The notes beneath the pieces were generated by a model. The model saw only the letters and a program-made list of their open reading frames with translations. It was not told the origin of the DNA and made no database searches. DNA of 51,800 nucleotides from Pyrodictiaceae archaeon (GTDB lineage Archaea > Thermoproteota > Thermoprotei_A > Sulfolobales > WANQ01), in the NCBI GenBank assembly GCA_015521735.1, contig WANQ01000035.1, forward strand, positions 1-51,800. Reading direction: 5' to 3'. Of this stretch, positions 1 to 51,800 are shown one piece after another. Numbering within the stretch: position 1 is the first letter of the stretch; the number at the start of each line of letters is the position of its first letter. The translations under genes were made by a program, and so were the position numbers.

Positions 1-123
1 AACATATACGTAGCCTACACGGAATCCTAGGAAGGGGTTTGGCTTAATTCTTGGAACTATAATATATAGTATTACTCCTGCAACTATTATTGTGCCTGCT
101 ATAGCATATAGTATTTCCTTCAA
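1..123 (-). CDS. SdpI-like membrane protein, N-terminal part (cut by window edge)
   Basis: The first 41 codons of a gene that continues beyond base 1. It begins with TTG at 123, seven bases after the stop of the PadR gene, so it is probably the last member of the CPBP-padR transcript. One hydrophobic helix (residues about 4-24) is followed by a short loop containing KPNPFLGFRVGY. This resembles the loop after the first helix in SdpI/DUF1648 proteins (pattern Pro-x-x-x-hydrophobic-Gly-hydrophobic-Arg-Thr). In Bacillus, SdpI is an immunity and signalling membrane protein; that role is not shown here. Family assignment rests on this short stretch only. Confidence 0.5.
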   Translation of the reverse strand, partial: MKEILYAIAGTIIVAGVILYIIVPRIKPNPFLGFRVGYVYV

Positions 124-129
124 ATTTTA

Positions 130-483
130 CTACCCAATCATGATGTTTCTTATTAATTCTTCCATTTCTCTAAATATTTTCTTTAGTACTGGTTTCGCTA
201 TGGGTTTTGCTTTATAGTATTTTCTCATGGGTCCTCCTAGAGGGCTTTGAGCCCAGTATCCTTCTATTAATCCTAGTTTTTCTAGCTTTTTTAGGGTATC
301 ATATATAGTGCTCTCACTTGGATTTAATGCGCCATTGGTTAACTCTACTATTCTTTTTCTTATAGCGTAGCCGTGTATTGGTTGTTTCTCGGTTACAATT
401 TTCAATACTATTACTTGGTATAAGCCTATTCTTATATCCCTCATTATCCTGTCTACTATCTTATCTATCTTATCCTTGGTCAA
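130..483 (-). CDS. PadR-family transcriptional regulator
   Basis: A 117-residue winged-helix protein. The N-terminal part has the PadR core: IHGYAIRKRI, then SESTIYDTLKKLEKLGLI (recognition helix and wing entry), then a beta-wing ending in MRKYYKAK. A short C-terminal helix (about 88-115) should form the dimer arm. It starts with ATG two bases after the stop of the CPBP protease gene and is followed seven bases later by the SdpI-like gene, so the three probably form one transcript. The likely role is to control this operon. No repeat resembling the other PadR operator of this window was seen near it, and its ligand is unknown. Confidence 0.85.
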   Translation of the reverse strand: MTKDKIDKIVDRIMRDIRIGLYQVIVLKIVTEKQPIHGYAIRKRIVELTNGALNPSESTIYDTLKKLEKLGLIEGYWAQSPLGGPMRKYYKAKPIAKPVLKKIFREMEELIRNIMIG

Positions 484-485
484 GT

Positions 486-1433
486 CTAGTACTCCACGTT
501 GTTGAATATCTCCTCGACGGTATCATATAGTTCTATTCTTGCTCTACTCTTCCTAACATGTACTGATAGTATGAGTGCTATAGTAGCTGATGCTATAAGC
601 CCTATTATTCCTACAGGTGATGTGTATAGTTCATCGCTTAATGTGAATGAGAATAGTATTGTTGCTCCTACTGCATTTATGTTTCCATGCATTACTGCTG
701 ATGGTATAATGCTTTTACCTAGTACTCTTAGCTGTGAAAGTATAATGCTCCATACTATGCATATTAACGTAAACATCCCGATACCTACTATGTCAGGGTG
801 ATGGGGGTAGTTATAGCCTGCTAGTATTAGTGGTACATGCCATAAACTCCATACTATGCCTATTATTATCGCTGCTTGGTATAGGTTGGTCTTCCTACCT
901 ATTTCTCCTAATAGGAATCCTCGCCACCCCATTTCTTCTCCTATGGCTATTAAGGCGTTTATTGTTGATCCATTGAATATGTTTGATAAAAGTATTATTA
1001 CTAGTAACGTTTCACTTGTAAACGGCATTTCTACTCCTTTAATCATTACTAGTTGTCTTAGTTTTTCAGTCGGATTAACTACGTCATAACCTATTATTAG
1101 CGCATAGAGTATTGATAAACCGTACATTGCGTATGGTATTGCTATTGCAGGTATAATGTACTCTGCTCTTCCTCCACGTAGTCCATAAGCTACTAGCCCT
1201 TTCTTTAAAGAGTAACCCATTACCTTGAGTGCTACTAGTACTCCTATGAATGGAGTATACATTCTAATTGCTCCAAATAAAGTAAATAATAGCTGAGCAC
1301 CCATGTTAAGCGTGTTTTGTCTCTGAAGTCTACTTTGCTCTAGTAGTGGTACAAGTATTGTGTAGTCTAATATGTATGCTAGAGTGAATGCTACTACTAG
1401 GAATACTGTTATTCCTAGAATACTCTTATTCAT
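486..1433 (-). CDS. CPBP-family intramembrane metalloprotease (CAAX/Rce1-like)
   Basis: A 315-residue polytopic membrane protein of the CPBP (CAAX protease and bacteriocin-processing) family. The signature is present: AIGEEMGWRGFLLGEI near residue 165 carries the EExxxR motif, and SLWHVPLIL about 30 residues later supplies the expected His. Another His (MHG) lies near residue 248. Hydrophobic segments fill most of the chain. Family members cleave prenylated proteins or peptides in the membrane, or act in bacteriocin immunity; the substrate here is unknown. It is the first gene of a transcript shared with padR and the SdpI-like gene, a mix that suggests a regulated membrane or peptide-stress function (inference). 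Confidence 0.85.
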   Translation of the reverse strand: MNKSILGITVFLVVAFTLAYILDYTILVPLLEQSRLQRQNTLNMGAQLLFTLFGAIRMYTPFIGVLVALKVMGYSLKKGLVAYGLRGGRAEYIIPAIAIPYAMYGLSILYALIIGYDVVNPTEKLRQLVMIKGVEMPFTSETLLVIILLSNIFNGSTINALIAIGEEMGWRGFLLGEIGRKTNLYQAAIIIGIVWSLWHVPLILAGYNYPHHPDIVGIGMFTLICIVWSIILSQLRVLGKSIIPSAVMHGNINAVGATILFSFTLSDELYTSPVGIIGLIASATIALILSVHVRKSRARIELYDTVEEIFNNVEY

Positions 1434-1477
1434 TAATGTTCTTCCCTTAAAGAGGTTAAGAGCGATTTACTATTCTC

Positions 1478-1819
1478 TTATTCTTCTTTTTCTAATACTA
1501 CTGCTGTACCGTAGGCTAGTATTTCTGCTGCACTACCAGCTATTGCTGATGTTGAGAATCTTAGCCCTACTACAGCATTAGCTCCCATGCTCTTAGCTCT
1601 TTCAACTAGTCTCTCAACTGCTATATTTCTTGCCTGAGCTAATAGTTCTGTGTATTCTTTTACTTCTCCTCCAACAATGTTTCTTAGAGCTGCTAATATG
1701 TCTTTGCCTATGTGCTTAGCCATTACAACGCTACCACTTACAACACCTAGTACCTTTACTATACGGTATCCGGGGATCTCGTTTGTAGTTGCTAGTATGA
1801 AGTCCTGGAATTTGTACAT
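1478..1819 (-). CDS. YbjQ/UPF0145 family protein
   Basis: A 113-residue soluble protein of the YbjQ (UPF0145) family. It shows the typical N-terminal strand TTNEIPGYRIVKVLGVVSGSVV, a middle helix rich in charged residues, and the C-terminal GANAVVGLRFSTS stretch followed by a glycine-containing strand. The family folds as a pentameric heavy-metal-binding-like domain, but its function is not established. The ATG at 1819 fits a short or absent leader, because a TATA-like run lies at 1851-1857 on this strand. A perfect 23-base palindrome sits between TATA box and start, which points to repressor control of this gene alone. Confidence 0.85.
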   Translation of the reverse strand: MYKFQDFILATTNEIPGYRIVKVLGVVSGSVVMAKHIGKDILAALRNIVGGEVKEYTELLAQARNIAVERLVERAKSMGANAVVGLRFSTSAIAGSAAEILAYGTAVVLEKEE

Positions 1820-1831
1820 GGTCTCGCCAAG

Positions 1832-1854
1832 TATACCTCGGAGTCCGAGGTATA
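1832..1854. promoter_or_regulatory. 23-base perfect palindrome in the ybjQ-like promoter
   Basis: Two 11-base arms (tatacctcgga and its reverse complement) flank a single central g. On the minus strand its right end overlaps the TATA-like run at 1851-1857 and it ends 12 bases before the ATG at 1819. This is where an archaeal repressor would block the preinitiation complex. Operator function is inferred from symmetry and position. Confidence 0.6.
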
Positions 1855-1879
1855 TATGGTTTTTCTAGGCACCTTAGCG

Positions 1880-3019
1880 TTACCTTATTCTGCTTTTGAA
1901 TGCGTATTGTAGTACTGGGTCTATTATACGGTAGTGTATGTTTCTGCCTTCAACTATTTTTTCTACTAGTGAGTTATCTATTAGATTGTGTAGAATGTTG
2001 TGTAGTACGCTTTTGGGTATGGTCTTCATTTCTACTTCTTCTAGGTATTTCTTTATCTTACTCCAAGTATTATGGCCTCTTGCTATTGCTTCTAGGACTA
2101 ACATGTATCTTTTACGTGATTGTTCTGGTCTAGTGCTTAGTAGGTGTTCTAGTTCTCTTAGTACTAGTCTAGAAGCGTTTTCTAATACTCTTTCTACTAG
2201 TTTTTTGCTTGTATCCTTTGTTTCAACTACTGTATACCCGTATTCTACGAGCCATCCTACTACTCCATCGAGTTTGTCTACAGCGTACTCTATTGTATCC
2301 TTTGATACACTCATATTGTATTGAGTAAAGCCTTCTTCTAGGAACCTAATACTTGTATTTCGATTAAACTTCTTGAGTTCTATTCTAGTTAAGTGTCTAC
2401 CATATAGTGGGTGCTCCGGATTCTCTACTCCTAGGAATCTGTAGAGTACTCCTGCTTCAGACCCCGATACTATTATCGTGGTTACTTCTGAGTGATCGTA
2501 TACGTATGCAAGTACCTCGGCTATGACCCTAGACATTGGGCCTATTATTCTCTGTGCCTCATCTATTACTAGTACTAGTTTACCTATATTCTCCTTAGCC
2601 CATTCATCTAGCTTATCAAATAATTCTATTAGGTCTACACGACTACTAGGCTTCCACGACAATGATATCCTTAACCCCATAAACTCTACTCCTCTTATAG
2701 TCTCCAGCATTTTCTTTAACGAGTTTAGGTGTCTTCTATTAGACTCCATGAACTTGTTAACAGCGTACGCTATCCTATTGTACATGTCACGGTATCCTAC
2801 ATTTAGTGGGAGACCTCTTGTATCAATGAATATGTGTGGTGTATTTAATTCATTTAATGCTACTAGTATAAGTGATGTCTTACCTAACCTTCTAGAACCC
2901 GTTACAACAACTAGTGGACTACGCTTACTGACTGCTTCTACTAGTAGTGATAACTCTTCTTCACGGTCAAATAGGTCTTCTCTCTTCTTCTTAGGTCTAG
3001 GATCAAAGTAAGGCGTGGT
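1880..3019 (-). CDS. Arch_ATPase (AAA-type P-loop ATPase), no normal start codon
   Basis: The frame open from 3019 encodes about 379 residues of an archaeal ATPase of the Arch_ATPase family. The N-terminus has the family hallmark FDPRPKKKREDLFDRE, then Walker A GSRRLGKTS, Walker B LVLVIDEAQ, the sensor stretch TTIIVSGSE, and a C-terminal winged-helix part. A methionine exists only at 2785, which would remove the whole P-loop, so it cannot be the functional start. Upstream of FDPRPK this frame has only Thr-Thr-Pro-Tyr after a stop at 3020-3022. A GTG at 3021-3023, at a GGGGGTGA motif, lies in another frame that would join this one if one base near 3010 were removed. So the gene has a frameshift, a non-standard start, or a sequence error. 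A paralogue lies at 28064. Confidence 0.75.
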   Translation of the reverse strand, partial: TTPYFDPRPKKKREDLFDREEELSLLVEAVSKRSPLVVVTGSRRLGKTSLILVALNELNTPHIFIDTRGLPLNVGYRDMYNRIAYAVNKFMESNRRHLNSLKKMLETIRGVEFMGLRISLSWKPSSRVDLIELFDKLDEWAKENIGKLVLVIDEAQRIIGPMSRVIAEVLAYVYDHSEVTTIIVSGSEAGVLYRFLGVENPEHPLYGRHLTRIELKKFNRNTSIRFLEEGFTQYNMSVSKDTIEYAVDKLDGVVGWLVEYGYTVVETKDTSKKLVERVLENASRLVLRELEHLLSTRPEQSRKRYMLVLEAIARGHNTWSKIKKYLEEVEMKTIPKSVLHNILHNLIDNSLVEKIVEGRNIHYRIIDPVLQYAFKSRIR

Positions 3020-3028
3020 TCACCCCCA

Positions 3029-3060
3029 GAACCTAGGTTCGGCTCCGATCCTATATTTTT
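3029..3060 (-). promoter_or_regulatory. Promoter of the Arch_ATPase gene with a 12-base palindrome
   Basis: Read on the minus strand, an A/T box (aaaaatatag, 3051-3060) is followed by a perfect 12-base palindrome gaacctaggttc at 3029-3040 and then a GGGGGTGA ribosome-binding motif at about 3020-3027. A TATA box there would place the transcript start near 3025-3030, so translation should begin within about 20 bases. This supports real expression from just upstream of the frame problem. Confidence 0.4.
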
Positions 3061-3532
3061 ACTTAGTGATCATAGATTCTTCTAGTAATTCAACAACTCT
3101 TAAAACATGCCTTCTTATCTCGTTGACAATGTTTGAGGGTACTACTACGTCTTTTTCATATAGTTTTCTCAATACTTCAACTATTTTCACAAGACCAGTT
3201 TCTCTAGCCAATTGCTTAACATACTTAGTTCTCTCTAAGAACTTTTCAACTTGATGCTTATTCTCCTCTATTAGCCTTCTACCCTGCTCTGTTAACCTAT
3301 ATACTCGGCGCCTACCCTTTACCTCTGATTCTATTAACCCCATTTCCTCGAGTAATTGTAGTGTAGGGTATAGTACTCCTGGACTAGGAGTATAGTCGTT
3401 GTCAAATAGCCTTGAAATCTTCTTCATTATAGCATATCCATGTAAAGGCTTATCCATTAACACATACAACACTAGGTATCTGAATAAGCCTCTTATCTTT
3501 AGGAAATCTGCATCAGTAATTAGAGGAGCCAT
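3059..3532 (-). CDS. PadR-family regulator of the divergent ABC export system
   Basis: A PadR-family winged-helix regulator, 157 residues from the ATG at 3532. That start has a GGTGG/GGAGG site just upstream; a longer form from ATG 3553 is possible. The core reads DKPLHGYAIMKKIS, then SPGVLYPTLQLLEEMGLIES (recognition helix), a wing ending in RRVYRLTEQGR, and a long helical C-terminal part that should dimerise. The gene is divergent from the ABC ATPase gene at 3659. A 16-base palindrome lies at 3572-3587 between its TATA-like region and its start, and the identical palindrome sits in the promoter of the 1565-residue gene. This strongly suggests autoregulation plus control of the export genes. 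Confidence 0.88.
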   Translation of the reverse strand: MAPLITDADFLKIRGLFRYLVLYVLMDKPLHGYAIMKKISRLFDNDYTPSPGVLYPTLQLLEEMGLIESEVKGRRRVYRLTEQGRRLIEENKHQVEKFLERTKYVKQLARETGLVKIVEVLRKLYEKDVVVPSNIVNEIRRHVLRVVELLEESMITK

Positions 3533-3571
3533 GTCCCTCCACCATAGCCTCATATATCCTTTTCTAAAAGG

Positions 3572-3587
3572 TATATCTACAGATATA
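3572..3587. promoter_or_regulatory. PadR operator candidate, copy 1
   Basis: The sequence tatatctacagatata has 7-base inverted arms with a 2-base centre. It lies between the divergent padR and ABC ATPase genes. On the minus strand it overlaps the A/T-rich box at about 3585-3597. On the plus strand it immediately precedes tttattaa (3588-3595), the possible TATA box for the ABC gene. An identical copy occurs at 4408-4423. Confidence 0.75.
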
Positions 3588-3658
3588 TTTATTAAAGTTT
3601 AAGGCTACTTCAACCCCTGGAAACAGAAGCCAAGTACTTGTAAATAGGCGCTAACGCC

Positions 3659-4387
3659 ATGAGCACGGTTAGCGAGGAGGTAATAAGGCTAGAAAACGTA
3701 GTCAAAATATATCGTGTAGGCGAAGTAGTAACATATGGTTTACGTGGTGTTAGCTTTAGTGTTAGAAGAGGAGAACTCATATCAATAATGGGGCCTAGTG
3801 GTAGTGGTAAATCAACACTATTAAACATGATAGGCCTACTAGATAGGCCAACCAAGGGAAAAATATACCTTGACAGTATAGATGTATCAAAACTAAGCGA
3901 TAGACAACTAGCATACATACGTAACCGTAAAATAGGCTTCGTATTCCAGCAATTCAACTTAATCAATAGGCTAACGGTCCTAGAAAACATAGAACTACCA
4001 CTCATAGCCAGGGGAATACCACGTCATCAAAGAATACCCTTAGCAGTAAAAGCACTACTTAGTGTTGGAGGAGACAAGTCATGGCTACGTAAGAGGCCAA
4101 ACCAGTTAAGCGGTGGCCAGCAACAAAGAGTAGCTATTGCACGCGCTATAGTAGGATCACCTGAGATAATACTAGCAGATGAGCCTACAGGAAACCTTGA
4201 CAGAGCATCATCTAAGATAGTTATGGAGACATTCCTCAAACTAAACGAGCAAGGACAAACAATAATAATAGTAACACATGACCCCGAAGTAGCTAATTGT
4301 ACACGCAAAATATACTTACTAAGAGACGGTAAGATAGCTGGCATAGTAGACCCTGACCCAAGCAAATGCATAATAAACACTGTCTAA
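3659..4387 (+). CDS. ABC transporter ATPase, MacB/LolD type
   Basis: A 242-residue ABC ATPase of the MacB/LolD (SalX) class. It has Walker A GPSGSGKS (residues 45-52), a Q-loop in GFVFQQFNL, signature LSGGQQQR, Walker B ILADEPTGNLD with the class-typical EPTGNLD, and the switch His in VTHD. It should power the FtsX-like permease at 9148, with the giant surface protein between them in gene order. These transporters drive mechanical work on extracytoplasmic proteins or export peptides and drugs rather than import. The start lies directly after a short inverted repeat (ggcg, ctaa, cgcc at 3647-3658) that could pair next to the ATG. No clear ribosome site is seen. Confidence 0.92.
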   Translation: MSTVSEEVIRLENVVKIYRVGEVVTYGLRGVSFSVRRGELISIMGPSGSGKSTLLNMIGLLDRPTKGKIYLDSIDVSKLSDRQLAYIRNRKIGFVFQQFNLINRLTVLENIELPLIARGIPRHQRIPLAVKALLSVGGDKSWLRKRPNQLSGGQQQRVAIARAIVGSPEIILADEPTGNLDRASSKIVMETFLKLNEQGQTIIIVTHDPEVANCTRKIYLLRDGKIAGIVDPDPSKCIINTV

Positions 4388-4398
4388 GACCATTAACG

Positions 4399-4423
4399 CT
4401 TATAAACTATATCTACAGATATA
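4399..4423 (+). promoter_or_regulatory. Promoter of the giant export gene with PadR operator candidate, copy 2
   Basis: A TATA box (cttataaac, about 4399-4407) is followed at 4408-4423 by tatatctacagatata, identical to the palindrome before padR. The identity extends to 18 bases. The expected transcript start is near 4430, so a bound PadR would block the promoter. A GGAGGAG ribosome site (4441-4447) follows. Confidence 0.72.
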
Positions 4424-4453
4424 TTCCATGGAAAGATAATGGAGGAGGCCGAC

Positions 4454-7400
4454 ATGCCAAATACCCGGACACTACTCTTACTCACACTAATAATACTCTC
4501 AACCCTAGTACAAGCATCCACAATAAACACCTATGCACAATCATTTACACTCGTATCATACCATTACACATCCTCTAGTGGAGACCCAACAATATACCCT
4601 GGAAGCAAGAACGTAGAACTAGTAGTAACGACAAAGTATACTGGATCACAAAACGCCTACAGCGTTACAGGCTGTATAGTACTACCACAAGGATTCAATA
4701 TAGTACGAGGATATAGTGAGTGCTCACCAGCAAGAGATGCTAATGATACAGTATACGAAGTAGTAGAGCAAGGAGACATAGTCATATTCAAATTCTACTT
4801 CAACGTACTAGAAAATACTAGTCCAGGAACATACTACTTCACCCTAAACATAACATACAGAATACAAACCACAAATACTACAATAACAGCTAGCGAGACA
4901 ATAACTGAGATAAAGGTAAAGGTATCACCATACCCAGAAGTAATACTAGAACCAGTAGACTACTACTGGAGCCCAGACGCCTACCCAGGAAGCCAAGGAG
5001 TAACATTAAACATAGTCTTAGAAAACAAAGGCAACATCACCATAACAAGTGGTAACCTAAAAATAACGTTACCAGAAAACCTTGTAGAAAAACCAAGAAC
5101 TACTAGAGTAAACATAGGCGTAGTAAACCCAAAGGATAGAGCAACCATAACAGTAAACAACGTAGACATACTAGTAAACGCTACACCAAACAAGAAGTAC
5201 CCCATAGAAATAGAAGGAAACATAACAGCTAGAACAAACGATGGAGTAACATATACTACAACCATTAAAACAACAGTTAACGTAGAAGTAGATAAGGCAC
5301 CAAAAATCATACTAGAAACCCTTGACTATGGGCTAACAACAACACTAGAATCAAACAATACCAGAAGCACTAGGATATACTTGTTAATGCAAAGCAAGGA
5401 TACTAAGACAATAAACTCTATTACAGCAATATTCCAGATAATAAGCAACAACACATTCTTCGAAAACAAAACCAGTAAAAGCATAGCCGTGTTAAGAGGA
5501 CCATACAACTACGGAGACTATATAACAATAAACTCAAACCCAATAATACTAAACAATACAGAGAACATAACATTCAAGCTAACACTAATAATATTCGGCT
5601 CAAGCAATGGAGCAGAATTCTGGTCAACACAAGAATACTACTACACAATCAAACTACAGCCCAGGAAATTAGACGTAGACGTAGTAGACGTTTACTGGGA
5701 CAACCATAGAGGCTATCCCGGGTCAACTAACAAGAACCTACACGTAGTAATAGCCAACAACGATGTAGTAAGCCTTACAAGAGCAAGAGCAACACTACTA
5801 CTACCCCAAGGCTTTAGTCCATCCAAGTTAACCGTAGAGGACGTAACTATAAATCCAGGATCATATACTGATATAACATTTACTGGAATAGACATAGACC
5901 CATCCATTAAGCCAGGAAACTATCCAGCAAAACTAGTAATAGAAGGATACGTACATGAAGAAAACAATGCCTACCATAAAGTAAGGCTAGAATACACCAT
6001 AACAATACCAGTAGAAGAATACATGAAACCCATCCTAGAAGTAGTAGATTATGGATGGGTTAATGGTAGAGCCTATACAACATCAACTAACATTAAAGCA
6101 TACATAGAATTCATGGTCTCAGAACCAGTAACCATAGAACAGGTAGTAGCAACAATTAGGCTACCAAGCCAACTAGTATTCATAGATGATGAGAGAGAAA
6201 AGAACGTAACATTAACGGGCACATATAGTTATGGGCAAACATTTAGAATAGAAACACCAAGTATAAGCGTAGTCACAAATGAGCCAGGATACTATCCAAT
6301 AGTGTATACACTCAAAATGCTTGTAAGAATACATGGGAGTAATACTTGGATTAGACTACAATACACTGTACCACTGAGAATACTTAAACCAAAACTAAAC
6401 GTAACAATAATAGATGCATCATGGACTAGTGGTGGAGGAAGAGAAACATATAGTGGAACAATACATCTTGCAATACAAAGCTATAGCATAGACCAACTAG
6501 AAACAATAGTAGTAATAGTAAAACCATTGACAAGCAACGTAAAGTTCTGGGCCAACAAGCAAGTATATGTAAGTACTGTAAGAGGGCCAATAGGCTACGG
6601 TAACGTATTCTCAGTCAATGTCAACGGCGTAGACGTTAAGACAAATAGAGATAGCATACCCATAGCAGTAATAGTCCACGCTATAGCAAGAATAGGCGAA
6701 GAATACTATAAGTCAAGTACAGTCATCGAAAAGAACATCACGCTACAGCCTAGAAGTAACCAACTAGTAATCTCAAGCATAAATACACTATACCAAGGAT
6801 CATACTCACCACTACTACCATCATCAGATGGAGTAATAGTTAGAATAACACTCCTAAACAAGAGACCTGAACCCATAACATCTATTAAACCAGAAATAAG
6901 CTTACCTAAAGGATTCCATATTAAAGGAATAGATGGCTCATGCCTTAACGGTGTAGCAGCTGGCTCAACATGTACACTAAACATACACCTAAGACTAGAC
7001 AATAACCTAAAACCAGGCCCATACAACATGAACCTTACACTAAAATACGTTGTAAGACACGGGTCATCAACCATACTATACACACAATCAATGAATACAA
7101 CATTACTAGTCAACGATATAGAGAGTTACCTGCCAAAACCTAAACCAATTGAATGGTTCTGGGGAACACAGACACCAACAACAGTATTCATAGGCAACCG
7201 TAATGCCGTACTAACCATACTAGTATACAACCCTGGAAGATATAGTGCAGACGGTATAATAGCATCGTTAAAGCCTATTAACAAGACCGTAGGACTAGTT
7301 AAAGACAAAGCATACTGTGGAACACTAGCACCAGGTACGAGCTGTAGAATAACATTCAACTTAGACTTAGCCAACATCACTGTTCCAGGTAAGCTATTAT

Positions 7401-9151
7401 TCAACGTGTACATATCATACATGTTTAGGTCATATGGAGTACACTACATAGACAATACAAGCTACACCATAATGCTTAGAGTAGAAGAATACGCTGGAGG
7501 ACAAGGCCTAGAGGTAATAGGATATGGCTGGAGCAACGACTGGCCAGTATACCCTAACACAGAAAACGCTACATACAACATAGTAATAGCAAACCGCTGG
7601 CCCTACCCAGTATCAGGTATTAGAGCTAAACTCATACTACCCCAAGGATTCAAAACAGTAACTGGTAGTACTGAAGCATACATAGCAGGACCCATACAGC
7701 CCCTAAACATAGTAACACTTAGCTTCAAAGTCACTATTGGAAACGTGTCAACAGGAATACATGTAGGGAAACTATTACTAGACTACGTTCTCGAAGTAGG
7801 TGGAGCAAGGCTAAGAAAATACGAAGAACACAACATATCATTCATAGTAAACAACCTATACAACTCAATAACAATACTAGACCCATCATGGGCTACAGGT
7901 GCACCAGAACCAGGTACTCATGGAGCAATACTAGTAGTACGTGTAAGAAACAACCTAATACCAAGTATGAATGGACCAGTACTAAGAATAAAGCTTCCAG
8001 AAGGAATATACTGCTCCATAAACAACGAGTCAACTGCAACACTATCCCCAGTAACAAGTACTAACATCGAAGAACTAGTTAAAATAATACAGGCTAGTCC
8101 AAGCGAACTAGCCAACCTATTAAAGAATATGCCACTACAACCCACAATATCAGGTCAAGGCGGAGGACAAAGCCTTAGCGAAGGCAGTATAGTAGAATTT
8201 GCAGTCCCGTTAAACATACTCGTAGATCGCAAGGGAGTATACTTTGCTAACGCTACACTAGACTTCATAGACCATTGGGGCAATATTCGTAGAATAGAGT
8301 TTAAGATACCAATAAGAATCCTGGGTACAGCTAAGGTAGTTAAGGTTTGGAGTCCTAGAACTCTTAGAATAGTTAACGGTACAGGTAATCTAACAATAAC
8401 GTTAACCAATAACGGTACATCACCAGTATACAACGTATACGTATACCTAATACCTAAATCACCCATAACACTACCAGTAGATAACGTGAAATACATTGAC
8501 GTACTCCACCCAGGTAAACCTGTAAGCATAGTGTTTAGGGTAAGGTATAATCCAACAGCAATAATGTATGGTGCTGGTGGTACAGCACTACAGTATTCGT
8601 CACTACCAGTAGTACTTACAATAATGTACCGCGACGTTGTTGGCAGACAATACGTCTACAATACATCAACTACAGTATTAATTGAGCCCTTCATAGACAT
8701 AAGGTTTAGCGAGGACGTTAAAGCAGAGCTTAGAGGCACTACACTAGTTGTAAGTGGAACCATAGTAAACTATGGATTAGCTACAGCACGTAGCGTTGAA
8801 GTAAGAGCTATAGTTGGAGAAAAAACCTCCAAGACCTTCATCGGCGACATAGATCCTGCTTCACAATCAGCATTCCGAGTAGAACTTACAGTACCATCTA
8901 GTACCACTAGTGTTAGAGTAGAAGCAGTTTACCGAGACGAATACAATATGATCCACATGGTATCAAAGACACTACCAGTAACAGTATTAGAATTGAACAC
9001 TACAACAACAGTAGTAGAAAGATCGTGGATTACGCCTACACACATAACTGTTATAGTACTAGTAGCAGTATTCCTTGGAGTAATAGCAATGCTACTATAC
9101 CGTTACTTAAAGAAGCATACTCGAAGACTTGAAGAGGTACAATTACCTTGA
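4454..9151 (+). CDS. Giant repeat-containing surface protein of the ABC export system (COG1361-like)
   Basis: A 1565-residue secreted, membrane-anchored protein. The start at 4454 is chosen because GGAGGAG lies seven bases upstream; an ATG at 4439 would put that site inside the gene. The order is a signal peptide (TLLLLTLIILSTL, cut near residue 25), then about twelve repeats of roughly 110-130 residues. Many repeats open with a strand such as EVVDYGW, VDVYW or VIGYGW, then YPGS/YPNT, and many contain LPQGF or LPEGI. These are Ig-like beta domains of the COG1361/CARDB type. One transmembrane helix near residue 1535 and a basic tail follow. It has many N-glycosylation sites and few cysteines. 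It sits between the ATPase and permease genes and overlaps the permease gene by 4 bases. It is presumably the extracytoplasmic partner of that permease; the substrate is unknown. Confidence 0.85.
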   Translation: MPNTRTLLLLTLIILSTLVQASTINTYAQSFTLVSYHYTSSSGDPTIYPGSKNVELVVTTKYTGSQNAYSVTGCIVLPQGFNIVRGYSECSPARDANDTVYEVVEQGDIVIFKFYFNVLENTSPGTYYFTLNITYRIQTTNTTITASETITEIKVKVSPYPEVILEPVDYYWSPDAYPGSQGVTLNIVLENKGNITITSGNLKITLPENLVEKPRTTRVNIGVVNPKDRATITVNNVDILVNATPNKKYPIEIEGNITARTNDGVTYTTTIKTTVNVEVDKAPKIILETLDYGLTTTLESNNTRSTRIYLLMQSKDTKTINSITAIFQIISNNTFFENKTSKSIAVLRGPYNYGDYITINSNPIILNNTENITFKLTLIIFGSSNGAEFWSTQEYYYTIKLQPRKLDVDVVDVYWDNHRGYPGSTNKNLHVVIANNDVVSLTRARATLLLPQGFSPSKLTVEDVTINPGSYTDITFTGIDIDPSIKPGNYPAKLVIEGYVHEENNAYHKVRLEYTITIPVEEYMKPILEVVDYGWVNGRAYTTSTNIKAYIEFMVSEPVTIEQVVATIRLPSQLVFIDDEREKNVTLTGTYSYGQTFRIETPSISVVTNEPGYYPIVYTLKMLVRIHGSNTWIRLQYTVPLRILKPKLNVTIIDASWTSGGGRETYSGTIHLAIQSYSIDQLETIVVIVKPLTSNVKFWANKQVYVSTVRGPIGYGNVFSVNVNGVDVKTNRDSIPIAVIVHAIARIGEEYYKSSTVIEKNITLQPRSNQLVISSINTLYQGSYSPLLPSSDGVIVRITLLNKRPEPITSIKPEISLPKGFHIKGIDGSCLNGVAAGSTCTLNIHLRLDNNLKPGPYNMNLTLKYVVRHGSSTILYTQSMNTTLLVNDIESYLPKPKPIEWFWGTQTPTTVFIGNRNAVLTILVYNPGRYSADGIIASLKPINKTVGLVKDKAYCGTLAPGTSCRITFNLDLANITVPGKLLFNVYISYMFRSYGVHYIDNTSYTIMLRVEEYAGGQGLEVIGYGWSNDWPVYPNTENATYNIVIANRWPYPVSGIRAKLILPQGFKTVTGSTEAYIAGPIQPLNIVTLSFKVTIGNVSTGIHVGKLLLDYVLEVGGARLRKYEEHNISFIVNNLYNSITILDPSWATGAPEPGTHGAILVVRVRNNLIPSMNGPVLRIKLPEGIYCSINNESTATLSPVTSTNIEELVKIIQASPSELANLLKNMPLQPTISGQGGGQSLSEGSIVEFAVPLNILVDRKGVYFANATLDFIDHWGNIRRIEFKIPIRILGTAKVVKVWSPRTLRIVNGTGNLTITLTNNGTSPVYNVYVYLIPKSPITLPVDNVKYIDVLHPGKPVSIVFRVRYNPTAIMYGAGGTALQYSSLPVVLTIMYRDVVGRQYVYNTSTTVLIEPFIDIRFSEDVKAELRGTTLVVSGTIVNYGLATARSVEVRAIVGEKTSKTFIGDIDPASQSAFRVELTVPSSTTSVRVEAVYRDEYNMIHMVSKTLPVTVLELNTTTTVVERSWITPTHITVIVLVAVFLGVIAMLLYRYLKKHTRRLEEVQLP

Positions 9152-10371
9152 ACATAACATTTCTTTTCGATGCACTAAGACTTGCTCTTAAAGCATTAAC
9201 TGAGCGTAGACTAAGAGCAATACTAACCATTATAGGCATAGCTATTGGCCCAATAGCATTGGTGACAATGTCTAGTGTTGTAAGAGGATACTCAAACTAC
9301 GTTACAAGTCAACTCGAAGCACTTGGACAAAACCTCATAGTAGTACAGTCTACTGGAAACTACAGGTTAAGCGAAGACGATGTAGATGCATTAAAGAAGA
9401 TACCAGGTGTTAAAAGAGTAGAACCATACTATATGATCAAGGCAACAATAAAAATAGGCGCTGAGAACGAGGATATAATAGCCTATGCCGTACCAATAGA
9501 TCTAATATTCGAAGCTATGAGCGGGCTAAAGATACTAGAAGGTAGTATACCATCACAAACGGAAATAATAAAGGTAGTTATAGGCTACGATATAGCATTT
9601 GACGAAAACGGTAACCAAGTATACTATGTAGGAGACACAATAACCTTAACAATATACAAAGTTGAAGAAGGAGGTAAAGTGAGTATTAAGAGAGTAAACG
9701 TACTAGTAGCAGGTATACTCGACAAGTTCGGAGGAGCATTCTTCCTAAGCCCAGATAGAACAGTATTCCTAAGCCCAGATGCAGGTAAGAAGCTACTAGG
9801 ACTAAAGGACTGGAGTGGCATACTAGTATTAGCTAGTAATAGTAAACTAGTACTACCAATAGAGCAGGAGATTAGGGAAATGTATCATGGAAACGTAGAC
9901 GTAATATCATTCCAAGGAATAGCAAAAGTAATAAACTCTATCACCGGGGCAATGGACTTCATAACATTCTCTACAAGCCTAGCAGCATTCGCCGTAGCTA
10001 TTGCAGGAGTAGCAGCAACTATGATAACATCAGTTATAGAGAGGATAAGAGAAATAGGAGTTATGAAAGCTGTAGGATTCACCAACAACCAAGTACTATT
10101 CATGATACTAGCTGAAAGCCTAGTAATGAGCATTATTGGTGGAGGAATAGGAATAACACTAGGAGTAATAGGAGCATACATACTAGCATCAAAAGGCTTC
10201 ACAATAAAAGCGGGAACAACAACAGTAGTCATAAGCGCTCCACCAGCAATAACACCCGAGCTAATACTCAACACGATAGGAATAGTAGTACTCGTAGGAA
10301 TAATAGGAGGAATATTCCCAGCATACCGTGCAGCTAAGATACCACCAGCAGTAGCACTAAGATATGAGTAA
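9148..10371 (+). CDS. FtsX/MacB-type ABC permease
   Basis: A 407-residue permease with MacB topology: one N-terminal helix (about 20-45), a large extracytoplasmic MacB periplasmic-core-like domain (about 46-270), and three C-terminal helices (about 272-300, 318-350 and 370-398). The conserved cytoplasmic loop SVIERIREIGVMKAVGFTNNQV and the terminal PAYRAAKIPPAVALRYE are class hallmarks. The TTG start overlaps the giant gene's stop (TTGA), so the two are translationally coupled. With the ATPase at 3659 it forms a complete MacB-like transporter in which the usual adaptor protein is replaced by a 1565-residue repeat protein. Confidence 0.93.
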   Translation: MNITFLFDALRLALKALTERRLRAILTIIGIAIGPIALVTMSSVVRGYSNYVTSQLEALGQNLIVVQSTGNYRLSEDDVDALKKIPGVKRVEPYYMIKATIKIGAENEDIIAYAVPIDLIFEAMSGLKILEGSIPSQTEIIKVVIGYDIAFDENGNQVYYVGDTITLTIYKVEEGGKVSIKRVNVLVAGILDKFGGAFFLSPDRTVFLSPDAGKKLLGLKDWSGILVLASNSKLVLPIEQEIREMYHGNVDVISFQGIAKVINSITGAMDFITFSTSLAAFAVAIAGVAATMITSVIERIREIGVMKAVGFTNNQVLFMILAESLVMSIIGGGIGITLGVIGAYILASKGFTIKAGTTTVVISAPPAITPELILNTIGIVVLVGIIGGIFPAYRAAKIPPAVALRYE

Positions 10372-10487
10372 AACACCACACACGAGAAAAAAACCCCTTG
10401 GAACACGTCTAAGATACTAGTACTTAACGAATCCATAGACCCTAGCTTAGAGGTATGAAGCCTATATCAAAGAAAAGAAGTAGCTGA

Positions 10488-10820
10488 TCATGTTTTACGT
10501 ATAGCTATCTCACTGACCAGTACATGTACTCCATATACTATGAATACAGCTAGCAATACTATTCCCGCTAGGCCTAGAATTATAGATGTTGTCGACGTAA
10601 TTGACGCTAAATACGTATTTCTACTAATCATGGCCGTTAAGGTAAAGTACTGTAGCACGGCTACAATAAGCCTTACAGCCCCATATACTATGGGCCCTAA
10701 AGCTATTACCGTGGGTAGTCTCCTAGGGCTAAGCATACCGTGAACTATTATTCCTACTATAAGCATTAGTACTCCTGCAATAATATTTGGGGCAATAACT
10801 GCAATTAAACTATAAACCAC
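10488..10820 (-). CDS. Small membrane protein of unknown function
   Basis: A 110-residue protein with four hydrophobic segments and no recognised motif. A charged loop LSPRRLP lies after the second half of the first hairpin. It starts with GTG at 10820, preceded by AAGGTG with six-base spacing, which supports expression. It lies 42 bases after the oppF-like stop on the same strand and could be the tail of that operon. No function is proposed. Confidence 0.6.
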   Translation of the reverse strand: MVYSLIAVIAPNIIAGVLMLIVGIIVHGMLSPRRLPTVIALGPIVYGAVRLIVAVLQYFTLTAMISRNTYLASITSTTSIILGLAGIVLLAVFIVYGVHVLVSEIAIRKT

Positions 10821-10862
10821 TCATTACACCTTACCGGTTTTCACCAAGTATCTTTACCCAAG

Positions 10863-11843
10863 CTACTGTTTAAGAGGATTATGGCATGCAACCCAATGGT
10901 CTTTCTCTAACTCAACTAGTCTAGGCTCCTCTATAGAACACCTAGGTAATGCTAATGGGCATCGTGGATGTAGTCTACAACCACTTGGAGGTCTTGATGG
11001 ATCAGGTATTTCTCCTTTCAATACAATGCTTACATGTCTTCCTCCAGGTTTTATCCTGGGTATAGCTGTCAGTAATGCAGCAGTATAGGGGTGTAAAGGC
11101 TTTGATAACACCTTATCTGCTGGACCATACTCTACTATCTTGCCTAAGTACATTACAGCTATTTTATCTGAAACAAGCTTAGCTGTTGCTAGGTCATGTG
11201 TAATGAAGATCATTGCCTGCTTATACTTCTCCTTAAACTCCTTCAACAACTCCAATATTGATGCACGTATAGATACATCTAGGCTAGACGTGGGTTCATC
11301 AGCAATCACTAATATGGGCTCCAATAACATTGCACGTGCTATAGCAGCTCTCTGAAGCTGTCCACCACTAAGCTGATATGGTCTACGACGATAGAAGTCT
11401 TCTGCTGGCACCAGTCCAACTCTTTCAAGTATCCTTAACACTCTATCTACTGCCTCCTCTCTTGTAGCAAGCCTGTGGACTAGTAGAGGCTCTATTAGAG
11501 CATCACCTATCGTCTGAAGAGGATTAAAACTTGCATAGGGGTCTTGGGGTATTAACTGCATTTTCCTACGCATAGGCCTAAGCTTTGACTCGGGTAAACC
11601 TGTTATGTCTACTCCATCAAATATTATTCTACCCGACGTAGGCTTATACAATCTTAGTATAAGTCTACCAAGAGTAGTCTTACCACTACCACTTTCACCT
11701 ACAAGTCCAAGAGTTTCACCTCTATTCAACGTAAAGCTTACACCATCAACTGCTTTAACAATTCTCTTAGTACCTAGTCCTCCTACCTCAAAGTACTTTC
11801 TAACATTCTCTACTACTAGTAATGGATTAGTCATAGGGTTCAC
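10863..11843 (-). CDS. oppF: Oligopeptide ABC transporter ATP-binding protein (OppF/DppF)
   Basis: A 326-residue ABC ATPase of the Opp/Dpp family. It has Walker A GESGSGKT (49-56), signature [15 protein letters not shown], Walker [14 protein letters not shown] and switch His FITHD. The C-terminal oligopeptide-transporter extension [18 protein letters not shown] carries the cysteines that bind an Fe-S cluster in relatives. It overlaps the upstream oppD-like gene by 4 bases. With OppD it forms the ATPase pair for the OppB/OppC channel. The substrate may be peptides or, as in some archaeal Dpp-family systems, sugars. Confidence 0.93.
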
Positions 11844-12799
11844 CTTCTAGCATAAAGCCAGCATGAAACATAGTGTTCAGGTTCAACTTCAACCATGCCT
11901 GGATTCTCTTCCCTACACACTTTCATAGCTAGTGGGCAACGTGGATGGAATCTACAACCACTTGGAGGCTTCCTTAGATCTGGAGGCATACCTGGTATAG
12001 GCTTAGGCCATTCACTACTACTTATATCTGGTACTGATTGTAGTAGTGCTCTAGTATATGGGTGTAGGGGGTTCTCTATTACTTTACTCTTAGGACCATA
12101 TTCTACTATCCTACCCGCATACATTACAGCTATCCTTGATGCACGTTCAGCTGCTAACGCTATGTCGTGGGTTATCAATATAATTGCCATACCAGTAGTC
12201 TTCCGGATCTCGTCGAGTAAGTCCATTATCTGTTTCTGAACTATAACGTCAAGAGCTGTTGTAGGCTCATCAGCTACAAGTACTCGTGGCTTTAACGCAA
12301 TTGCAGCAGCAATAGATATTCTCTGCCTCTGACCACCACTGAGCTGGTGAGGGTAAGCTTTAGCCATTCTCTCAGATAAGCCTACTGCCTTCACAACCTC
12401 TACGACACGCTCCTTAGCCTCCTCTAACGGTACACCATGCTCTAAGAGTACTTCAAGTATCTGGTCACCTACACGTCTAACAGGATCCAAGGTTGTAAAC
12501 GGGTCCTGAAATATCATAGATACAAGACTACCCCTAGCTCTTCTAAGCTCATCACCTCTAAGTGATAAAATGTCTACTCCTCCCACAATAACTCTGCCCT
12601 TGACTACTCTACCGGGTGGTGGTACAAGGTTTAATAGCGAGTATCCTAGAGTTGACTTACCGCTACCGCTTTCACCAACTAATGCTACCATATCACCTTT
12701 ATACGCTTTCAATGAAGCTTCTTCAACAGCTCTCACTATACCCTTAAGAGTATAGTAGTATACTGTTAAGTTCTCTACTACTAGTACTGGCTCACTCAC
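11840..12799 (-). CDS. oppD: Oligopeptide ABC transporter ATP-binding protein (OppD/DppD)
   Basis: A 319-residue partner ATPase. It has Walker A GESGSGKS (42-49), signature [17 protein letters not shown], Walker [14 protein letters not shown], switch His LITHD, and the family C-terminal [18 protein letters not shown]. It overlaps oppC-like by 4 bases and oppF-like by 4 bases, which gives coupled translation along the operon. Confidence 0.93.
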
Positions 12800-13665
12800 A
12801 GTTGCTCCCTCCTAACCCTCTCACTTAATCCCTCACCTATCAATGCAAACCCGACTGCAAGTAGGGTTATCATTAGTCCTGGGAAGAATATTAGCCACCA
12901 GTAACCAGATAAAACGAAGCCCTTGCCCTTGTAGAGATCATAGCCCCAGTCAGGTGTTGGAGGCTGTACCGATAATCCTAGATAGCTTAGTGCTGCCTCA
13001 GTTAATACTGCATCAGCTGCACTAAGGCTAAAGACAACCATTATTGTCGGCAATATGTGTGGTAGTATGTGCTTGAATATTATCCTAAAGGTAGGTATAC
13101 CTAGTGCTTTAGCTACCTCGATGAATAGTTCCTCTTTAACGCTTAGTACTTGGCCTCTAATCATCCTAAAATATGTTGGGACATAGATTACTGCTATAGC
13201 TATCGCTGCATTAAAGAGGCTTGGACCTAGTGCTACTGCTAGTGATATAGCTAGTACTAGGCTTGGGAAAGCGTAGATAGCGTCCATAACCATACTTAAC
13301 GCTCTATCTATTCCACCACCATAATAGCCGCTTAAAAGGCCTAGTGGAATGCCAATAGCCATGCTTATAGCTATTGCCAGGAATACTACTATGAGTATAG
13401 TACGTGCTCCATAGACTATTCTAGCCCACATATCGTATCCTAGATTATTAGTTCCAAATGGATGCTCCCAAGAAGGTGGTTGGAAGCTACGGCCAGCTCT
13501 ACGTGTAGGATCATAGGGTGTGAGTACTGGTGCTGCAATAGCCATGAAGATAACTGCTAGCACTATAACTAGTCCAGTATAGACTAGTATTCTTCCACGA
13601 CCACTAACCCTTAACGGAATTATCTTTGCAAGGATTCTTGCTAGTGTCCTACCTAGCACCTCCAT
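12796..13665 (-). CDS. oppC: Oligopeptide ABC transporter permease (OppC/DppC)
   Basis: A 289-residue permease of the BPD_transp_1 class. The N-terminal tail and helix are followed by the OppC marker PTRRAGRSFQPPSWEHPFGTNNLGYDMWARIVYG. Five further helices follow, with the EAA-like loop EVAKALGIPTFRIIFKHILPHILP for contact with the ATPases. It overlaps oppD-like by 4 bases. Confidence 0.92.
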   Translation of the reverse strand: MEVLGRTLARILAKIIPLRVSGRGRILVYTGLVIVLAVIFMAIAAPVLTPYDPTRRAGRSFQPPSWEHPFGTNNLGYDMWARIVYGARTILIVVFLAIAISMAIGIPLGLLSGYYGGGIDRALSMVMDAIYAFPSLVLAISLAVALGPSLFNAAIAIAVIYVPTYFRMIRGQVLSVKEELFIEVAKALGIPTFRIIFKHILPHILPTIMVVFSLSAADAVLTEAALSYLGLSVQPPTPDWGYDLYKGKGFVLSGYWWLIFFPGLMITLLAVGFALIGEGLSERVRREQL

Positions 13666-13676
13666 ACATTAACCCT

Positions 13677-14687
13677 CTAATACCTTATCCTTGGATCAAG
13701 GAGTGCGTAGATTAAGTCAACTATTAAGCTGATAACTCCTACAAAGAATGCGAAGACTATTACAACAGCTTGTATAGCCGGGTAATCCCTATACCCTACT
13801 TTCTCTACAAGGTATGTCCCTATACCTGGCCAATCAAATGTTGTCTCGGTTAATACTGCTCCTCCAAGTAGTAATGCGAACTGTAGTCCAGCATAAGTAA
13901 CTACTGGTATAAGAGCATTCCTAAATGCATGTAATAGTATCTTTGAACTCCTAACACCTCTAGCATGGTATGCGAAGACATAGTTTGACTCTAAGGCTTT
14001 AATCAAGTTGCTTCTCACAAGCCTTGTATAAGGACCACTTAAGACTAGGCCTAAGGTTAGCGCAGGTAGTATTATATGGCTTAGAGCACTGCGCAGAGCA
14101 TCAATGTTTCCTGTAAGAATAGAGTCTAAGATGTAGAACCCAGTAATCGTTCTAAGACTTACATCTGGATCTATTCTACCACTAGCTGGTAGCCAGCGAA
14201 GCCATACAGCAAATATTAGCTGAAACATAAGTCCTAGCCATGGAATGAATAACGTGTAGGTTACTGCACCAAATACTCTTAACCCTAAATCCACCTTAGT
14301 ATCACGTTTAACTGCTGCAAGAAAACCAGTTGAAACCCCTATAAGTAGGCTTACGAGAAGACCAGCTACAGCCAGCTCCACGGTTGCGGGTAGCCTCTCA
14401 AGTAAGTCAACTGTTATACTGCGCCCACTTATAATCATACTTGTACCAAAGTCTCCGTGTAATACATTCCATAAGTACTCAAAGTATTGTACAATGTAGG
14501 GTTTATCTAACCCAAGATTATGTCTAATCTGCTCTAATTGTTCTGGAGGAATATTCTTAGTACCTAGAACTGCGAGTACAGGGTCTCCTGGAAGTATTCT
14601 TAACACTATGAATACTAGTGTGTAGAGGATGAGAACTGTAGGAATAATTAATGCAGCCCTTATAGCTACATAGCGTAGAAGCCCCAT
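13677..14687 (-). CDS. oppB: Oligopeptide ABC transporter permease (OppB/DppB)
   Basis: A 336-residue permease when started at the ATG at 14687. That start has GGTGG six bases upstream and gives the usual family N-terminus MGLLRYVAIRAALIIP. A frame open to an ATG at 14759 would add 24 unusual residues and is less likely. Markers are VLRILPGDPVLAVLG and LGLDKPYIVQYFEYLWNVLHGDFGTS, with six helices and the EAA-like loop HARGVRSSKILLHAFRNALIPV. It is first in the oppBCDF order and divergent from the binding-protein gene. Confidence 0.92.
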   Translation of the reverse strand: MGLLRYVAIRAALIIPTVLILYTLVFIVLRILPGDPVLAVLGTKNIPPEQLEQIRHNLGLDKPYIVQYFEYLWNVLHGDFGTSMIISGRSITVDLLERLPATVELAVAGLLVSLLIGVSTGFLAAVKRDTKVDLGLRVFGAVTYTLFIPWLGLMFQLIFAVWLRWLPASGRIDPDVSLRTITGFYILDSILTGNIDALRSALSHIILPALTLGLVLSGPYTRLVRSNLIKALESNYVFAYHARGVRSSKILLHAFRNALIPVVTYAGLQFALLLGGAVLTETTFDWPGIGTYLVEKVGYRDYPAIQAVVIVFAFFVGVISLIVDLIYALLDPRIRY

Positions 14688-14852
14688 AAACAGCCACCGT
14701 AGGTCTCTTGCTTCATCACTACAGCATTCCACGTACTTATAAGTGTTTATTCTAGTCATGTACCTTGGCTCTAAACGACAGTTACTGGCTACAAGAACTG
14801 TTTTCTACAAGTACTATAGTTACTTCAATTGTGTATGTTGTAGGCTTAGTTT

Positions 14853-14907
14853 ACGAAACATTTTTAAGGGGGAGGGATTACACGTGCCCACCATAAACTA
14901 GGGGGAG
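14853..14907 (+). promoter_or_regulatory. Promoter and ribosome site of the peptide-binding protein gene
   Basis: A BRE/TATA-like run acgaaacatttttaag (14853-14868) is followed about 35 bases later by GGGGGAG (14901-14907) and the ATG at 14918. The 14760-14917 interval is a divergent control region shared with oppB. No clear operator symmetry was seen. Confidence 0.5.
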
Positions 14908-14917
14908 ATGTGTAGGC

Positions 14918-16639
14918 ATGGTTAGTCAAACCACGTTAACGATAGCCTTAATCATAGTATTGATCATAGTAGGAGTTGCTGCTTACTATGCTGGTGTGAG
15001 TACTGGAGGTCAAACAGTAACAACTACGACTACAGTAACTCAGACAATAACTCAAACGGTAACCCAGACAGTAACTACAACCCAAGCAGCATCACCAACA
15101 CCAACGCCAACAACTACTCCAAGCCCATCACCCACTACAACTACACCTACAACCACGCCTACAACAACTCCAACATATGTAACTGAGAAGTTAACCATAG
15201 GTACAACAGATAAGGTCACGGACCTAGATCCATCAAATGCCTACGACTTCTTTACATGGGAGATACTAAACAATATAATGGATGGACTAGTTAAGTATAA
15301 GCCTGGTACAACTCAAATTGTTCCAGCTATAGCTGAGAAATGGGAGGTCAAGGACAATGGTAAGGTATGGGTATTCTATCTACGCAAGGACGTTAAATTC
15401 TGTGATGGAACACCATTAACAGCACACGATGTTGTAAGGAGTATTAAGAGGGTTATGACTATACAGGGAGACCCATCATGGCTTGTAACAGAGTTTGTAG
15501 AAGATGTTAAAGCACTAGACGACTACACAGTTGAATTCATACTTAAGAGACCTGTAGGATACTTCCTTGCAGTACTGGCTACTCCACCATACTTCCCAGT
15601 ACACCCCAACTACCCAGATGATAAGATAGTAAGTGATGCTACATGGGGTGGTGCTGGACCATACTGTATCAAGGAGTTTAAGAGAGACCAGTACATAGTA
15701 TTAGAAGCAAACCCATACTACTATGGAGAACCACCTAAGACTAAGACAATTATAGTTAGATTCTACAAGGATGCAGCTACACTTAGACTAGCCTTCGAGA
15801 ACCGTGAAGTAGATATTGCGTGGAGAACACTTAGGCCAACAGATTACGAGGACTTGAAGAAGAACCCCAACTACAAGGTTATAGAAATACCTGGATCATT
15901 TATAAGATACATTGTCGTAAACGTGCAAATGGATCCAACAAGTAATAAGCTTGTAAGACAAGCAATAGCAGCAGCCATAAACCGGCCCGAGCTAGCTGAA
16001 GCAGTATTCCTTGGAACCATGGAGCCACTATACAGCCTTGTACCATCGGGTCTATGGAGCCACGTAGACGTATTCAAGGAGAAATACGGTGATGGGAACA
16101 TAGAACTAGCTAAACAACTACTAAAACAAGCAGGATACGATGAGAATAACAAGCTTAAACTAGAACTATGGTATACTCCAACACACTACGGTGATACAGA
16201 AGCAGATCTAGCACAACTAATTAAAGAGCAATTAGAGGCAACCGGAGTAATAGAAGTTGAGATAAAGAGTAGTGAATGGGCAACATACGTAGACCAGCTT
16301 AGAAAAGGTCAAATGATGCTAAGCCTTCTAGGATGGTATCCAGACTACATAGACCCAGACAACTTCCTATACCCATTCCTACACAGTAAAGCCAACAAGT
16401 GGACTGGTACAGGATACTCTAACCCAGAAGTAGATAAACTACTAGAACAAGCAGCAGTAGAACCAGATCAAGCTAAGAGAGCTGAACTATACAAGAAAGT
16501 ACAGGAAATACTAGCTGAAGACGCACCATTCATACCACTACTACAGGGTAAGCTAATAATAGTAACACACAAGGATGTCGAGGGAGTAGAAGTAGGACCT
16601 ACAATGCTACTACCATACTGGACACTCTACAAGTCCTAA
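14918..16639 (+). CDS. ABC transporter substrate-binding protein (SBP_bac_5, peptide/nickel/sugar class)
   Basis: A 573-residue extracytoplasmic solute-binding protein of the OppA/DppA class. An N-terminal hydrophobic helix (about 7-29) anchors it, followed by a Thr/Pro/Ser-rich linker (about 33-87) that is probably glycosylated, as is common in archaea. The globular domain has the family features EKWEVKDNGKVWVFYLRKDVKFCDGTPLTAHDV and, near the middle, VRQAIAAAINRPELAEAVFLG. The C-terminus ends in the expected ADEDAPFIPLL-like region. It is divergent from oppBCDF, with which it forms a full importer. The ligand cannot be read from sequence. Confidence 0.92.
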   Translation: MVSQTTLTIALIIVLIIVGVAAYYAGVSTGGQTVTTTTTVTQTITQTVTQTVTTTQAASPTPTPTTTPSPSPTTTTPTTTPTTTPTYVTEKLTIGTTDKVTDLDPSNAYDFFTWEILNNIMDGLVKYKPGTTQIVPAIAEKWEVKDNGKVWVFYLRKDVKFCDGTPLTAHDVVRSIKRVMTIQGDPSWLVTEFVEDVKALDDYTVEFILKRPVGYFLAVLATPPYFPVHPNYPDDKIVSDATWGGAGPYCIKEFKRDQYIVLEANPYYYGEPPKTKTIIVRFYKDAATLRLAFENREVDIAWRTLRPTDYEDLKKNPNYKVIEIPGSFIRYIVVNVQMDPTSNKLVRQAIAAAINRPELAEAVFLGTMEPLYSLVPSGLWSHVDVFKEKYGDGNIELAKQLLKQAGYDENNKLKLELWYTPTHYGDTEADLAQLIKEQLEATGVIEVEIKSSEWATYVDQLRKGQMMLSLLGWYPDYIDPDNFLYPFLHSKANKWTGTGYSNPEVDKLLEQAAVEPDQAKRAELYKKVQEILAEDAPFIPLLQGKLIIVTHKDVEGVEVGPTMLLPYWTLYKS

Positions 16640-16658
16640 GACGATAAAACTAAACCCA

Positions 16659-16664
16659 TTTTTT
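16659..16664 (+). terminator. T-run terminator candidate after the binding-protein gene
   Basis: A run of six T (in cccattttttac) starts 20 bases after the stop codon. Archaeal termination often uses such runs without a stem. Confidence 0.4.
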
Positions 16665-16765
16665 ACTAGACCACAAATACCTTGCCCTAACATGCTTCTC
16701 AGCTTAACACACTGTATCCCCTTATTAGCTAAGACTTCATAGTATACTCATGGTGGTTTAATAGC

Positions 16766-17383
16766 TTGGTAGTACGTGTTATCTCCTTTGACTGTTATGG
16801 CACACTGTTTGACTGGCTGTATAGTATTCGTGGAGTACTAGAATACCTTGTGAAGCGAGACGTAGTTGATGAGTTCTTTGAGTGTGAGCAAAAAGAGTTA
16901 TCATCGTTTAAGCCCTACTCAACAATACTACGTAGATGTCTTAGAGAGCTCTTGGAGAACCATGGAATAGGATACGAGGAACGCTATGGTGATGCCCTAG
17001 TATTGGGTTTTGCTAAGTCCCCTCCATTCCCAGATACTATTCCAGGCCTAGAATTGCTGAAGGAGAAGGGTTATAGGCTTGCTATTATATCAAATACTGA
17101 GCACAAGCTAATAGACATAACACTAACTGGTATAAGGGAATTGTTCGACTGGATTATAACAGCAGAGGATACTGGCTACTATAAGCCTAGCCTAGAAGCC
17201 TTCCGTAAAGCCTACAAGATAATGGGTGTAGATCTAAGCCAAGTAATACATGTTTCAGCATACCCATACTATGACCTAGAACCAGCTAGAAAGCTTGGCG
17301 TAAAAACAATAATGGTTAACCGCTACGGATACAAGTGGAACCCGAGCATCAACAGTCTAGAGGAAATAATAGAATACGTGTAG
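16766..17383 (+). CDS. HAD-superfamily hydrolase (2-haloacid dehalogenase-like)
   Basis: A 205-residue HAD hydrolase. Motif I is SFDCYGTLFDW (nucleophile Asp9). A helical cap lies at about 20-90, motif II is AIISNTE, the motif III Lys is in YYKPSLEAF, and the acidic motif IV region is SAYPYYDLEPARKLG. The DCYGTLFD form is typical of haloacid dehalogenase type II-like members, but motif IV has Tyr-Tyr-Asp, so phosphatase or dehalogenase chemistry cannot be settled. It starts with TTG at 16766 after a GGTGG site. The next gene begins 63 bases downstream with its own TATA-like run, so joint transcription is uncertain. Confidence 0.85.
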   Translation: MVVRVISFDCYGTLFDWLYSIRGVLEYLVKRDVVDEFFECEQKELSSFKPYSTILRRCLRELLENHGIGYEERYGDALVLGFAKSPPFPDTIPGLELLKEKGYRLAIISNTEHKLIDITLTGIRELFDWIITAEDTGYYKPSLEAFRKAYKIMGVDLSQVIHVSAYPYYDLEPARKLGVKTIMVNRYGYKWNPSINSLEEIIEYV

Positions 17384-17446
17384 AGTGGGTCCGGGTTACA
17401 TGGTTTTATACCTTAACATACTTGTTATCCATAATGGTGTAAGTTA

Positions 17447-18643
17447 TTGGTAAAACCCCTGGAAGGACTAGTAGTCTTAGATCTTAGCCATACTCTTGCA
17501 GGACCCTTTGCCACCATGCTATTAGCTGACCTCGGTGCTAGAGTTATCAAGGTAGAATCTCCTAGTGGTGATGAAACTCGTAGCTGGGCACCACTAGTAA
17601 AAGGATTTAGCGCCTACTTCTCAAGTATTAATCGTGGTAAGGAGAGTATAGTAGTAGACTTAAAGAAGGATAAGGGTAGGGAAATAGTTTACCGCCTAGC
17701 TAGGAGGGCAAACGTAGTAGTGGAAAACTATAGACCAGGTGTTAGGGAGAAACTAGGAGTAGACCCAGACACCTTGTTCAAGGTGAACCAAGAACTAGTG
17801 TATTGCAGTATTAAGGGGTTTGGCCTAGACAATACACCTTACCGCGACCTACCTGCATACGATATAATAATTCAAGCTCTAAGCGGGCTTATGGCTTCAA
17901 CAGGTGAGGAGGGTAGACCACCAGTAAGAGTAAGCTTCGCATTATTTGATGTGATGACAGGCTATCTCGCAGCACTAAACATAGTGTCAGCTCTACTAGC
18001 CAAGAAGGAGGGTAGAATTAAGGGCCCAGTCTACATAGAAATACCAATGTACGATACCGCAATATACTCAATGGTCTACATACCAATAATATACCTTATG
18101 ACCGGGGAGAAACCCAAGCGTATGGGGTCAGCACACCCATCAATAGTACCCTACCAAGCATTCAAAGCAAGCGACAACAAATACTTCATACTAGCAGCAG
18201 CTAATGATAGGTTATGGGAGAAAACATGTAAAGCAATAGGAAAACCAGAACTAGCAAGCGATCCTAGATTCAAGACTAATCCCAGCCGAGTAAAGAATAG
18301 AGAACAACTAGTAAGAATACTAGAAGAAGTATTCTCAAAGAAGCCACGAGACTACTGGGTAAAACTACTACGAGAATACGGTGTACCCGTAGCACCAGTA
18401 TACGAGGTAAACGAAGTATTCAAAGACCCCCACGTAAAAGCACACAAAATCGTAGTAGAACTACCACACCCACTATTAGGAAAAATACCACAACTAGCCT
18501 ACCCAGCATGGATAAACAACGAGAGACCCATGAGCAAACAACACCCACCATTAATGGGCGAACACACAAAAAGCATACTCAGAGAACTAGGCTATAACGA
18601 TAAAGAAATAGAAGAACTATACACTAAAGGCATAGTCAAATAA
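17447..18643 (+). CDS. Class III CoA-transferase (CaiB/BaiF family)
   Basis: A 398-residue enzyme of the formyl-CoA transferase/CaiB family, which moves CoA between carboxylic acids. Typical stretches are PLEGLVVLDLSHTLAGPFATMLLADLGARVIKVE at the N-terminus, INRGKESIVVDLK, ENYRPGV, and the loop RVSFALFDVMTGYLAAL whose Asp168 matches the catalytic Asp of FRC. Length fits the family. It starts with TTG, GGTG lies seven bases upstream, and a TATA-like tttata lies near 17404-17409. The donor and acceptor acids are unknown. Confidence 0.9.
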   Translation: MVKPLEGLVVLDLSHTLAGPFATMLLADLGARVIKVESPSGDETRSWAPLVKGFSAYFSSINRGKESIVVDLKKDKGREIVYRLARRANVVVENYRPGVREKLGVDPDTLFKVNQELVYCSIKGFGLDNTPYRDLPAYDIIIQALSGLMASTGEEGRPPVRVSFALFDVMTGYLAALNIVSALLAKKEGRIKGPVYIEIPMYDTAIYSMVYIPIIYLMTGEKPKRMGSAHPSIVPYQAFKASDNKYFILAAANDRLWEKTCKAIGKPELASDPRFKTNPSRVKNREQLVRILEEVFSKKPRDYWVKLLREYGVPVAPVYEVNEVFKDPHVKAHKIVVELPHPLLGKIPQLAYPAWINNERPMSKQHPPLMGEHTKSILRELGYNDKEIEELYTKGIVK

Positions 18644-18791
18644 CATACACCACCCACCACGCACCCTTAACCCGATAATAATTGATCCATGAACCATTGA
18701 ATAACCTTTCATAGTAAATTATGGTTTCAACTCTTATTAATCAAGCTAACTTTTTATCCAAAGCCAACCCCCACTATCTCGGGCAGACCAG

Positions 18792-19028
18792 TTGAGGATA
18801 GTTTTAAGGGTTAGAAAGAATGGCGTACTAATCCTACCTAAGAAGCTAAGAGAAGCCTCCGATATAAGCGAGGATAGCGAAGTAATAGTAGAGGCCAGAG
18901 AGAATACCCTTATCATAAAACCATTAAAACCACCCATGATAGTTGATGTTAACCCAGAGCTCGCCGAGAAGCTTCTCAGCGAGGAAAACATGGTTGAGAA
19001 GAGAAAGTATAATGAACTCCCTAAGTAG
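18792..19028 (+). CDS. AbrB-type (VapB-like) antitoxin without a downstream toxin
   Basis: A 78-residue protein with an N-terminal swapped-hairpin AbrB domain (LRVRKNGVLILPKKLREA, then EVIVEARENTLIIKPL) and a C-terminal toxin-binding tail ending EKRKYNELPK. Such tails usually lead straight into a PIN-domain vapC gene. Here the plus strand downstream holds no toxin; instead the remains of an opposite TA locus begin within a few bases. It starts with TTG, and a TATA-like ctttttatcc lies about 40 bases upstream. It probably still binds DNA but is an orphan. Confidence 0.8.
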   Translation: MRIVLRVRKNGVLILPKKLREASDISEDSEVIVEARENTLIIKPLKPPMIVDVNPELAEKLLSEENMVEKRKYNELPK

Positions 19029-19118
19029 CTTAAGTACTACGTCATCTGGTATCCCATTAATAGAGATACCAATCAATGGTAGGAGATAGGTTGTATCCAT
19101 ACAATATTCAATACTCAA
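18924..19118 (-). pseudogene. Truncated PIN-domain (VapC-like) toxin
   Basis: The frame begins with TTG 19118 or ATG 19100, overlapping or following the stop of the antitoxin gene at 19108 as in many vapBC operons. The first residues, MDTTYLLPLIGISING, are a PIN-domain N-terminus with its first catalytic Asp. After about 30 residues the similarity ends at the point where the opposite-strand antitoxin gene (18792-19028) ends. The rest of this frame down to 18924 is only the antisense of that gene. A PIN domain needs about 130 residues and four acidic sites, so this copy should be inactive. Confidence 0.65.
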
Positions 19119-19344
19119 GCCTCCTAGATAACTCCTTCCTAAACCTATAGAATTCTTCAACACTTATTTTAACAGGCTTAGCTTCCTTCAAAATATCCTC
19201 AATGCTAGGTATAGGCTCTACAATAAGCTTACCATCCTGAACCCTATACAACACCTTCATGTGAGGCTTAAGCCCAATAGCCTCCCTTAACTCCTTAGGA
19301 GGAAACAACTCACCCTTCGAACCCACCCGTCCCACAATAACCAT
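19108..19344 (-). CDS. AbrB-type (VapB-like) antitoxin next to a broken toxin
   Basis: A 78-residue AbrB-domain protein from the ATG at 19344. It has VGRVGSKGELFPPKELREAIGL, then KVLYRVQDGKLIVEPI, and a C-terminal part VEEFYRFRKELSRRLEY typical of antitoxins paired with PIN toxins. A frame open to 19455 is not needed: a TATA-like ctttatttat lies at about 19382-19391, which suits a start at 19344. Its partner toxin directly downstream is truncated. Confidence 0.8.
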   Translation of the reverse strand: MVIVGRVGSKGELFPPKELREAIGLKPHMKVLYRVQDGKLIVEPIPSIEDILKEAKPVKISVEEFYRFRKELSRRLEY

Positions 19345-19474
19345 ACCAGATCCACTAGTATGGAAACCTAGTTTAACTAGATAAATAAAGCCACCCGGCC
19401 AAGATCTCATTGTCTTATAGGGAGCTAGAAGTAGGAGACCATTTTTAACAGTCAAAGACTACATAGGATGTATA

Positions 19475-19993
19475 GTGGGTGTGTTAGAGGTCTTGGCCAA
19501 TACTATTGCTCTTCCCGAAAGAATCGTAGAGCTAGCTAGGAGGGAGGCTAAGAAGCTAGGGTTAGGACTAGAAGAATATCTTGCCGAGCTAGTAATCCAG
19601 CAACTCGACCCCAAGGATAGAGCAGTAGAGTACATTGAAGTAGCCAAGAAACTACTAGAAGAAGCCAAGAAGGAGCTAAAGAAAGACAATATCCAGCAAG
19701 CATCAGAAAAAGCATGGGGGACAACAGTACTAGCAATTAAAGCATACGCTTGGTGGAAGGAAAATAAACGACTAACAAGCCACCGAGAACTATGGGAATA
19801 CAAGGACATAGTCGCCGAAGACCTAGGTAAATGGGTAAGAGACTCCTGGAATGCAGGAATCAGTATGTACACATGCTTCTACGAAAACTGGTGCACAAGA
19901 AAAGACGTAGAAGAAAACATAGAGAAAATAGAAAAACTAGTCAAAGAAATAGAAACGAAAATAAAGAAAACAAGAACCCAAACACAATCCTAA
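19475..19993 (+). CDS. PaREP1-family (HEPN-like) protein
   Basis: A 172-residue alpha-helical protein of the archaeal PaREP1/PaREP8 family. Markers in order are LPERIVELARREAKKLGLGLEEYL, QQLDPKDRAVEY, KKDNIQQASEKAWGTTVLAIKAYAWW, SHRELWEYKDIVAEDLGKWVRDSW and CFYENWCTRKDVEENI. The family is thought to belong to the HEPN fold, whose members include RNases and toxins; activity is not shown. A lysine-rich tail ends the protein. The GTG start lies close to the divergent antitoxin gene. It is the first of three PaREP1 genes within 2.5 kb. Confidence 0.85.
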   Translation: MGVLEVLANTIALPERIVELARREAKKLGLGLEEYLAELVIQQLDPKDRAVEYIEVAKKLLEEAKKELKKDNIQQASEKAWGTTVLAIKAYAWWKENKRLTSHRELWEYKDIVAEDLGKWVRDSWNAGISMYTCFYENWCTRKDVEENIEKIEKLVKEIETKIKKTRTQTQS

Positions 19994-20129
19994 TCACTGA
20001 AAACCTAACATATACATATAAAGGTAATGAAGTACCTATAGTCTCTTAGAAGAACTTGCAGAGAGGTAAGGAAAGCTGATAACCGAAGACTGCTTAACTA
20101 GTCTTATTATAAGGGATCCTGATCTCCAT

Positions 20130-20492
20130 GTGAGAGCTCGGAAATATGTTGAGGGTGCATTGGAGCTTTTAGAGCAGGCTAGGGAGGAGTTGGTGAAGGG
20201 TAATCTTAGGCAAGCTTCTGAGAAGATTTGGGGTGCTTGTGCTCTAAGTATCAAGGCGTATGCGTTGGCTAGGGAGGGGAGGGTGTTGGAGGCTCATGCT
20301 GATCTATGGAGGTATAAGAGTGTTGTAGCTGAGGAGCTGGGGGATTGGGTGAGAGATGCATGGTATGCTGCTAACACTATGCATAGGAACTTCTATGAGA
20401 ATCTAGCAGACCGTAAAGACGTTGAAAAAGCGCTCAGCGAGGTAAGTAGGCTAGTAAAAGCTATAGCAGAAAAACTACAACTAAGAAGCTAG
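20130..20492 (+). CDS. PaREP1-family (HEPN-like) protein, N-terminus disrupted
   Basis: From GTG 20130 the frame gives 120 residues covering the PaREP1 core (LRQASEKIWGACALSIKAYALAREG, HADLWRYKSVVAEELGDWVRDAW, NFYENLADRKDVEKAL). Upstream in the same frame the family similarity continues as LITEDCLTSLIIRDPDLH, and beyond an in-frame TAA at 20067-20069 as LLEELAER. So the original N-terminus was cut by a stop codon. No ATG, GTG or TTG lies between that stop and 20130. A CTG at 20076 follows a GAGGTAAGG motif and could be an unusual start. A TATA-like catataaa at about 20015-20022 suggests it is still transcribed. Confidence 0.7.
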   Translation: MRARKYVEGALELLEQAREELVKGNLRQASEKIWGACALSIKAYALAREGRVLEAHADLWRYKSVVAEELGDWVRDAWYAANTMHRNFYENLADRKDVEKALSEVSRLVKAIAEKLQLRS

Positions 20493-20822
20493 CCTAGACA
20501 ACACCATGTCCTAGCCTAGATAACCATGTGATACCCGTGCCATGAGGTTTAACTGCTAGTTCTCCTTATCGGCTTCTCGGATTCTAAGGAGGCCTAGTCG
20601 GAAATGTTTACTGTGTTTGAGACAAAATACATTATGCTTGCTTAGCGGTACGTAGACACGTAGTTAAGATAGAATTACTTGCATAGGATATGAACCCCTG
20701 GGACCAGGGTAAAAGAACTCCATGGGAGTATTGTTAAAACTACTTAGACAATTTTGGGTTCTATGTCTCGTCATGTTGTTAGAAGCAAATATAAGGTCTT
20801 GGTTTGCTAATGGTTTTGTAGG
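20493..20822 (+). other. Intergenic region with three inverted repeats, possible structured RNA
   Basis: There is no convincing coding frame. Three stems occur in tandem: ctcctta/taaggag at 20562-20568 and 20585-20591 (16-base loop), ccctgg-ga-ccaggg at 20696-20709, and actcc-atg-ggagt at 20717-20729. A TATA-like aaatataag lies at about 20787-20795, before the antitoxin-like gene at 20823. The region may hold a small RNA, a terminator or repressor sites; which one is not known. Confidence 0.35.
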
Positions 20823-21101
20823 GTGTGTTTTACTGTGGAGGAGATTCTAGTTCGGGAGGGCCTTGAGCTGCTTTTGAGGAAGGTTGATCGTGAGATTGTT
20901 CGTGTTGAAGCTAGGCTAAATAGGATTGCTAGGAGGTTTGGGCTTAGGGAGTGGAGGGAGTTAGAGGAGCTCGTGAAGTCTAAGGGTATTGATAATCTTG
21001 AGATGGATCTTGTTTGGCCTGAATATGTTTACTTACGTGATAGGCTAGAAGTTCTTCGTAAGCGTAGGCAAAGAATTCTAAAAGAGTTAGGTAGGGCTTA
21101 G
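20823..21101 (+). CDS. Helical small protein, likely antitoxin partner of the TumE-like gene
   Basis: A 92-residue, charged, mostly helical protein with coiled-coil character in LLLRKVDREIVRVEARLNRIARRFG and YLRDRLEVLRKRRQRILKELGRA. No DNA-binding motif is recognised. It is placed immediately before a TumE-family gene (2-base gap). In known TumA/TumE-type pairs the small antitoxin gene adjoins the toxin gene, so an antitoxin role is inferred from context. It starts with GTG 20823; a GTG at 20835 with GGGTG about nine bases upstream is an alternative. Confidence 0.6.
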   Translation: MCFTVEEILVREGLELLLRKVDREIVRVEARLNRIARRFGLREWRELEELVKSKGIDNLEMDLVWPEYVYLRDRLEVLRKRRQRILKELGRA

Positions 21102-21103
21102 AG

Positions 21104-21484
21104 TTGAATAGACTTGCAATCATACTAGACAAGATCCAAGTCCTTCTCGGTGGCTATGAGCCAGTTATACAGGTAGTTGAACACTATATTGACGTGGAGG
21201 AAGAAGTAGAGTACCTCTATCTAAGGATCATGTTTCCTCAACTCAATGCTTTGGTTATAGTTCGAGAGTATTGGCGTAGGAAAAGACTAGTAGCCTATGG
21301 CTACTACGTTCGATTAGCAGGCTATGAGGAATGGTGGGATAATAGGCCACACCACCCGGAGATCTCCACATATCCGCATCATAGACATGTACATGGAGAT
21401 GTAAAGCCTTTAGAAGATCCAAGTTTAGAATCCTTCCTGGTAAGAGTTAGAGATTTACTAAGACGTAATGCTATGGAGGGATAG
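21104..21484 (+). CDS. TumE-family (DUF6516-like) putative toxin
   Basis: A 126-residue protein matching the TumE/DUF6516 pattern. Beta strands lead into IVREYWRRKRLVAYGYYVRLAG, then WWDNRPHHPEISTYPHHRHV, a His-rich loop typical of the family, then a C-terminal helix ESFLVRVRDLLRR. The family is described as the toxin of TumA/TumE-type toxin-antitoxin systems; its exact chemistry is not assumed here. It starts with TTG 21104, two bases after the helical small gene. The third PaREP1 gene begins three bases after its stop, so the three are very likely one transcript. Confidence 0.75.
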   Translation: MNRLAIILDKIQVLLGGYEPVIQVVEHYIDVEEEVEYLYLRIMFPQLNALVIVREYWRRKRLVAYGYYVRLAGYEEWWDNRPHHPEISTYPHHRHVHGDVKPLEDPSLESFLVRVRDLLRRNAMEG

Positions 21485-21487
21485 GTT

Positions 21488-21934
21488 TTGTGTAATACAT
21501 GGAAGCAAGTACGAATAGATGATATGGGTGTTGTTGATGAGCTAGCTATAGAGTTGCTTACACAAGATGTAGACCCTAAGACCAAGGTAAAAGACTATGT
21601 GGAGGCTTCTATGGAGCTACTTAGACAAGCAAGTATTGAAGTAGACAAGGGGGATATTAGGCAAGCTTCTGAGAAGATTTGGGGTGCTATAGCTCTTTCA
21701 GTAAAAGCCTATGCGTTGTGGAGGGATGGGAGGAGGCTTAGTAGTCACCGTGAGCTATGGGAGTATAAGGATGTTATTGCACAAGAGCTTGGAGGATGGG
21801 TTAGAGAAGTATTTCGTGAAGCAAGTACTCTTCACATATGCTTTTACGAGGGATGGTGTACTAGACAAGACGTGGTAGACGTTTTAGGGAAGGTGAGGAA
21901 GCTGGTAAGCACTATAATGGATAAAATACATTGA
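21488..21934 (+). CDS. PaREP1-family (HEPN-like) protein, co-transcribed with the TumE pair
   Basis: A 148-residue PaREP1 protein with DVDPKTKVKDYVEASMELL, GDIRQASEKIWGAIALSVKAYALW, SHRELWEYKDVIAQELGGWVRE and CFYEGWCTRQDVVDVL. The N-terminus is shorter and less typical than in the 19475 paralogue, lacking the LPERIVELARREA helix. It starts with TTG 21488 after a GGAGGGA site within the TumE end; ATG 21524 is an alternative. The compact three-gene unit (helical protein, TumE, PaREP1) suggests a joint function. Confidence 0.8.
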   Translation: MCNTWKQVRIDDMGVVDELAIELLTQDVDPKTKVKDYVEASMELLRQASIEVDKGDIRQASEKIWGAIALSVKAYALWRDGRRLSSHRELWEYKDVIAQELGGWVREVFREASTLHICFYEGWCTRQDVVDVLGKVRKLVSTIMDKIH

Positions 21935-22037
21935 GTAAAGAGTCGTTGGCTAGCTGATTGTTTCCCTGATAGTGTGGGGTATTGTTACATTATGTTTTAT
22001 TAGGTGTGTTATTTTAACGGTGTTATAGGTGTTAGTG

Positions 22038-23276
22038 TTGAGTAATAAGTCTCTTGTTGAGAAGGTTAGGGAGCTTTTAAGGAGTCATGGTAGGCCTTCT
22101 AGAGAGGTTTACTTTGACTTAGAGAATAGTGGTTGGGTTCCTAGGGAAGTTGTTGAGGCTATGATACCCTACTACTATGAGAGAGGGTTTGGTCATCCAT
22201 CTATTACTCATAAGCCTGGTTGGGAAGCCTTGGAGGCTGTTTATGAGGCTAAGGAGCTTGTAGCTGAGACTATTGGTGCTAAGGGTATTGAGGAAATAGT
22301 TTTTACTCATAGTGGTACTGAGGCTAATAACCTAGCCATAATGGGTACGCTACTAGCTAGTAGGAATAAGAGGGGGAGAGTTCTCGTATCATCTATTGAG
22401 CATTTAAGTGTAATATTTCCTGCTGAGAAGCTTGGTGAGAGACTGGGGTTTAGGGTTACGAGAATACCAGTTGATGGAGAGGGATTCGTAGACCCCGAAG
22501 TATTTAAAGCATATATGGATAGGGATGTAGTGCTTGTGAGCGTACAAGTAGTTAACCATGAGATAGGGACTATACAGGATGTTAGAGAGCTGGTGGGTAT
22601 AGCTAAGGATGTTAACCCAGACGTAGTATTCCATACTGATGCTGCTGATGCCTATGGTAAGATACCCTTGGATGTGGATAGGCTTGGAGTAGACTTGTTG
22701 ACTATTAGTAGCCATAAAATCCATGGTCCTCGTGGTGTAGGAGTACTATATGTTAGGGAGGGGGTAAAGCTAGAGCCAATACTTTATGGACAGCTTAGCT
22801 CAGAGAAAATGTGGCCTGGCGTAGAGAATGTTCCAGCTATAGCTGGGTTTAAGAAGGCTGTAGAGCTAGCATTCAATGATTTCGAAGGAAACGTCGCTAA
22901 GATGAAGAGTTTAAGGGATAGGTTACTGAAGGGTATCCTAGACCATGTACCCGATGTACTAGTCAATGGACCATTAGGTAATAGGAGAGCACCAGATAAC
23001 GTTAACGTAAGCTTCCTCTACGTTGAAGGGGAGGCTTTAACTGTTGAGCTAAGTTTAAGGGGAATATATGTTTCAAGTGGTAGTGCTTGTACAAGTAGAG
23101 TATTAGAGCCAAGCCACGTACTCCTAGCTATTGGTAGAAGACATGAGGAAGCACATGGAAGTATACTGTTTAAGACATCAAGGTACCATACACTAGAAGA
23201 CATAGAGTACACGTTAGAGCAGTTACCACAAGCAGTTGAAAGATTACGTAGAATAAGCTCTCTTAAGAAACAGTGA
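22038..23276 (+). CDS. iscS: Cysteine desulfurase (NifS/IscS family)
   Basis: A class V aminotransferase-fold, PLP-dependent enzyme that releases sulfur from L-cysteine for Fe-S and thio-cofactor synthesis. Motifs are HSGTEANNLAIMG (phosphate-binding loop), NHEIGTIQ, FHTDAADAYGKI, the PLP lysine in SSHKIHGPRG, and the catalytic cysteine in SSGSACTSR (IscS/NifS-type loop). The TTG start at 22038 has GGTG six bases upstream; GTG at 22029 or 22035 is possible. The TATA-like ttttatta at about 21992 fits a short leader. The IscU gene follows 58 bases downstream. Confidence 0.92.
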   Translation: MSNKSLVEKVRELLRSHGRPSREVYFDLENSGWVPREVVEAMIPYYYERGFGHPSITHKPGWEALEAVYEAKELVAETIGAKGIEEIVFTHSGTEANNLAIMGTLLASRNKRGRVLVSSIEHLSVIFPAEKLGERLGFRVTRIPVDGEGFVDPEVFKAYMDRDVVLVSVQVVNHEIGTIQDVRELVGIAKDVNPDVVFHTDAADAYGKIPLDVDRLGVDLLTISSHKIHGPRGVGVLYVREGVKLEPILYGQLSSEKMWPGVENVPAIAGFKKAVELAFNDFEGNVAKMKSLRDRLLKGILDHVPDVLVNGPLGNRRAPDNVNVSFLYVEGEALTVELSLRGIYVSSGSACTSRVLEPSHVLLAIGRRHEEAHGSILFKTSRYHTLEDIEYTLEQLPQAVERLRRISSLKKQ

Positions 23277-23334
23277 TTAACGGGAACACAAATATACTAC
23301 ATTAACACTGTTATAGATGTGGAGGAGAAGTACT

Positions 23335-23835
23335 ATGAGTACTAGAATACCACTACCATACTCACCCAAAGTACTAGAACTATTCCGTAACCCAAAGAAC
23401 CTAGGACCAATACCAGATGCAGATGTAGTAGCATCAGCTGGAAGCCCGGCATGCGGTGACATGATAAGAATATACCTTAAGATAACTAGGAGGGGAGGAA
23501 AAGATGTAATAGAGAAGGCCTCATTTGAAAGCTATGGCTGTGCAGCAAACATTGCAGCTGCAAGTATACTTACAGAAATGGTTAAGGGTAAAAGCGTTGA
23601 AGAAGCATGGAAGATAACGTGGAAACAGCTTTCAGATGAACTAGGAGGACTACCTCCAATAAAATACCATTGCAGTATACTAGCAGTAGGAGCATTAAAG
23701 AGAGCAATAAGACAATACTATTCAAAGAAGAAGAACAAGCCTAAATGGCTACCAGAACAACTTACACCAGATGAAAAACAAGTATTGGAGGAAGAAGAAA
23801 TGATAGAAAGATACTATAAGTTTAGTAAGCCATAG
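23335..23835 (+). CDS. iscU: Iron-sulfur cluster scaffold protein IscU
   Basis: A 166-residue IscU/NifU-N protein. The cluster ligands are present: Cys40 and Asp42 in SPACGD, Cys69 in SYGCAAN, and Cys113 in KYHCS. The C-terminal extension of about 35 residues is basic, then acidic. The start at 23335 is chosen because GGAGG (23321-23325) lies nine bases upstream; a frame open from 23317 would contain that site. A TATA-like aaatatac at about 23290 indicates it may have its own promoter. It receives sulfur from the upstream cysteine desulfurase. Confidence 0.92.
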   Translation: MSTRIPLPYSPKVLELFRNPKNLGPIPDADVVASAGSPACGDMIRIYLKITRRGGKDVIEKASFESYGCAANIAAASILTEMVKGKSVEEAWKITWKQLSDELGGLPPIKYHCSILAVGALKRAIRQYYSKKKNKPKWLPEQLTPDEKQVLEEEEMIERYYKFSKP

Positions 23836-23858
23836 TGATTCAGGAGGTGGTGTTCTAC

Positions 23859-24101
23859 ATGAAGGTTAGAGAAGTTGATTTAAGGTTTAAGTCAAGATCA
23901 TGTACTGATCACCCAGTAGTAGTGTTTACTCGAGTACTTAGAGATCTTTCAAGTAATAGGAATGGCATGGTTAAAATCATAGCTTACAAGGAGGATATAC
24001 CTCCAAAGTTTATAGAATTATTTGTGAAGAACCATAAGCTTAAGATAGTGGAGATTAAGGAGGTAGATAATAAGACTATTGAAGCACTAATAGCACCTTA
24101 A
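23859..24101 (+). CDS. TusA/SirA-like small sulfur-carrier candidate
   Basis: An 80-residue protein starting at ATG 23859 after a GGAGGTGG site. The pattern VDLRFKSRSCTDHPVVVFTRVLRDL resembles the TusA signature (DLRG-x-x-CPxPV followed by a helix), with Cys15 in the sulfur-carrying position but CTDHP instead of CPxP. The remainder has the TusA-like strand-helix-strand order. It lies 23 bases after iscU in the same direction. I infer a persulfide carrier or Fe-S accessory role from this position and pattern; homology is not proven. Confidence 0.5.
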   Translation: MKVREVDLRFKSRSCTDHPVVVFTRVLRDLSSNRNGMVKIIAYKEDIPPKFIELFVKNHKLKIVEIKEVDNKTIEALIAP

Positions 24102-24105
24102 CACG

Positions 24106-24966
24106 CTATTTCCTTTTAAGGAACTTGTCTAGTGTAGTAGAGGGCTTCTCCTGTTTATACTCCATTCCAGGTAGGCATTTAACGTTGTAGATTCTACAGT
24201 AGTGTTCTATTTTGCTGAAAAGCTTATTCCAGTTATAGTACTTTGATTTTAATGCACTGCTTCTTAATACGTGGTCTCCTTTTAACATGAAGTCTTTAAC
24301 TCTAAGTTTATCGTAGTAAAATATGCTGTTTGTCTCCTTAGCTAGTCTTACCAGTTCCTCTATTGATGCATCATCATCGTTGTATCCAGGTATTATTGGG
24401 CCCATGAAAACCCATGTCTCTACTCCATGGGATGCTATGGTTTCTAGAGCCTTTGCTCTAGCTTTAGGTGGTGGTGCTCGTGGCTCAATTATTTTGGCTA
24501 CTTGGCTGTCTAGTGTTGTTATGGTGAAGCCTACGTCTACTAAATTCTTGTTTTCGACTAGTAGGTCTAGGTCTCGTAGTATTAGTGGGTTCTTAGTCTG
24601 TATACTGGCATGGAATTTTGCTGAGAACAGTATTTCTAGTGATTTACGTGTAAGCTTGTATACTGCTTCAACTGGCTGATAAGCATCCGTAATTGTCCCA
24701 ACACCTACTACTCCACGAGCCTTATACTTTACTTCTCTACGTAGAATACTAGTAATGTTCTCTTTAACTACTATTACCTCACCCCAGTTCTCAGCAGCCT
24801 CCCTATACCATGTATATATCCTAGCATAACAGTAGATACACGAGTGCCAACAACCCATGTAGGGGTTCAAGGCATAGTCTAGGTCAGGTAGCCCACTACG
24901 ACTTAAAGCCTCTTTAACCTTTACGAATACTATTCTAGGCCTACTTCTAATAGACTTGACGTTCAC
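24106..24966 (-). CDS. Radical SAM protein, SPL/Rv2578c-like (COG1533)
   Basis: A 286-residue radical SAM protein with the cluster-binding Cys39-x3-Cys43-x2-Cys46 in GCWHSCIYCYAR. The N-terminus ALNPYMGC and the partial barrel (VGTITDAYQPVE, SIQTKNPLILRDLDLL, DVGFTITTLD, PRAPPPKARAKAL) are characteristic of the SplB-like COG1533 group. True spore photoproduct lyases repair thymine dimers; most archaeal members have no known substrate. It converges on the TusA-like gene with a 4-base gap. Cys residues near the C-terminus (HYCRIYNVKCLPG) may bind a further metal or cluster. Confidence 0.88.
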   Translation of the reverse strand: MNVKSIRSRPRIVFVKVKEALSRSGLPDLDYALNPYMGCWHSCIYCYARIYTWYREAAENWGEVIVVKENITSILRREVKYKARGVVGVGTITDAYQPVEAVYKLTRKSLEILFSAKFHASIQTKNPLILRDLDLLVENKNLVDVGFTITTLDSQVAKIIEPRAPPPKARAKALETIASHGVETWVFMGPIIPGYNDDDASIEELVRLAKETNSIFYYDKLRVKDFMLKGDHVLRSSALKSKYYNWNKLFSKIEHYCRIYNVKCLPGMEYKQEKPSTTLDKFLKRK

Positions 24967-25111
24967 TATACTCTTACCTTGTACAGCATACCTCCTAGGA
25001 ATGGATTTCAGGGGAGCTCCTACTTATCTTGGTATGTTTAATATACAGGGTTTATATAGTGGTTGAGACTAAAAATAGTATCCATGTAGGTAAATACCTG
25101 GGGTAAGTGGT

Positions 25112-25303
25112 TTGCCTAAAAAACTAATTGATGGTGTGGCTAAGGAAGCTCTAGATAAGGCTCTACTTGAACTGGCTAGTAGCGAAGACTATGAAGTAGA
25201 CTTTGAACTAGTAAAGCCTGGGAAAGGAGTTGTAAGCAAGTTTGTTAGGTTAATGAGGGATGAAAGAGATAGTGTACTTAGAGACGTAGGGGTTCTAGAC
25301 TAG
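25112..25303 (+). CDS. Small acidic/basic protein of unknown function
   Basis: A 63-residue protein, probably helical at both ends (IDGVAKEALDKALLELASSE and SKFVRLMRDERDSVLRD), with no recognised family. It starts with TTG 25112. A 12-base palindrome aggtaaatacct at 25088-25099 and a TATA-like tttatata at about 25051-25058 lie upstream. It converges on the retropepsin-like gene with a 34-base gap. It is divergent from the radical SAM gene, whose promoter must lie in the same 145-base interval. Confidence 0.5.
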   Translation: MPKKLIDGVAKEALDKALLELASSEDYEVDFELVKPGKGVVSKFVRLMRDERDSVLRDVGVLD

Positions 25304-25337
25304 GATACATTGAATTCATGCTATTAGTGTGGTATGG

Positions 25338-25766
25338 TTATTTCCAGCGTCTAGGTGGTTCACTTCTCCTAACTCTTTCCTTAGGCTCCCATCTAAACCT
25401 CCACAATCCTTCTCCTGGATCCTCAAGAGCTATTTGGAGCTTACTTAATAGTTTATCGCTTAACAGTACTTCATCAGCTATTGGTGAGACTACGATGTCT
25501 GCTATGGTTTCTGGGCCTTCAACGTCTTCTGCTACTACTTTAACCTTGCATGCTCTAGGTGCTATCCAAACCTTTAATGGGCCACCAGCTGTTTCAAATT
25601 CTGATTCCTCCATATTAGGTGTTGGAGGCCATAGCCCTAGTTCCTCAGCTAGCCTTATAGGTACTAGTAGTTGTGGTGTTTCTGCTTCATAGCCACTATT
25701 AGCTAGTGCAGGGGTCTCAACAACCTTATTCTCTCTCATGACTCTTATTCTTACTCTCACTACCAT
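25338..25766 (-). CDS. Retropepsin-like (clan AA) protein with NSG in place of DSG/DTG, paralogue 1
   Basis: A 142-residue protein. The layout is that of a single retropepsin domain: an N-terminal strand, then PALANSGYEAETPQLLVP where retropepsins have a D(S/T)G active site, then AGGPLKVWI, and DEVLLSDKLLSKLQIAL, similar to the second hydrophobic-hydrophobic-Gly/Ser region. The catalytic Asp is Asn here, as in the paralogue at 39597 (about 45% identical by eye over the core), so proteolysis is doubtful. ATG 25766 is chosen by alignment with the paralogue; TTG 25799 is possible. A small gene overlaps its 5' end in another frame. Confidence 0.6.
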   Translation of the reverse strand: MVVRVRIRVMRENKVVETPALANSGYEAETPQLLVPIRLAEELGLWPPTPNMEESEFETAGGPLKVWIAPRACKVKVVAEDVEGPETIADIVVSPIADEVLLSDKLLSKLQIALEDPGEGLWRFRWEPKERVRRSEPPRRWK

Positions 25767-25848
25767 GGGTACTAAGCCTCTTAGCCTTAATCCTGCCAAT
25801 CCTAGTTCTATGATCTCTTATTAACCCAATAAACGCTTTCCTATCCAT
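25726..25848 (-). CDS. Small basic protein overlapping the retropepsin-like gene (copy 1)
   Basis: A 40-residue frame starting at ATG 25848 with DHRTRIGRIKAKRL in the middle, followed by a Ser/Lys/Glu tail. It overlaps the first 41 bases of the retropepsin-like gene in a +1 frame. A TATA-like atatataa lies upstream. The same arrangement, with a related motif and the same frame relation, occurs before the second retropepsin-like gene (39500-39643). That recurrence is the reason for calling it. Function is unknown. Confidence 0.45.
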   Translation of the reverse strand: MDRKAFIGLIRDHRTRIGRIKAKRLSTHGSESKNKSHERE

Positions 25849-25937
25849 ATGGTTTCTACACCTAGCCAAATTATATATTGAATGACTAGTGTTAATTAGG
25901 CTTAAACAAGTACCTAGGGCTAGAGTATTCTGGATGC

Positions 25938-27176
25938 CTACCTGTATAGGTATTCTGTAATTCTCTTAACATATAGGATTTTCTGTAGTAGCTTAGATGC
26001 TTTTAGCCATTTTCTTAGCCCAAGTTTTGTCTCCCTATCTATTATCTTCAATGCTTCCCATATCTCACTTGTTTTTAGTACTGGTCCTCTACGTAGCATT
26101 GCCCTAATGTTTTCTCTCACAAACCATACTCCTATTGGCAGATTGAATCCTGGATATATTTCTCTTAGAACTATTGCTGTTGCCTGCTTCTTCCTCTTGT
26201 ACAAGTATTCTGCTACTGCTAGTCTTGTAGCATAGTAACATCCACCTATACTAGCATAAGTTGTTCTCCCACGGTATCCCTCATAGTCTCCTTCAACTAT
26301 TATTTCATCTGATCCAGGATTCCATGTTGAGCCAGGCCACCAAGCCTCCATCCACTCAAAACTCCATTTACCTGGAACGAGTATTGCTATGAATAGGTTA
26401 TCATAGTATCTCCTAACATAGACTTCAATTTCACTTATCTCATCGTAATCCTTTATCTTCTCCACTAAGTGCTTGGATATAGTGTCGTCTATAGCTGTTA
26501 TACTCCAACGTGTTGGAACTATCCGTCTATTCTTCCTAGCCCCTAGTGCTCCAACACTAAATATCCTCTGAATATGAGTTACTGGTACACCACTACGATA
26601 TAATTCTACTATTGCTTCAGCTGCCTTCAAGTCTGTGTCAGAGTATACTTTATCTATAACCCTTGGTATCCACGGATTACCCACTACCCGGAACTCCTTT
26701 AACGGTGCTCTAGGCCCTTGAGGTGGCTCATACTCACTAAACGATAACATCGGCTTAGGTGGTTTCTCAAGACGAACCTCTACGTCTACTGGTTTAACTG
26801 ATAATACAAGCTCATGCAACCGCTCTACAAACGGGTCATCAACGCTATAGATGTTTACTCTACGTGAACCAGTTATAAGGCTCCAACGATAATCAAGTAT
26901 ACGTTCAAGGCTAAGGCTAAGCCATTTTTCAGGTAAATCATAAATAGAAGTATCACCAGTAACAGGAGGCAATGAGGGCCCAAGGTTAACGTGGGGGTAG
27001 CCATAGCGTCCAACAAATACTGATGGAGGAGAAGACCCATAAACCTCACGACTACCATGCACACGCCTAAGCTTAACCAAAGCCATACGCTTAGCAAGAA
27101 GAGGACAGTAGCTAAGTCCACAAAGACCCTTACCCCTACATACAGCGCAAAGCCTAGCATCAATCCTAGTGGTCAT
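25938..27176 (-). CDS. Nre-family DNA repair protein
   Basis: A 412-residue protein of the archaeal Nre family (NreA/NreB), implicated in DNA repair in haloarchaea. The N-terminal zinc-ribbon cysteines are Cys10, Cys13, Cys19 and Cys24 (CAVCRGKGLCGLSYCPLL). Family stretches are SSPPSVFVGRYGYPHVNLGP, GNPWIPRVIDKVYSDTDLKA, IQRIFSVGALGARKNRRIVPTRWSITAIDD and the C-terminal NLPIGVWFVRENIRAML. Some relatives end in a PCNA-binding motif; here the chain ends LYVKRITEYLYR and no clear PIP box is seen. Confidence 0.92.
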   Translation of the reverse strand: MTTRIDARLCAVCRGKGLCGLSYCPLLAKRMALVKLRRVHGSREVYGSSPPSVFVGRYGYPHVNLGPSLPPVTGDTSIYDLPEKWLSLSLERILDYRWSLITGSRRVNIYSVDDPFVERLHELVLSVKPVDVEVRLEKPPKPMLSFSEYEPPQGPRAPLKEFRVVGNPWIPRVIDKVYSDTDLKAAEAIVELYRSGVPVTHIQRIFSVGALGARKNRRIVPTRWSITAIDDTISKHLVEKIKDYDEISEIEVYVRRYYDNLFIAILVPGKWSFEWMEAWWPGSTWNPGSDEIIVEGDYEGYRGRTTYASIGGCYYATRLAVAEYLYKRKKQATAIVLREIYPGFNLPIGVWFVRENIRAMLRRGPVLKTSEIWEALKIIDRETKLGLRKWLKASKLLQKILYVKRITEYLYR

Positions 27177-27607
27177 GGCCTCTAAATCCTAAACCAAACC
27201 CACCCTCTATCAACCTATAACCTATCCCAAAAACATCTTATAGAGTTTACGAGCAACAAACAACACCATTAAACCAAACCCAGCACTCAACTAAAACAAC
27301 ACAAAACACCAAAAAAGAATATTACTAGACCAAAAACAAACCACGACACCATACAATTAGCGAAAACTTACCTCGCAAAAGTACCCAATACCACATAACG
27401 CATACCCCATCACACTACATGGGAAAGACAATCCTCTCTTCACAGTAAACTTAATCATAGCTACTTAAGTCCACGATAAACATTTAACATTAGTAATCCT
27501 AGATAAGCACTTTTTATGTAGAGTTCCTTGTTGTAGAGAACACATATAGTTTGCAGCATCTGTAAATATTCATAGACTATTGATGGCATTCTCGATGTTG
27601 ATGATCC

Positions 27608-27727
27608 TTAATGTTTAATTAACTCCAATAGTACTGGCTTAATGTCTTCGTATTCTATAGGTCTTAGGAGCTCTAAGACGTAATGTATTCTTTGGAATTC
27701 TTTGGAATAGGAGAGAAGAGTATTCAA
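27608..27727 (-). pseudogene. Short frame, possible C-terminal gene remnant
   Basis: From TTG 27727 it encodes 39 residues including FQRIHYVLELLRPIEYEDIK and ending LLELIKH. The sequence looks like protein (amphipathic, no low complexity), but no family is recognised. It may be the tail of a lost gene or a real small protein. Confidence 0.25.
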
Positions 27728-27780
27728 TGAAAAATACTAGGACGTTGAAAGAATTCTTGGGCAAGAGAGCTAGGCAAAAG

Positions 27781-27808
27781 TTATAGTGAATGAATTATAG
27801 TGAATGAA
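27781..27808. repeat. 14-base perfect tandem duplication
   Basis: The unit ttatagtgaatgaa occurs twice in direct succession (27781-27794 and 27795-27808) in non-coding sequence. It probably arose by slippage. Confidence 0.85.
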
Positions 27809-28000
27809 TAATGTAGAGGAGGCCCCTGTAGAGTGTATTAAGCGAGGTATTATGGGATGGTAGGGGTTAGAGACTAGAGTTAGAGAAGTAGGGTCTATGG
27901 AAGCTAAACACGTAGCTACTTAAGTATGTAATTGCTTGTTCTAGCGGATCTTCTCTTAATCCTTGTCTTAGCTAATTCAATTTGTTGTTGTGGGGAGTGT

Positions 28001-28060
28001 TTATTACTGGTGGGGATACCAGTAGCTGGTAGGGGTACCAGTAATTACTGCTGGGTGGTG
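28001..28060 (+). promoter_or_regulatory. Nested palindromes in the leader of the second Arch_ATPase gene
   Basis: taccag-tag-ctggta (28017-28031) and cagtaattactg (28039-28050) are perfect inverted repeats. In addition, ttattactgg at 28001-28010 can pair with ccagtaatta at 28039-28048 with one mismatch, giving alternative foldings. GGTGGTG at 28054-28060 then leads into the TTG start at 28064. The layout suits either an operator cluster or an RNA structure near the ribosome site. Confidence 0.45.
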
Positions 28061-28063
28061 TTA

Positions 28064-29170
28064 TTGCTTTTTGACGTGAATCCTAAGGTTAGGAGAGAGG
28101 ATCTTTATGATAGGGAGGGTGAACTTGAGGAAATTCTTAGGGCTCTTGGCCTTGGTGAGAGGTTTATTACTGTCTATGGTGTTCGTCGTGTTGGGAAGAC
28201 AAGTTTATTGAAAGTAGCTTTAAGGGAGGCTAGGGTTCCCCACGCTATTATTGATGTTAGAAGAATTTATTTTGAGTATAGGAGTGTATCGAGGAGTTAT
28301 CTCTACAAGGAGCTTGCTAGCTACTTTACACAAAACCTTAGCTTCTATAATAGGCTAGGGTTTAAGGTTAAGGATTTCTTCGGGAGGCTTAAGGGATTCC
28401 ATGTCTCGGAGTTTGGAGTTGAAGTTGAACCTATTCCACAGATAAGCTTTACAGACTTACTTGAAAGAATAAATGATTGGTGTGAGAAGAAGGGTGTGAG
28501 ATTTGTTCTAGCATTTGATGAAGCACAATACCTTCGCTTTTCAGGGAAAGTGAGATACGATGGCGTCTTCGCTTGGTGTATTGACAACTTACCGAATATA
28601 ACGATAATTGTTACGGGTAGTGAGGTTGGTGTTCTAAGAGATTTCCTTAGAGTAGATGATCCTAAAGCACCACTATTTGGTAGGTACATGAGGGAGGTAT
28701 ATGTTAGCAGGTTTACTAGAGAACAAAGCATAGACTTCTTGGTTAAAGGGTTTAGGGAGCTAGGAAGAAATGTTAAGGTAGAGGAAATAGAAGAAGTTGT
28801 CGAGATATTTGATGGTATTGTTGGATGGCTAACACACTATGGATACTACCGTGCCGTAAGAGGAATGAGCCATAAAGTAGCGTTAAAGGAGGTTTTTGAG
28901 AAGGGATCACAACTAGAGTTAATGGAACTAGAGAAACTAATAGAGCCGTCAAGGAATAGGTATTTAGGAATACTTAAAGCAGTAGCACAGGGCGCAACAT
29001 CGTGGAGCGACATAAAAGCCTACTTAATAGTAAAGACGGGATACATAGACGATAAAACATTTACTCAACTATTAAAAAACCTAGTAAAATACGGCTACCT
29101 AGTAAAAGAAAACAACAAGTACAGAATAGCAGATCCAATAGTAAAATACCTTGTCCTAGAAAAACTGTAA
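28064..29170 (+). CDS. Arch_ATPase (AAA-type P-loop ATPase), paralogue 2
   Basis: A 368-residue archaeal ATPase. It starts MLFDVNPKVRREDLYDRE (family N-terminal hallmark), then Walker A GVRRVGKTS (39-47), Walker B FVLAFDEAQ, sensor IIVTGSE, the LFGRYMREVYVSRF region, and a C-terminal winged helix (ATSWSDIKAYLIVKTG... NLVKYGYLVKENNKYRIADPIVKY). The frame is open to 27932, but those 44 residues are Cys/Leu-rich and overlap palindromes, so TTG 28064 with the GGTGG site is preferred. Members are abundant in Crenarchaeota with no firm role; some sit in mobile regions. It is similar throughout to the defective-start copy at 1880-3019. Confidence 0.85.
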   Translation: MLFDVNPKVRREDLYDREGELEEILRALGLGERFITVYGVRRVGKTSLLKVALREARVPHAIIDVRRIYFEYRSVSRSYLYKELASYFTQNLSFYNRLGFKVKDFFGRLKGFHVSEFGVEVEPIPQISFTDLLERINDWCEKKGVRFVLAFDEAQYLRFSGKVRYDGVFAWCIDNLPNITIIVTGSEVGVLRDFLRVDDPKAPLFGRYMREVYVSRFTREQSIDFLVKGFRELGRNVKVEEIEEVVEIFDGIVGWLTHYGYYRAVRGMSHKVALKEVFEKGSQLELMELEKLIEPSRNRYLGILKAVAQGATSWSDIKAYLIVKTGYIDDKTFTQLLKNLVKYGYLVKENNKYRIADPIVKYLVLEKL

Positions 29171-29473
29171 ACCCGGCAAACACTATATTATTAACTAGGA
29201 TAGGATCCAGCAAGGCTTAGTCTCCTACAAATACTATGTATTTAGATTAGATTTGGAGTAGTCTGCTATGACTATAACCGTTGTCTTCTCTCCAGGTTCC
29301 AATAAATCTTTTAATACTTTCTTCACCTCAGATTTCTGCTCACCAATGCTTAGAGAAGTTGAGAAAACATTGGGGTGGCAAAAGAAACTAGGGAGTTAAT
29401 GAAGAGTTTACTGGTTCTAAGCCTACCTCCACGTTCCATCTCAATCCACCCGTTCAGGGAGTTAATGAAGAGT
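29171..29473. other. Non-coding region with a headless gene remnant and a 26-base repeat
   Basis: The region between the second Arch_ATPase and the nucleotidyltransferase gene contains the minus-strand remnant at 29234-29395 and the first copy of a 26-base repeat. Nothing else was recognised. Confidence 0.5.
29234..29395 (-). pseudogene. Headless C-terminal gene remnant
   Basis: An open frame of 53 residues without any ATG, GTG or TTG start, ending at a TAG (29234-29236). It reads as ordinary protein: SIGEQKSEVKKVLKDLLEPG, then TTVIVIADYS. Its upstream stop lies inside the first copy of the 26-base repeat, so the gene appears to have been cut there. The family is not recognised. Confidence 0.35.
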
Positions 29474-29481
29474 TTACTGGT
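29390..29481. repeat. 26-base direct repeat pair
   Basis: Identical 26-base copies lie at 29390-29415 and 29456-29481, separated by 40 bases. Each begins agggagttaatgaag and ends tttactggt. The second copy covers the stop codon of the nucleotidyltransferase gene; the first ends the headless remnant. They suggest a local duplication or recombination junction. Confidence 0.8.
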
Positions 29482-30184
29482 ATTCATGCTTCACAATATC
29501 TCTAGATGTTTCAGCATTGGATGCGTATTCTAGCCATATCTTGAAGTACTTCTTCGCAACTCTTTCAATTCTCCTAAGAATATTCTGGGGAACTAGGTTA
29601 GGGTACTTTTCATTTACACGCTTAAGTGCTACTAACAGTTCATATACAAGTACTATTCCCTTCGCTCCTTTCTTTTCTAGCTCTTTCTCCGTGACGTTAA
29701 CAGCAGTCTGAAGTAGCTTATCCCAGTTAACGCTCTCCCTCATAATTATATCGGCAATATCGTCTATGTCCTTCTCCCTCTCTGTTAGCGATTTAAAGAG
29801 GATTACAGACTCGTTGGGCAGGAGTAGTACGGTGAGGTTACCGAAAACGCCTAGTAGCTGGGCATCTCTCTTGAGCTCCGTGTAGAGAGGTAGCTTAATG
29901 AATTTGCCTACATCAACATCTACGTATTCGCTGGTTAACGGGTTCCTAAACCTTAGCTTATCCTCTCGGATAAACCCTAGGGCTTGGAGAGCTTCAACAA
30001 GAGCCCTATAGGAATCTGAATCCTCAACGATAATGTCTATGTCTAGTGTTGACTCCTTTACACCGCGAAGTGTTAGAACAGCACCACCAAGGATATATGC
30101 TCTAACAGGTTTATTGAGCACCCGGCCAATGCTCTCTAGGAGCTCTATTATGTCTTCTCTACCCTTCCCTCTAGCTGGAAGCAT
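29474..30184 (-). CDS. Nucleotidyltransferase-fold protein, AbiEii-like toxin candidate
   Basis: A 236-residue protein with a nucleotidyltransferase core: AYILGGAVLTLRGVKESTLDIDIIVED gives the GG...DxD pattern, with further acidic residues in YVDVDVGKF. The remainder is helical. The DxD motif and its place directly after a winged-helix gene match AbiE-type toxin-antitoxin pairs, where the enzyme modifies RNA or proteins by nucleotide transfer. That activity is inferred. It starts with ATG 30184 and overlaps the winged-helix gene by 14 bases. Its stop lies within the second 26-base repeat. Confidence 0.72.
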   Translation of the reverse strand: MLPARGKGREDIIELLESIGRVLNKPVRAYILGGAVLTLRGVKESTLDIDIIVEDSDSYRALVEALQALGFIREDKLRFRNPLTSEYVDVDVGKFIKLPLYTELKRDAQLLGVFGNLTVLLLPNESVILFKSLTEREKDIDDIADIIMRESVNWDKLLQTAVNVTEKELEKKGAKGIVLVYELLVALKRVNEKYPNLVPQNILRRIERVAKKYFKIWLEYASNAETSRDIVKHEYQ

Positions 30185-30572
30185 TCTTGTCTACCCTTAT
30201 CTCTACTAGTTCCTTCATGTCTAATGGTACATCTACGTCTCTATCAACATAGACTACTGGTCTGACAACCCTAATCTCTCCATCACCCCACCACACCCTA
30301 TACCTCACTCCTCTTTCTTCAAGCATCCTCGTAACTCTGTACACTACCGCCTTCCTCAACACCTTGAGCAGTTCAGCACCAAGCCCCGTTAAATGATAGT
30401 ACTTGCTACCACTATACACCACCATCCTCACAAACCCATGGTCCACGAGCCAACGGAGGTCACGGTAAAGCGTAGTAGGGTTGAAGCCAAGCTTCAAGAG
30501 GTCATAGACAGTCCTAGCAACCACCAATGCATCCAGCAACTTAGCAAGCCTAATAACATCGCAGACCATCAA
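30171..30572 (-). CDS. Winged-helix protein, AbiEi-like antitoxin candidate
   Basis: A 133-residue protein with an N-terminal winged helix (LVVARTVYDLLKLGFNPTTLYRDLRWLVDHGFVRMVVYSGSKYYHLTGLGAELL) and a C-terminal basic/acidic domain with strands VRYRVWWGDGEIRVVRPVVYVDRDVD. It starts with ATG 30572, preceded by GGTGAG with five-base spacing. It overlaps the nucleotidyltransferase gene, so it is probably the autoregulating antitoxin of that pair. A plain transcription regulator is the alternative. Confidence 0.65.
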   Translation of the reverse strand: MMVCDVIRLAKLLDALVVARTVYDLLKLGFNPTTLYRDLRWLVDHGFVRMVVYSGSKYYHLTGLGAELLKVLRKAVVYRVTRMLEERGVRYRVWWGDGEIRVVRPVVYVDRDVDVPLDMKELVEIRVDKNASS

Positions 30573-30882
30573 AGCTCACCTAAGTATATACTCTAAATCC
30601 CAACTATAAAACTTTACATAGCCATGTAAAGAAGCCTAGATAGTAGCCTCTTTAACACAAAAGGGGAATGCAAGGTCTCAAAACAGATCAAGAGTACATG
30701 AATTATGAGGCTATGAGGTAACCAGTGTGTAAGGCTTATCTAATATATTCCAGCATGTAGTGAAGTGGAATTAAAATATGTAATTCTCAAGATATTCGAC
30801 AATAACAACATAGAACATATCGTTAAAGATGTTGTATTTAATATTAAGTGGAAGAGGTGTTGGAGTACGTGGTTGTTTTTGG
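30573..30882. other. 310-base intergenic region
   Basis: It contains the minus-strand promoter of the AbiE-like pair (ttttatag on the minus strand near 30605-30613). A short plus-strand frame (GTG 30765 to TGA 30902, 45 residues) runs into the antisense of the aminotransferase end. It has no recognised motif and is not called as a gene. Confidence 0.4.
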
Positions 30883-32238
<1,356 letters not shown>

Positions 32239-32351
32239 CTAGAAAATTCTAGATTTTATCCCGGAATAGAAGTAAGTGAAGAACAAGGTATAAGAAGGTA
32301 GAATAAAACCTTAATCCCACTTAAAACAGGTGTACTAGTGGCTTTACAAGC

Positions 32352-32765
32352 TCACTCAACTATAAGATTCGCTATAAAAGCTCTAGGTTTAATGCCTTTT
32401 GAAATCCTTAGCTTATCAACTATCTCGTTTACATGCTTACTAAACTCGTGGTCAAAGTAGTCTTCAACAACACCTTTACCAAACCATACAATGTTTATGT
32501 GTGGCTTAAGGTTAACTTCAATCCTAGTCTCACCATTAAGCTCAAACAATGCTAGTAGTCCTAGTTCTTCAAACACCTTGATATGTGTATACAGTGTTGA
32601 GAAACTCATTGTAGGAACCTTCTTCTTAGTAGCACTATAAATTTCCTTTAAAGTCGGGTGTCTTCTACCAACCTCATTTAATGTCTCAATTATTGCAAGT
32701 CTTTGAGGAGTCATACGGTAGCCTTTTTCTCTTAAAACCTTTTTTACACGTTCAGGATCCCACAT
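32352..32765 (-). CDS. Fur-family regulator lacking the usual cysteine and histidine ligands
   Basis: A winged-helix protein of the Fur superfamily: VKKVLREKGYRMTPQRLAIIETLNEVGRRHPTLKEIY, then FSTLYTHIKVFEELGLLALFELNGETRIEVN. In Fur the following segment is the HHHLxCxxCGK metal region; here it is PHINIVWFGKGVV with no cysteine, so the structural zinc site is lost. ATG 32765 gives the usual 18 residues before TPQR. The frame is open to a GTG at 32852, and a TATA-like aaatatata at about 32876-32884 would suit a leaderless start there, so the N-terminus is uncertain. It is divergent from the BMP transporter operon, which it may control. Confidence 0.78.
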   Translation of the reverse strand: MWDPERVKKVLREKGYRMTPQRLAIIETLNEVGRRHPTLKEIYSATKKKVPTMSFSTLYTHIKVFEELGLLALFELNGETRIEVNLKPHINIVWFGKGVVEDYFDHEFSKHVNEIVDKLRISKGIKPRAFIANLIVE

Positions 32766-33015
32766 ATCCAGTATTATTTGAGCCCACCTCCTATACATGT
32801 GTTCTAACTTTTTGGTTTTTAGATGTATACAGTGTTTAACATAAACGTACACTGAGATAGTATTCAGTTCGCATATATATTTTACTTTTATGTCCCATTT
32901 TTAACGGCTGTATATGGAAATCTCTTCTAGTTAGAAGATCTTATAATAACCTTATGGTTCACCAAGTAGTATTATTTATTGTTAACATGATTATGTTAAG
33001 TATTACGAGGGTAAA

Positions 33016-33025
33016 CTTATATAAG
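33016..33025 (+). promoter_or_regulatory. TATA box of the BMP transporter operon
   Basis: cttatataag lies about 55 bases before the ATG at 33077 and is itself a 10-base palindrome. The expected transcript start is near 33050. GGTG six bases before 33077 serves as ribosome site. Confidence 0.55.
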
Positions 33026-33076
33026 TCCCTTCATAATATTAACACATGTGTTGTAAAACATCTAGTGGTGTCATGT

Positions 33077-34576
33077 ATGCCTAAGATAAGGGTATTTACA
33101 ATAGTTATGTTAATAATAGGCTTAGCTATAATAGCAGTAGGAGCTTACTACATATACACTTCTACTAGTTCAAGCAAAGTAGTAGCTAGTCCTACACAAC
33201 AGGGTACTCAAGTCCCTACTACGCCTACGTTAACCTCAACGCCTACCTCTACGGAAACGCCAAGTGGAGCTAGTATACCCGAAGCATTAGCTGAATGGAA
33301 GCCTCCCGAGAAGATTAAGGCTGCATGGATATATGTTGGACCTGTAGGTGATTTTGGCTGGAGTTATATGCATGATATTGGTAGGAGAGTTGTAGCGAGA
33401 CTCTATAGTGATTGGCTTGAATCCACTTATGTTGAAAGTGTTAGTGAGTCACAGTTATCTGAGGTAATAGACAATCTTGTTAGCCAAGGATACAACGTTA
33501 TCTTCACCACATCCTTTGAGTTCATGGATAAAACCATTGAGGCTAGTAAACGTTATCCTAATGTAATGTTCTTCCACTGTAGTGGCTATAAGAGGAGATC
33601 TAATGTTGGAACATATTTTGCCGACCTCTACCAAGTATACTATCTCAACGGCTTAATAGCTGGAGCACTAACCAAGACTGGTAAGATAGGCTATGTAGCA
33701 GCCTTCACTATACCAGAAGTTGTTAGACACATCAATGCTTTCGCTATAGGTGCTAAAGAGGTAGGAGAACAATTAGGTAAGAACATAACCGTATACGTCA
33801 TACAGATAGGTGCATGGTATGATCCAGATAAGGCTAAACGTGCTGCTCAAACACTTGTAGAACAATACGACGTTGACGTTATAGCTTATACTGAGGACTC
33901 AACAGCTATAATAGAATATGCACAGAAACTCTATGAAGAGACTGGTAAAAGAGTATACGTTTTCAGCCACTATAGCCCTGGATATGTTTACGGCCCAGAT
34001 GTTGTTGTAAGCGGTCAGCTTGTGAGATGGGAGGTTATCTACGCTGACATATTAGCTAAGATAAAAGCTGGAATATACACTCCATACAACTTAGAGAACG
34101 TTGACTACTGGTATCTATTAAATACAGGTGCAGTAGACCTAGGATGCCATATCTATGATAACGGTACTGTCATGAGGATTAACCCTAAGTTCATACCACT
34201 ACTTAAGGAGATTAAGGTTAAGGATAAGCTTACTGGTGAGACACTAAGCGTTTACGACCTAGTAATGCGTAGATATAAGGAGATGAAAGAATCATACATA
34301 CTAGCATCTCTTCAGGGAACAGCTGTAACACACGCCTACGAGAATACTGTTAAGATACCAGTAAACTATGGTACCAAGGAGAACCCACTAGTAAAAGACT
34401 ACTATATAGCAGGAATATTCGACCCGTTCACAGGGCCATTAACAGGTTATAGCATTGAGCCGGGCAGGTATGGAGAGAAAGTAGTAGTACCAGAAGGAGT
34501 TAGACTAGGCCACGACGACTTATGGTCTATGCAGTGGTTTGTTGACTGGGTAGTCTTCCTATCCAAGGGAGGCTAA
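33077..34576 (+). CDS. BMP/PnrA-family substrate-binding lipoprotein-like protein (nucleoside ABC importer)
   Basis: A 499-residue extracytoplasmic binding protein of the BMP family (Med/PnrA), whose characterised members bind purine nucleosides. The start at 33077 gives an N-terminal helix (MPKIRVFTIVMLIIGLAII), then a Ser/Thr/Pro linker (about 30-70). The family core follows: KAAWIYVGPVGDFGWSYMHDIGRR, FTTSFEFMDKTIEASKRYPNVMFFHCSGY, GTYFADLYQVYYLNGLIAGALTKTGKIGYVAA and AQTLVEQYDVDVIAYTEDST. It is longer than bacterial homologues (about 350) because of the linker and a C-terminal extension. A frame open to 32954 is not supported by the TATA box position. Confidence 0.9.
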   Translation: MPKIRVFTIVMLIIGLAIIAVGAYYIYTSTSSSKVVASPTQQGTQVPTTPTLTSTPTSTETPSGASIPEALAEWKPPEKIKAAWIYVGPVGDFGWSYMHDIGRRVVARLYSDWLESTYVESVSESQLSEVIDNLVSQGYNVIFTTSFEFMDKTIEASKRYPNVMFFHCSGYKRRSNVGTYFADLYQVYYLNGLIAGALTKTGKIGYVAAFTIPEVVRHINAFAIGAKEVGEQLGKNITVYVIQIGAWYDPDKAKRAAQTLVEQYDVDVIAYTEDSTAIIEYAQKLYEETGKRVYVFSHYSPGYVYGPDVVVSGQLVRWEVIYADILAKIKAGIYTPYNLENVDYWYLLNTGAVDLGCHIYDNGTVMRINPKFIPLLKEIKVKDKLTGETLSVYDLVMRRYKEMKESYILASLQGTAVTHAYENTVKIPVNYGTKENPLVKDYYIAGIFDPFTGPLTGYSIEPGRYGEKVVVPEGVRLGHDDLWSMQWFVDWVVFLSKGG

Positions 34577-34608
34577 TAGAGAACAAGTAGTTATTTCGGG
34601 TGCATGCT

Positions 34609-36162
34609 ATGAGCGCGTTTTTATCTAATAAAGTTTTTTCAAATATATCCAAGTTTTCACGTGAAGTTAAGCCCCTAGTATCTCTTAGAGGAATCACTAA
34701 GAAATTTCCTGGAGTAGTAGCACTAGATAATGTATCACTAGACATTTATCCTGGCGAAATCCTTGCACTTCTAGGAGAAAATGGTGCAGGTAAGTCAACT
34801 CTAGTTAAAATACTGTATGGACTATATACTCCAGATAAAGGTGAAGTAATAGTCTATGGGGAAAAGACTAAGATTCTTAGCCCTAGACATGCTGTGAGTA
34901 AGGGGATAGTATTAGTTCCTCAAACACCGCATTTAATAGATTCTTTAAGTGTTCTTGAAAACTTGATCATAGGTTTAAGGGAGTATGGTGTATTTGCTAG
35001 AGTGGATTTGATAGAAGATCGTGTAAGAGAGATAGCATTAAGTATAGGTATAGAATTAGATCCTAGGAAACCCGTAGCTACTTTAAGTTATACGCAAAAG
35101 CAATTGGTAAGTATTATACGTGCACTCTTATTAAAAGCTAGAGTTCTATTAGTAGATGAAGCTACAACATTATTGCCCTCTAGGGAGAAGGAGAAGTTCT
35201 ATACACTATTTAGAAGGTTTACTGAAGGTGGTGGTAGTGTTGTATTGATAACTCATAAGGTAGTTGAAGCGTTAAGGGTAGCTGATAGAATAGCTGTTTT
35301 AAAGTCTGGTAGGCTAGTAGGTGTAATTGATAGGGATAGAGCACGTGTAGAGGATGTAAGGAAGCTAATGTTTGGTAAGACAGTAACGAACAACTTACAG
35401 GTGAGGCTTAAGAGGACGGAGCATATTGATGGTGGCAAAAGAGTATTGGAGGTAATGGGTCTTTGGGTTAGTAGGTGGTTTGGAGACTATGTTGTTAGGG
35501 GTGTAAGTCTAAGTGTTCGTAGAGGAGAAGTTGTAGGTATTGCTGGTATAGCAGGTAATGGCCAGGAGGAGCTTGTTCAAGCAATAGTGGGTTTAGTTAA
35601 ACCTGTAAGAGGTAGTATAAGATTACTTGGAGTAGATGTTACTGGGAAGGGTGTTGAGCTTACACGTAAGCTAGGACTAGGTTATATCCCAGATATACCT
35701 ATGAGGTATGGTGTTTCAATAGATAATACTATCGAAGAGAATATTGCTGCTTTACTAGTTAGGGGGAAGATTATAAAGTGGAGAAGAGTTAATGAGTTTA
35801 CTTCAAAGCTTATTAGAGAGTATGATGTTAAGGCTCCTCATCCGAGAGTACCAGTTAAGGTGTTATCTGGAGGTAACTTAATGAAAGTGCTTGTATCTAG
35901 AGAGCTTGCTATTGCTAGGAGTCTACTTGTTGCACATAATCCTACTAGGGCGTTAGATGAGGTTTCAGCAAGACTTGTTAGGAGAATGATTCGTGAGAAA
36001 GCTGTCGGGGAGGGTGTAGGTGTTCTTCTTGTATCAGAGGATTTGGATGAGGTCTTAGAGCTTAGTGATAGGATACTAGTAATTAATTCTGGTAGAATAG
36101 TTGGAGTCTTCGACGCTAATAGGGTTGAACGTGAACGTATTGAGGAGCTTATGGTGGCTTAG
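34609..36162 (+). CDS. Nucleoside ABC importer ATPase (two fused ABC domains)
   Basis: A 517-residue tandem ABC ATPase of the RbsA/BmpB-like class. The N-terminal domain has Walker A GENGAGKS and Walker B VLLVDEATTLLP, but its signature is degenerate (LSYTQKQL). The C-terminal domain has a modified Walker A (GIAGNGQEE), signature LSGGNLMK, and a Walker B VAHNPTRALDE lacking the usual Glu. Such asymmetry is normal in this class. It starts with ATG 34609 after GGGTG; GTG 34600 is possible. It lies between the binding-protein and permease genes, with a 3-base gap to the latter. Confidence 0.92.
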   Translation: MSAFLSNKVFSNISKFSREVKPLVSLRGITKKFPGVVALDNVSLDIYPGEILALLGENGAGKSTLVKILYGLYTPDKGEVIVYGEKTKILSPRHAVSKGIVLVPQTPHLIDSLSVLENLIIGLREYGVFARVDLIEDRVREIALSIGIELDPRKPVATLSYTQKQLVSIIRALLLKARVLLVDEATTLLPSREKEKFYTLFRRFTEGGGSVVLITHKVVEALRVADRIAVLKSGRLVGVIDRDRARVEDVRKLMFGKTVTNNLQVRLKRTEHIDGGKRVLEVMGLWVSRWFGDYVVRGVSLSVRRGEVVGIAGIAGNGQEELVQAIVGLVKPVRGSIRLLGVDVTGKGVELTRKLGLGYIPDIPMRYGVSIDNTIEENIAALLVRGKIIKWRRVNEFTSKLIREYDVKAPHPRVPVKVLSGGNLMKVLVSRELAIARSLLVAHNPTRALDEVSARLVRRMIREKAVGEGVGVLLVSEDLDEVLELSDRILVINSGRIVGVFDANRVERERIEELMVA

Positions 36163-36165
36163 CTT

Positions 36166-37227
36166 ATGGTATACCTGGTTGTTTTGAGGAGAACTAAGCC
36201 TTTACCATATGCTTCAATACTAGTACCCGTAATATCAATACTATTAGGTGTATTATTGTCTTCGATAATACTTTACTTGTTAGCTAGTATTCCACCACTA
36301 GCTTTATTTAATCTTATAGTTCGTTCTTTTACTTCACCTACTGTCTTAAAGGATACTCTAATCTTAACACTTATTGGGTTATCACTAGTTATAGCGTTTA
36401 AGGCATCTATATGGAATATTGGTGCTGAAGGACAATTCCATATGGGTATGCTTGTTGCTACATGGATAGCCTTGTTTACTCCTATAGCCTCAATACCAGT
36501 ACTTGCTAAGATTACATGTATACTTGCTGGTGCTGTTGCTGGTGCTTTATGGGCTATTCTAGCTGGTGTTCTTAGAGCTTATGTAGGGCTTGATGAGGTA
36601 CCAGTAACTTTGATGCTTAACTATGTTGCATACTATGTACTTGACGTACTGGTTTATGGTCCTTGGAGAGGGAGGTTTACTTATGGTTATATTAGGACTG
36701 ATGAGATACCGGAGAATCTTTGGCTAACACTTATACCTGGTACAACAGCTCATGTAGAGGTCTTAGCTACTGTCCTCATTGTAGGCTTAGCTATATGGTT
36801 TATGTTTAAGTACACGATTGTAGGGTTGAGGTTGAGGATTCTAGGTTCTAATCCTGAGTTTTTAAGAGCATCTGGTGTAAATGTTAAGCACATGGTTGTC
36901 TTGGCATTAGGTTTATCTGGTGCTATAGCTGGTATGGTAGGAGCACTGTACTTGCTTGGAGATACTCATAGGGTATCCTATCCTGTAGAAGCCCAAACAG
37001 CTGGGTATGGGTATCTTGGCATACTTGTAGCGTGGTTATCAATGCTTGATGTAAGGGGTTTACCCTTAGCTGCTTATGTTGTAAGTTCTCTTAGAGTTAC
37101 TGGGATAACAATGCAGATAGCTGGCTTAGGTGGTACTGCTATAGTGTTCTTGTTTATGGGCTCTGTTCTCCTAACCTATACCGTAGCTAAGGTGTTCTCT
37201 GAATACACTATAGTTATCCGGAGGTAA
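36166..37227 (+). CDS. Nucleoside ABC importer permease 1 (BPD_transp_2)
   Basis: A 353-residue permease of the branched-chain/sugar/nucleoside class with about 9-10 helices. Typical stretches are SIWNIGAEGQFHMGMLVATW, AILAGVLRAYVGLDEVPVTLMLNYVAYY and GLRLRILGSNPEFLRASGVNVKHMVVLALGLSGAIAGM. It starts with ATG 36166, three bases after the ATPase stop. It pairs with permease 2. Confidence 0.92.
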   Translation: MVYLVVLRRTKPLPYASILVPVISILLGVLLSSIILYLLASIPPLALFNLIVRSFTSPTVLKDTLILTLIGLSLVIAFKASIWNIGAEGQFHMGMLVATWIALFTPIASIPVLAKITCILAGAVAGALWAILAGVLRAYVGLDEVPVTLMLNYVAYYVLDVLVYGPWRGRFTYGYIRTDEIPENLWLTLIPGTTAHVEVLATVLIVGLAIWFMFKYTIVGLRLRILGSNPEFLRASGVNVKHMVVLALGLSGAIAGMVGALYLLGDTHRVSYPVEAQTAGYGYLGILVAWLSMLDVRGLPLAAYVVSSLRVTGITMQIAGLGGTAIVFLFMGSVLLTYTVAKVFSEYTIVIRR

Positions 37228-37233
37228 TGGGCT

Positions 37234-38136
37234 ATGATAGAGGAGCTTATAGGTATTGTACCAGTATTCGCGACGTATTATCTTGTAGCACTAGGTCATG
37301 GATTCTTTGAGAAATCAGGTGTTCTTAACCTAGCAATTGATGGATTATTTGTTCTAGGAGCTACTATAGCGTTCGCGTTAGCTGCTTATACGCTTAATCC
37401 ATGGATTGGTGTTATTGGGTCAAGTATAGTGTGTTCATTGTTTGGTGTATTCATAGCTTATGTAGCTACGAAACTACCCGTAAGTCATGGTGCTCTAGGC
37501 TTATCGTTAATGTTCCTGGGGTATGGTTTAAGCCTTGTAGTAGGTATACCAGTAAGCAATTATGTTTACGCTAAAGCATTAAATCCATCAACATATACAG
37601 TACCAGCCACTGATACTGTTCTAGTGGTATTGCTTGCTTCATCTATTCTTATTGGAGTAGTGTTACACTACGTCTTGGATAGGACCAAGCTTGGAGCAAT
37701 GATAAAAGCTAGTGGTGAAGACCCACACGTAGCTGAAGCGTTAGGAGTGGATGTGGTTAGAACTAGGGTTATTGCAGGAGTAATAGGGTATGCGTTAATA
37801 GGCTTAGGTTCAGCCTACTTTACACTAGTATGGCGTAGTGGGTGGGATCCAAAAATATATCTTCTAGGACATGGCTGGATAGCATTTGCTATATCCTTAG
37901 CAGCTGGAAGACAACCTATACTAACAATGCTTACAGCTAGCCTATTTGCTGGATTAGTGAGGCACCAGTATGTTGTACAAGTAGCTTTGGGGTTGTCAAC
38001 TGAAATAGCTAAAATGCTACCATTTATAGTAGCATTAGCTTCTATGACACTATTCTATGTAACACCGTTTAAGAGGAAAATGGCTTCACCTAAGAGTTTA
38101 GGTAAGCCATACTATCGTGAGGAGAGAACAGTATAG
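37234..38136 (+). CDS. Nucleoside ABC importer permease 2 (BPD_transp_2)
   Basis: A 300-residue permease with FFEKSGVLNLAIDGLFVLGATIAFALA near the N-terminus and LGAMIKASGEDPHVAEALGVDVVRTRVIAGVIGYALIGLGSAYF in the middle, both class markers. About 8 helices are predicted by eye, with a basic C-terminal tail. It starts 7 bases after permease 1. It completes a BmpDEFG-like transporter. Confidence 0.92.
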   Translation: MIEELIGIVPVFATYYLVALGHGFFEKSGVLNLAIDGLFVLGATIAFALAAYTLNPWIGVIGSSIVCSLFGVFIAYVATKLPVSHGALGLSLMFLGYGLSLVVGIPVSNYVYAKALNPSTYTVPATDTVLVVLLASSILIGVVLHYVLDRTKLGAMIKASGEDPHVAEALGVDVVRTRVIAGVIGYALIGLGSAYFTLVWRSGWDPKIYLLGHGWIAFAISLAAGRQPILTMLTASLFAGLVRHQYVVQVALGLSTEIAKMLPFIVALASMTLFYVTPFKRKMASPKSLGKPYYREERTV

Positions 38137-38150
38137 GCAAATAGAAGGTT

Positions 38151-39368
38151 TTAGGAAAGAGGTTTGATACGTCTTTTGTATCTTTTAGCCATGTCTACTA
38201 GTGATTCTACGTCTAGTGTCTTCAGTGTTGTCTCGGGTATTATGGATTGATCTGGTACTATTAGAATTTTCTCTGCTTCTTCAAATCTATTTAGCTTCTC
38301 CTCTATTCTACGTATTTCCTCTTTATCTAGCTTGTTCTTCCACTTCACTTCAGCTACTATTCTTATCTTATTGAATTCTACTAGTGCTATGTCTATTTCA
38401 GGTTCAAGTATTTTTACCGGTTTAAGCCCCATTAACTCTGCTAGTAGTCTCTCCATGAACCTCTCTATGAGTAATGGCATGTAGTTACGTACTATTTTTT
38501 CTATGTACTCCCATGTTAATGGGATGTCGAAGAAGCCGTACTTAGCGTTCATATAGTATTCTATTTCTGTTAACGGTGATATGTGTCTGTAGAAGCTTTT
38601 CCTCCTCTTACCCCATACTTCTACTCTTTCTATTAGCCCTGATTTAACTAGTATGTCTATGTACTTCGTTATATATGATGTACTGGAGCCTGGTATTACT
38701 CCTCTTGAGTAAAGATATGATGCTATTTCTGATAACTTGTTCTTACCAGCTGCTATTGCTTCAAGTATCATGTCGTATCGGCGTGTATGTACTTGGTCTT
38801 CTTCATCTAGTACTTCTCCTACTAGTGATTGCGCAAACTCTTTTCCCGATAATATTATGTCTTTGATTTTTCTACCTATTAGTGTTGGCTCCTGATAGAA
38901 TACTAGGTGTTCTATTAGTTCTCTACCACTCATAGGCCAATCAGTACTCAGTAACTCTACTGGTGATAGTAGTCCAACCATTCTTATAGAGAATAGTCCT
39001 TTAAGAGGAGCTTCTGGTCCCTCAGTGAACTTCCTATGGTAGTGCATTGTAGAAGTTATTAATACTAGGTTATCAGTACATAAGCCTGCTTGTAATACAT
39101 CGAATAGCTTGGGATCAGCTCTATGGAATTCATCGAGGATTATATTATCTTCTATTCTACAGATTCTCGTGAAAGCTCTAGTATCAAGTTCAAGATCTTC
39201 TACTGGATCATATATTGTTCCCCCCTTCCTAACAATATAGTAGTGGTAGTTTGCTAACACATATCTAGCATAGAATGTTTTACCTGTCTTCCTCCTACCA
39301 TATAGTAGTCTTCTACCACTAGTCTTCAAGAACTCTTCTAGCTTTGGTCTTCTTACTATGATACCCAT
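38151..39368 (-). CDS. P-loop ATPase with DUF234-like nuclease-type C-terminus
   Basis: A 405-residue protein of the archaeal ATPase-DUF234 type. Its P-loop domain is short: Walker A YGRRKTGKTF near residue 23-32 and Walker B NIILDEFHRAD. A winged helix follows (NKLSEIASYLYSRGV...YITKYIDILVKSGLIER). The C-terminal domain (about 270-405) contains EPEIDIALVEFNKIRIVAEVKWKN, which matches a PD-(D/E)xK nuclease core (Asp...Glu-x-Lys). The family is common in archaea and some members lie in mobile or defence regions; no role is established. Its promoter carries repeated GATAC elements. Confidence 0.85.
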   Translation of the reverse strand: MGIIVRRPKLEEFLKTSGRRLLYGRRKTGKTFYARYVLANYHYYIVRKGGTIYDPVEDLELDTRAFTRICRIEDNIILDEFHRADPKLFDVLQAGLCTDNLVLITSTMHYHRKFTEGPEAPLKGLFSIRMVGLLSPVELLSTDWPMSGRELIEHLVFYQEPTLIGRKIKDIILSGKEFAQSLVGEVLDEEDQVHTRRYDMILEAIAAGKNKLSEIASYLYSRGVIPGSSTSYITKYIDILVKSGLIERVEVWGKRRKSFYRHISPLTEIEYYMNAKYGFFDIPLTWEYIEKIVRNYMPLLIERFMERLLAELMGLKPVKILEPEIDIALVEFNKIRIVAEVKWKNKLDKEEIRRIEEKLNRFEEAEKILIVPDQSIIPETTLKTLDVESLVDMAKRYKRRIKPLS

Positions 39369-39402
39369 AGTATGATACCCTCAGTATGATACTGTCAGTA
39401 TC
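39369..39402 (-). promoter_or_regulatory. Operator-like repeats before the ATPase-DUF234 gene
   Basis: agtatgatac occurs at 39369-39378 and 39383-39392. The second copy overlaps the perfect inverted repeat gatact-gtc-agtatc (39388-39402). A minus-strand TATA-like cttaaaatac lies at about 39406-39415. The elements fill the space between TATA box and ATG (39368), where a repressor would act. Confidence 0.55.
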
Positions 39403-39499
39403 TAGTATTTTAAGAATACTTTAATTCTGATACAATAAATACTTTTTATAGCAGGTTAAGTCTTAAAGACCTAGAACATAGAAAAGTATAGGGAGTAAT

Positions 39500-39643
39500 T
39501 TGAGCAATCATAGGTTTAAGGCAAGAATAGGCCATATATATCCATTAAGGAGGAGAATAGGCCATATATACCCGTTGAAAAAGCTAGGTGAAGTAATTGG
39601 CGGTAAGAGTAAAGTTGAAGATCAAAGCACTGAAGACAGGTAG
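39500..39643 (+). CDS. Small basic protein overlapping the retropepsin-like gene (copy 2)
   Basis: A 47-residue frame from TTG 39500 with NHRFKARIG near its start, a duplicated peptide RIGHIYPL, and a charged tail. It overlaps the first 47 bases of the retropepsin-like gene in the +1 frame. This is the same relation as the 25726-25848/25338-25766 pair, where the motif is DHRTRIGRI. A TATA-like ctttttatag lies at 39442-39451. It is called because the architecture occurs twice; function is unknown. Confidence 0.45.
   Translation: MSNHRFKARIGHIYPLRRRIGHIYPLKKLGEVIGGKSKVEDQSTEDR
39524..39577. repeat. 30-base period duplication encoding RIGHIYPL twice
   Basis: agaataggccatatata occurs at 39524-39540 and 39554-39570. 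Both units encode RIGHIYPL in the small gene, but the codons for Tyr, Pro and Leu differ (tat/tac, cca/ccg, tta/ttg). Silent differences only suggest the peptide has been kept. Confidence 0.75.
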
Positions 39644-40025
39644 AGAAGCTCTAACATCAGCACTAGTTAATTCCGGTTTCGAAGCAGAAACACCACAACT
39701 ACTTATTCCACGTAGGCTAGCCTTAGAGCTTGGCTTATGGCCTCCACCTGAAGAAGCCTTCATAGTTGAAGTTGGAACAGCTGGTGGACCAGTTAGAAAC
39801 TACCTAGTACCTAGTGCAGCTGAAGTATACGTTGTAACTAGGGATAGAATTGTAGGTCCTAGGAAATGCGATGTAATGATATCTAATATAGAATACGAAG
39901 TACTTATTAGCGATAAGCTAGGCGGTGAACTAGGAATAGTTATCTTAGACCTAAGAGGAAAGTGGAGATTCCATGATGAAGAAGATAGGGTAAGGAAAAC
40001 TGAGCCACCACAATACTGGTTATAG
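39597..40025 (+). CDS. Retropepsin-like (clan AA) protein with NSG in place of DSG/DTG, paralogue 2
   Basis: A 142-residue paralogue of 25338-25766. Shared stretches are ALVNSGFEAETPQLLIP, LGLWPP, TAGGP, EVLISDKL and the C-terminal RVRK-TEPP-W. The retropepsin active-site Asp is again Asn (Asn25). It starts with TTG 39597 after GGTGA with five-base spacing, within the small gene copy 2. Conservation of NSG in both copies argues for a non-protease role, such as binding. Confidence 0.6.
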   Translation: MAVRVKLKIKALKTGREALTSALVNSGFEAETPQLLIPRRLALELGLWPPPEEAFIVEVGTAGGPVRNYLVPSAAEVYVVTRDRIVGPRKCDVMISNIEYEVLISDKLGGELGIVILDLRGKWRFHDEEDRVRKTEPPQYWL

Positions 40026-40172
40026 TTGAAAAGGCTAGGGTAAACTAGCTATTCTCTACTACTACGTTATATCGTGTAGAAGTGTTCTAGTATCTCGCTC
40101 TAACACGTACTATAGGTTAATGTTAACTACTATGCACACCCTATTACACGTAGAGTGTCCTAGGAGAGAAAA

Positions 40173-42323
40173 GTGGTGTTAAATGTGAGAGAGAAAACAT
40201 ATAAGATAATAGCTATTACCTCAACCATACTGCTATTAGGGTTAATCATAGCTATCTCATACATACTAGTATCTAGTCCTAGAACAGTCACAGTAACGGA
40301 AACCATAACCTATACTACCACTATACCAGCTACAATTACAATAACAGTACCTCAAACAAGTAGACCCTGGTGGAGCCATAACAATAATACTGTTTTCGGA
40401 GAAGTATCAGGGGAAGTAAATAGTATTTCAAGTAAGTTAATCAACATTACTAAAACATTAGTGAAAGTTCAAGAAAGAATAGGGTACGTCTACCCCATAA
40501 TGTATGTAGGCAAAGTAGCCGTACCCACAGTAACAGTAACTTCCACAGCAACAGTAACTGTTCCAACAGCAACTCCCATGCCAACAACCGTAGCACCCAT
40601 AGAGTCTACTGTAACAGTACCAGAATACTCAACTACAAACATACAAGTAGTTGGCGTAGACGAGCAAGACATAGTGAAAACTAATGGTACACACATATTC
40701 ATTGCCTCCAGAGGACTAGTCTACATAGTTAAAGCATACCCTGTAGAAGAAATGGAGAAGAAGGTAATCAATGCAACAGCAACCATAAACAACATTACAG
40801 GGCCCATAGAGGTTAAAGTAACATATGGTAACACGACAATACCAGTAGTAAAAGAGTATCTAAGAGTAAACGTTATAGGACTATACCTATACAATGACAA
40901 AGTAATAGTGTTGGCTCAAGCAAGTTATCCGCGAAGCTACATATTCTATGAGGGAGGAGTAATCAATGAGTCAAACATGCCACCATACATACTATATCCA
41001 ACAACATGGATACTAGTATACAATAGCAGTGGAAGACTATTAGACTATGCATGGATTACTGGTAACCTATTAGACTCAAGGCTAAGTAAAGGTAAACTAG
41101 TAGTCGTAGCACGTGAAGGAATATACTATATACCTAGACCACTAGTAAAGATAGGAACACGAGTAGAACAACCCATACCTAAATCATATACTAGCTGGGG
41201 GCCAATACCATTAAAGTCTACAGCAATACTAGGACTACCACTAACACAATCAACAAATATAATGCTATTAAACCTAGAAAACGGTAGGCGAAGCGCTGTA
41301 TCAATTAAGGGTCCACAAGCAAACTTCATATACATGACCGTAGACGGAGACGTATACATACTATCAAATGCCTACTGGTATCGTATACTACCAGTTATAG
41401 ACGAGATAGCAGAGAAGATAAAGAATGCTTCAAGTATTGAGGAAATAGAGAAAATAGTAGAAAACATAACAATACCTAAACCATCAGAATACGGTGAAAC
41501 CATAGTAACCTATGTTTCAACAAGGGAGTCTAATCTAAGAGTAGAATCATATAATATACTAGAAGGAATAGCTACTAACCAGTTCGCAGTAGACGTATAC
41601 AATAATACATTGAGAATAGCACTACAACGAGGATGGAATCGTGGCTTCAACTTATACATATTAAATGCCACAACACTAGATGTTCTAGGAAAACTAGAAG
41701 GAGTAGCCGATGGCGAGAGAGTATATGGAGTAAGATTCATAGGGCCAAGACTATATATTGTAACCTACCGTACAGTAGACCCATTATTCGTAATAGACCT
41801 ATCAAACCCGTTTAAACCAAGAATACTAGGCTACCGTAAAGGCCCAGGATTTGACCAATACCTACACCCATGGAATGAAACCATACTCATAGGACTAGGA
41901 TACACAGATGAACGCAAACTAAGAGTAACAACATACAAAGTAAACCCTGATGCATCAATAGATCAGATAAGCCAAATAGTAATAGATGACTGGTGGACAC
42001 CCGTATTCACTAGTCCAGGTGGACATCACGCATTCCTACTAGACCGTAAACACAACCTAATACTATTCCCTGGTGCTACTGAAAGACTACACGTAGTAGA
42101 AAATGGCGTAGAAAAAATAATACAAAGAGGAGGAGTACACGTAGTAACAATAGATCCTAAGACCATGAAGCTAGGATACAAGACATACCTAGAACATCCA
42201 GGAGCACTAAGACAGGTATACATAGACGACATAATATACACTATATCACTAGACGAAGTAAAAGCATACCAACTACCACAACTAAGACAAGTAAACCAAC
42301 TAATACTAGAAGAAAACAAGTAG
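40173..42323 (+). CDS. Secreted or anchored beta-propeller protein (Beta_propel family)
   Basis: A 716-residue protein of the archaeal/bacterial C-terminal beta-propeller family (COG4880). It has an N-terminal transmembrane helix (about 12-33), a Thr/Val-rich stalk (about 38-60 and 117-150), and the family hallmark VDEQDIVKTNGTHIF at about 162-176. Propeller blades follow, e.g. GVRFIGPRLYIVTYRTVDPLFVIDLSNPFKPRILG and the C-terminal HAFLLDRKHNLILFPG. Function is unknown; it is probably a surface protein. It starts with GTG 40173 shortly after AGGAGAG; GTG 40176 is equally plausible. Confidence 0.9.
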   Translation: MVLNVREKTYKIIAITSTILLLGLIIAISYILVSSPRTVTVTETITYTTTIPATITITVPQTSRPWWSHNNNTVFGEVSGEVNSISSKLINITKTLVKVQERIGYVYPIMYVGKVAVPTVTVTSTATVTVPTATPMPTTVAPIESTVTVPEYSTTNIQVVGVDEQDIVKTNGTHIFIASRGLVYIVKAYPVEEMEKKVINATATINNITGPIEVKVTYGNTTIPVVKEYLRVNVIGLYLYNDKVIVLAQASYPRSYIFYEGGVINESNMPPYILYPTTWILVYNSSGRLLDYAWITGNLLDSRLSKGKLVVVAREGIYYIPRPLVKIGTRVEQPIPKSYTSWGPIPLKSTAILGLPLTQSTNIMLLNLENGRRSAVSIKGPQANFIYMTVDGDVYILSNAYWYRILPVIDEIAEKIKNASSIEEIEKIVENITIPKPSEYGETIVTYVSTRESNLRVESYNILEGIATNQFAVDVYNNTLRIALQRGWNRGFNLYILNATTLDVLGKLEGVADGERVYGVRFIGPRLYIVTYRTVDPLFVIDLSNPFKPRILGYRKGPGFDQYLHPWNETILIGLGYTDERKLRVTTYKVNPDASIDQISQIVIDDWWTPVFTSPGGHHAFLLDRKHNLILFPGATERLHVVENGVEKIIQRGGVHVVTIDPKTMKLGYKTYLEHPGALRQVYIDDIIYTISLDEVKAYQLPQLRQVNQLILEENK

Positions 42324-42358
42324 CCGAACAACTAAGCAAACCACTCCATCTAGGCATC

Positions 42359-42363
42359 TTTTT
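42359..42363 (+). terminator. T-run terminator candidate after the beta-propeller gene
   Basis: Five T (catctttttcc) occur 36 bases after the stop codon, before the convergent MFS gene. Confidence 0.3.
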
Positions 42364-42428
42364 CCTCCAAAACCCATGTTTTATACAACCAATGCGTATA
42401 GATATGGTAATGAATTATTTTTAGCTTG

Positions 42429-43640
42429 TTACTTTTCTTCTCTTCTAAACCATACCGCTAAGAGTCCTAGAGCTATTGTGTATAGTAGTGCTGTTAACCT
42501 TAATGGTAGCTCAAGGTCGACTTCAAGTAAGTATCCTCCTAGACTTCTCCCTGGTATTATTGCTATTCTTCTAGCAATACCTATAAGTGATGAAACCTTA
42601 CCTCTATGCTCAGCTGGTACTATGTACATGAGGAAGGCTGTGTACAGCGGTGATGCAACATTCATTAAAACAGTCCTCGTAATATATAGTGCTATAGCTA
42701 CATAATAGTTTACTAGAAAAGTTATTGCTACAAGAAGAGGTATACTTGTTGACGCTAAAACAACATAAGTCTTCAACGATCCTCCTATCCTCTCCCGAAG
42801 CCTTGGTAAAAGAAGCATTAACGCCGCCATAACTAATTGCTCAGTACCAAACAGTGTACCTAGTCCACCACTACCAACATTAAATTTAAGCATGAAGTAA
42901 TAGCTAATATTATGTATTGATAACGATGCTCCAAACCCTATTAATACTTCAGGTACAGCAAGTTTAACTATGGTTCTAGTTAATCCTCGAGGCAAACTAA
43001 AGAATTCCTTAAAGCCACCAACACTTTGACCATTACTACCAACTTTACCTATACTAGCTTTAATCCTATACACCAGTACTAGGCATGGAACATAGAGTAC
43101 TGTAGATAATAGTATAGAAAACCTATACGCTTCTACCTCACCTACAAGGCCATAGTCTATTATAATTCTTGGTACCCAACCAGTATATGATCCCACAGCT
43201 CCTCCAAAAGCACTTAAACTCATTAAGTAAGGATATGCGTAATGATATAGTTCCCTACTTACAATATGGCTTACAAGTACATCTAAGGGAATCCAGGTCA
43301 TAGCGCCAGCTAGTCCAAGTAAGACTACTGATACGTATATGAGTAAATAGTTACCTGTAGCGAATAGTAGATTAGATGCAATAGTCATAGCTAGGGATAA
43401 GTAGATTATCTTCTTAGAACCATAGCGGTCTACGAGCCATCCACTAATACCTGTAGATAATAGTCCTGCAAAAGCCATAACACTACCTAGAACACCATAC
43501 TCAAGAGGAGAAAAACCTATAGCTCTAAGGAAGGGTGCTCCAATAACCCATCTTATAGATGATGTAAACGAGTACGTAAAATAGAATAACATGAGAGGTA
43601 GTGGAGCTGCTTTTAGGAATCCTCTACGATGCTTACTCAT
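42429..43640 (-). CDS. Major facilitator superfamily transporter
   Basis: A 403-residue MFS permease with about 12 hydrophobic segments. The loop 2-3 motif is GWLVDRYGSKKIIYLSL, close to the MFS consensus G-x3-DRxGRR. Helix 4-5 has GLAGAMTWIPLDVLVSHIV, and the second half has YIVPAEHRGKVSSLIGIARRIAIIPG. The substrate is unknown; the class includes drug and metabolite exporters. It lies 49 bases after the nurA-like stop on the same strand, so it could be read through from herA-nurA, though no functional link is known. Confidence 0.88.
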   Translation of the reverse strand: MSKHRRGFLKAAPLPLMLFYFTYSFTSSIRWVIGAPFLRAIGFSPLEYGVLGSVMAFAGLLSTGISGWLVDRYGSKKIIYLSLAMTIASNLLFATGNYLLIYVSVVLLGLAGAMTWIPLDVLVSHIVSRELYHYAYPYLMSLSAFGGAVGSYTGWVPRIIIDYGLVGEVEAYRFSILLSTVLYVPCLVLVYRIKASIGKVGSNGQSVGGFKEFFSLPRGLTRTIVKLAVPEVLIGFGASLSIHNISYYFMLKFNVGSGGLGTLFGTEQLVMAALMLLLPRLRERIGGSLKTYVVLASTSIPLLVAITFLVNYYVAIALYITRTVLMNVASPLYTAFLMYIVPAEHRGKVSSLIGIARRIAIIPGRSLGGYLLEVDLELPLRLTALLYTIALGLLAVWFRREEK

Positions 43641-43689
43641 ATTTCATCCAAGTATTGTTAACTAAGCCTTAACAGTAGGTAAAATACGT

Positions 43690-44877
43690 TTACTCTTCCT
43701 CCTCTACAAGAACAGTTTTAAGTACATCAACTACTCTATCTCCACTAGGCTTAACAGTTTTAGCAAGAATCTCCTCATATATTAGCTCAGCAGCACCACG
43801 CCTAATCCTACACTTCTCGTGAGCTAATAGTACTGGTAAGGGGTATTTCTGGCCAGGTAGTGTTAGTATATGCGATAGCATTACAGCTTTAACTGTTAGC
43901 TCATAAGCTTTTCTCAATGGGATAATTCTTGGTAAAGCTACTTCTACCCGGAAAGGCCTAGAGTAAGGCGAGTGCATTGAGTATGAGTAGTATATGCTTA
44001 GCCCTAACTCCTTATACCTAGAATACAATGTGTTATCGCTAGGGTATTCTCTAGGTACCGTATAGTATATGTAGCCCTTACTTGGAGGATTTCTTATCAT
44101 CTCTAAGGCTAGTATTGTTCTAACAAGTTCTTCATCACCACTAAAAACCTTGTAAACTCCTCTAACTTCTTCCCCAACAATTCTTAGTAATAGCTTATCT
44201 GTTCCAGGCTTCTTAACAAAACCTATGGGTAACACGTTCTTACGGTATGCTTCAATTAAAGCACTAGTCCTCAAACCATAGTATACGTCTACGCTTACTA
44301 CATCACCTATTATCTGCTTGAAAACAGTAATTGATTCACTACGTATACTTCTAGGAGGATCTATTATAGGACCATCTATAAACAATGGAGTTAAAACCCC
44401 ATCACCTTTACCAGCTATGCTAACTGCCTCAACAATAGCTCTAGTTTCAAGTAACATCATAGCATCTTCTGCTACATCGCTTACAACTTCACCTGAAGGA
44501 TCATTAAATGATACTATTGTTACATCAGGATACTTTACCACGGGATTTCTAGTACCAATACCATGGGGTAAGTGTACGACTACGGCTGATAACATTATAT
44601 AGTAATTACCACTACGCCCACCAACTACTTGATTAGATCCATCAACACCTATAACACCAGCATAAGGGTCTCCTCTAATCTTAGAATAACCTATAATACC
44701 ACCCATCTTAGTAAGTACTTCTTCACCAAGAGCTTTCTGCTTAACTATTAGCTCCTCTAGCTCCCTAGACCTCCTACTAGCATGTTCTATTAGCTTCCTG
44801 AGAACCTCTGGCTCAGTCTTATTGAAGTCTATTAGCTTTCTAAACCTCTCACTACTATACTCATAGGGTAAACTCAT
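43690..44877 (-). CDS. nurA: NurA nuclease
   Basis: A 395-residue NurA-domain protein: the 5'-3' exonuclease/endonuclease that works with HerA in DNA end resection. The catalytic first strand is YAGVIGVDGSNQVVGGRSG (Asp79). Later acidic and family segments are PLFIDGPIIDPPRS, PIGFVKKPGTDKLL and VPREYPSDNTLYSRYKELGLSIYYSY. The C-terminus PLPVLLAHEKCRIRRGAAELIYEEIL carries the conserved His. It is somewhat longer than typical NurA (about 330-350). It begins two bases after the herA stop with AGGAG at the right spacing, so the pair is one operon. Confidence 0.9.
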   Translation of the reverse strand: MSLPYEYSSERFRKLIDFNKTEPEVLRKLIEHASRRSRELEELIVKQKALGEEVLTKMGGIIGYSKIRGDPYAGVIGVDGSNQVVGGRSGNYYIMLSAVVVHLPHGIGTRNPVVKYPDVTIVSFNDPSGEVVSDVAEDAMMLLETRAIVEAVSIAGKGDGVLTPLFIDGPIIDPPRSIRSESITVFKQIIGDVVSVDVYYGLRTSALIEAYRKNVLPIGFVKKPGTDKLLLRIVGEEVRGVYKVFSGDEELVRTILALEMIRNPPSKGYIYYTVPREYPSDNTLYSRYKELGLSIYYSYSMHSPYSRPFRVEVALPRIIPLRKAYELTVKAVMLSHILTLPGQKYPLPVLLAHEKCRIRRGAAELIYEEILAKTVKPSGDRVVDVLKTVLVEEEE

Positions 44878-44879
44878 AG

Positions 44880-46583
44880 CTATCTCCTACCATAAAGTCT
44901 TCTCAATGTATCAACTAGGCGTGTACGACCCATTACATGTGATACTCTTCTCCTACCAACTTCCACTAACACCGGGAATCCTAGTACATTCATTTGACCA
45001 TATAGTACTGCTATACCACGTGGTAAAGAGGTAAGCTTCCTCTCCATACCCTTAGGTAGTCCTCCAGATGCTTTTACAACATATGATACATCCTCGGGTG
45101 ATATACGGTGTATTATCCATGTATTAACCATAGACAATACTACAGGATCTACGAAAGCTGGTCTCTGGCTTACAAGTCCAAGACATATACCGAATTTCCT
45201 ACCCTGAGTTGCAATTAACGCTAGGTAGTCTCTAGCTAAACTCCAAGCTATAGGATAGTTTCTTGGATTAGGGGCATAGTTTTGAACCTCCTCTATAATG
45301 AATAATAGGTATCGTTCATCTCCACGAGACTTGTATTCAGTAAACCTCTTATATAGTATCCTAGCAAGATAACCTATCACCAACTGTTTCACTGGTAATG
45401 GTATACCTGGTGCACCCTCAGTAGAGAAGTCAACTATAACTAAGCTAGGCTTAAGCGTGATTTCGTCTATGAATTCTAGATTTAATGTGGGTTTAAGTGA
45501 AACAATACCATACTCACGTACTATATCGTCATGGAATTTATCGAGTGCAGCTCTAATAGCTTTAGCTGTTTGATGATGTATTGGCGCTCCCTTACCAGTA
45601 GACATATCCTCTAATAACTTGTATACCTCGTCTATCCTAGAAGTAAGTAGTTCCGTATAACTATACCCTGTAGCTTCAACAGCTTCCCTAAGAACCTTCT
45701 CAAGACCTGCAACCTGTAACTCGTTTAACTCGTATCCTCCAGTCTTGTAGGTTATTATAAACTCGGCTATCTCTCTAGCAGTAAATATGTCTAAGTTAAT
45801 GGTTATATCCCTAACATATGGCTGATACCTAGCCCTAGACTTAGGGAATACTAAGCGTACTACATTATAGTATTCTCCTAGCTCATTGTATTCTAAGTAG
45901 TGTTTATGGTAGTCTAGGTAGTCTCCATTAGCATCAACAACTATTACTGGTAATGCAGCATACCTTCCATTACCCACTGGTATTCTTGATAGTAGTTCTA
46001 TTAGGTATCCTACACCATAACTTTTACCACTACCTGTTTCCCCGAAAACACCTAGATGCATTGTTAGGTTCTCAACATTTAATGGTACTGGTGCATCCCC
46101 ATAGCCTAGTATTGTACCATACCATATGATTCCTGGATCACCTATCTTAACTCCGAAAACCTCTTTAGCATAGCGTTTAACGTCGAGTAAATACACTTTA
46201 TCTCCTGGTTCAGGAGGGTAGCGTACATCTCCTAGTCCACTACCAGTAAGACGCCCAAGAAGAGTAGCATCAACTAGTACATAGCGTTTAGCAACCTCTC
46301 TAACCAATGGTACTTCTAGTCCACGTCTACGAACTTCACTCCAAGCATCACCTTCACGGAAGAACTCGTTAACTGGCTGGATATTCTCTATCCTAGCAAG
46401 TATTTTCTCACGACCACCTCTAGCTTCAACTAATACAAGCATACCCTCAACAACTTTCTCTTCACCATAATCTGTTAACTGGAATCTAGCACTACTAGTA
46501 GAGGAACCGCTAAGTACTATGCCAATAGGCTTTAACTCTACACCTTCAACGCTATTGCTAGTTAAACTACTATTCCCACCCAA
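44880..46583 (-). CDS. herA: HerA helicase/translocase
   Basis: A 567-residue HerA hexameric DNA translocase. An N-terminal HAS-barrel-like domain (about 18-150) is followed by Walker A GETGSGKS (181-188), Walker B YLLFIIEEVQNYAPNPRN, QGRKFGICLGLVSQRPAFVDP with the sensor/Gln region, and the terminal IVHRISPEDVSYVVKASGG... LPRGIAVLYG part. It is translated from TTG 46583. In most thermophilic archaea herA-nurA lies with mre11 and rad50; here neither is present, and the divergent neighbour is a 1582-residue ATPase. The 214-base divergent interval (46584-46797) should hold both promoters. Confidence 0.92.
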   Translation of the reverse strand: MGGNSSLTSNSVEGVELKPIGIVLSGSSTSSARFQLTDYGEEKVVEGMLVLVEARGGREKILARIENIQPVNEFFREGDAWSEVRRRGLEVPLVREVAKRYVLVDATLLGRLTGSGLGDVRYPPEPGDKVYLLDVKRYAKEVFGVKIGDPGIIWYGTILGYGDAPVPLNVENLTMHLGVFGETGSGKSYGVGYLIELLSRIPVGNGRYAALPVIVVDANGDYLDYHKHYLEYNELGEYYNVVRLVFPKSRARYQPYVRDITINLDIFTAREIAEFIITYKTGGYELNELQVAGLEKVLREAVEATGYSYTELLTSRIDEVYKLLEDMSTGKGAPIHHQTAKAIRAALDKFHDDIVREYGIVSLKPTLNLEFIDEITLKPSLVIVDFSTEGAPGIPLPVKQLVIGYLARILYKRFTEYKSRGDERYLLFIIEEVQNYAPNPRNYPIAWSLARDYLALIATQGRKFGICLGLVSQRPAFVDPVVLSMVNTWIIHRISPEDVSYVVKASGGLPKGMERKLTSLPRGIAVLYGQMNVLGFPVLVEVGRRRVSHVMGRTRLVDTLRRLYGRR

Positions 46584-46797
46584 GACTATCTAAACCTATA
46601 CTATATGATTGGCTCCCTGATATCCTAATAAGCTAAACAACTCTTCATGCAATATAATGCAGTCTTCTAGCAAACGCACTGTACTCCGAGTTAGCACACC
46701 GTCTTCTACTCAATTCTTAGGCTATTTAGGCCAAGAATCACTAGGCTTTAGTATTACTTCAAGAGTATAGCAAGATTACTAGGAGGGAGTATAGGTA

Positions 46798-49700
46798 GTG
46801 GTGTACGAGTGTACTTCTAATCCATGTAGAAGTCTTAGTGAAGTTGGATTAGAAGCTATAGAAACATTCGAGTTAACCAAGGACTATCCCACAAGACGCG
46901 TAGTAATTGAGGGGGTAGAAACTTTTCTTGAGAGAGCTTATAGGTCAATTAATCCTAGTATTCTATGGTTGGTTGGTGAGTGGGGTGAGGGTAAAACAGC
47001 TATTTATCAGGGCTTGTTAAGGAGTAGAAGAGACCTCTATAGTGTATACATTGTTGCTAGCAGGTTATTCGATTACATGGAGAAAATCCTTGAAGAACAA
47101 CGTATATGGGCTCCTAATGCTTTCCTATTATCACTACTCTATACTATGAAGGATAGCTTTGACGAATACTCTGAACTATTTAAGGAACTAGATGAACTAG
47201 ACTTAACTCATAGTCTTCCTGCACTACTAGTTAAACTATACACCTACGTTAAGGAGAAGACTGGTAAAGACCCTATAATAGTCTTCTTTATAGATGAGTT
47301 CGAAGACATTGTTTCAAGACTTACTACTAGTCGTGGTATAAGATTACTGTCAGCTGTACTTGAGGCATTAGTGGAGCTCGTTAACGGTAACGTTGAAGCT
47401 TTAAGTAAAGCTGGACTACAGGGTAAGATACACTTTGTAATAGCAACTACTAGTAGTGCTGAAAGAGTACTTGAAACTAGACTAGAAGTATCTGATATTT
47501 GGGGTAGACTTAAGCGTAGATTTAATAGAGTAGAGTTCACGCGCATGCTCTCCATAGAGGTTGTAGATCATCTTAGAAAACTAGTAGACTACGTATACTG
47601 TGGCAAGAACCTAGGATACTCCCATATAGCTAATCCTCCAACTCTACTAAACTTTACACAAATATCCTCTATAGGATTACCTGCAGCTACTGAGAGAATA
47701 CTCAATCAGCTATCATCTATACTATCATCTAGGGGTAAAATTAGATGTAATGGTGGTTCTGAGAAACTTACACTAGAAAACGCTTTTGAAGTACTGGGTA
47801 CACTGAAAACTGTTGTTGAAGGCGAAGAAGAACAAGTGCTTATAGAGGATAACTTTCTATTAGAGAGACGTAACTGTATAGATATACTAAGAAACTATGT
47901 AGGTGATAAAGAGTACATAGAGCCTCTATGCTCGTTAATCTTGCTATCTAGGGGAGGTATTAGAGTAGAGTACTTGAAGAAACTTGGAGTAGATAATACT
48001 GCTCTTACAGTACTTGAGCATTTAGGGATAATAACTACCGGCACTGGCTTAAAATTAAAGACAAGTATAGTTGAGTTCTTAAACAATGTTAGAACTATTC
48101 TAGCAGGATTAAAGGAAAAGTACCTTGAAGGCATAGTGGGAATCAGCAAGCCTACTAGCATGTTAGAGGGGTTAGAGTTATACCGATTATTACTTGATAA
48201 CCTAGTATACATAGGTGATGATGGAAGTATAGTATTGTTTAAGCCTAAGAATACTAGTGTTTTAAGGAAAATCTATGTAGAGTTTAATGGCCTTGACGAA
48301 GTAGTTGCTTCTAAGCTAGCTGAACTAGTATTCGAGGTTTACAATAACCTTCTACTAGAAGGTGTTGTAGAAGACTACGGCGATATCATCATAGTTGACC
48401 ATGGTATACAGAACCGCATATTCTTCTCCCAAGAAATAGCTACACTTGACTTCATATCAAGTAGAGAGGAAAGAATACGTTTATGGAGGAAGGCTAAGAG
48501 CATTAAAAGTGTTGAACCATTCCTTAAGGGTATACTCATACCAGTAATAGATGTCTTAACGGGATACTTTAGTGGTAGTAGTAGACGCGACATGTTCAGT
48601 ATTAGAATTGAGAGTATTGGTGGAGAATACCCTGTAGCATCAATAACCGTTACTTCCAGTGTAAGGGAAGGTAAACCATATATTATTCGTGAGTTTAAGG
48701 CGCAGTATACTCCTAGGCTTAGAGTAGACCTACTAGTTGTAACTGGTAATGTTAAGCCAGTAGTACTAGACGAGTACTATAAGCTGGTTAGAGAGAAAGA
48801 AGTTTACCGTAGACCGCACGTGGTTATAGTATTCTCTACGGGAGTACTATACCAGAAAGTTGAGGATCTTCGAAGAAAGCTTGAAAGACTAGGCATACCT
48901 CTAATAGTCTACTCTGTAAAGACTATAGATTACTTGAGGCTAAGTGCACTAGGAATATTTAGTGAAGAGAGATGGGGTAGAGATATAGTAGGATACCTTA
49001 ACTCAATGTTAAATGCTCTTAGAGGTAAGGGTGAGCCTATAGGCTTAAACATTTATGCTTATCAATCATATGTTATCACGAGATTTGAGAGAGAATATGG
49101 CTTAGACGATATGGTTTCTAAGATAGATGGTGTCTTAAAGGAGTTTGGAATACTAGTGCCATTGCCTAGGAGGACTGTTAAGATAGGGTTAGAGGAGCTT
49201 GGTGTAAGTGATCTATATGAGAGTGCTAGGAGTCTTAGATGGCTTGTACATTACCCTACACCAATAGTTAATAAGAGTATTAAAGAGTTATTCGAGTATG
49301 TTACAAGTAATGTTAGACAGCACATGGTTTTTGGAGGAAAGTATCGTGAGGTCATAGGCTTAGACCTTGAAACACCTGATGACCTTGTAAATAAGCTAGC
49401 TCCTCTTAGAGACTATGGGATAATCGAGTTAAAGCCTTCTAGCAATGGAGACTATGAAGTCACGTTGAGAGTTGGGGATAGTAGGCTTGTAAATAGGTTG
49501 GTTAGTGTATTAGCTAATGGTGAAGCTAGGCTAGATGAAGTATTAGAAGCTTTTGTAGCTAAGGGTGATAGTCCTGACGTAGCTATAGGAGTATTTCTTG
49601 AAGCTCTTAGATCACTTAACCTGATATCAGTAAATGCTGATGGCATAGTCTACTTGAATGCTAGATATGATGTACTGGAACGTAAGCTTAGAACTCTAAG

Positions 49701-51546
49701 AGAGTATTTAAGAGAATACATTGAATACTATGGAGAAATACAGGATAAGCTAGGATACATAGTTTCTGGGAAAGTTAGACATAATCCTCCATGGAATCCA
49801 GGGTACCGTTATACCTATACACCTAAGTTAGTTGAAAACATATCAAGTATACTAGACTCAACTAGTAAGATTCTTAGACCAAATCTAAGCATGGAAGTAT
49901 ACTTAGAGATTGCTCGTAGATTAGCGTCTATTGAGAGGATATTGTTAGACATAATATACCATAGAGTTCGTGGTGAGGAGAACATAAGGTATCATAGCGT
50001 AATAATTGACTATGCCTTTAAGGAGTATAAGAGTGCTAGGAAGGTACTTGAAGAAATTGAGTCTAAACTTAAAACACTAACTAGTCAGCTTGAAAGACTA
50101 CTTGTAGACCATGTCTTTAATAGAAGCGTTAGGATAGAGAATAAGTACATTGATAGAGTTATGGATGCCTTAAAAGAACTAGATAAAGTTTTCAATAGCG
50201 TTATAGGATTAGAGGAATTTGCTAATAGTGTTAAGAGTTTATGGGCTAAAATGCCTGGTAGGGAGTTTCCATTCTATTTTAGAAACCAGGTCTACTATAG
50301 TAACTACAAGGTCTACTTAATGGTTAGTAAGCTAGAGGAATACAAGGATATAGTAGTCGTTGACTTGTCTAAGAGGTTAAGAGACAGGTATACTATGTCT
50401 CCTAGAGTTGAGGAAGTTGTTAAGGGTATCGAGGAACTTGTAAATGATTTAAGTAAGTCTATGGAGCAGTTAATATCGATTAATGAACACTACAAGAAGC
50501 TTAGGGAGAGACTACTTAGCTTAGAAGTACTTACTAAATGGTATGGTGATATTCTAGAAAAAGTTCTTCCGCAAAGTATAGTATTATTCTCAAAGCATAC
50601 TCCAAGTAAGGATGTACTTGTTATAGATGATAGTAGAGGTCTAAGAGATATTGTAGGTGAAGTAGAGGAGTGGAAGAAGGCTATAGGCCTTGTACACGAG
50701 AACCCATCACATACTATTGATAGGATGATTAGACTTGTAGATGAAGTAGAGAGAATGTACGAGTATTCTAAGGGTTATACGCTAAAGACCTTGAATGCTG
50801 TTAAAGCTATTGTAAGCTTAATGCATGCTCACGACGTTGTGAAGGCTAATCCTAGGCTAAAGAGCATTATTGATAGACTAATGAATACTGTGGAAGAACT
50901 AGGGGAATTGTCAAGGCTTCTAGTGTCTAGGAGAGAATTTAGCTATGGAGAATTATCTCTACCTACTCTTAAGCTTCTACTAGAAGATGTTAGAGATGAG
51001 CTTAGGAGGGTTAAGAAGAGGATAGATGAGTTATATGATGTTACAGTAGAGTTGCTAGGTGAACTTAGGAGTCAAGTAGTGGAAGGTCTTAGGCAGGTTA
51101 CGATTAGTATTGGTAGACTAATGCCTACTCTTAAGAGTATAGCTAGTAGAATTGATGGTGAGGTAAGGGAATTGTACGAGGATGTTAAGAGCTTAGTAGA
51201 TGAATGTAATAGGGTTATGGTATTGTTTAGGAATAGTAGTGTAGAAGACTTCAACGAATACATTGAATCTCTAGAGAAGACTCTTAAAGTATATGTTACT
51301 GCTAGTAGACTAGATCTTGAAGATATTAGGCGTAGAATGATTAGTGCTTTAAAGAATGCTGGATTAGATGAAGATGAGAGCTTCTTAGTAGATTTACTAC
51401 TTAAATCTATTGCTGAAGGAGTTGATAGGATTACTCTTCGAGGGTTAATTGAGAAGGCTAAGAAAGTTATTGGAGTTGAGAGGAGTTTAAGTGCTTTCTA
51501 TAGACTTGTTGAGAAGGGTTTAATTGATGCAGAAGTTGTTGTCTAG
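46798..51546 (+). CDS. Giant AAA-type ATPase with long helical C-terminal half, divergent from herA-nurA
   Basis: A 1582-residue cytosolic protein, family not recognised. The N-terminal ATPase has Walker A GEWGEGKT (60-67), Walker B IIVFFIDEFED (160-170), a sensor-like IHFVIATTSS (211-220), and GRLKRRFNRVEF as possible arginine finger, a layout like ORC/Cdc6 or BREX-type P-loop proteins. The middle (about 600-750) has alpha/beta stretches, e.g. RVDLLVVTGNVKPVVLDEY and PHVVIVFSTGVLY. The second half (about 980-1500) is almost wholly helical with coiled-coil segments, and a helix-turn-helix-like end follows (ITLRGLIEKAKKVIGVERSLSAFYRLVEKGLID). No ABC signature or SMC hinge was seen. It starts with GTG 46798 after GGAGGGAG; GTG 46801 is possible. 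Its position suggests work on DNA with HerA-NurA (inference). Confidence 0.7.
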   Translation: MVYECTSNPCRSLSEVGLEAIETFELTKDYPTRRVVIEGVETFLERAYRSINPSILWLVGEWGEGKTAIYQGLLRSRRDLYSVYIVASRLFDYMEKILEEQRIWAPNAFLLSLLYTMKDSFDEYSELFKELDELDLTHSLPALLVKLYTYVKEKTGKDPIIVFFIDEFEDIVSRLTTSRGIRLLSAVLEALVELVNGNVEALSKAGLQGKIHFVIATTSSAERVLETRLEVSDIWGRLKRRFNRVEFTRMLSIEVVDHLRKLVDYVYCGKNLGYSHIANPPTLLNFTQISSIGLPAATERILNQLSSILSSRGKIRCNGGSEKLTLENAFEVLGTLKTVVEGEEEQVLIEDNFLLERRNCIDILRNYVGDKEYIEPLCSLILLSRGGIRVEYLKKLGVDNTALTVLEHLGIITTGTGLKLKTSIVEFLNNVRTILAGLKEKYLEGIVGISKPTSMLEGLELYRLLLDNLVYIGDDGSIVLFKPKNTSVLRKIYVEFNGLDEVVASKLAELVFEVYNNLLLEGVVEDYGDIIIVDHGIQNRIFFSQEIATLDFISSREERIRLWRKAKSIKSVEPFLKGILIPVIDVLTGYFSGSSRRDMFSIRIESIGGEYPVASITVTSSVREGKPYIIREFKAQYTPRLRVDLLVVTGNVKPVVLDEYYKLVREKEVYRRPHVVIVFSTGVLYQKVEDLRRKLERLGIPLIVYSVKTIDYLRLSALGIFSEERWGRDIVGYLNSMLNALRGKGEPIGLNIYAYQSYVITRFEREYGLDDMVSKIDGVLKEFGILVPLPRRTVKIGLEELGVSDLYESARSLRWLVHYPTPIVNKSIKELFEYVTSNVRQHMVFGGKYREVIGLDLETPDDLVNKLAPLRDYGIIELKPSSNGDYEVTLRVGDSRLVNRLVSVLANGEARLDEVLEAFVAKGDSPDVAIGVFLEALRSLNLISVNADGIVYLNARYDVLERKLRTLREYLREYIEYYGEIQDKLGYIVSGKVRHNPPWNPGYRYTYTPKLVENISSILDSTSKILRPNLSMEVYLEIARRLASIERILLDIIYHRVRGEENIRYHSVIIDYAFKEYKSARKVLEEIESKLKTLTSQLERLLVDHVFNRSVRIENKYIDRVMDALKELDKVFNSVIGLEEFANSVKSLWAKMPGREFPFYFRNQVYYSNYKVYLMVSKLEEYKDIVVVDLSKRLRDRYTMSPRVEEVVKGIEELVNDLSKSMEQLISINEHYKKLRERLLSLEVLTKWYGDILEKVLPQSIVLFSKHTPSKDVLVIDDSRGLRDIVGEVEEWKKAIGLVHENPSHTIDRMIRLVDEVERMYEYSKGYTLKTLNAVKAIVSLMHAHDVVKANPRLKSIIDRLMNTVEELGELSRLLVSRREFSYGELSLPTLKLLLEDVRDELRRVKKRIDELYDVTVELLGELRSQVVEGLRQVTISIGRLMPTLKSIASRIDGEVRELYEDVKSLVDECNRVMVLFRNSSVEDFNEYIESLEKTLKVYVTASRLDLEDIRRRMISALKNAGLDEDESFLVDLLLKSIAEGVDRITLRGLIEKAKKVIGVERSLSAFYRLVEKGLIDAEVVV

Positions 51547-51551
51547 TAACA

Positions 51552-51800
51552 CTACCTTATTGTTATGTTTCCTAGATATGCGTTTGCTTCTATAGTTTTA
51601 TGTGGCCATACCTTTACTTTTTCTAGTACTGTACCATCACCTATTGCTACGTTATTTCCTATATAGCTATTGATTATTCGTACATTGTTTCCTATTCTTA
51701 CATGTCTTCCTATGATACTATTTTCTATTACAACGTTTTCTCCTATAATATTCCTATCCATTACCACAGTGTTCTTTATCTTAGTATTCCTACCTATGAT
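51552..51800 (-). CDS. Left-handed beta-helix C-terminus of a sugar-phosphate nucleotidyltransferase (5' part outside window)
   Basis: The last 82 codons of a gene entering from the right edge. It is made of hexapeptide repeats of the left-handed beta-helix type (IIGENVVIENSIIGRHVRIGNNVRIINSYIGNNVAIGDGTVLE), then VKVWPHKTIEANAYLG, an ending typical of mannose-1-phosphate guanylyltransferase or glucose-1-phosphate thymidylyl/uridylyltransferase-like proteins. The frame stays open to base 51800, so an ATG at 51761 is internal, not the start. It converges on the giant ATPase gene with a 5-base gap. Confidence 0.8.
   Translation of the reverse strand: MIGRNTKIKNTVVMDRNIIGENVVIENSIIGRHVRIGNNVRIINSYIGNNVAIGDGTVLEKVKVWPHKTIEANAYLGNITIR

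Follow-up and report, generated by a model that had tools for sequence, protein, structure and literature searches.

The retropepsins of clan AA, as exemplified by the HIV-1 protease, are single-domain proteins recognized by a beta-barrel fold with a flap hairpin and, as aspartic peptidases, by a catalytic Asp within the motif D[ST]G. The nearest sequence family to the proteins described here is TIGR03698 (clan_AA_DTGF), a group of prokaryotic aspartic proteases that we take to be AF_0612/COG5550-like. In the D25N HIV-1 protease, an engineered laboratory mutant, Asn takes the place of the catalytic Asp, and this protein binds peptides without cutting them, as in the complex with bound substrate peptides (PDB 2nxd). 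Toxin–antitoxin (TA) systems of type II, such as VapBC, consist of two co-transcribed and usually overlapping small genes from known toxin and antitoxin families, which are mobile, patchily distributed and present in multiple copies. A cis-acting leader peptide, in turn, is expected to be a conserved peptide encoded at a fixed distance from the start that it regulates. The first-pass annotation of the window, by which we mean the whole stretch of 51,800 nucleotides analysed here from a Pyrodictiaceae archaeon, proposed that a retropepsin-like gene preceded by an overlapping small gene is a conserved, previously unnoted and perhaps TA-like two-gene module. We likewise found no description of this pair in the open-access literature searched, and the matches in a 2009 survey of TA systems (PMC2701414) deal with Zn proteases and with paREP families.

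The window contains two such pairs, and the coordinates and overlaps first reported for them proved to be correct. In pair 1, on the reverse strand, an open frame from an ATG at 25726–25848 encodes a basic protein of 40 aa (MDRKAFIGLIRDHRTRIGRIKAKRLSTHGSESKNKSHERE); an alternative TTG start at 25869 would extend it to 47 aa. The retropepsin-like gene 1 (25338–25766, reverse strand) encodes 142 aa from an ATG, and the two frames overlap by 41 bases (25726–25766). In pair 2 (39500–40025), on the forward strand, an open frame at 39500–39643 encodes a basic protein of 47 aa (MSNHRFKARIGHIYPLRRRIGHIYPLKKLGEVIGGKSKVEDQSTEDR) with a tandem RIGHIYPL repeat (39524–39547 and 39554–39577), and it overlaps by 47 bases (39597–39643), in the same relative frame as in pair 1, with the retropepsin-like gene 2 (39597–40025), which also encodes 142 aa and has a TTG start with AGGTGA upstream. 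Both larger proteins carry NSG in place of D[ST]G. The larger proteins are 47% identical, whereas the two small proteins were only weakly similar when aligned to each other (E = 0.012 in one single comparison), and because of this weak likeness the case for a repeated pair is thin on the window alone. The ATG of small gene 1 is preceded, at about 28 nt, by a TATA-like box (AATATATAAT; 25870–25880, reverse strand), a distance implying that the leader is very short or absent and that the small gene would be the first cistron. A 14-bp unit (TATGATACCCTCAG), possibly an operator, is present in 3.2 copies at 39357–39401, just upstream of an ATPase gene (38151–39368).

The members of the retropepsin-like family are 135–145 residues long. 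An AlphaFold model based upon 81 sequences had a mean pLDDT of 95.4 and a pTM of 0.88, and in Foldseek searches it matched the HIV-1 protease with a probability of 1.00 and a TM-score by target of approximately 0.70–0.75. Nearly all of the first 50 matches listed were HIV-1 proteases, the D25N–peptide complex 2nxd among them; no solved structure of a relative was found by sequence search. The model shows the beta-barrel and the flap-like hairpin, with a GG tip as read from its strands, and the protein thus shares both the fold and the single-domain size of the clan AA retropepsins. However, its sequence identity to them is only 12–17%, it has a small upstream gene, and it carries residues of its own, viz. 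D104, G120, W122 and R133, which are invariant, and the conserved E99 (gene 1 numbering). Additionally, Asn stands in place of the catalytic Asp in 79 of the 81 aligned sequences and Thr in the other two, and Asp was found there in none of them. Because the defining catalytic residue of clan AA is absent, the larger protein is, as judged from these alignments, a pseudoprotease that does not belong among the aspartic proteases, and an active enzyme of that kind was rejected on account of the Asn or Thr at this position. The absence of the Asp from every retropepsin copy had been overlooked in the first-pass annotation. Two close copies with Thr at the catalytic position, from two genomes of family f31 (L173 and L191), lack the small upstream gene.

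The relationship of these proteins to TIGR03698 is distant. Only two of 19 members of the family gave weak matches to it (best E = 6.5e-5), and gene 1 scored 12.6 bits (E = 0.13), where the curated cut-off is 57.35 bits. TIGR03698 genes occur in the same genomes as the module, but in the same phylum 25 of the 26 that were read keep the Asp, and a profile of the small protein matched upstream of none of these 26, which indicates that this small gene is a feature of the pseudoprotease family alone. The small partner accompanies the loss of the catalytic residue. In two genomes, genes for DTG-type, apparently active clan AA proteases lie near an Asn-type module (L146:543-732, G048:C73; and L015, G034:C39).

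When an alignment of 19 diverse members was used as the query, 97 of the 398 genomes sampled from the phylum of the window gave matches to the retropepsin-like family, as many as ten or more in a single genome. A single-sequence search of 59 order-level relatives gave matches in eight genomes, and the window's own genome has four copies. The family spans Thermoproteota and Bathyarchaeota-like lineages, its carriers including Caldivirga sp. MU80, Vulcanisaeta distributa, Bathyarchaeota, Nezhaarchaeota, Culexarchaeum, Methanodesulfokora, Ignisphaera and MAGs of Desulfurococcales. One bacterial member was also detected, in a Planctomycetota MAG from groundwater (L109); it has NSG and is without a recognizable small partner, and it may have arrived by transfer or have been binned wrongly. 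No relatives of the module were observed in the viral contigs, phages or plasmids searched, and an origin from any of these was dropped as a candidate.

A small ORF encoding a basic peptide of 25–50 residues is present just upstream of about 90 of the 94 Asn-type genes examined, a count for which 97 starts had enough upstream sequence, 80 of them passing a simple motif filter and the remainder being read by eye. Loss of the upstream frame from orthologous loci, which would have counted against a conserved module, is thus not what the relatives show. The peptides (e.g., MKKIFVGLIRDHKTRVGRIKACKGA, MSVKVGRIKYGSFAYVGRIRV and MVARIGRVGHIYIRRRRIGHIKML) contain one or usually two motifs of the form [KR][VI]G[RHKY][IMFY], mostly [KR][VI]G[RH]I, spaced about 10 residues apart. 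The motif HR..RIG earlier described as common to the two small proteins of the window was slightly misread, since the part conserved across relatives is [KR][IV]G[RH]I, mostly occurring as a pair, and the HR seen in copy 2 is incidental. Versions of the motif vary widely among clades (GRIR, GHIY, GYMR and GKYK), and in the basal classes the small protein has an extra N-terminal segment. In a 17-codon core compared across 23 loci, differences at codon positions 1, 2 and 3 were 0.16, 0.14 and 0.58, respectively; dN was about 0.14, against a dS that had reached saturation. These values mark the small ORF as a coding sequence under purifying selection.

The position of the small ORF relative to the larger gene provides further evidence. 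Its frame relative to the retropepsin is +2 in 80 loci, +1 in six and 0 in three, and the same peptide is kept in all three frames; in nearly all of the nine loci not in frame +2 the small ORF ends before the retropepsin gene. Among the +2 copies 11 different spacings between motif and gene were observed, every one of them frame-preserving. In about 79 of 89 copies the small ORF terminates within the larger gene, whereas some small ORFs stop up to 42 nt ahead of it, and the overlapping tail is absent from the copies that do not overlap. This tail is a run-on into the retropepsin gene, where frame +2 happens to be open across the VRVRVRI codons. As the overlap begins only downstream of the conserved motif, the similarity of the small proteins is not accounted for by the shared retropepsin coding sequence, an explanation that the first-pass annotation had named as fatal to its claim.

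Of 80 family genes, 54 had an upstream match to a profile of the small protein, as against none of 156 control genes (other genes from the same loci), although many of the 54 matched sequences, and none of the controls, had also been used to build the profile. Small gene 1 matched with E = 9.8e-16, its own sequence being part of the profile. Searched alone across the 398 genomes, the profile mostly found sites followed by a family retropepsin or its remains, with a few weak or contig-edge matches besides. The small proteins matched no significant family in Pfam, NCBIfam, PADLOC or PHROGs, and no DNA-binding domain was recognized in them; an SH3_7 match of small protein 2 (E = 3.4e-4 over 13 residues, under the cut-off) was set aside as spurious. 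The larger proteins also gave no match to a known TA, defence or phage family. In 73 of 89 copies the retropepsin start has Shine–Dalgarno-like words ahead of it, compared with 27–28 in control windows, and TATA-like words peak across copies at −40 to −30 of the start of the small gene. By these signals the two genes are predicted to be transcribed together, the small gene forming the first cistron of the message.

Pair 1 lies within an insert of about 970 bp (24967–25937) between nreA and a radical SAM (rSAM) gene, and this insert is absent from genomes of the same family. Elsewhere nreA and the rSAM gene are contiguous: they are separated by about 22 bp in two genomes of the same family (L203 and L204) and are adjacent in two of another family (L207 and L208). 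No convincing terminal repeats or target-site duplications were found at the insert. Within it there is also a remnant of a VapB antitoxin gene (25112–25303, forward strand), consisting of only the C-terminal part and lacking vapC, with 57% identity to a 90-aa ribbon-helix-helix (RHH) VapB that in L218 is followed by a PIN toxin ORF. The window's own genome has its four copies in four different clades, each of which also includes copies from other families, in a single-gene tree that is based upon few columns and partially resolved. Many copies elsewhere are decayed or frameshifted. These features show that the pair travels as one mobile unit. Among the HEPN matches listed, for observed and expected counts alike, HEPN genes were found by hand compilation within 2 kb of at least nine of 79 modules, where 1.2 would be expected. 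Recurrent neighbours of the module include HEPN, PaREP1-like (HEPN-RHH) and MNT-like ORFs, as in TA islands.

Our main reading, to which we assign a probability of roughly 55%, is that the pair forms a mobile TA-like module, in which an acidic pseudoprotease of the Asn type and its basic peptide partner act as a guardian or toxin–antitoxin-like unit. The small protein has a pI of about 11.4 and a net charge of about +7, and the pI of the retropepsin is about 5.2. The pseudoprotease, probably as a homodimer, would bind the basic peptide as a dedicated partner, most likely through its dead substrate cleft, the natural Asn making this cleft a holder of peptides as in the D25N HIV-1 protease. The latter is a laboratory mutant, whereas in the module the Asn is natural and phylum-wide and a candidate peptide ligand is encoded next door. 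One product would restrain the other, and either of the two could be the toxic member, if there is one. The distance matrices of the small protein and the retropepsin are correlated (Mantel r = 0.76; 0 of 2000 permutations), but such mirrored distances or trees are no proof of contact because linkage alone predicts them. In an AlphaFold model of a copy that is naturally in frame (L052, with its two stops read as Ser), the small part was disordered (pLDDT of about 42) and its docking on the monomer was unsupported, the model being without a second retropepsin subunit. The more specific proposal of a conflict module, in which the dead cleft holds the separately encoded basic peptide and release or loss of this partner leads to a toxic, antiviral or addictive effect on the cell, is tentative and we regard it as rather unlikely.

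The likeness to TA systems suggested by the first-pass annotation extends only to anatomy and to behaviour in the genome. As with VapBC, the small gene comes first, the frames overlap, and the module is bicistronic (by predicted transcription), multi-copy, patchy, inserted as a unit and often decayed, with HEPN genes and a vapB remnant in its neighbourhood. Unlike in type II systems, neither protein has a known toxin or antitoxin fold, and the charges, with a basic small protein and an acidic large one, are opposite to those in most such systems. A TA-like function is our leading guess from this genome behaviour. That the pair is a true TA system of defined polarity, with the pseudoprotease as toxin and the small basic protein as antitoxin or with these roles exchanged, is a possibility that we take seriously while placing it below an even chance. 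In addition to the shared anatomy, the enrichment of HEPN genes and the vapB remnant in the same insert as pair 1, it gains from the rarity of intact pseudoproteases without the small gene, the exceptions to which include two with Thr and one with Asp at the catalytic position. It is weakened by the absence of a nuclease, kinase or other toxin fold, by the inverted charges and by the lack of a recognized DNA-binding domain in the small protein. Many loci combine a broken retropepsin with an intact small ORF, which speaks against a small protein that is freely toxic; however, the larger gene is also the larger target for mutation, and the polarity of decay was dropped as a clue to the toxic gene.

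A complex without any role in conflict, i.e., a housekeeping assembly that binds peptides or nucleic acids and has been duplicated in some lineages, would fit the wide distribution in Thermoproteota and a basic peptide that could contact RNA or DNA. We consider it unlikely, as the family is patchy (eight of the 59 order-level relatives in the single-sequence search), its copies within one genome belong to scattered clades, many are pseudogenes, and pair 1 interrupts a conserved gene pair, behaviour that is characteristic of dispensable mobile units.

It is also quite improbable that the small ORF is a cis-acting leader peptide, i.e., a nascent-chain sensor or attenuator that controls the retropepsin start and has no role after its synthesis. 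The ORF is the first cistron, its stop codon lies inside the downstream gene, and the motif typically ends 13–28 nt before the downstream start, which a stalled ribosome could thus cover. However, while the peptide is conserved, its distance from the regulated start is not fixed, ranging from 1 to 88 nt between motif and start, with some ORFs ending up to 42 nt ahead of the gene. In addition, the motif is duplicated and differs widely between clades, and the extra N-terminal segment of the basal classes is as expected of a protein.

Much less probable is an active protease produced by maturation, in which the invariant Asn would be deamidated to Asp at the growth temperature to recreate a D[ST]G site, the small peptide serving as substrate or inhibitor. 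Rigid active-site loops usually slow deamidation, the Asn is also retained in the planctomycete copy from groundwater, two copies carry Thr, and Asp is never encoded directly. Against these points, the residue pairs involved are NS, NT and NG, the hosts are mostly thermophiles, and Asn-to-succinimide chemistry is documented in proteins of hyperthermophiles (PMC5052720, PMC13234242). Lastly, a chance origin of the small frame, from the upstream region together with the codon pattern of the retropepsin, has a negligible probability. The open +2 frame in the first retropepsin codons explains the alike tails, but an accident is contradicted by the motif outside the overlap, the purifying selection on it, the three frames that keep the peptide, and the absence of profile matches upstream of control genes (0/156) and TIGR03698 relatives (0/26).

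Returning to the reading of the pair as a mobile TA-like module, the conserved association of the two genes, with a small frame that purifying selection has maintained in Thermoproteota and Bathyarchaeota-like lineages, adds to the known proteins of these archaea a conserved small-protein family that is missing from the family libraries searched. About one fourth of the sampled genomes of the phylum carry the larger partner, and the results explain the multi-copy retropepsin-like genes, which annotators would call aspartic proteases although the catalytic residue is missing from them. With a natural "D25N" retropepsin found across a phylum and a peptide encoded alongside it, binding can be tested specifically and easily, and the module could reveal a new type of toxin–antitoxin or defence system in archaea, where such systems remain poorly charted.
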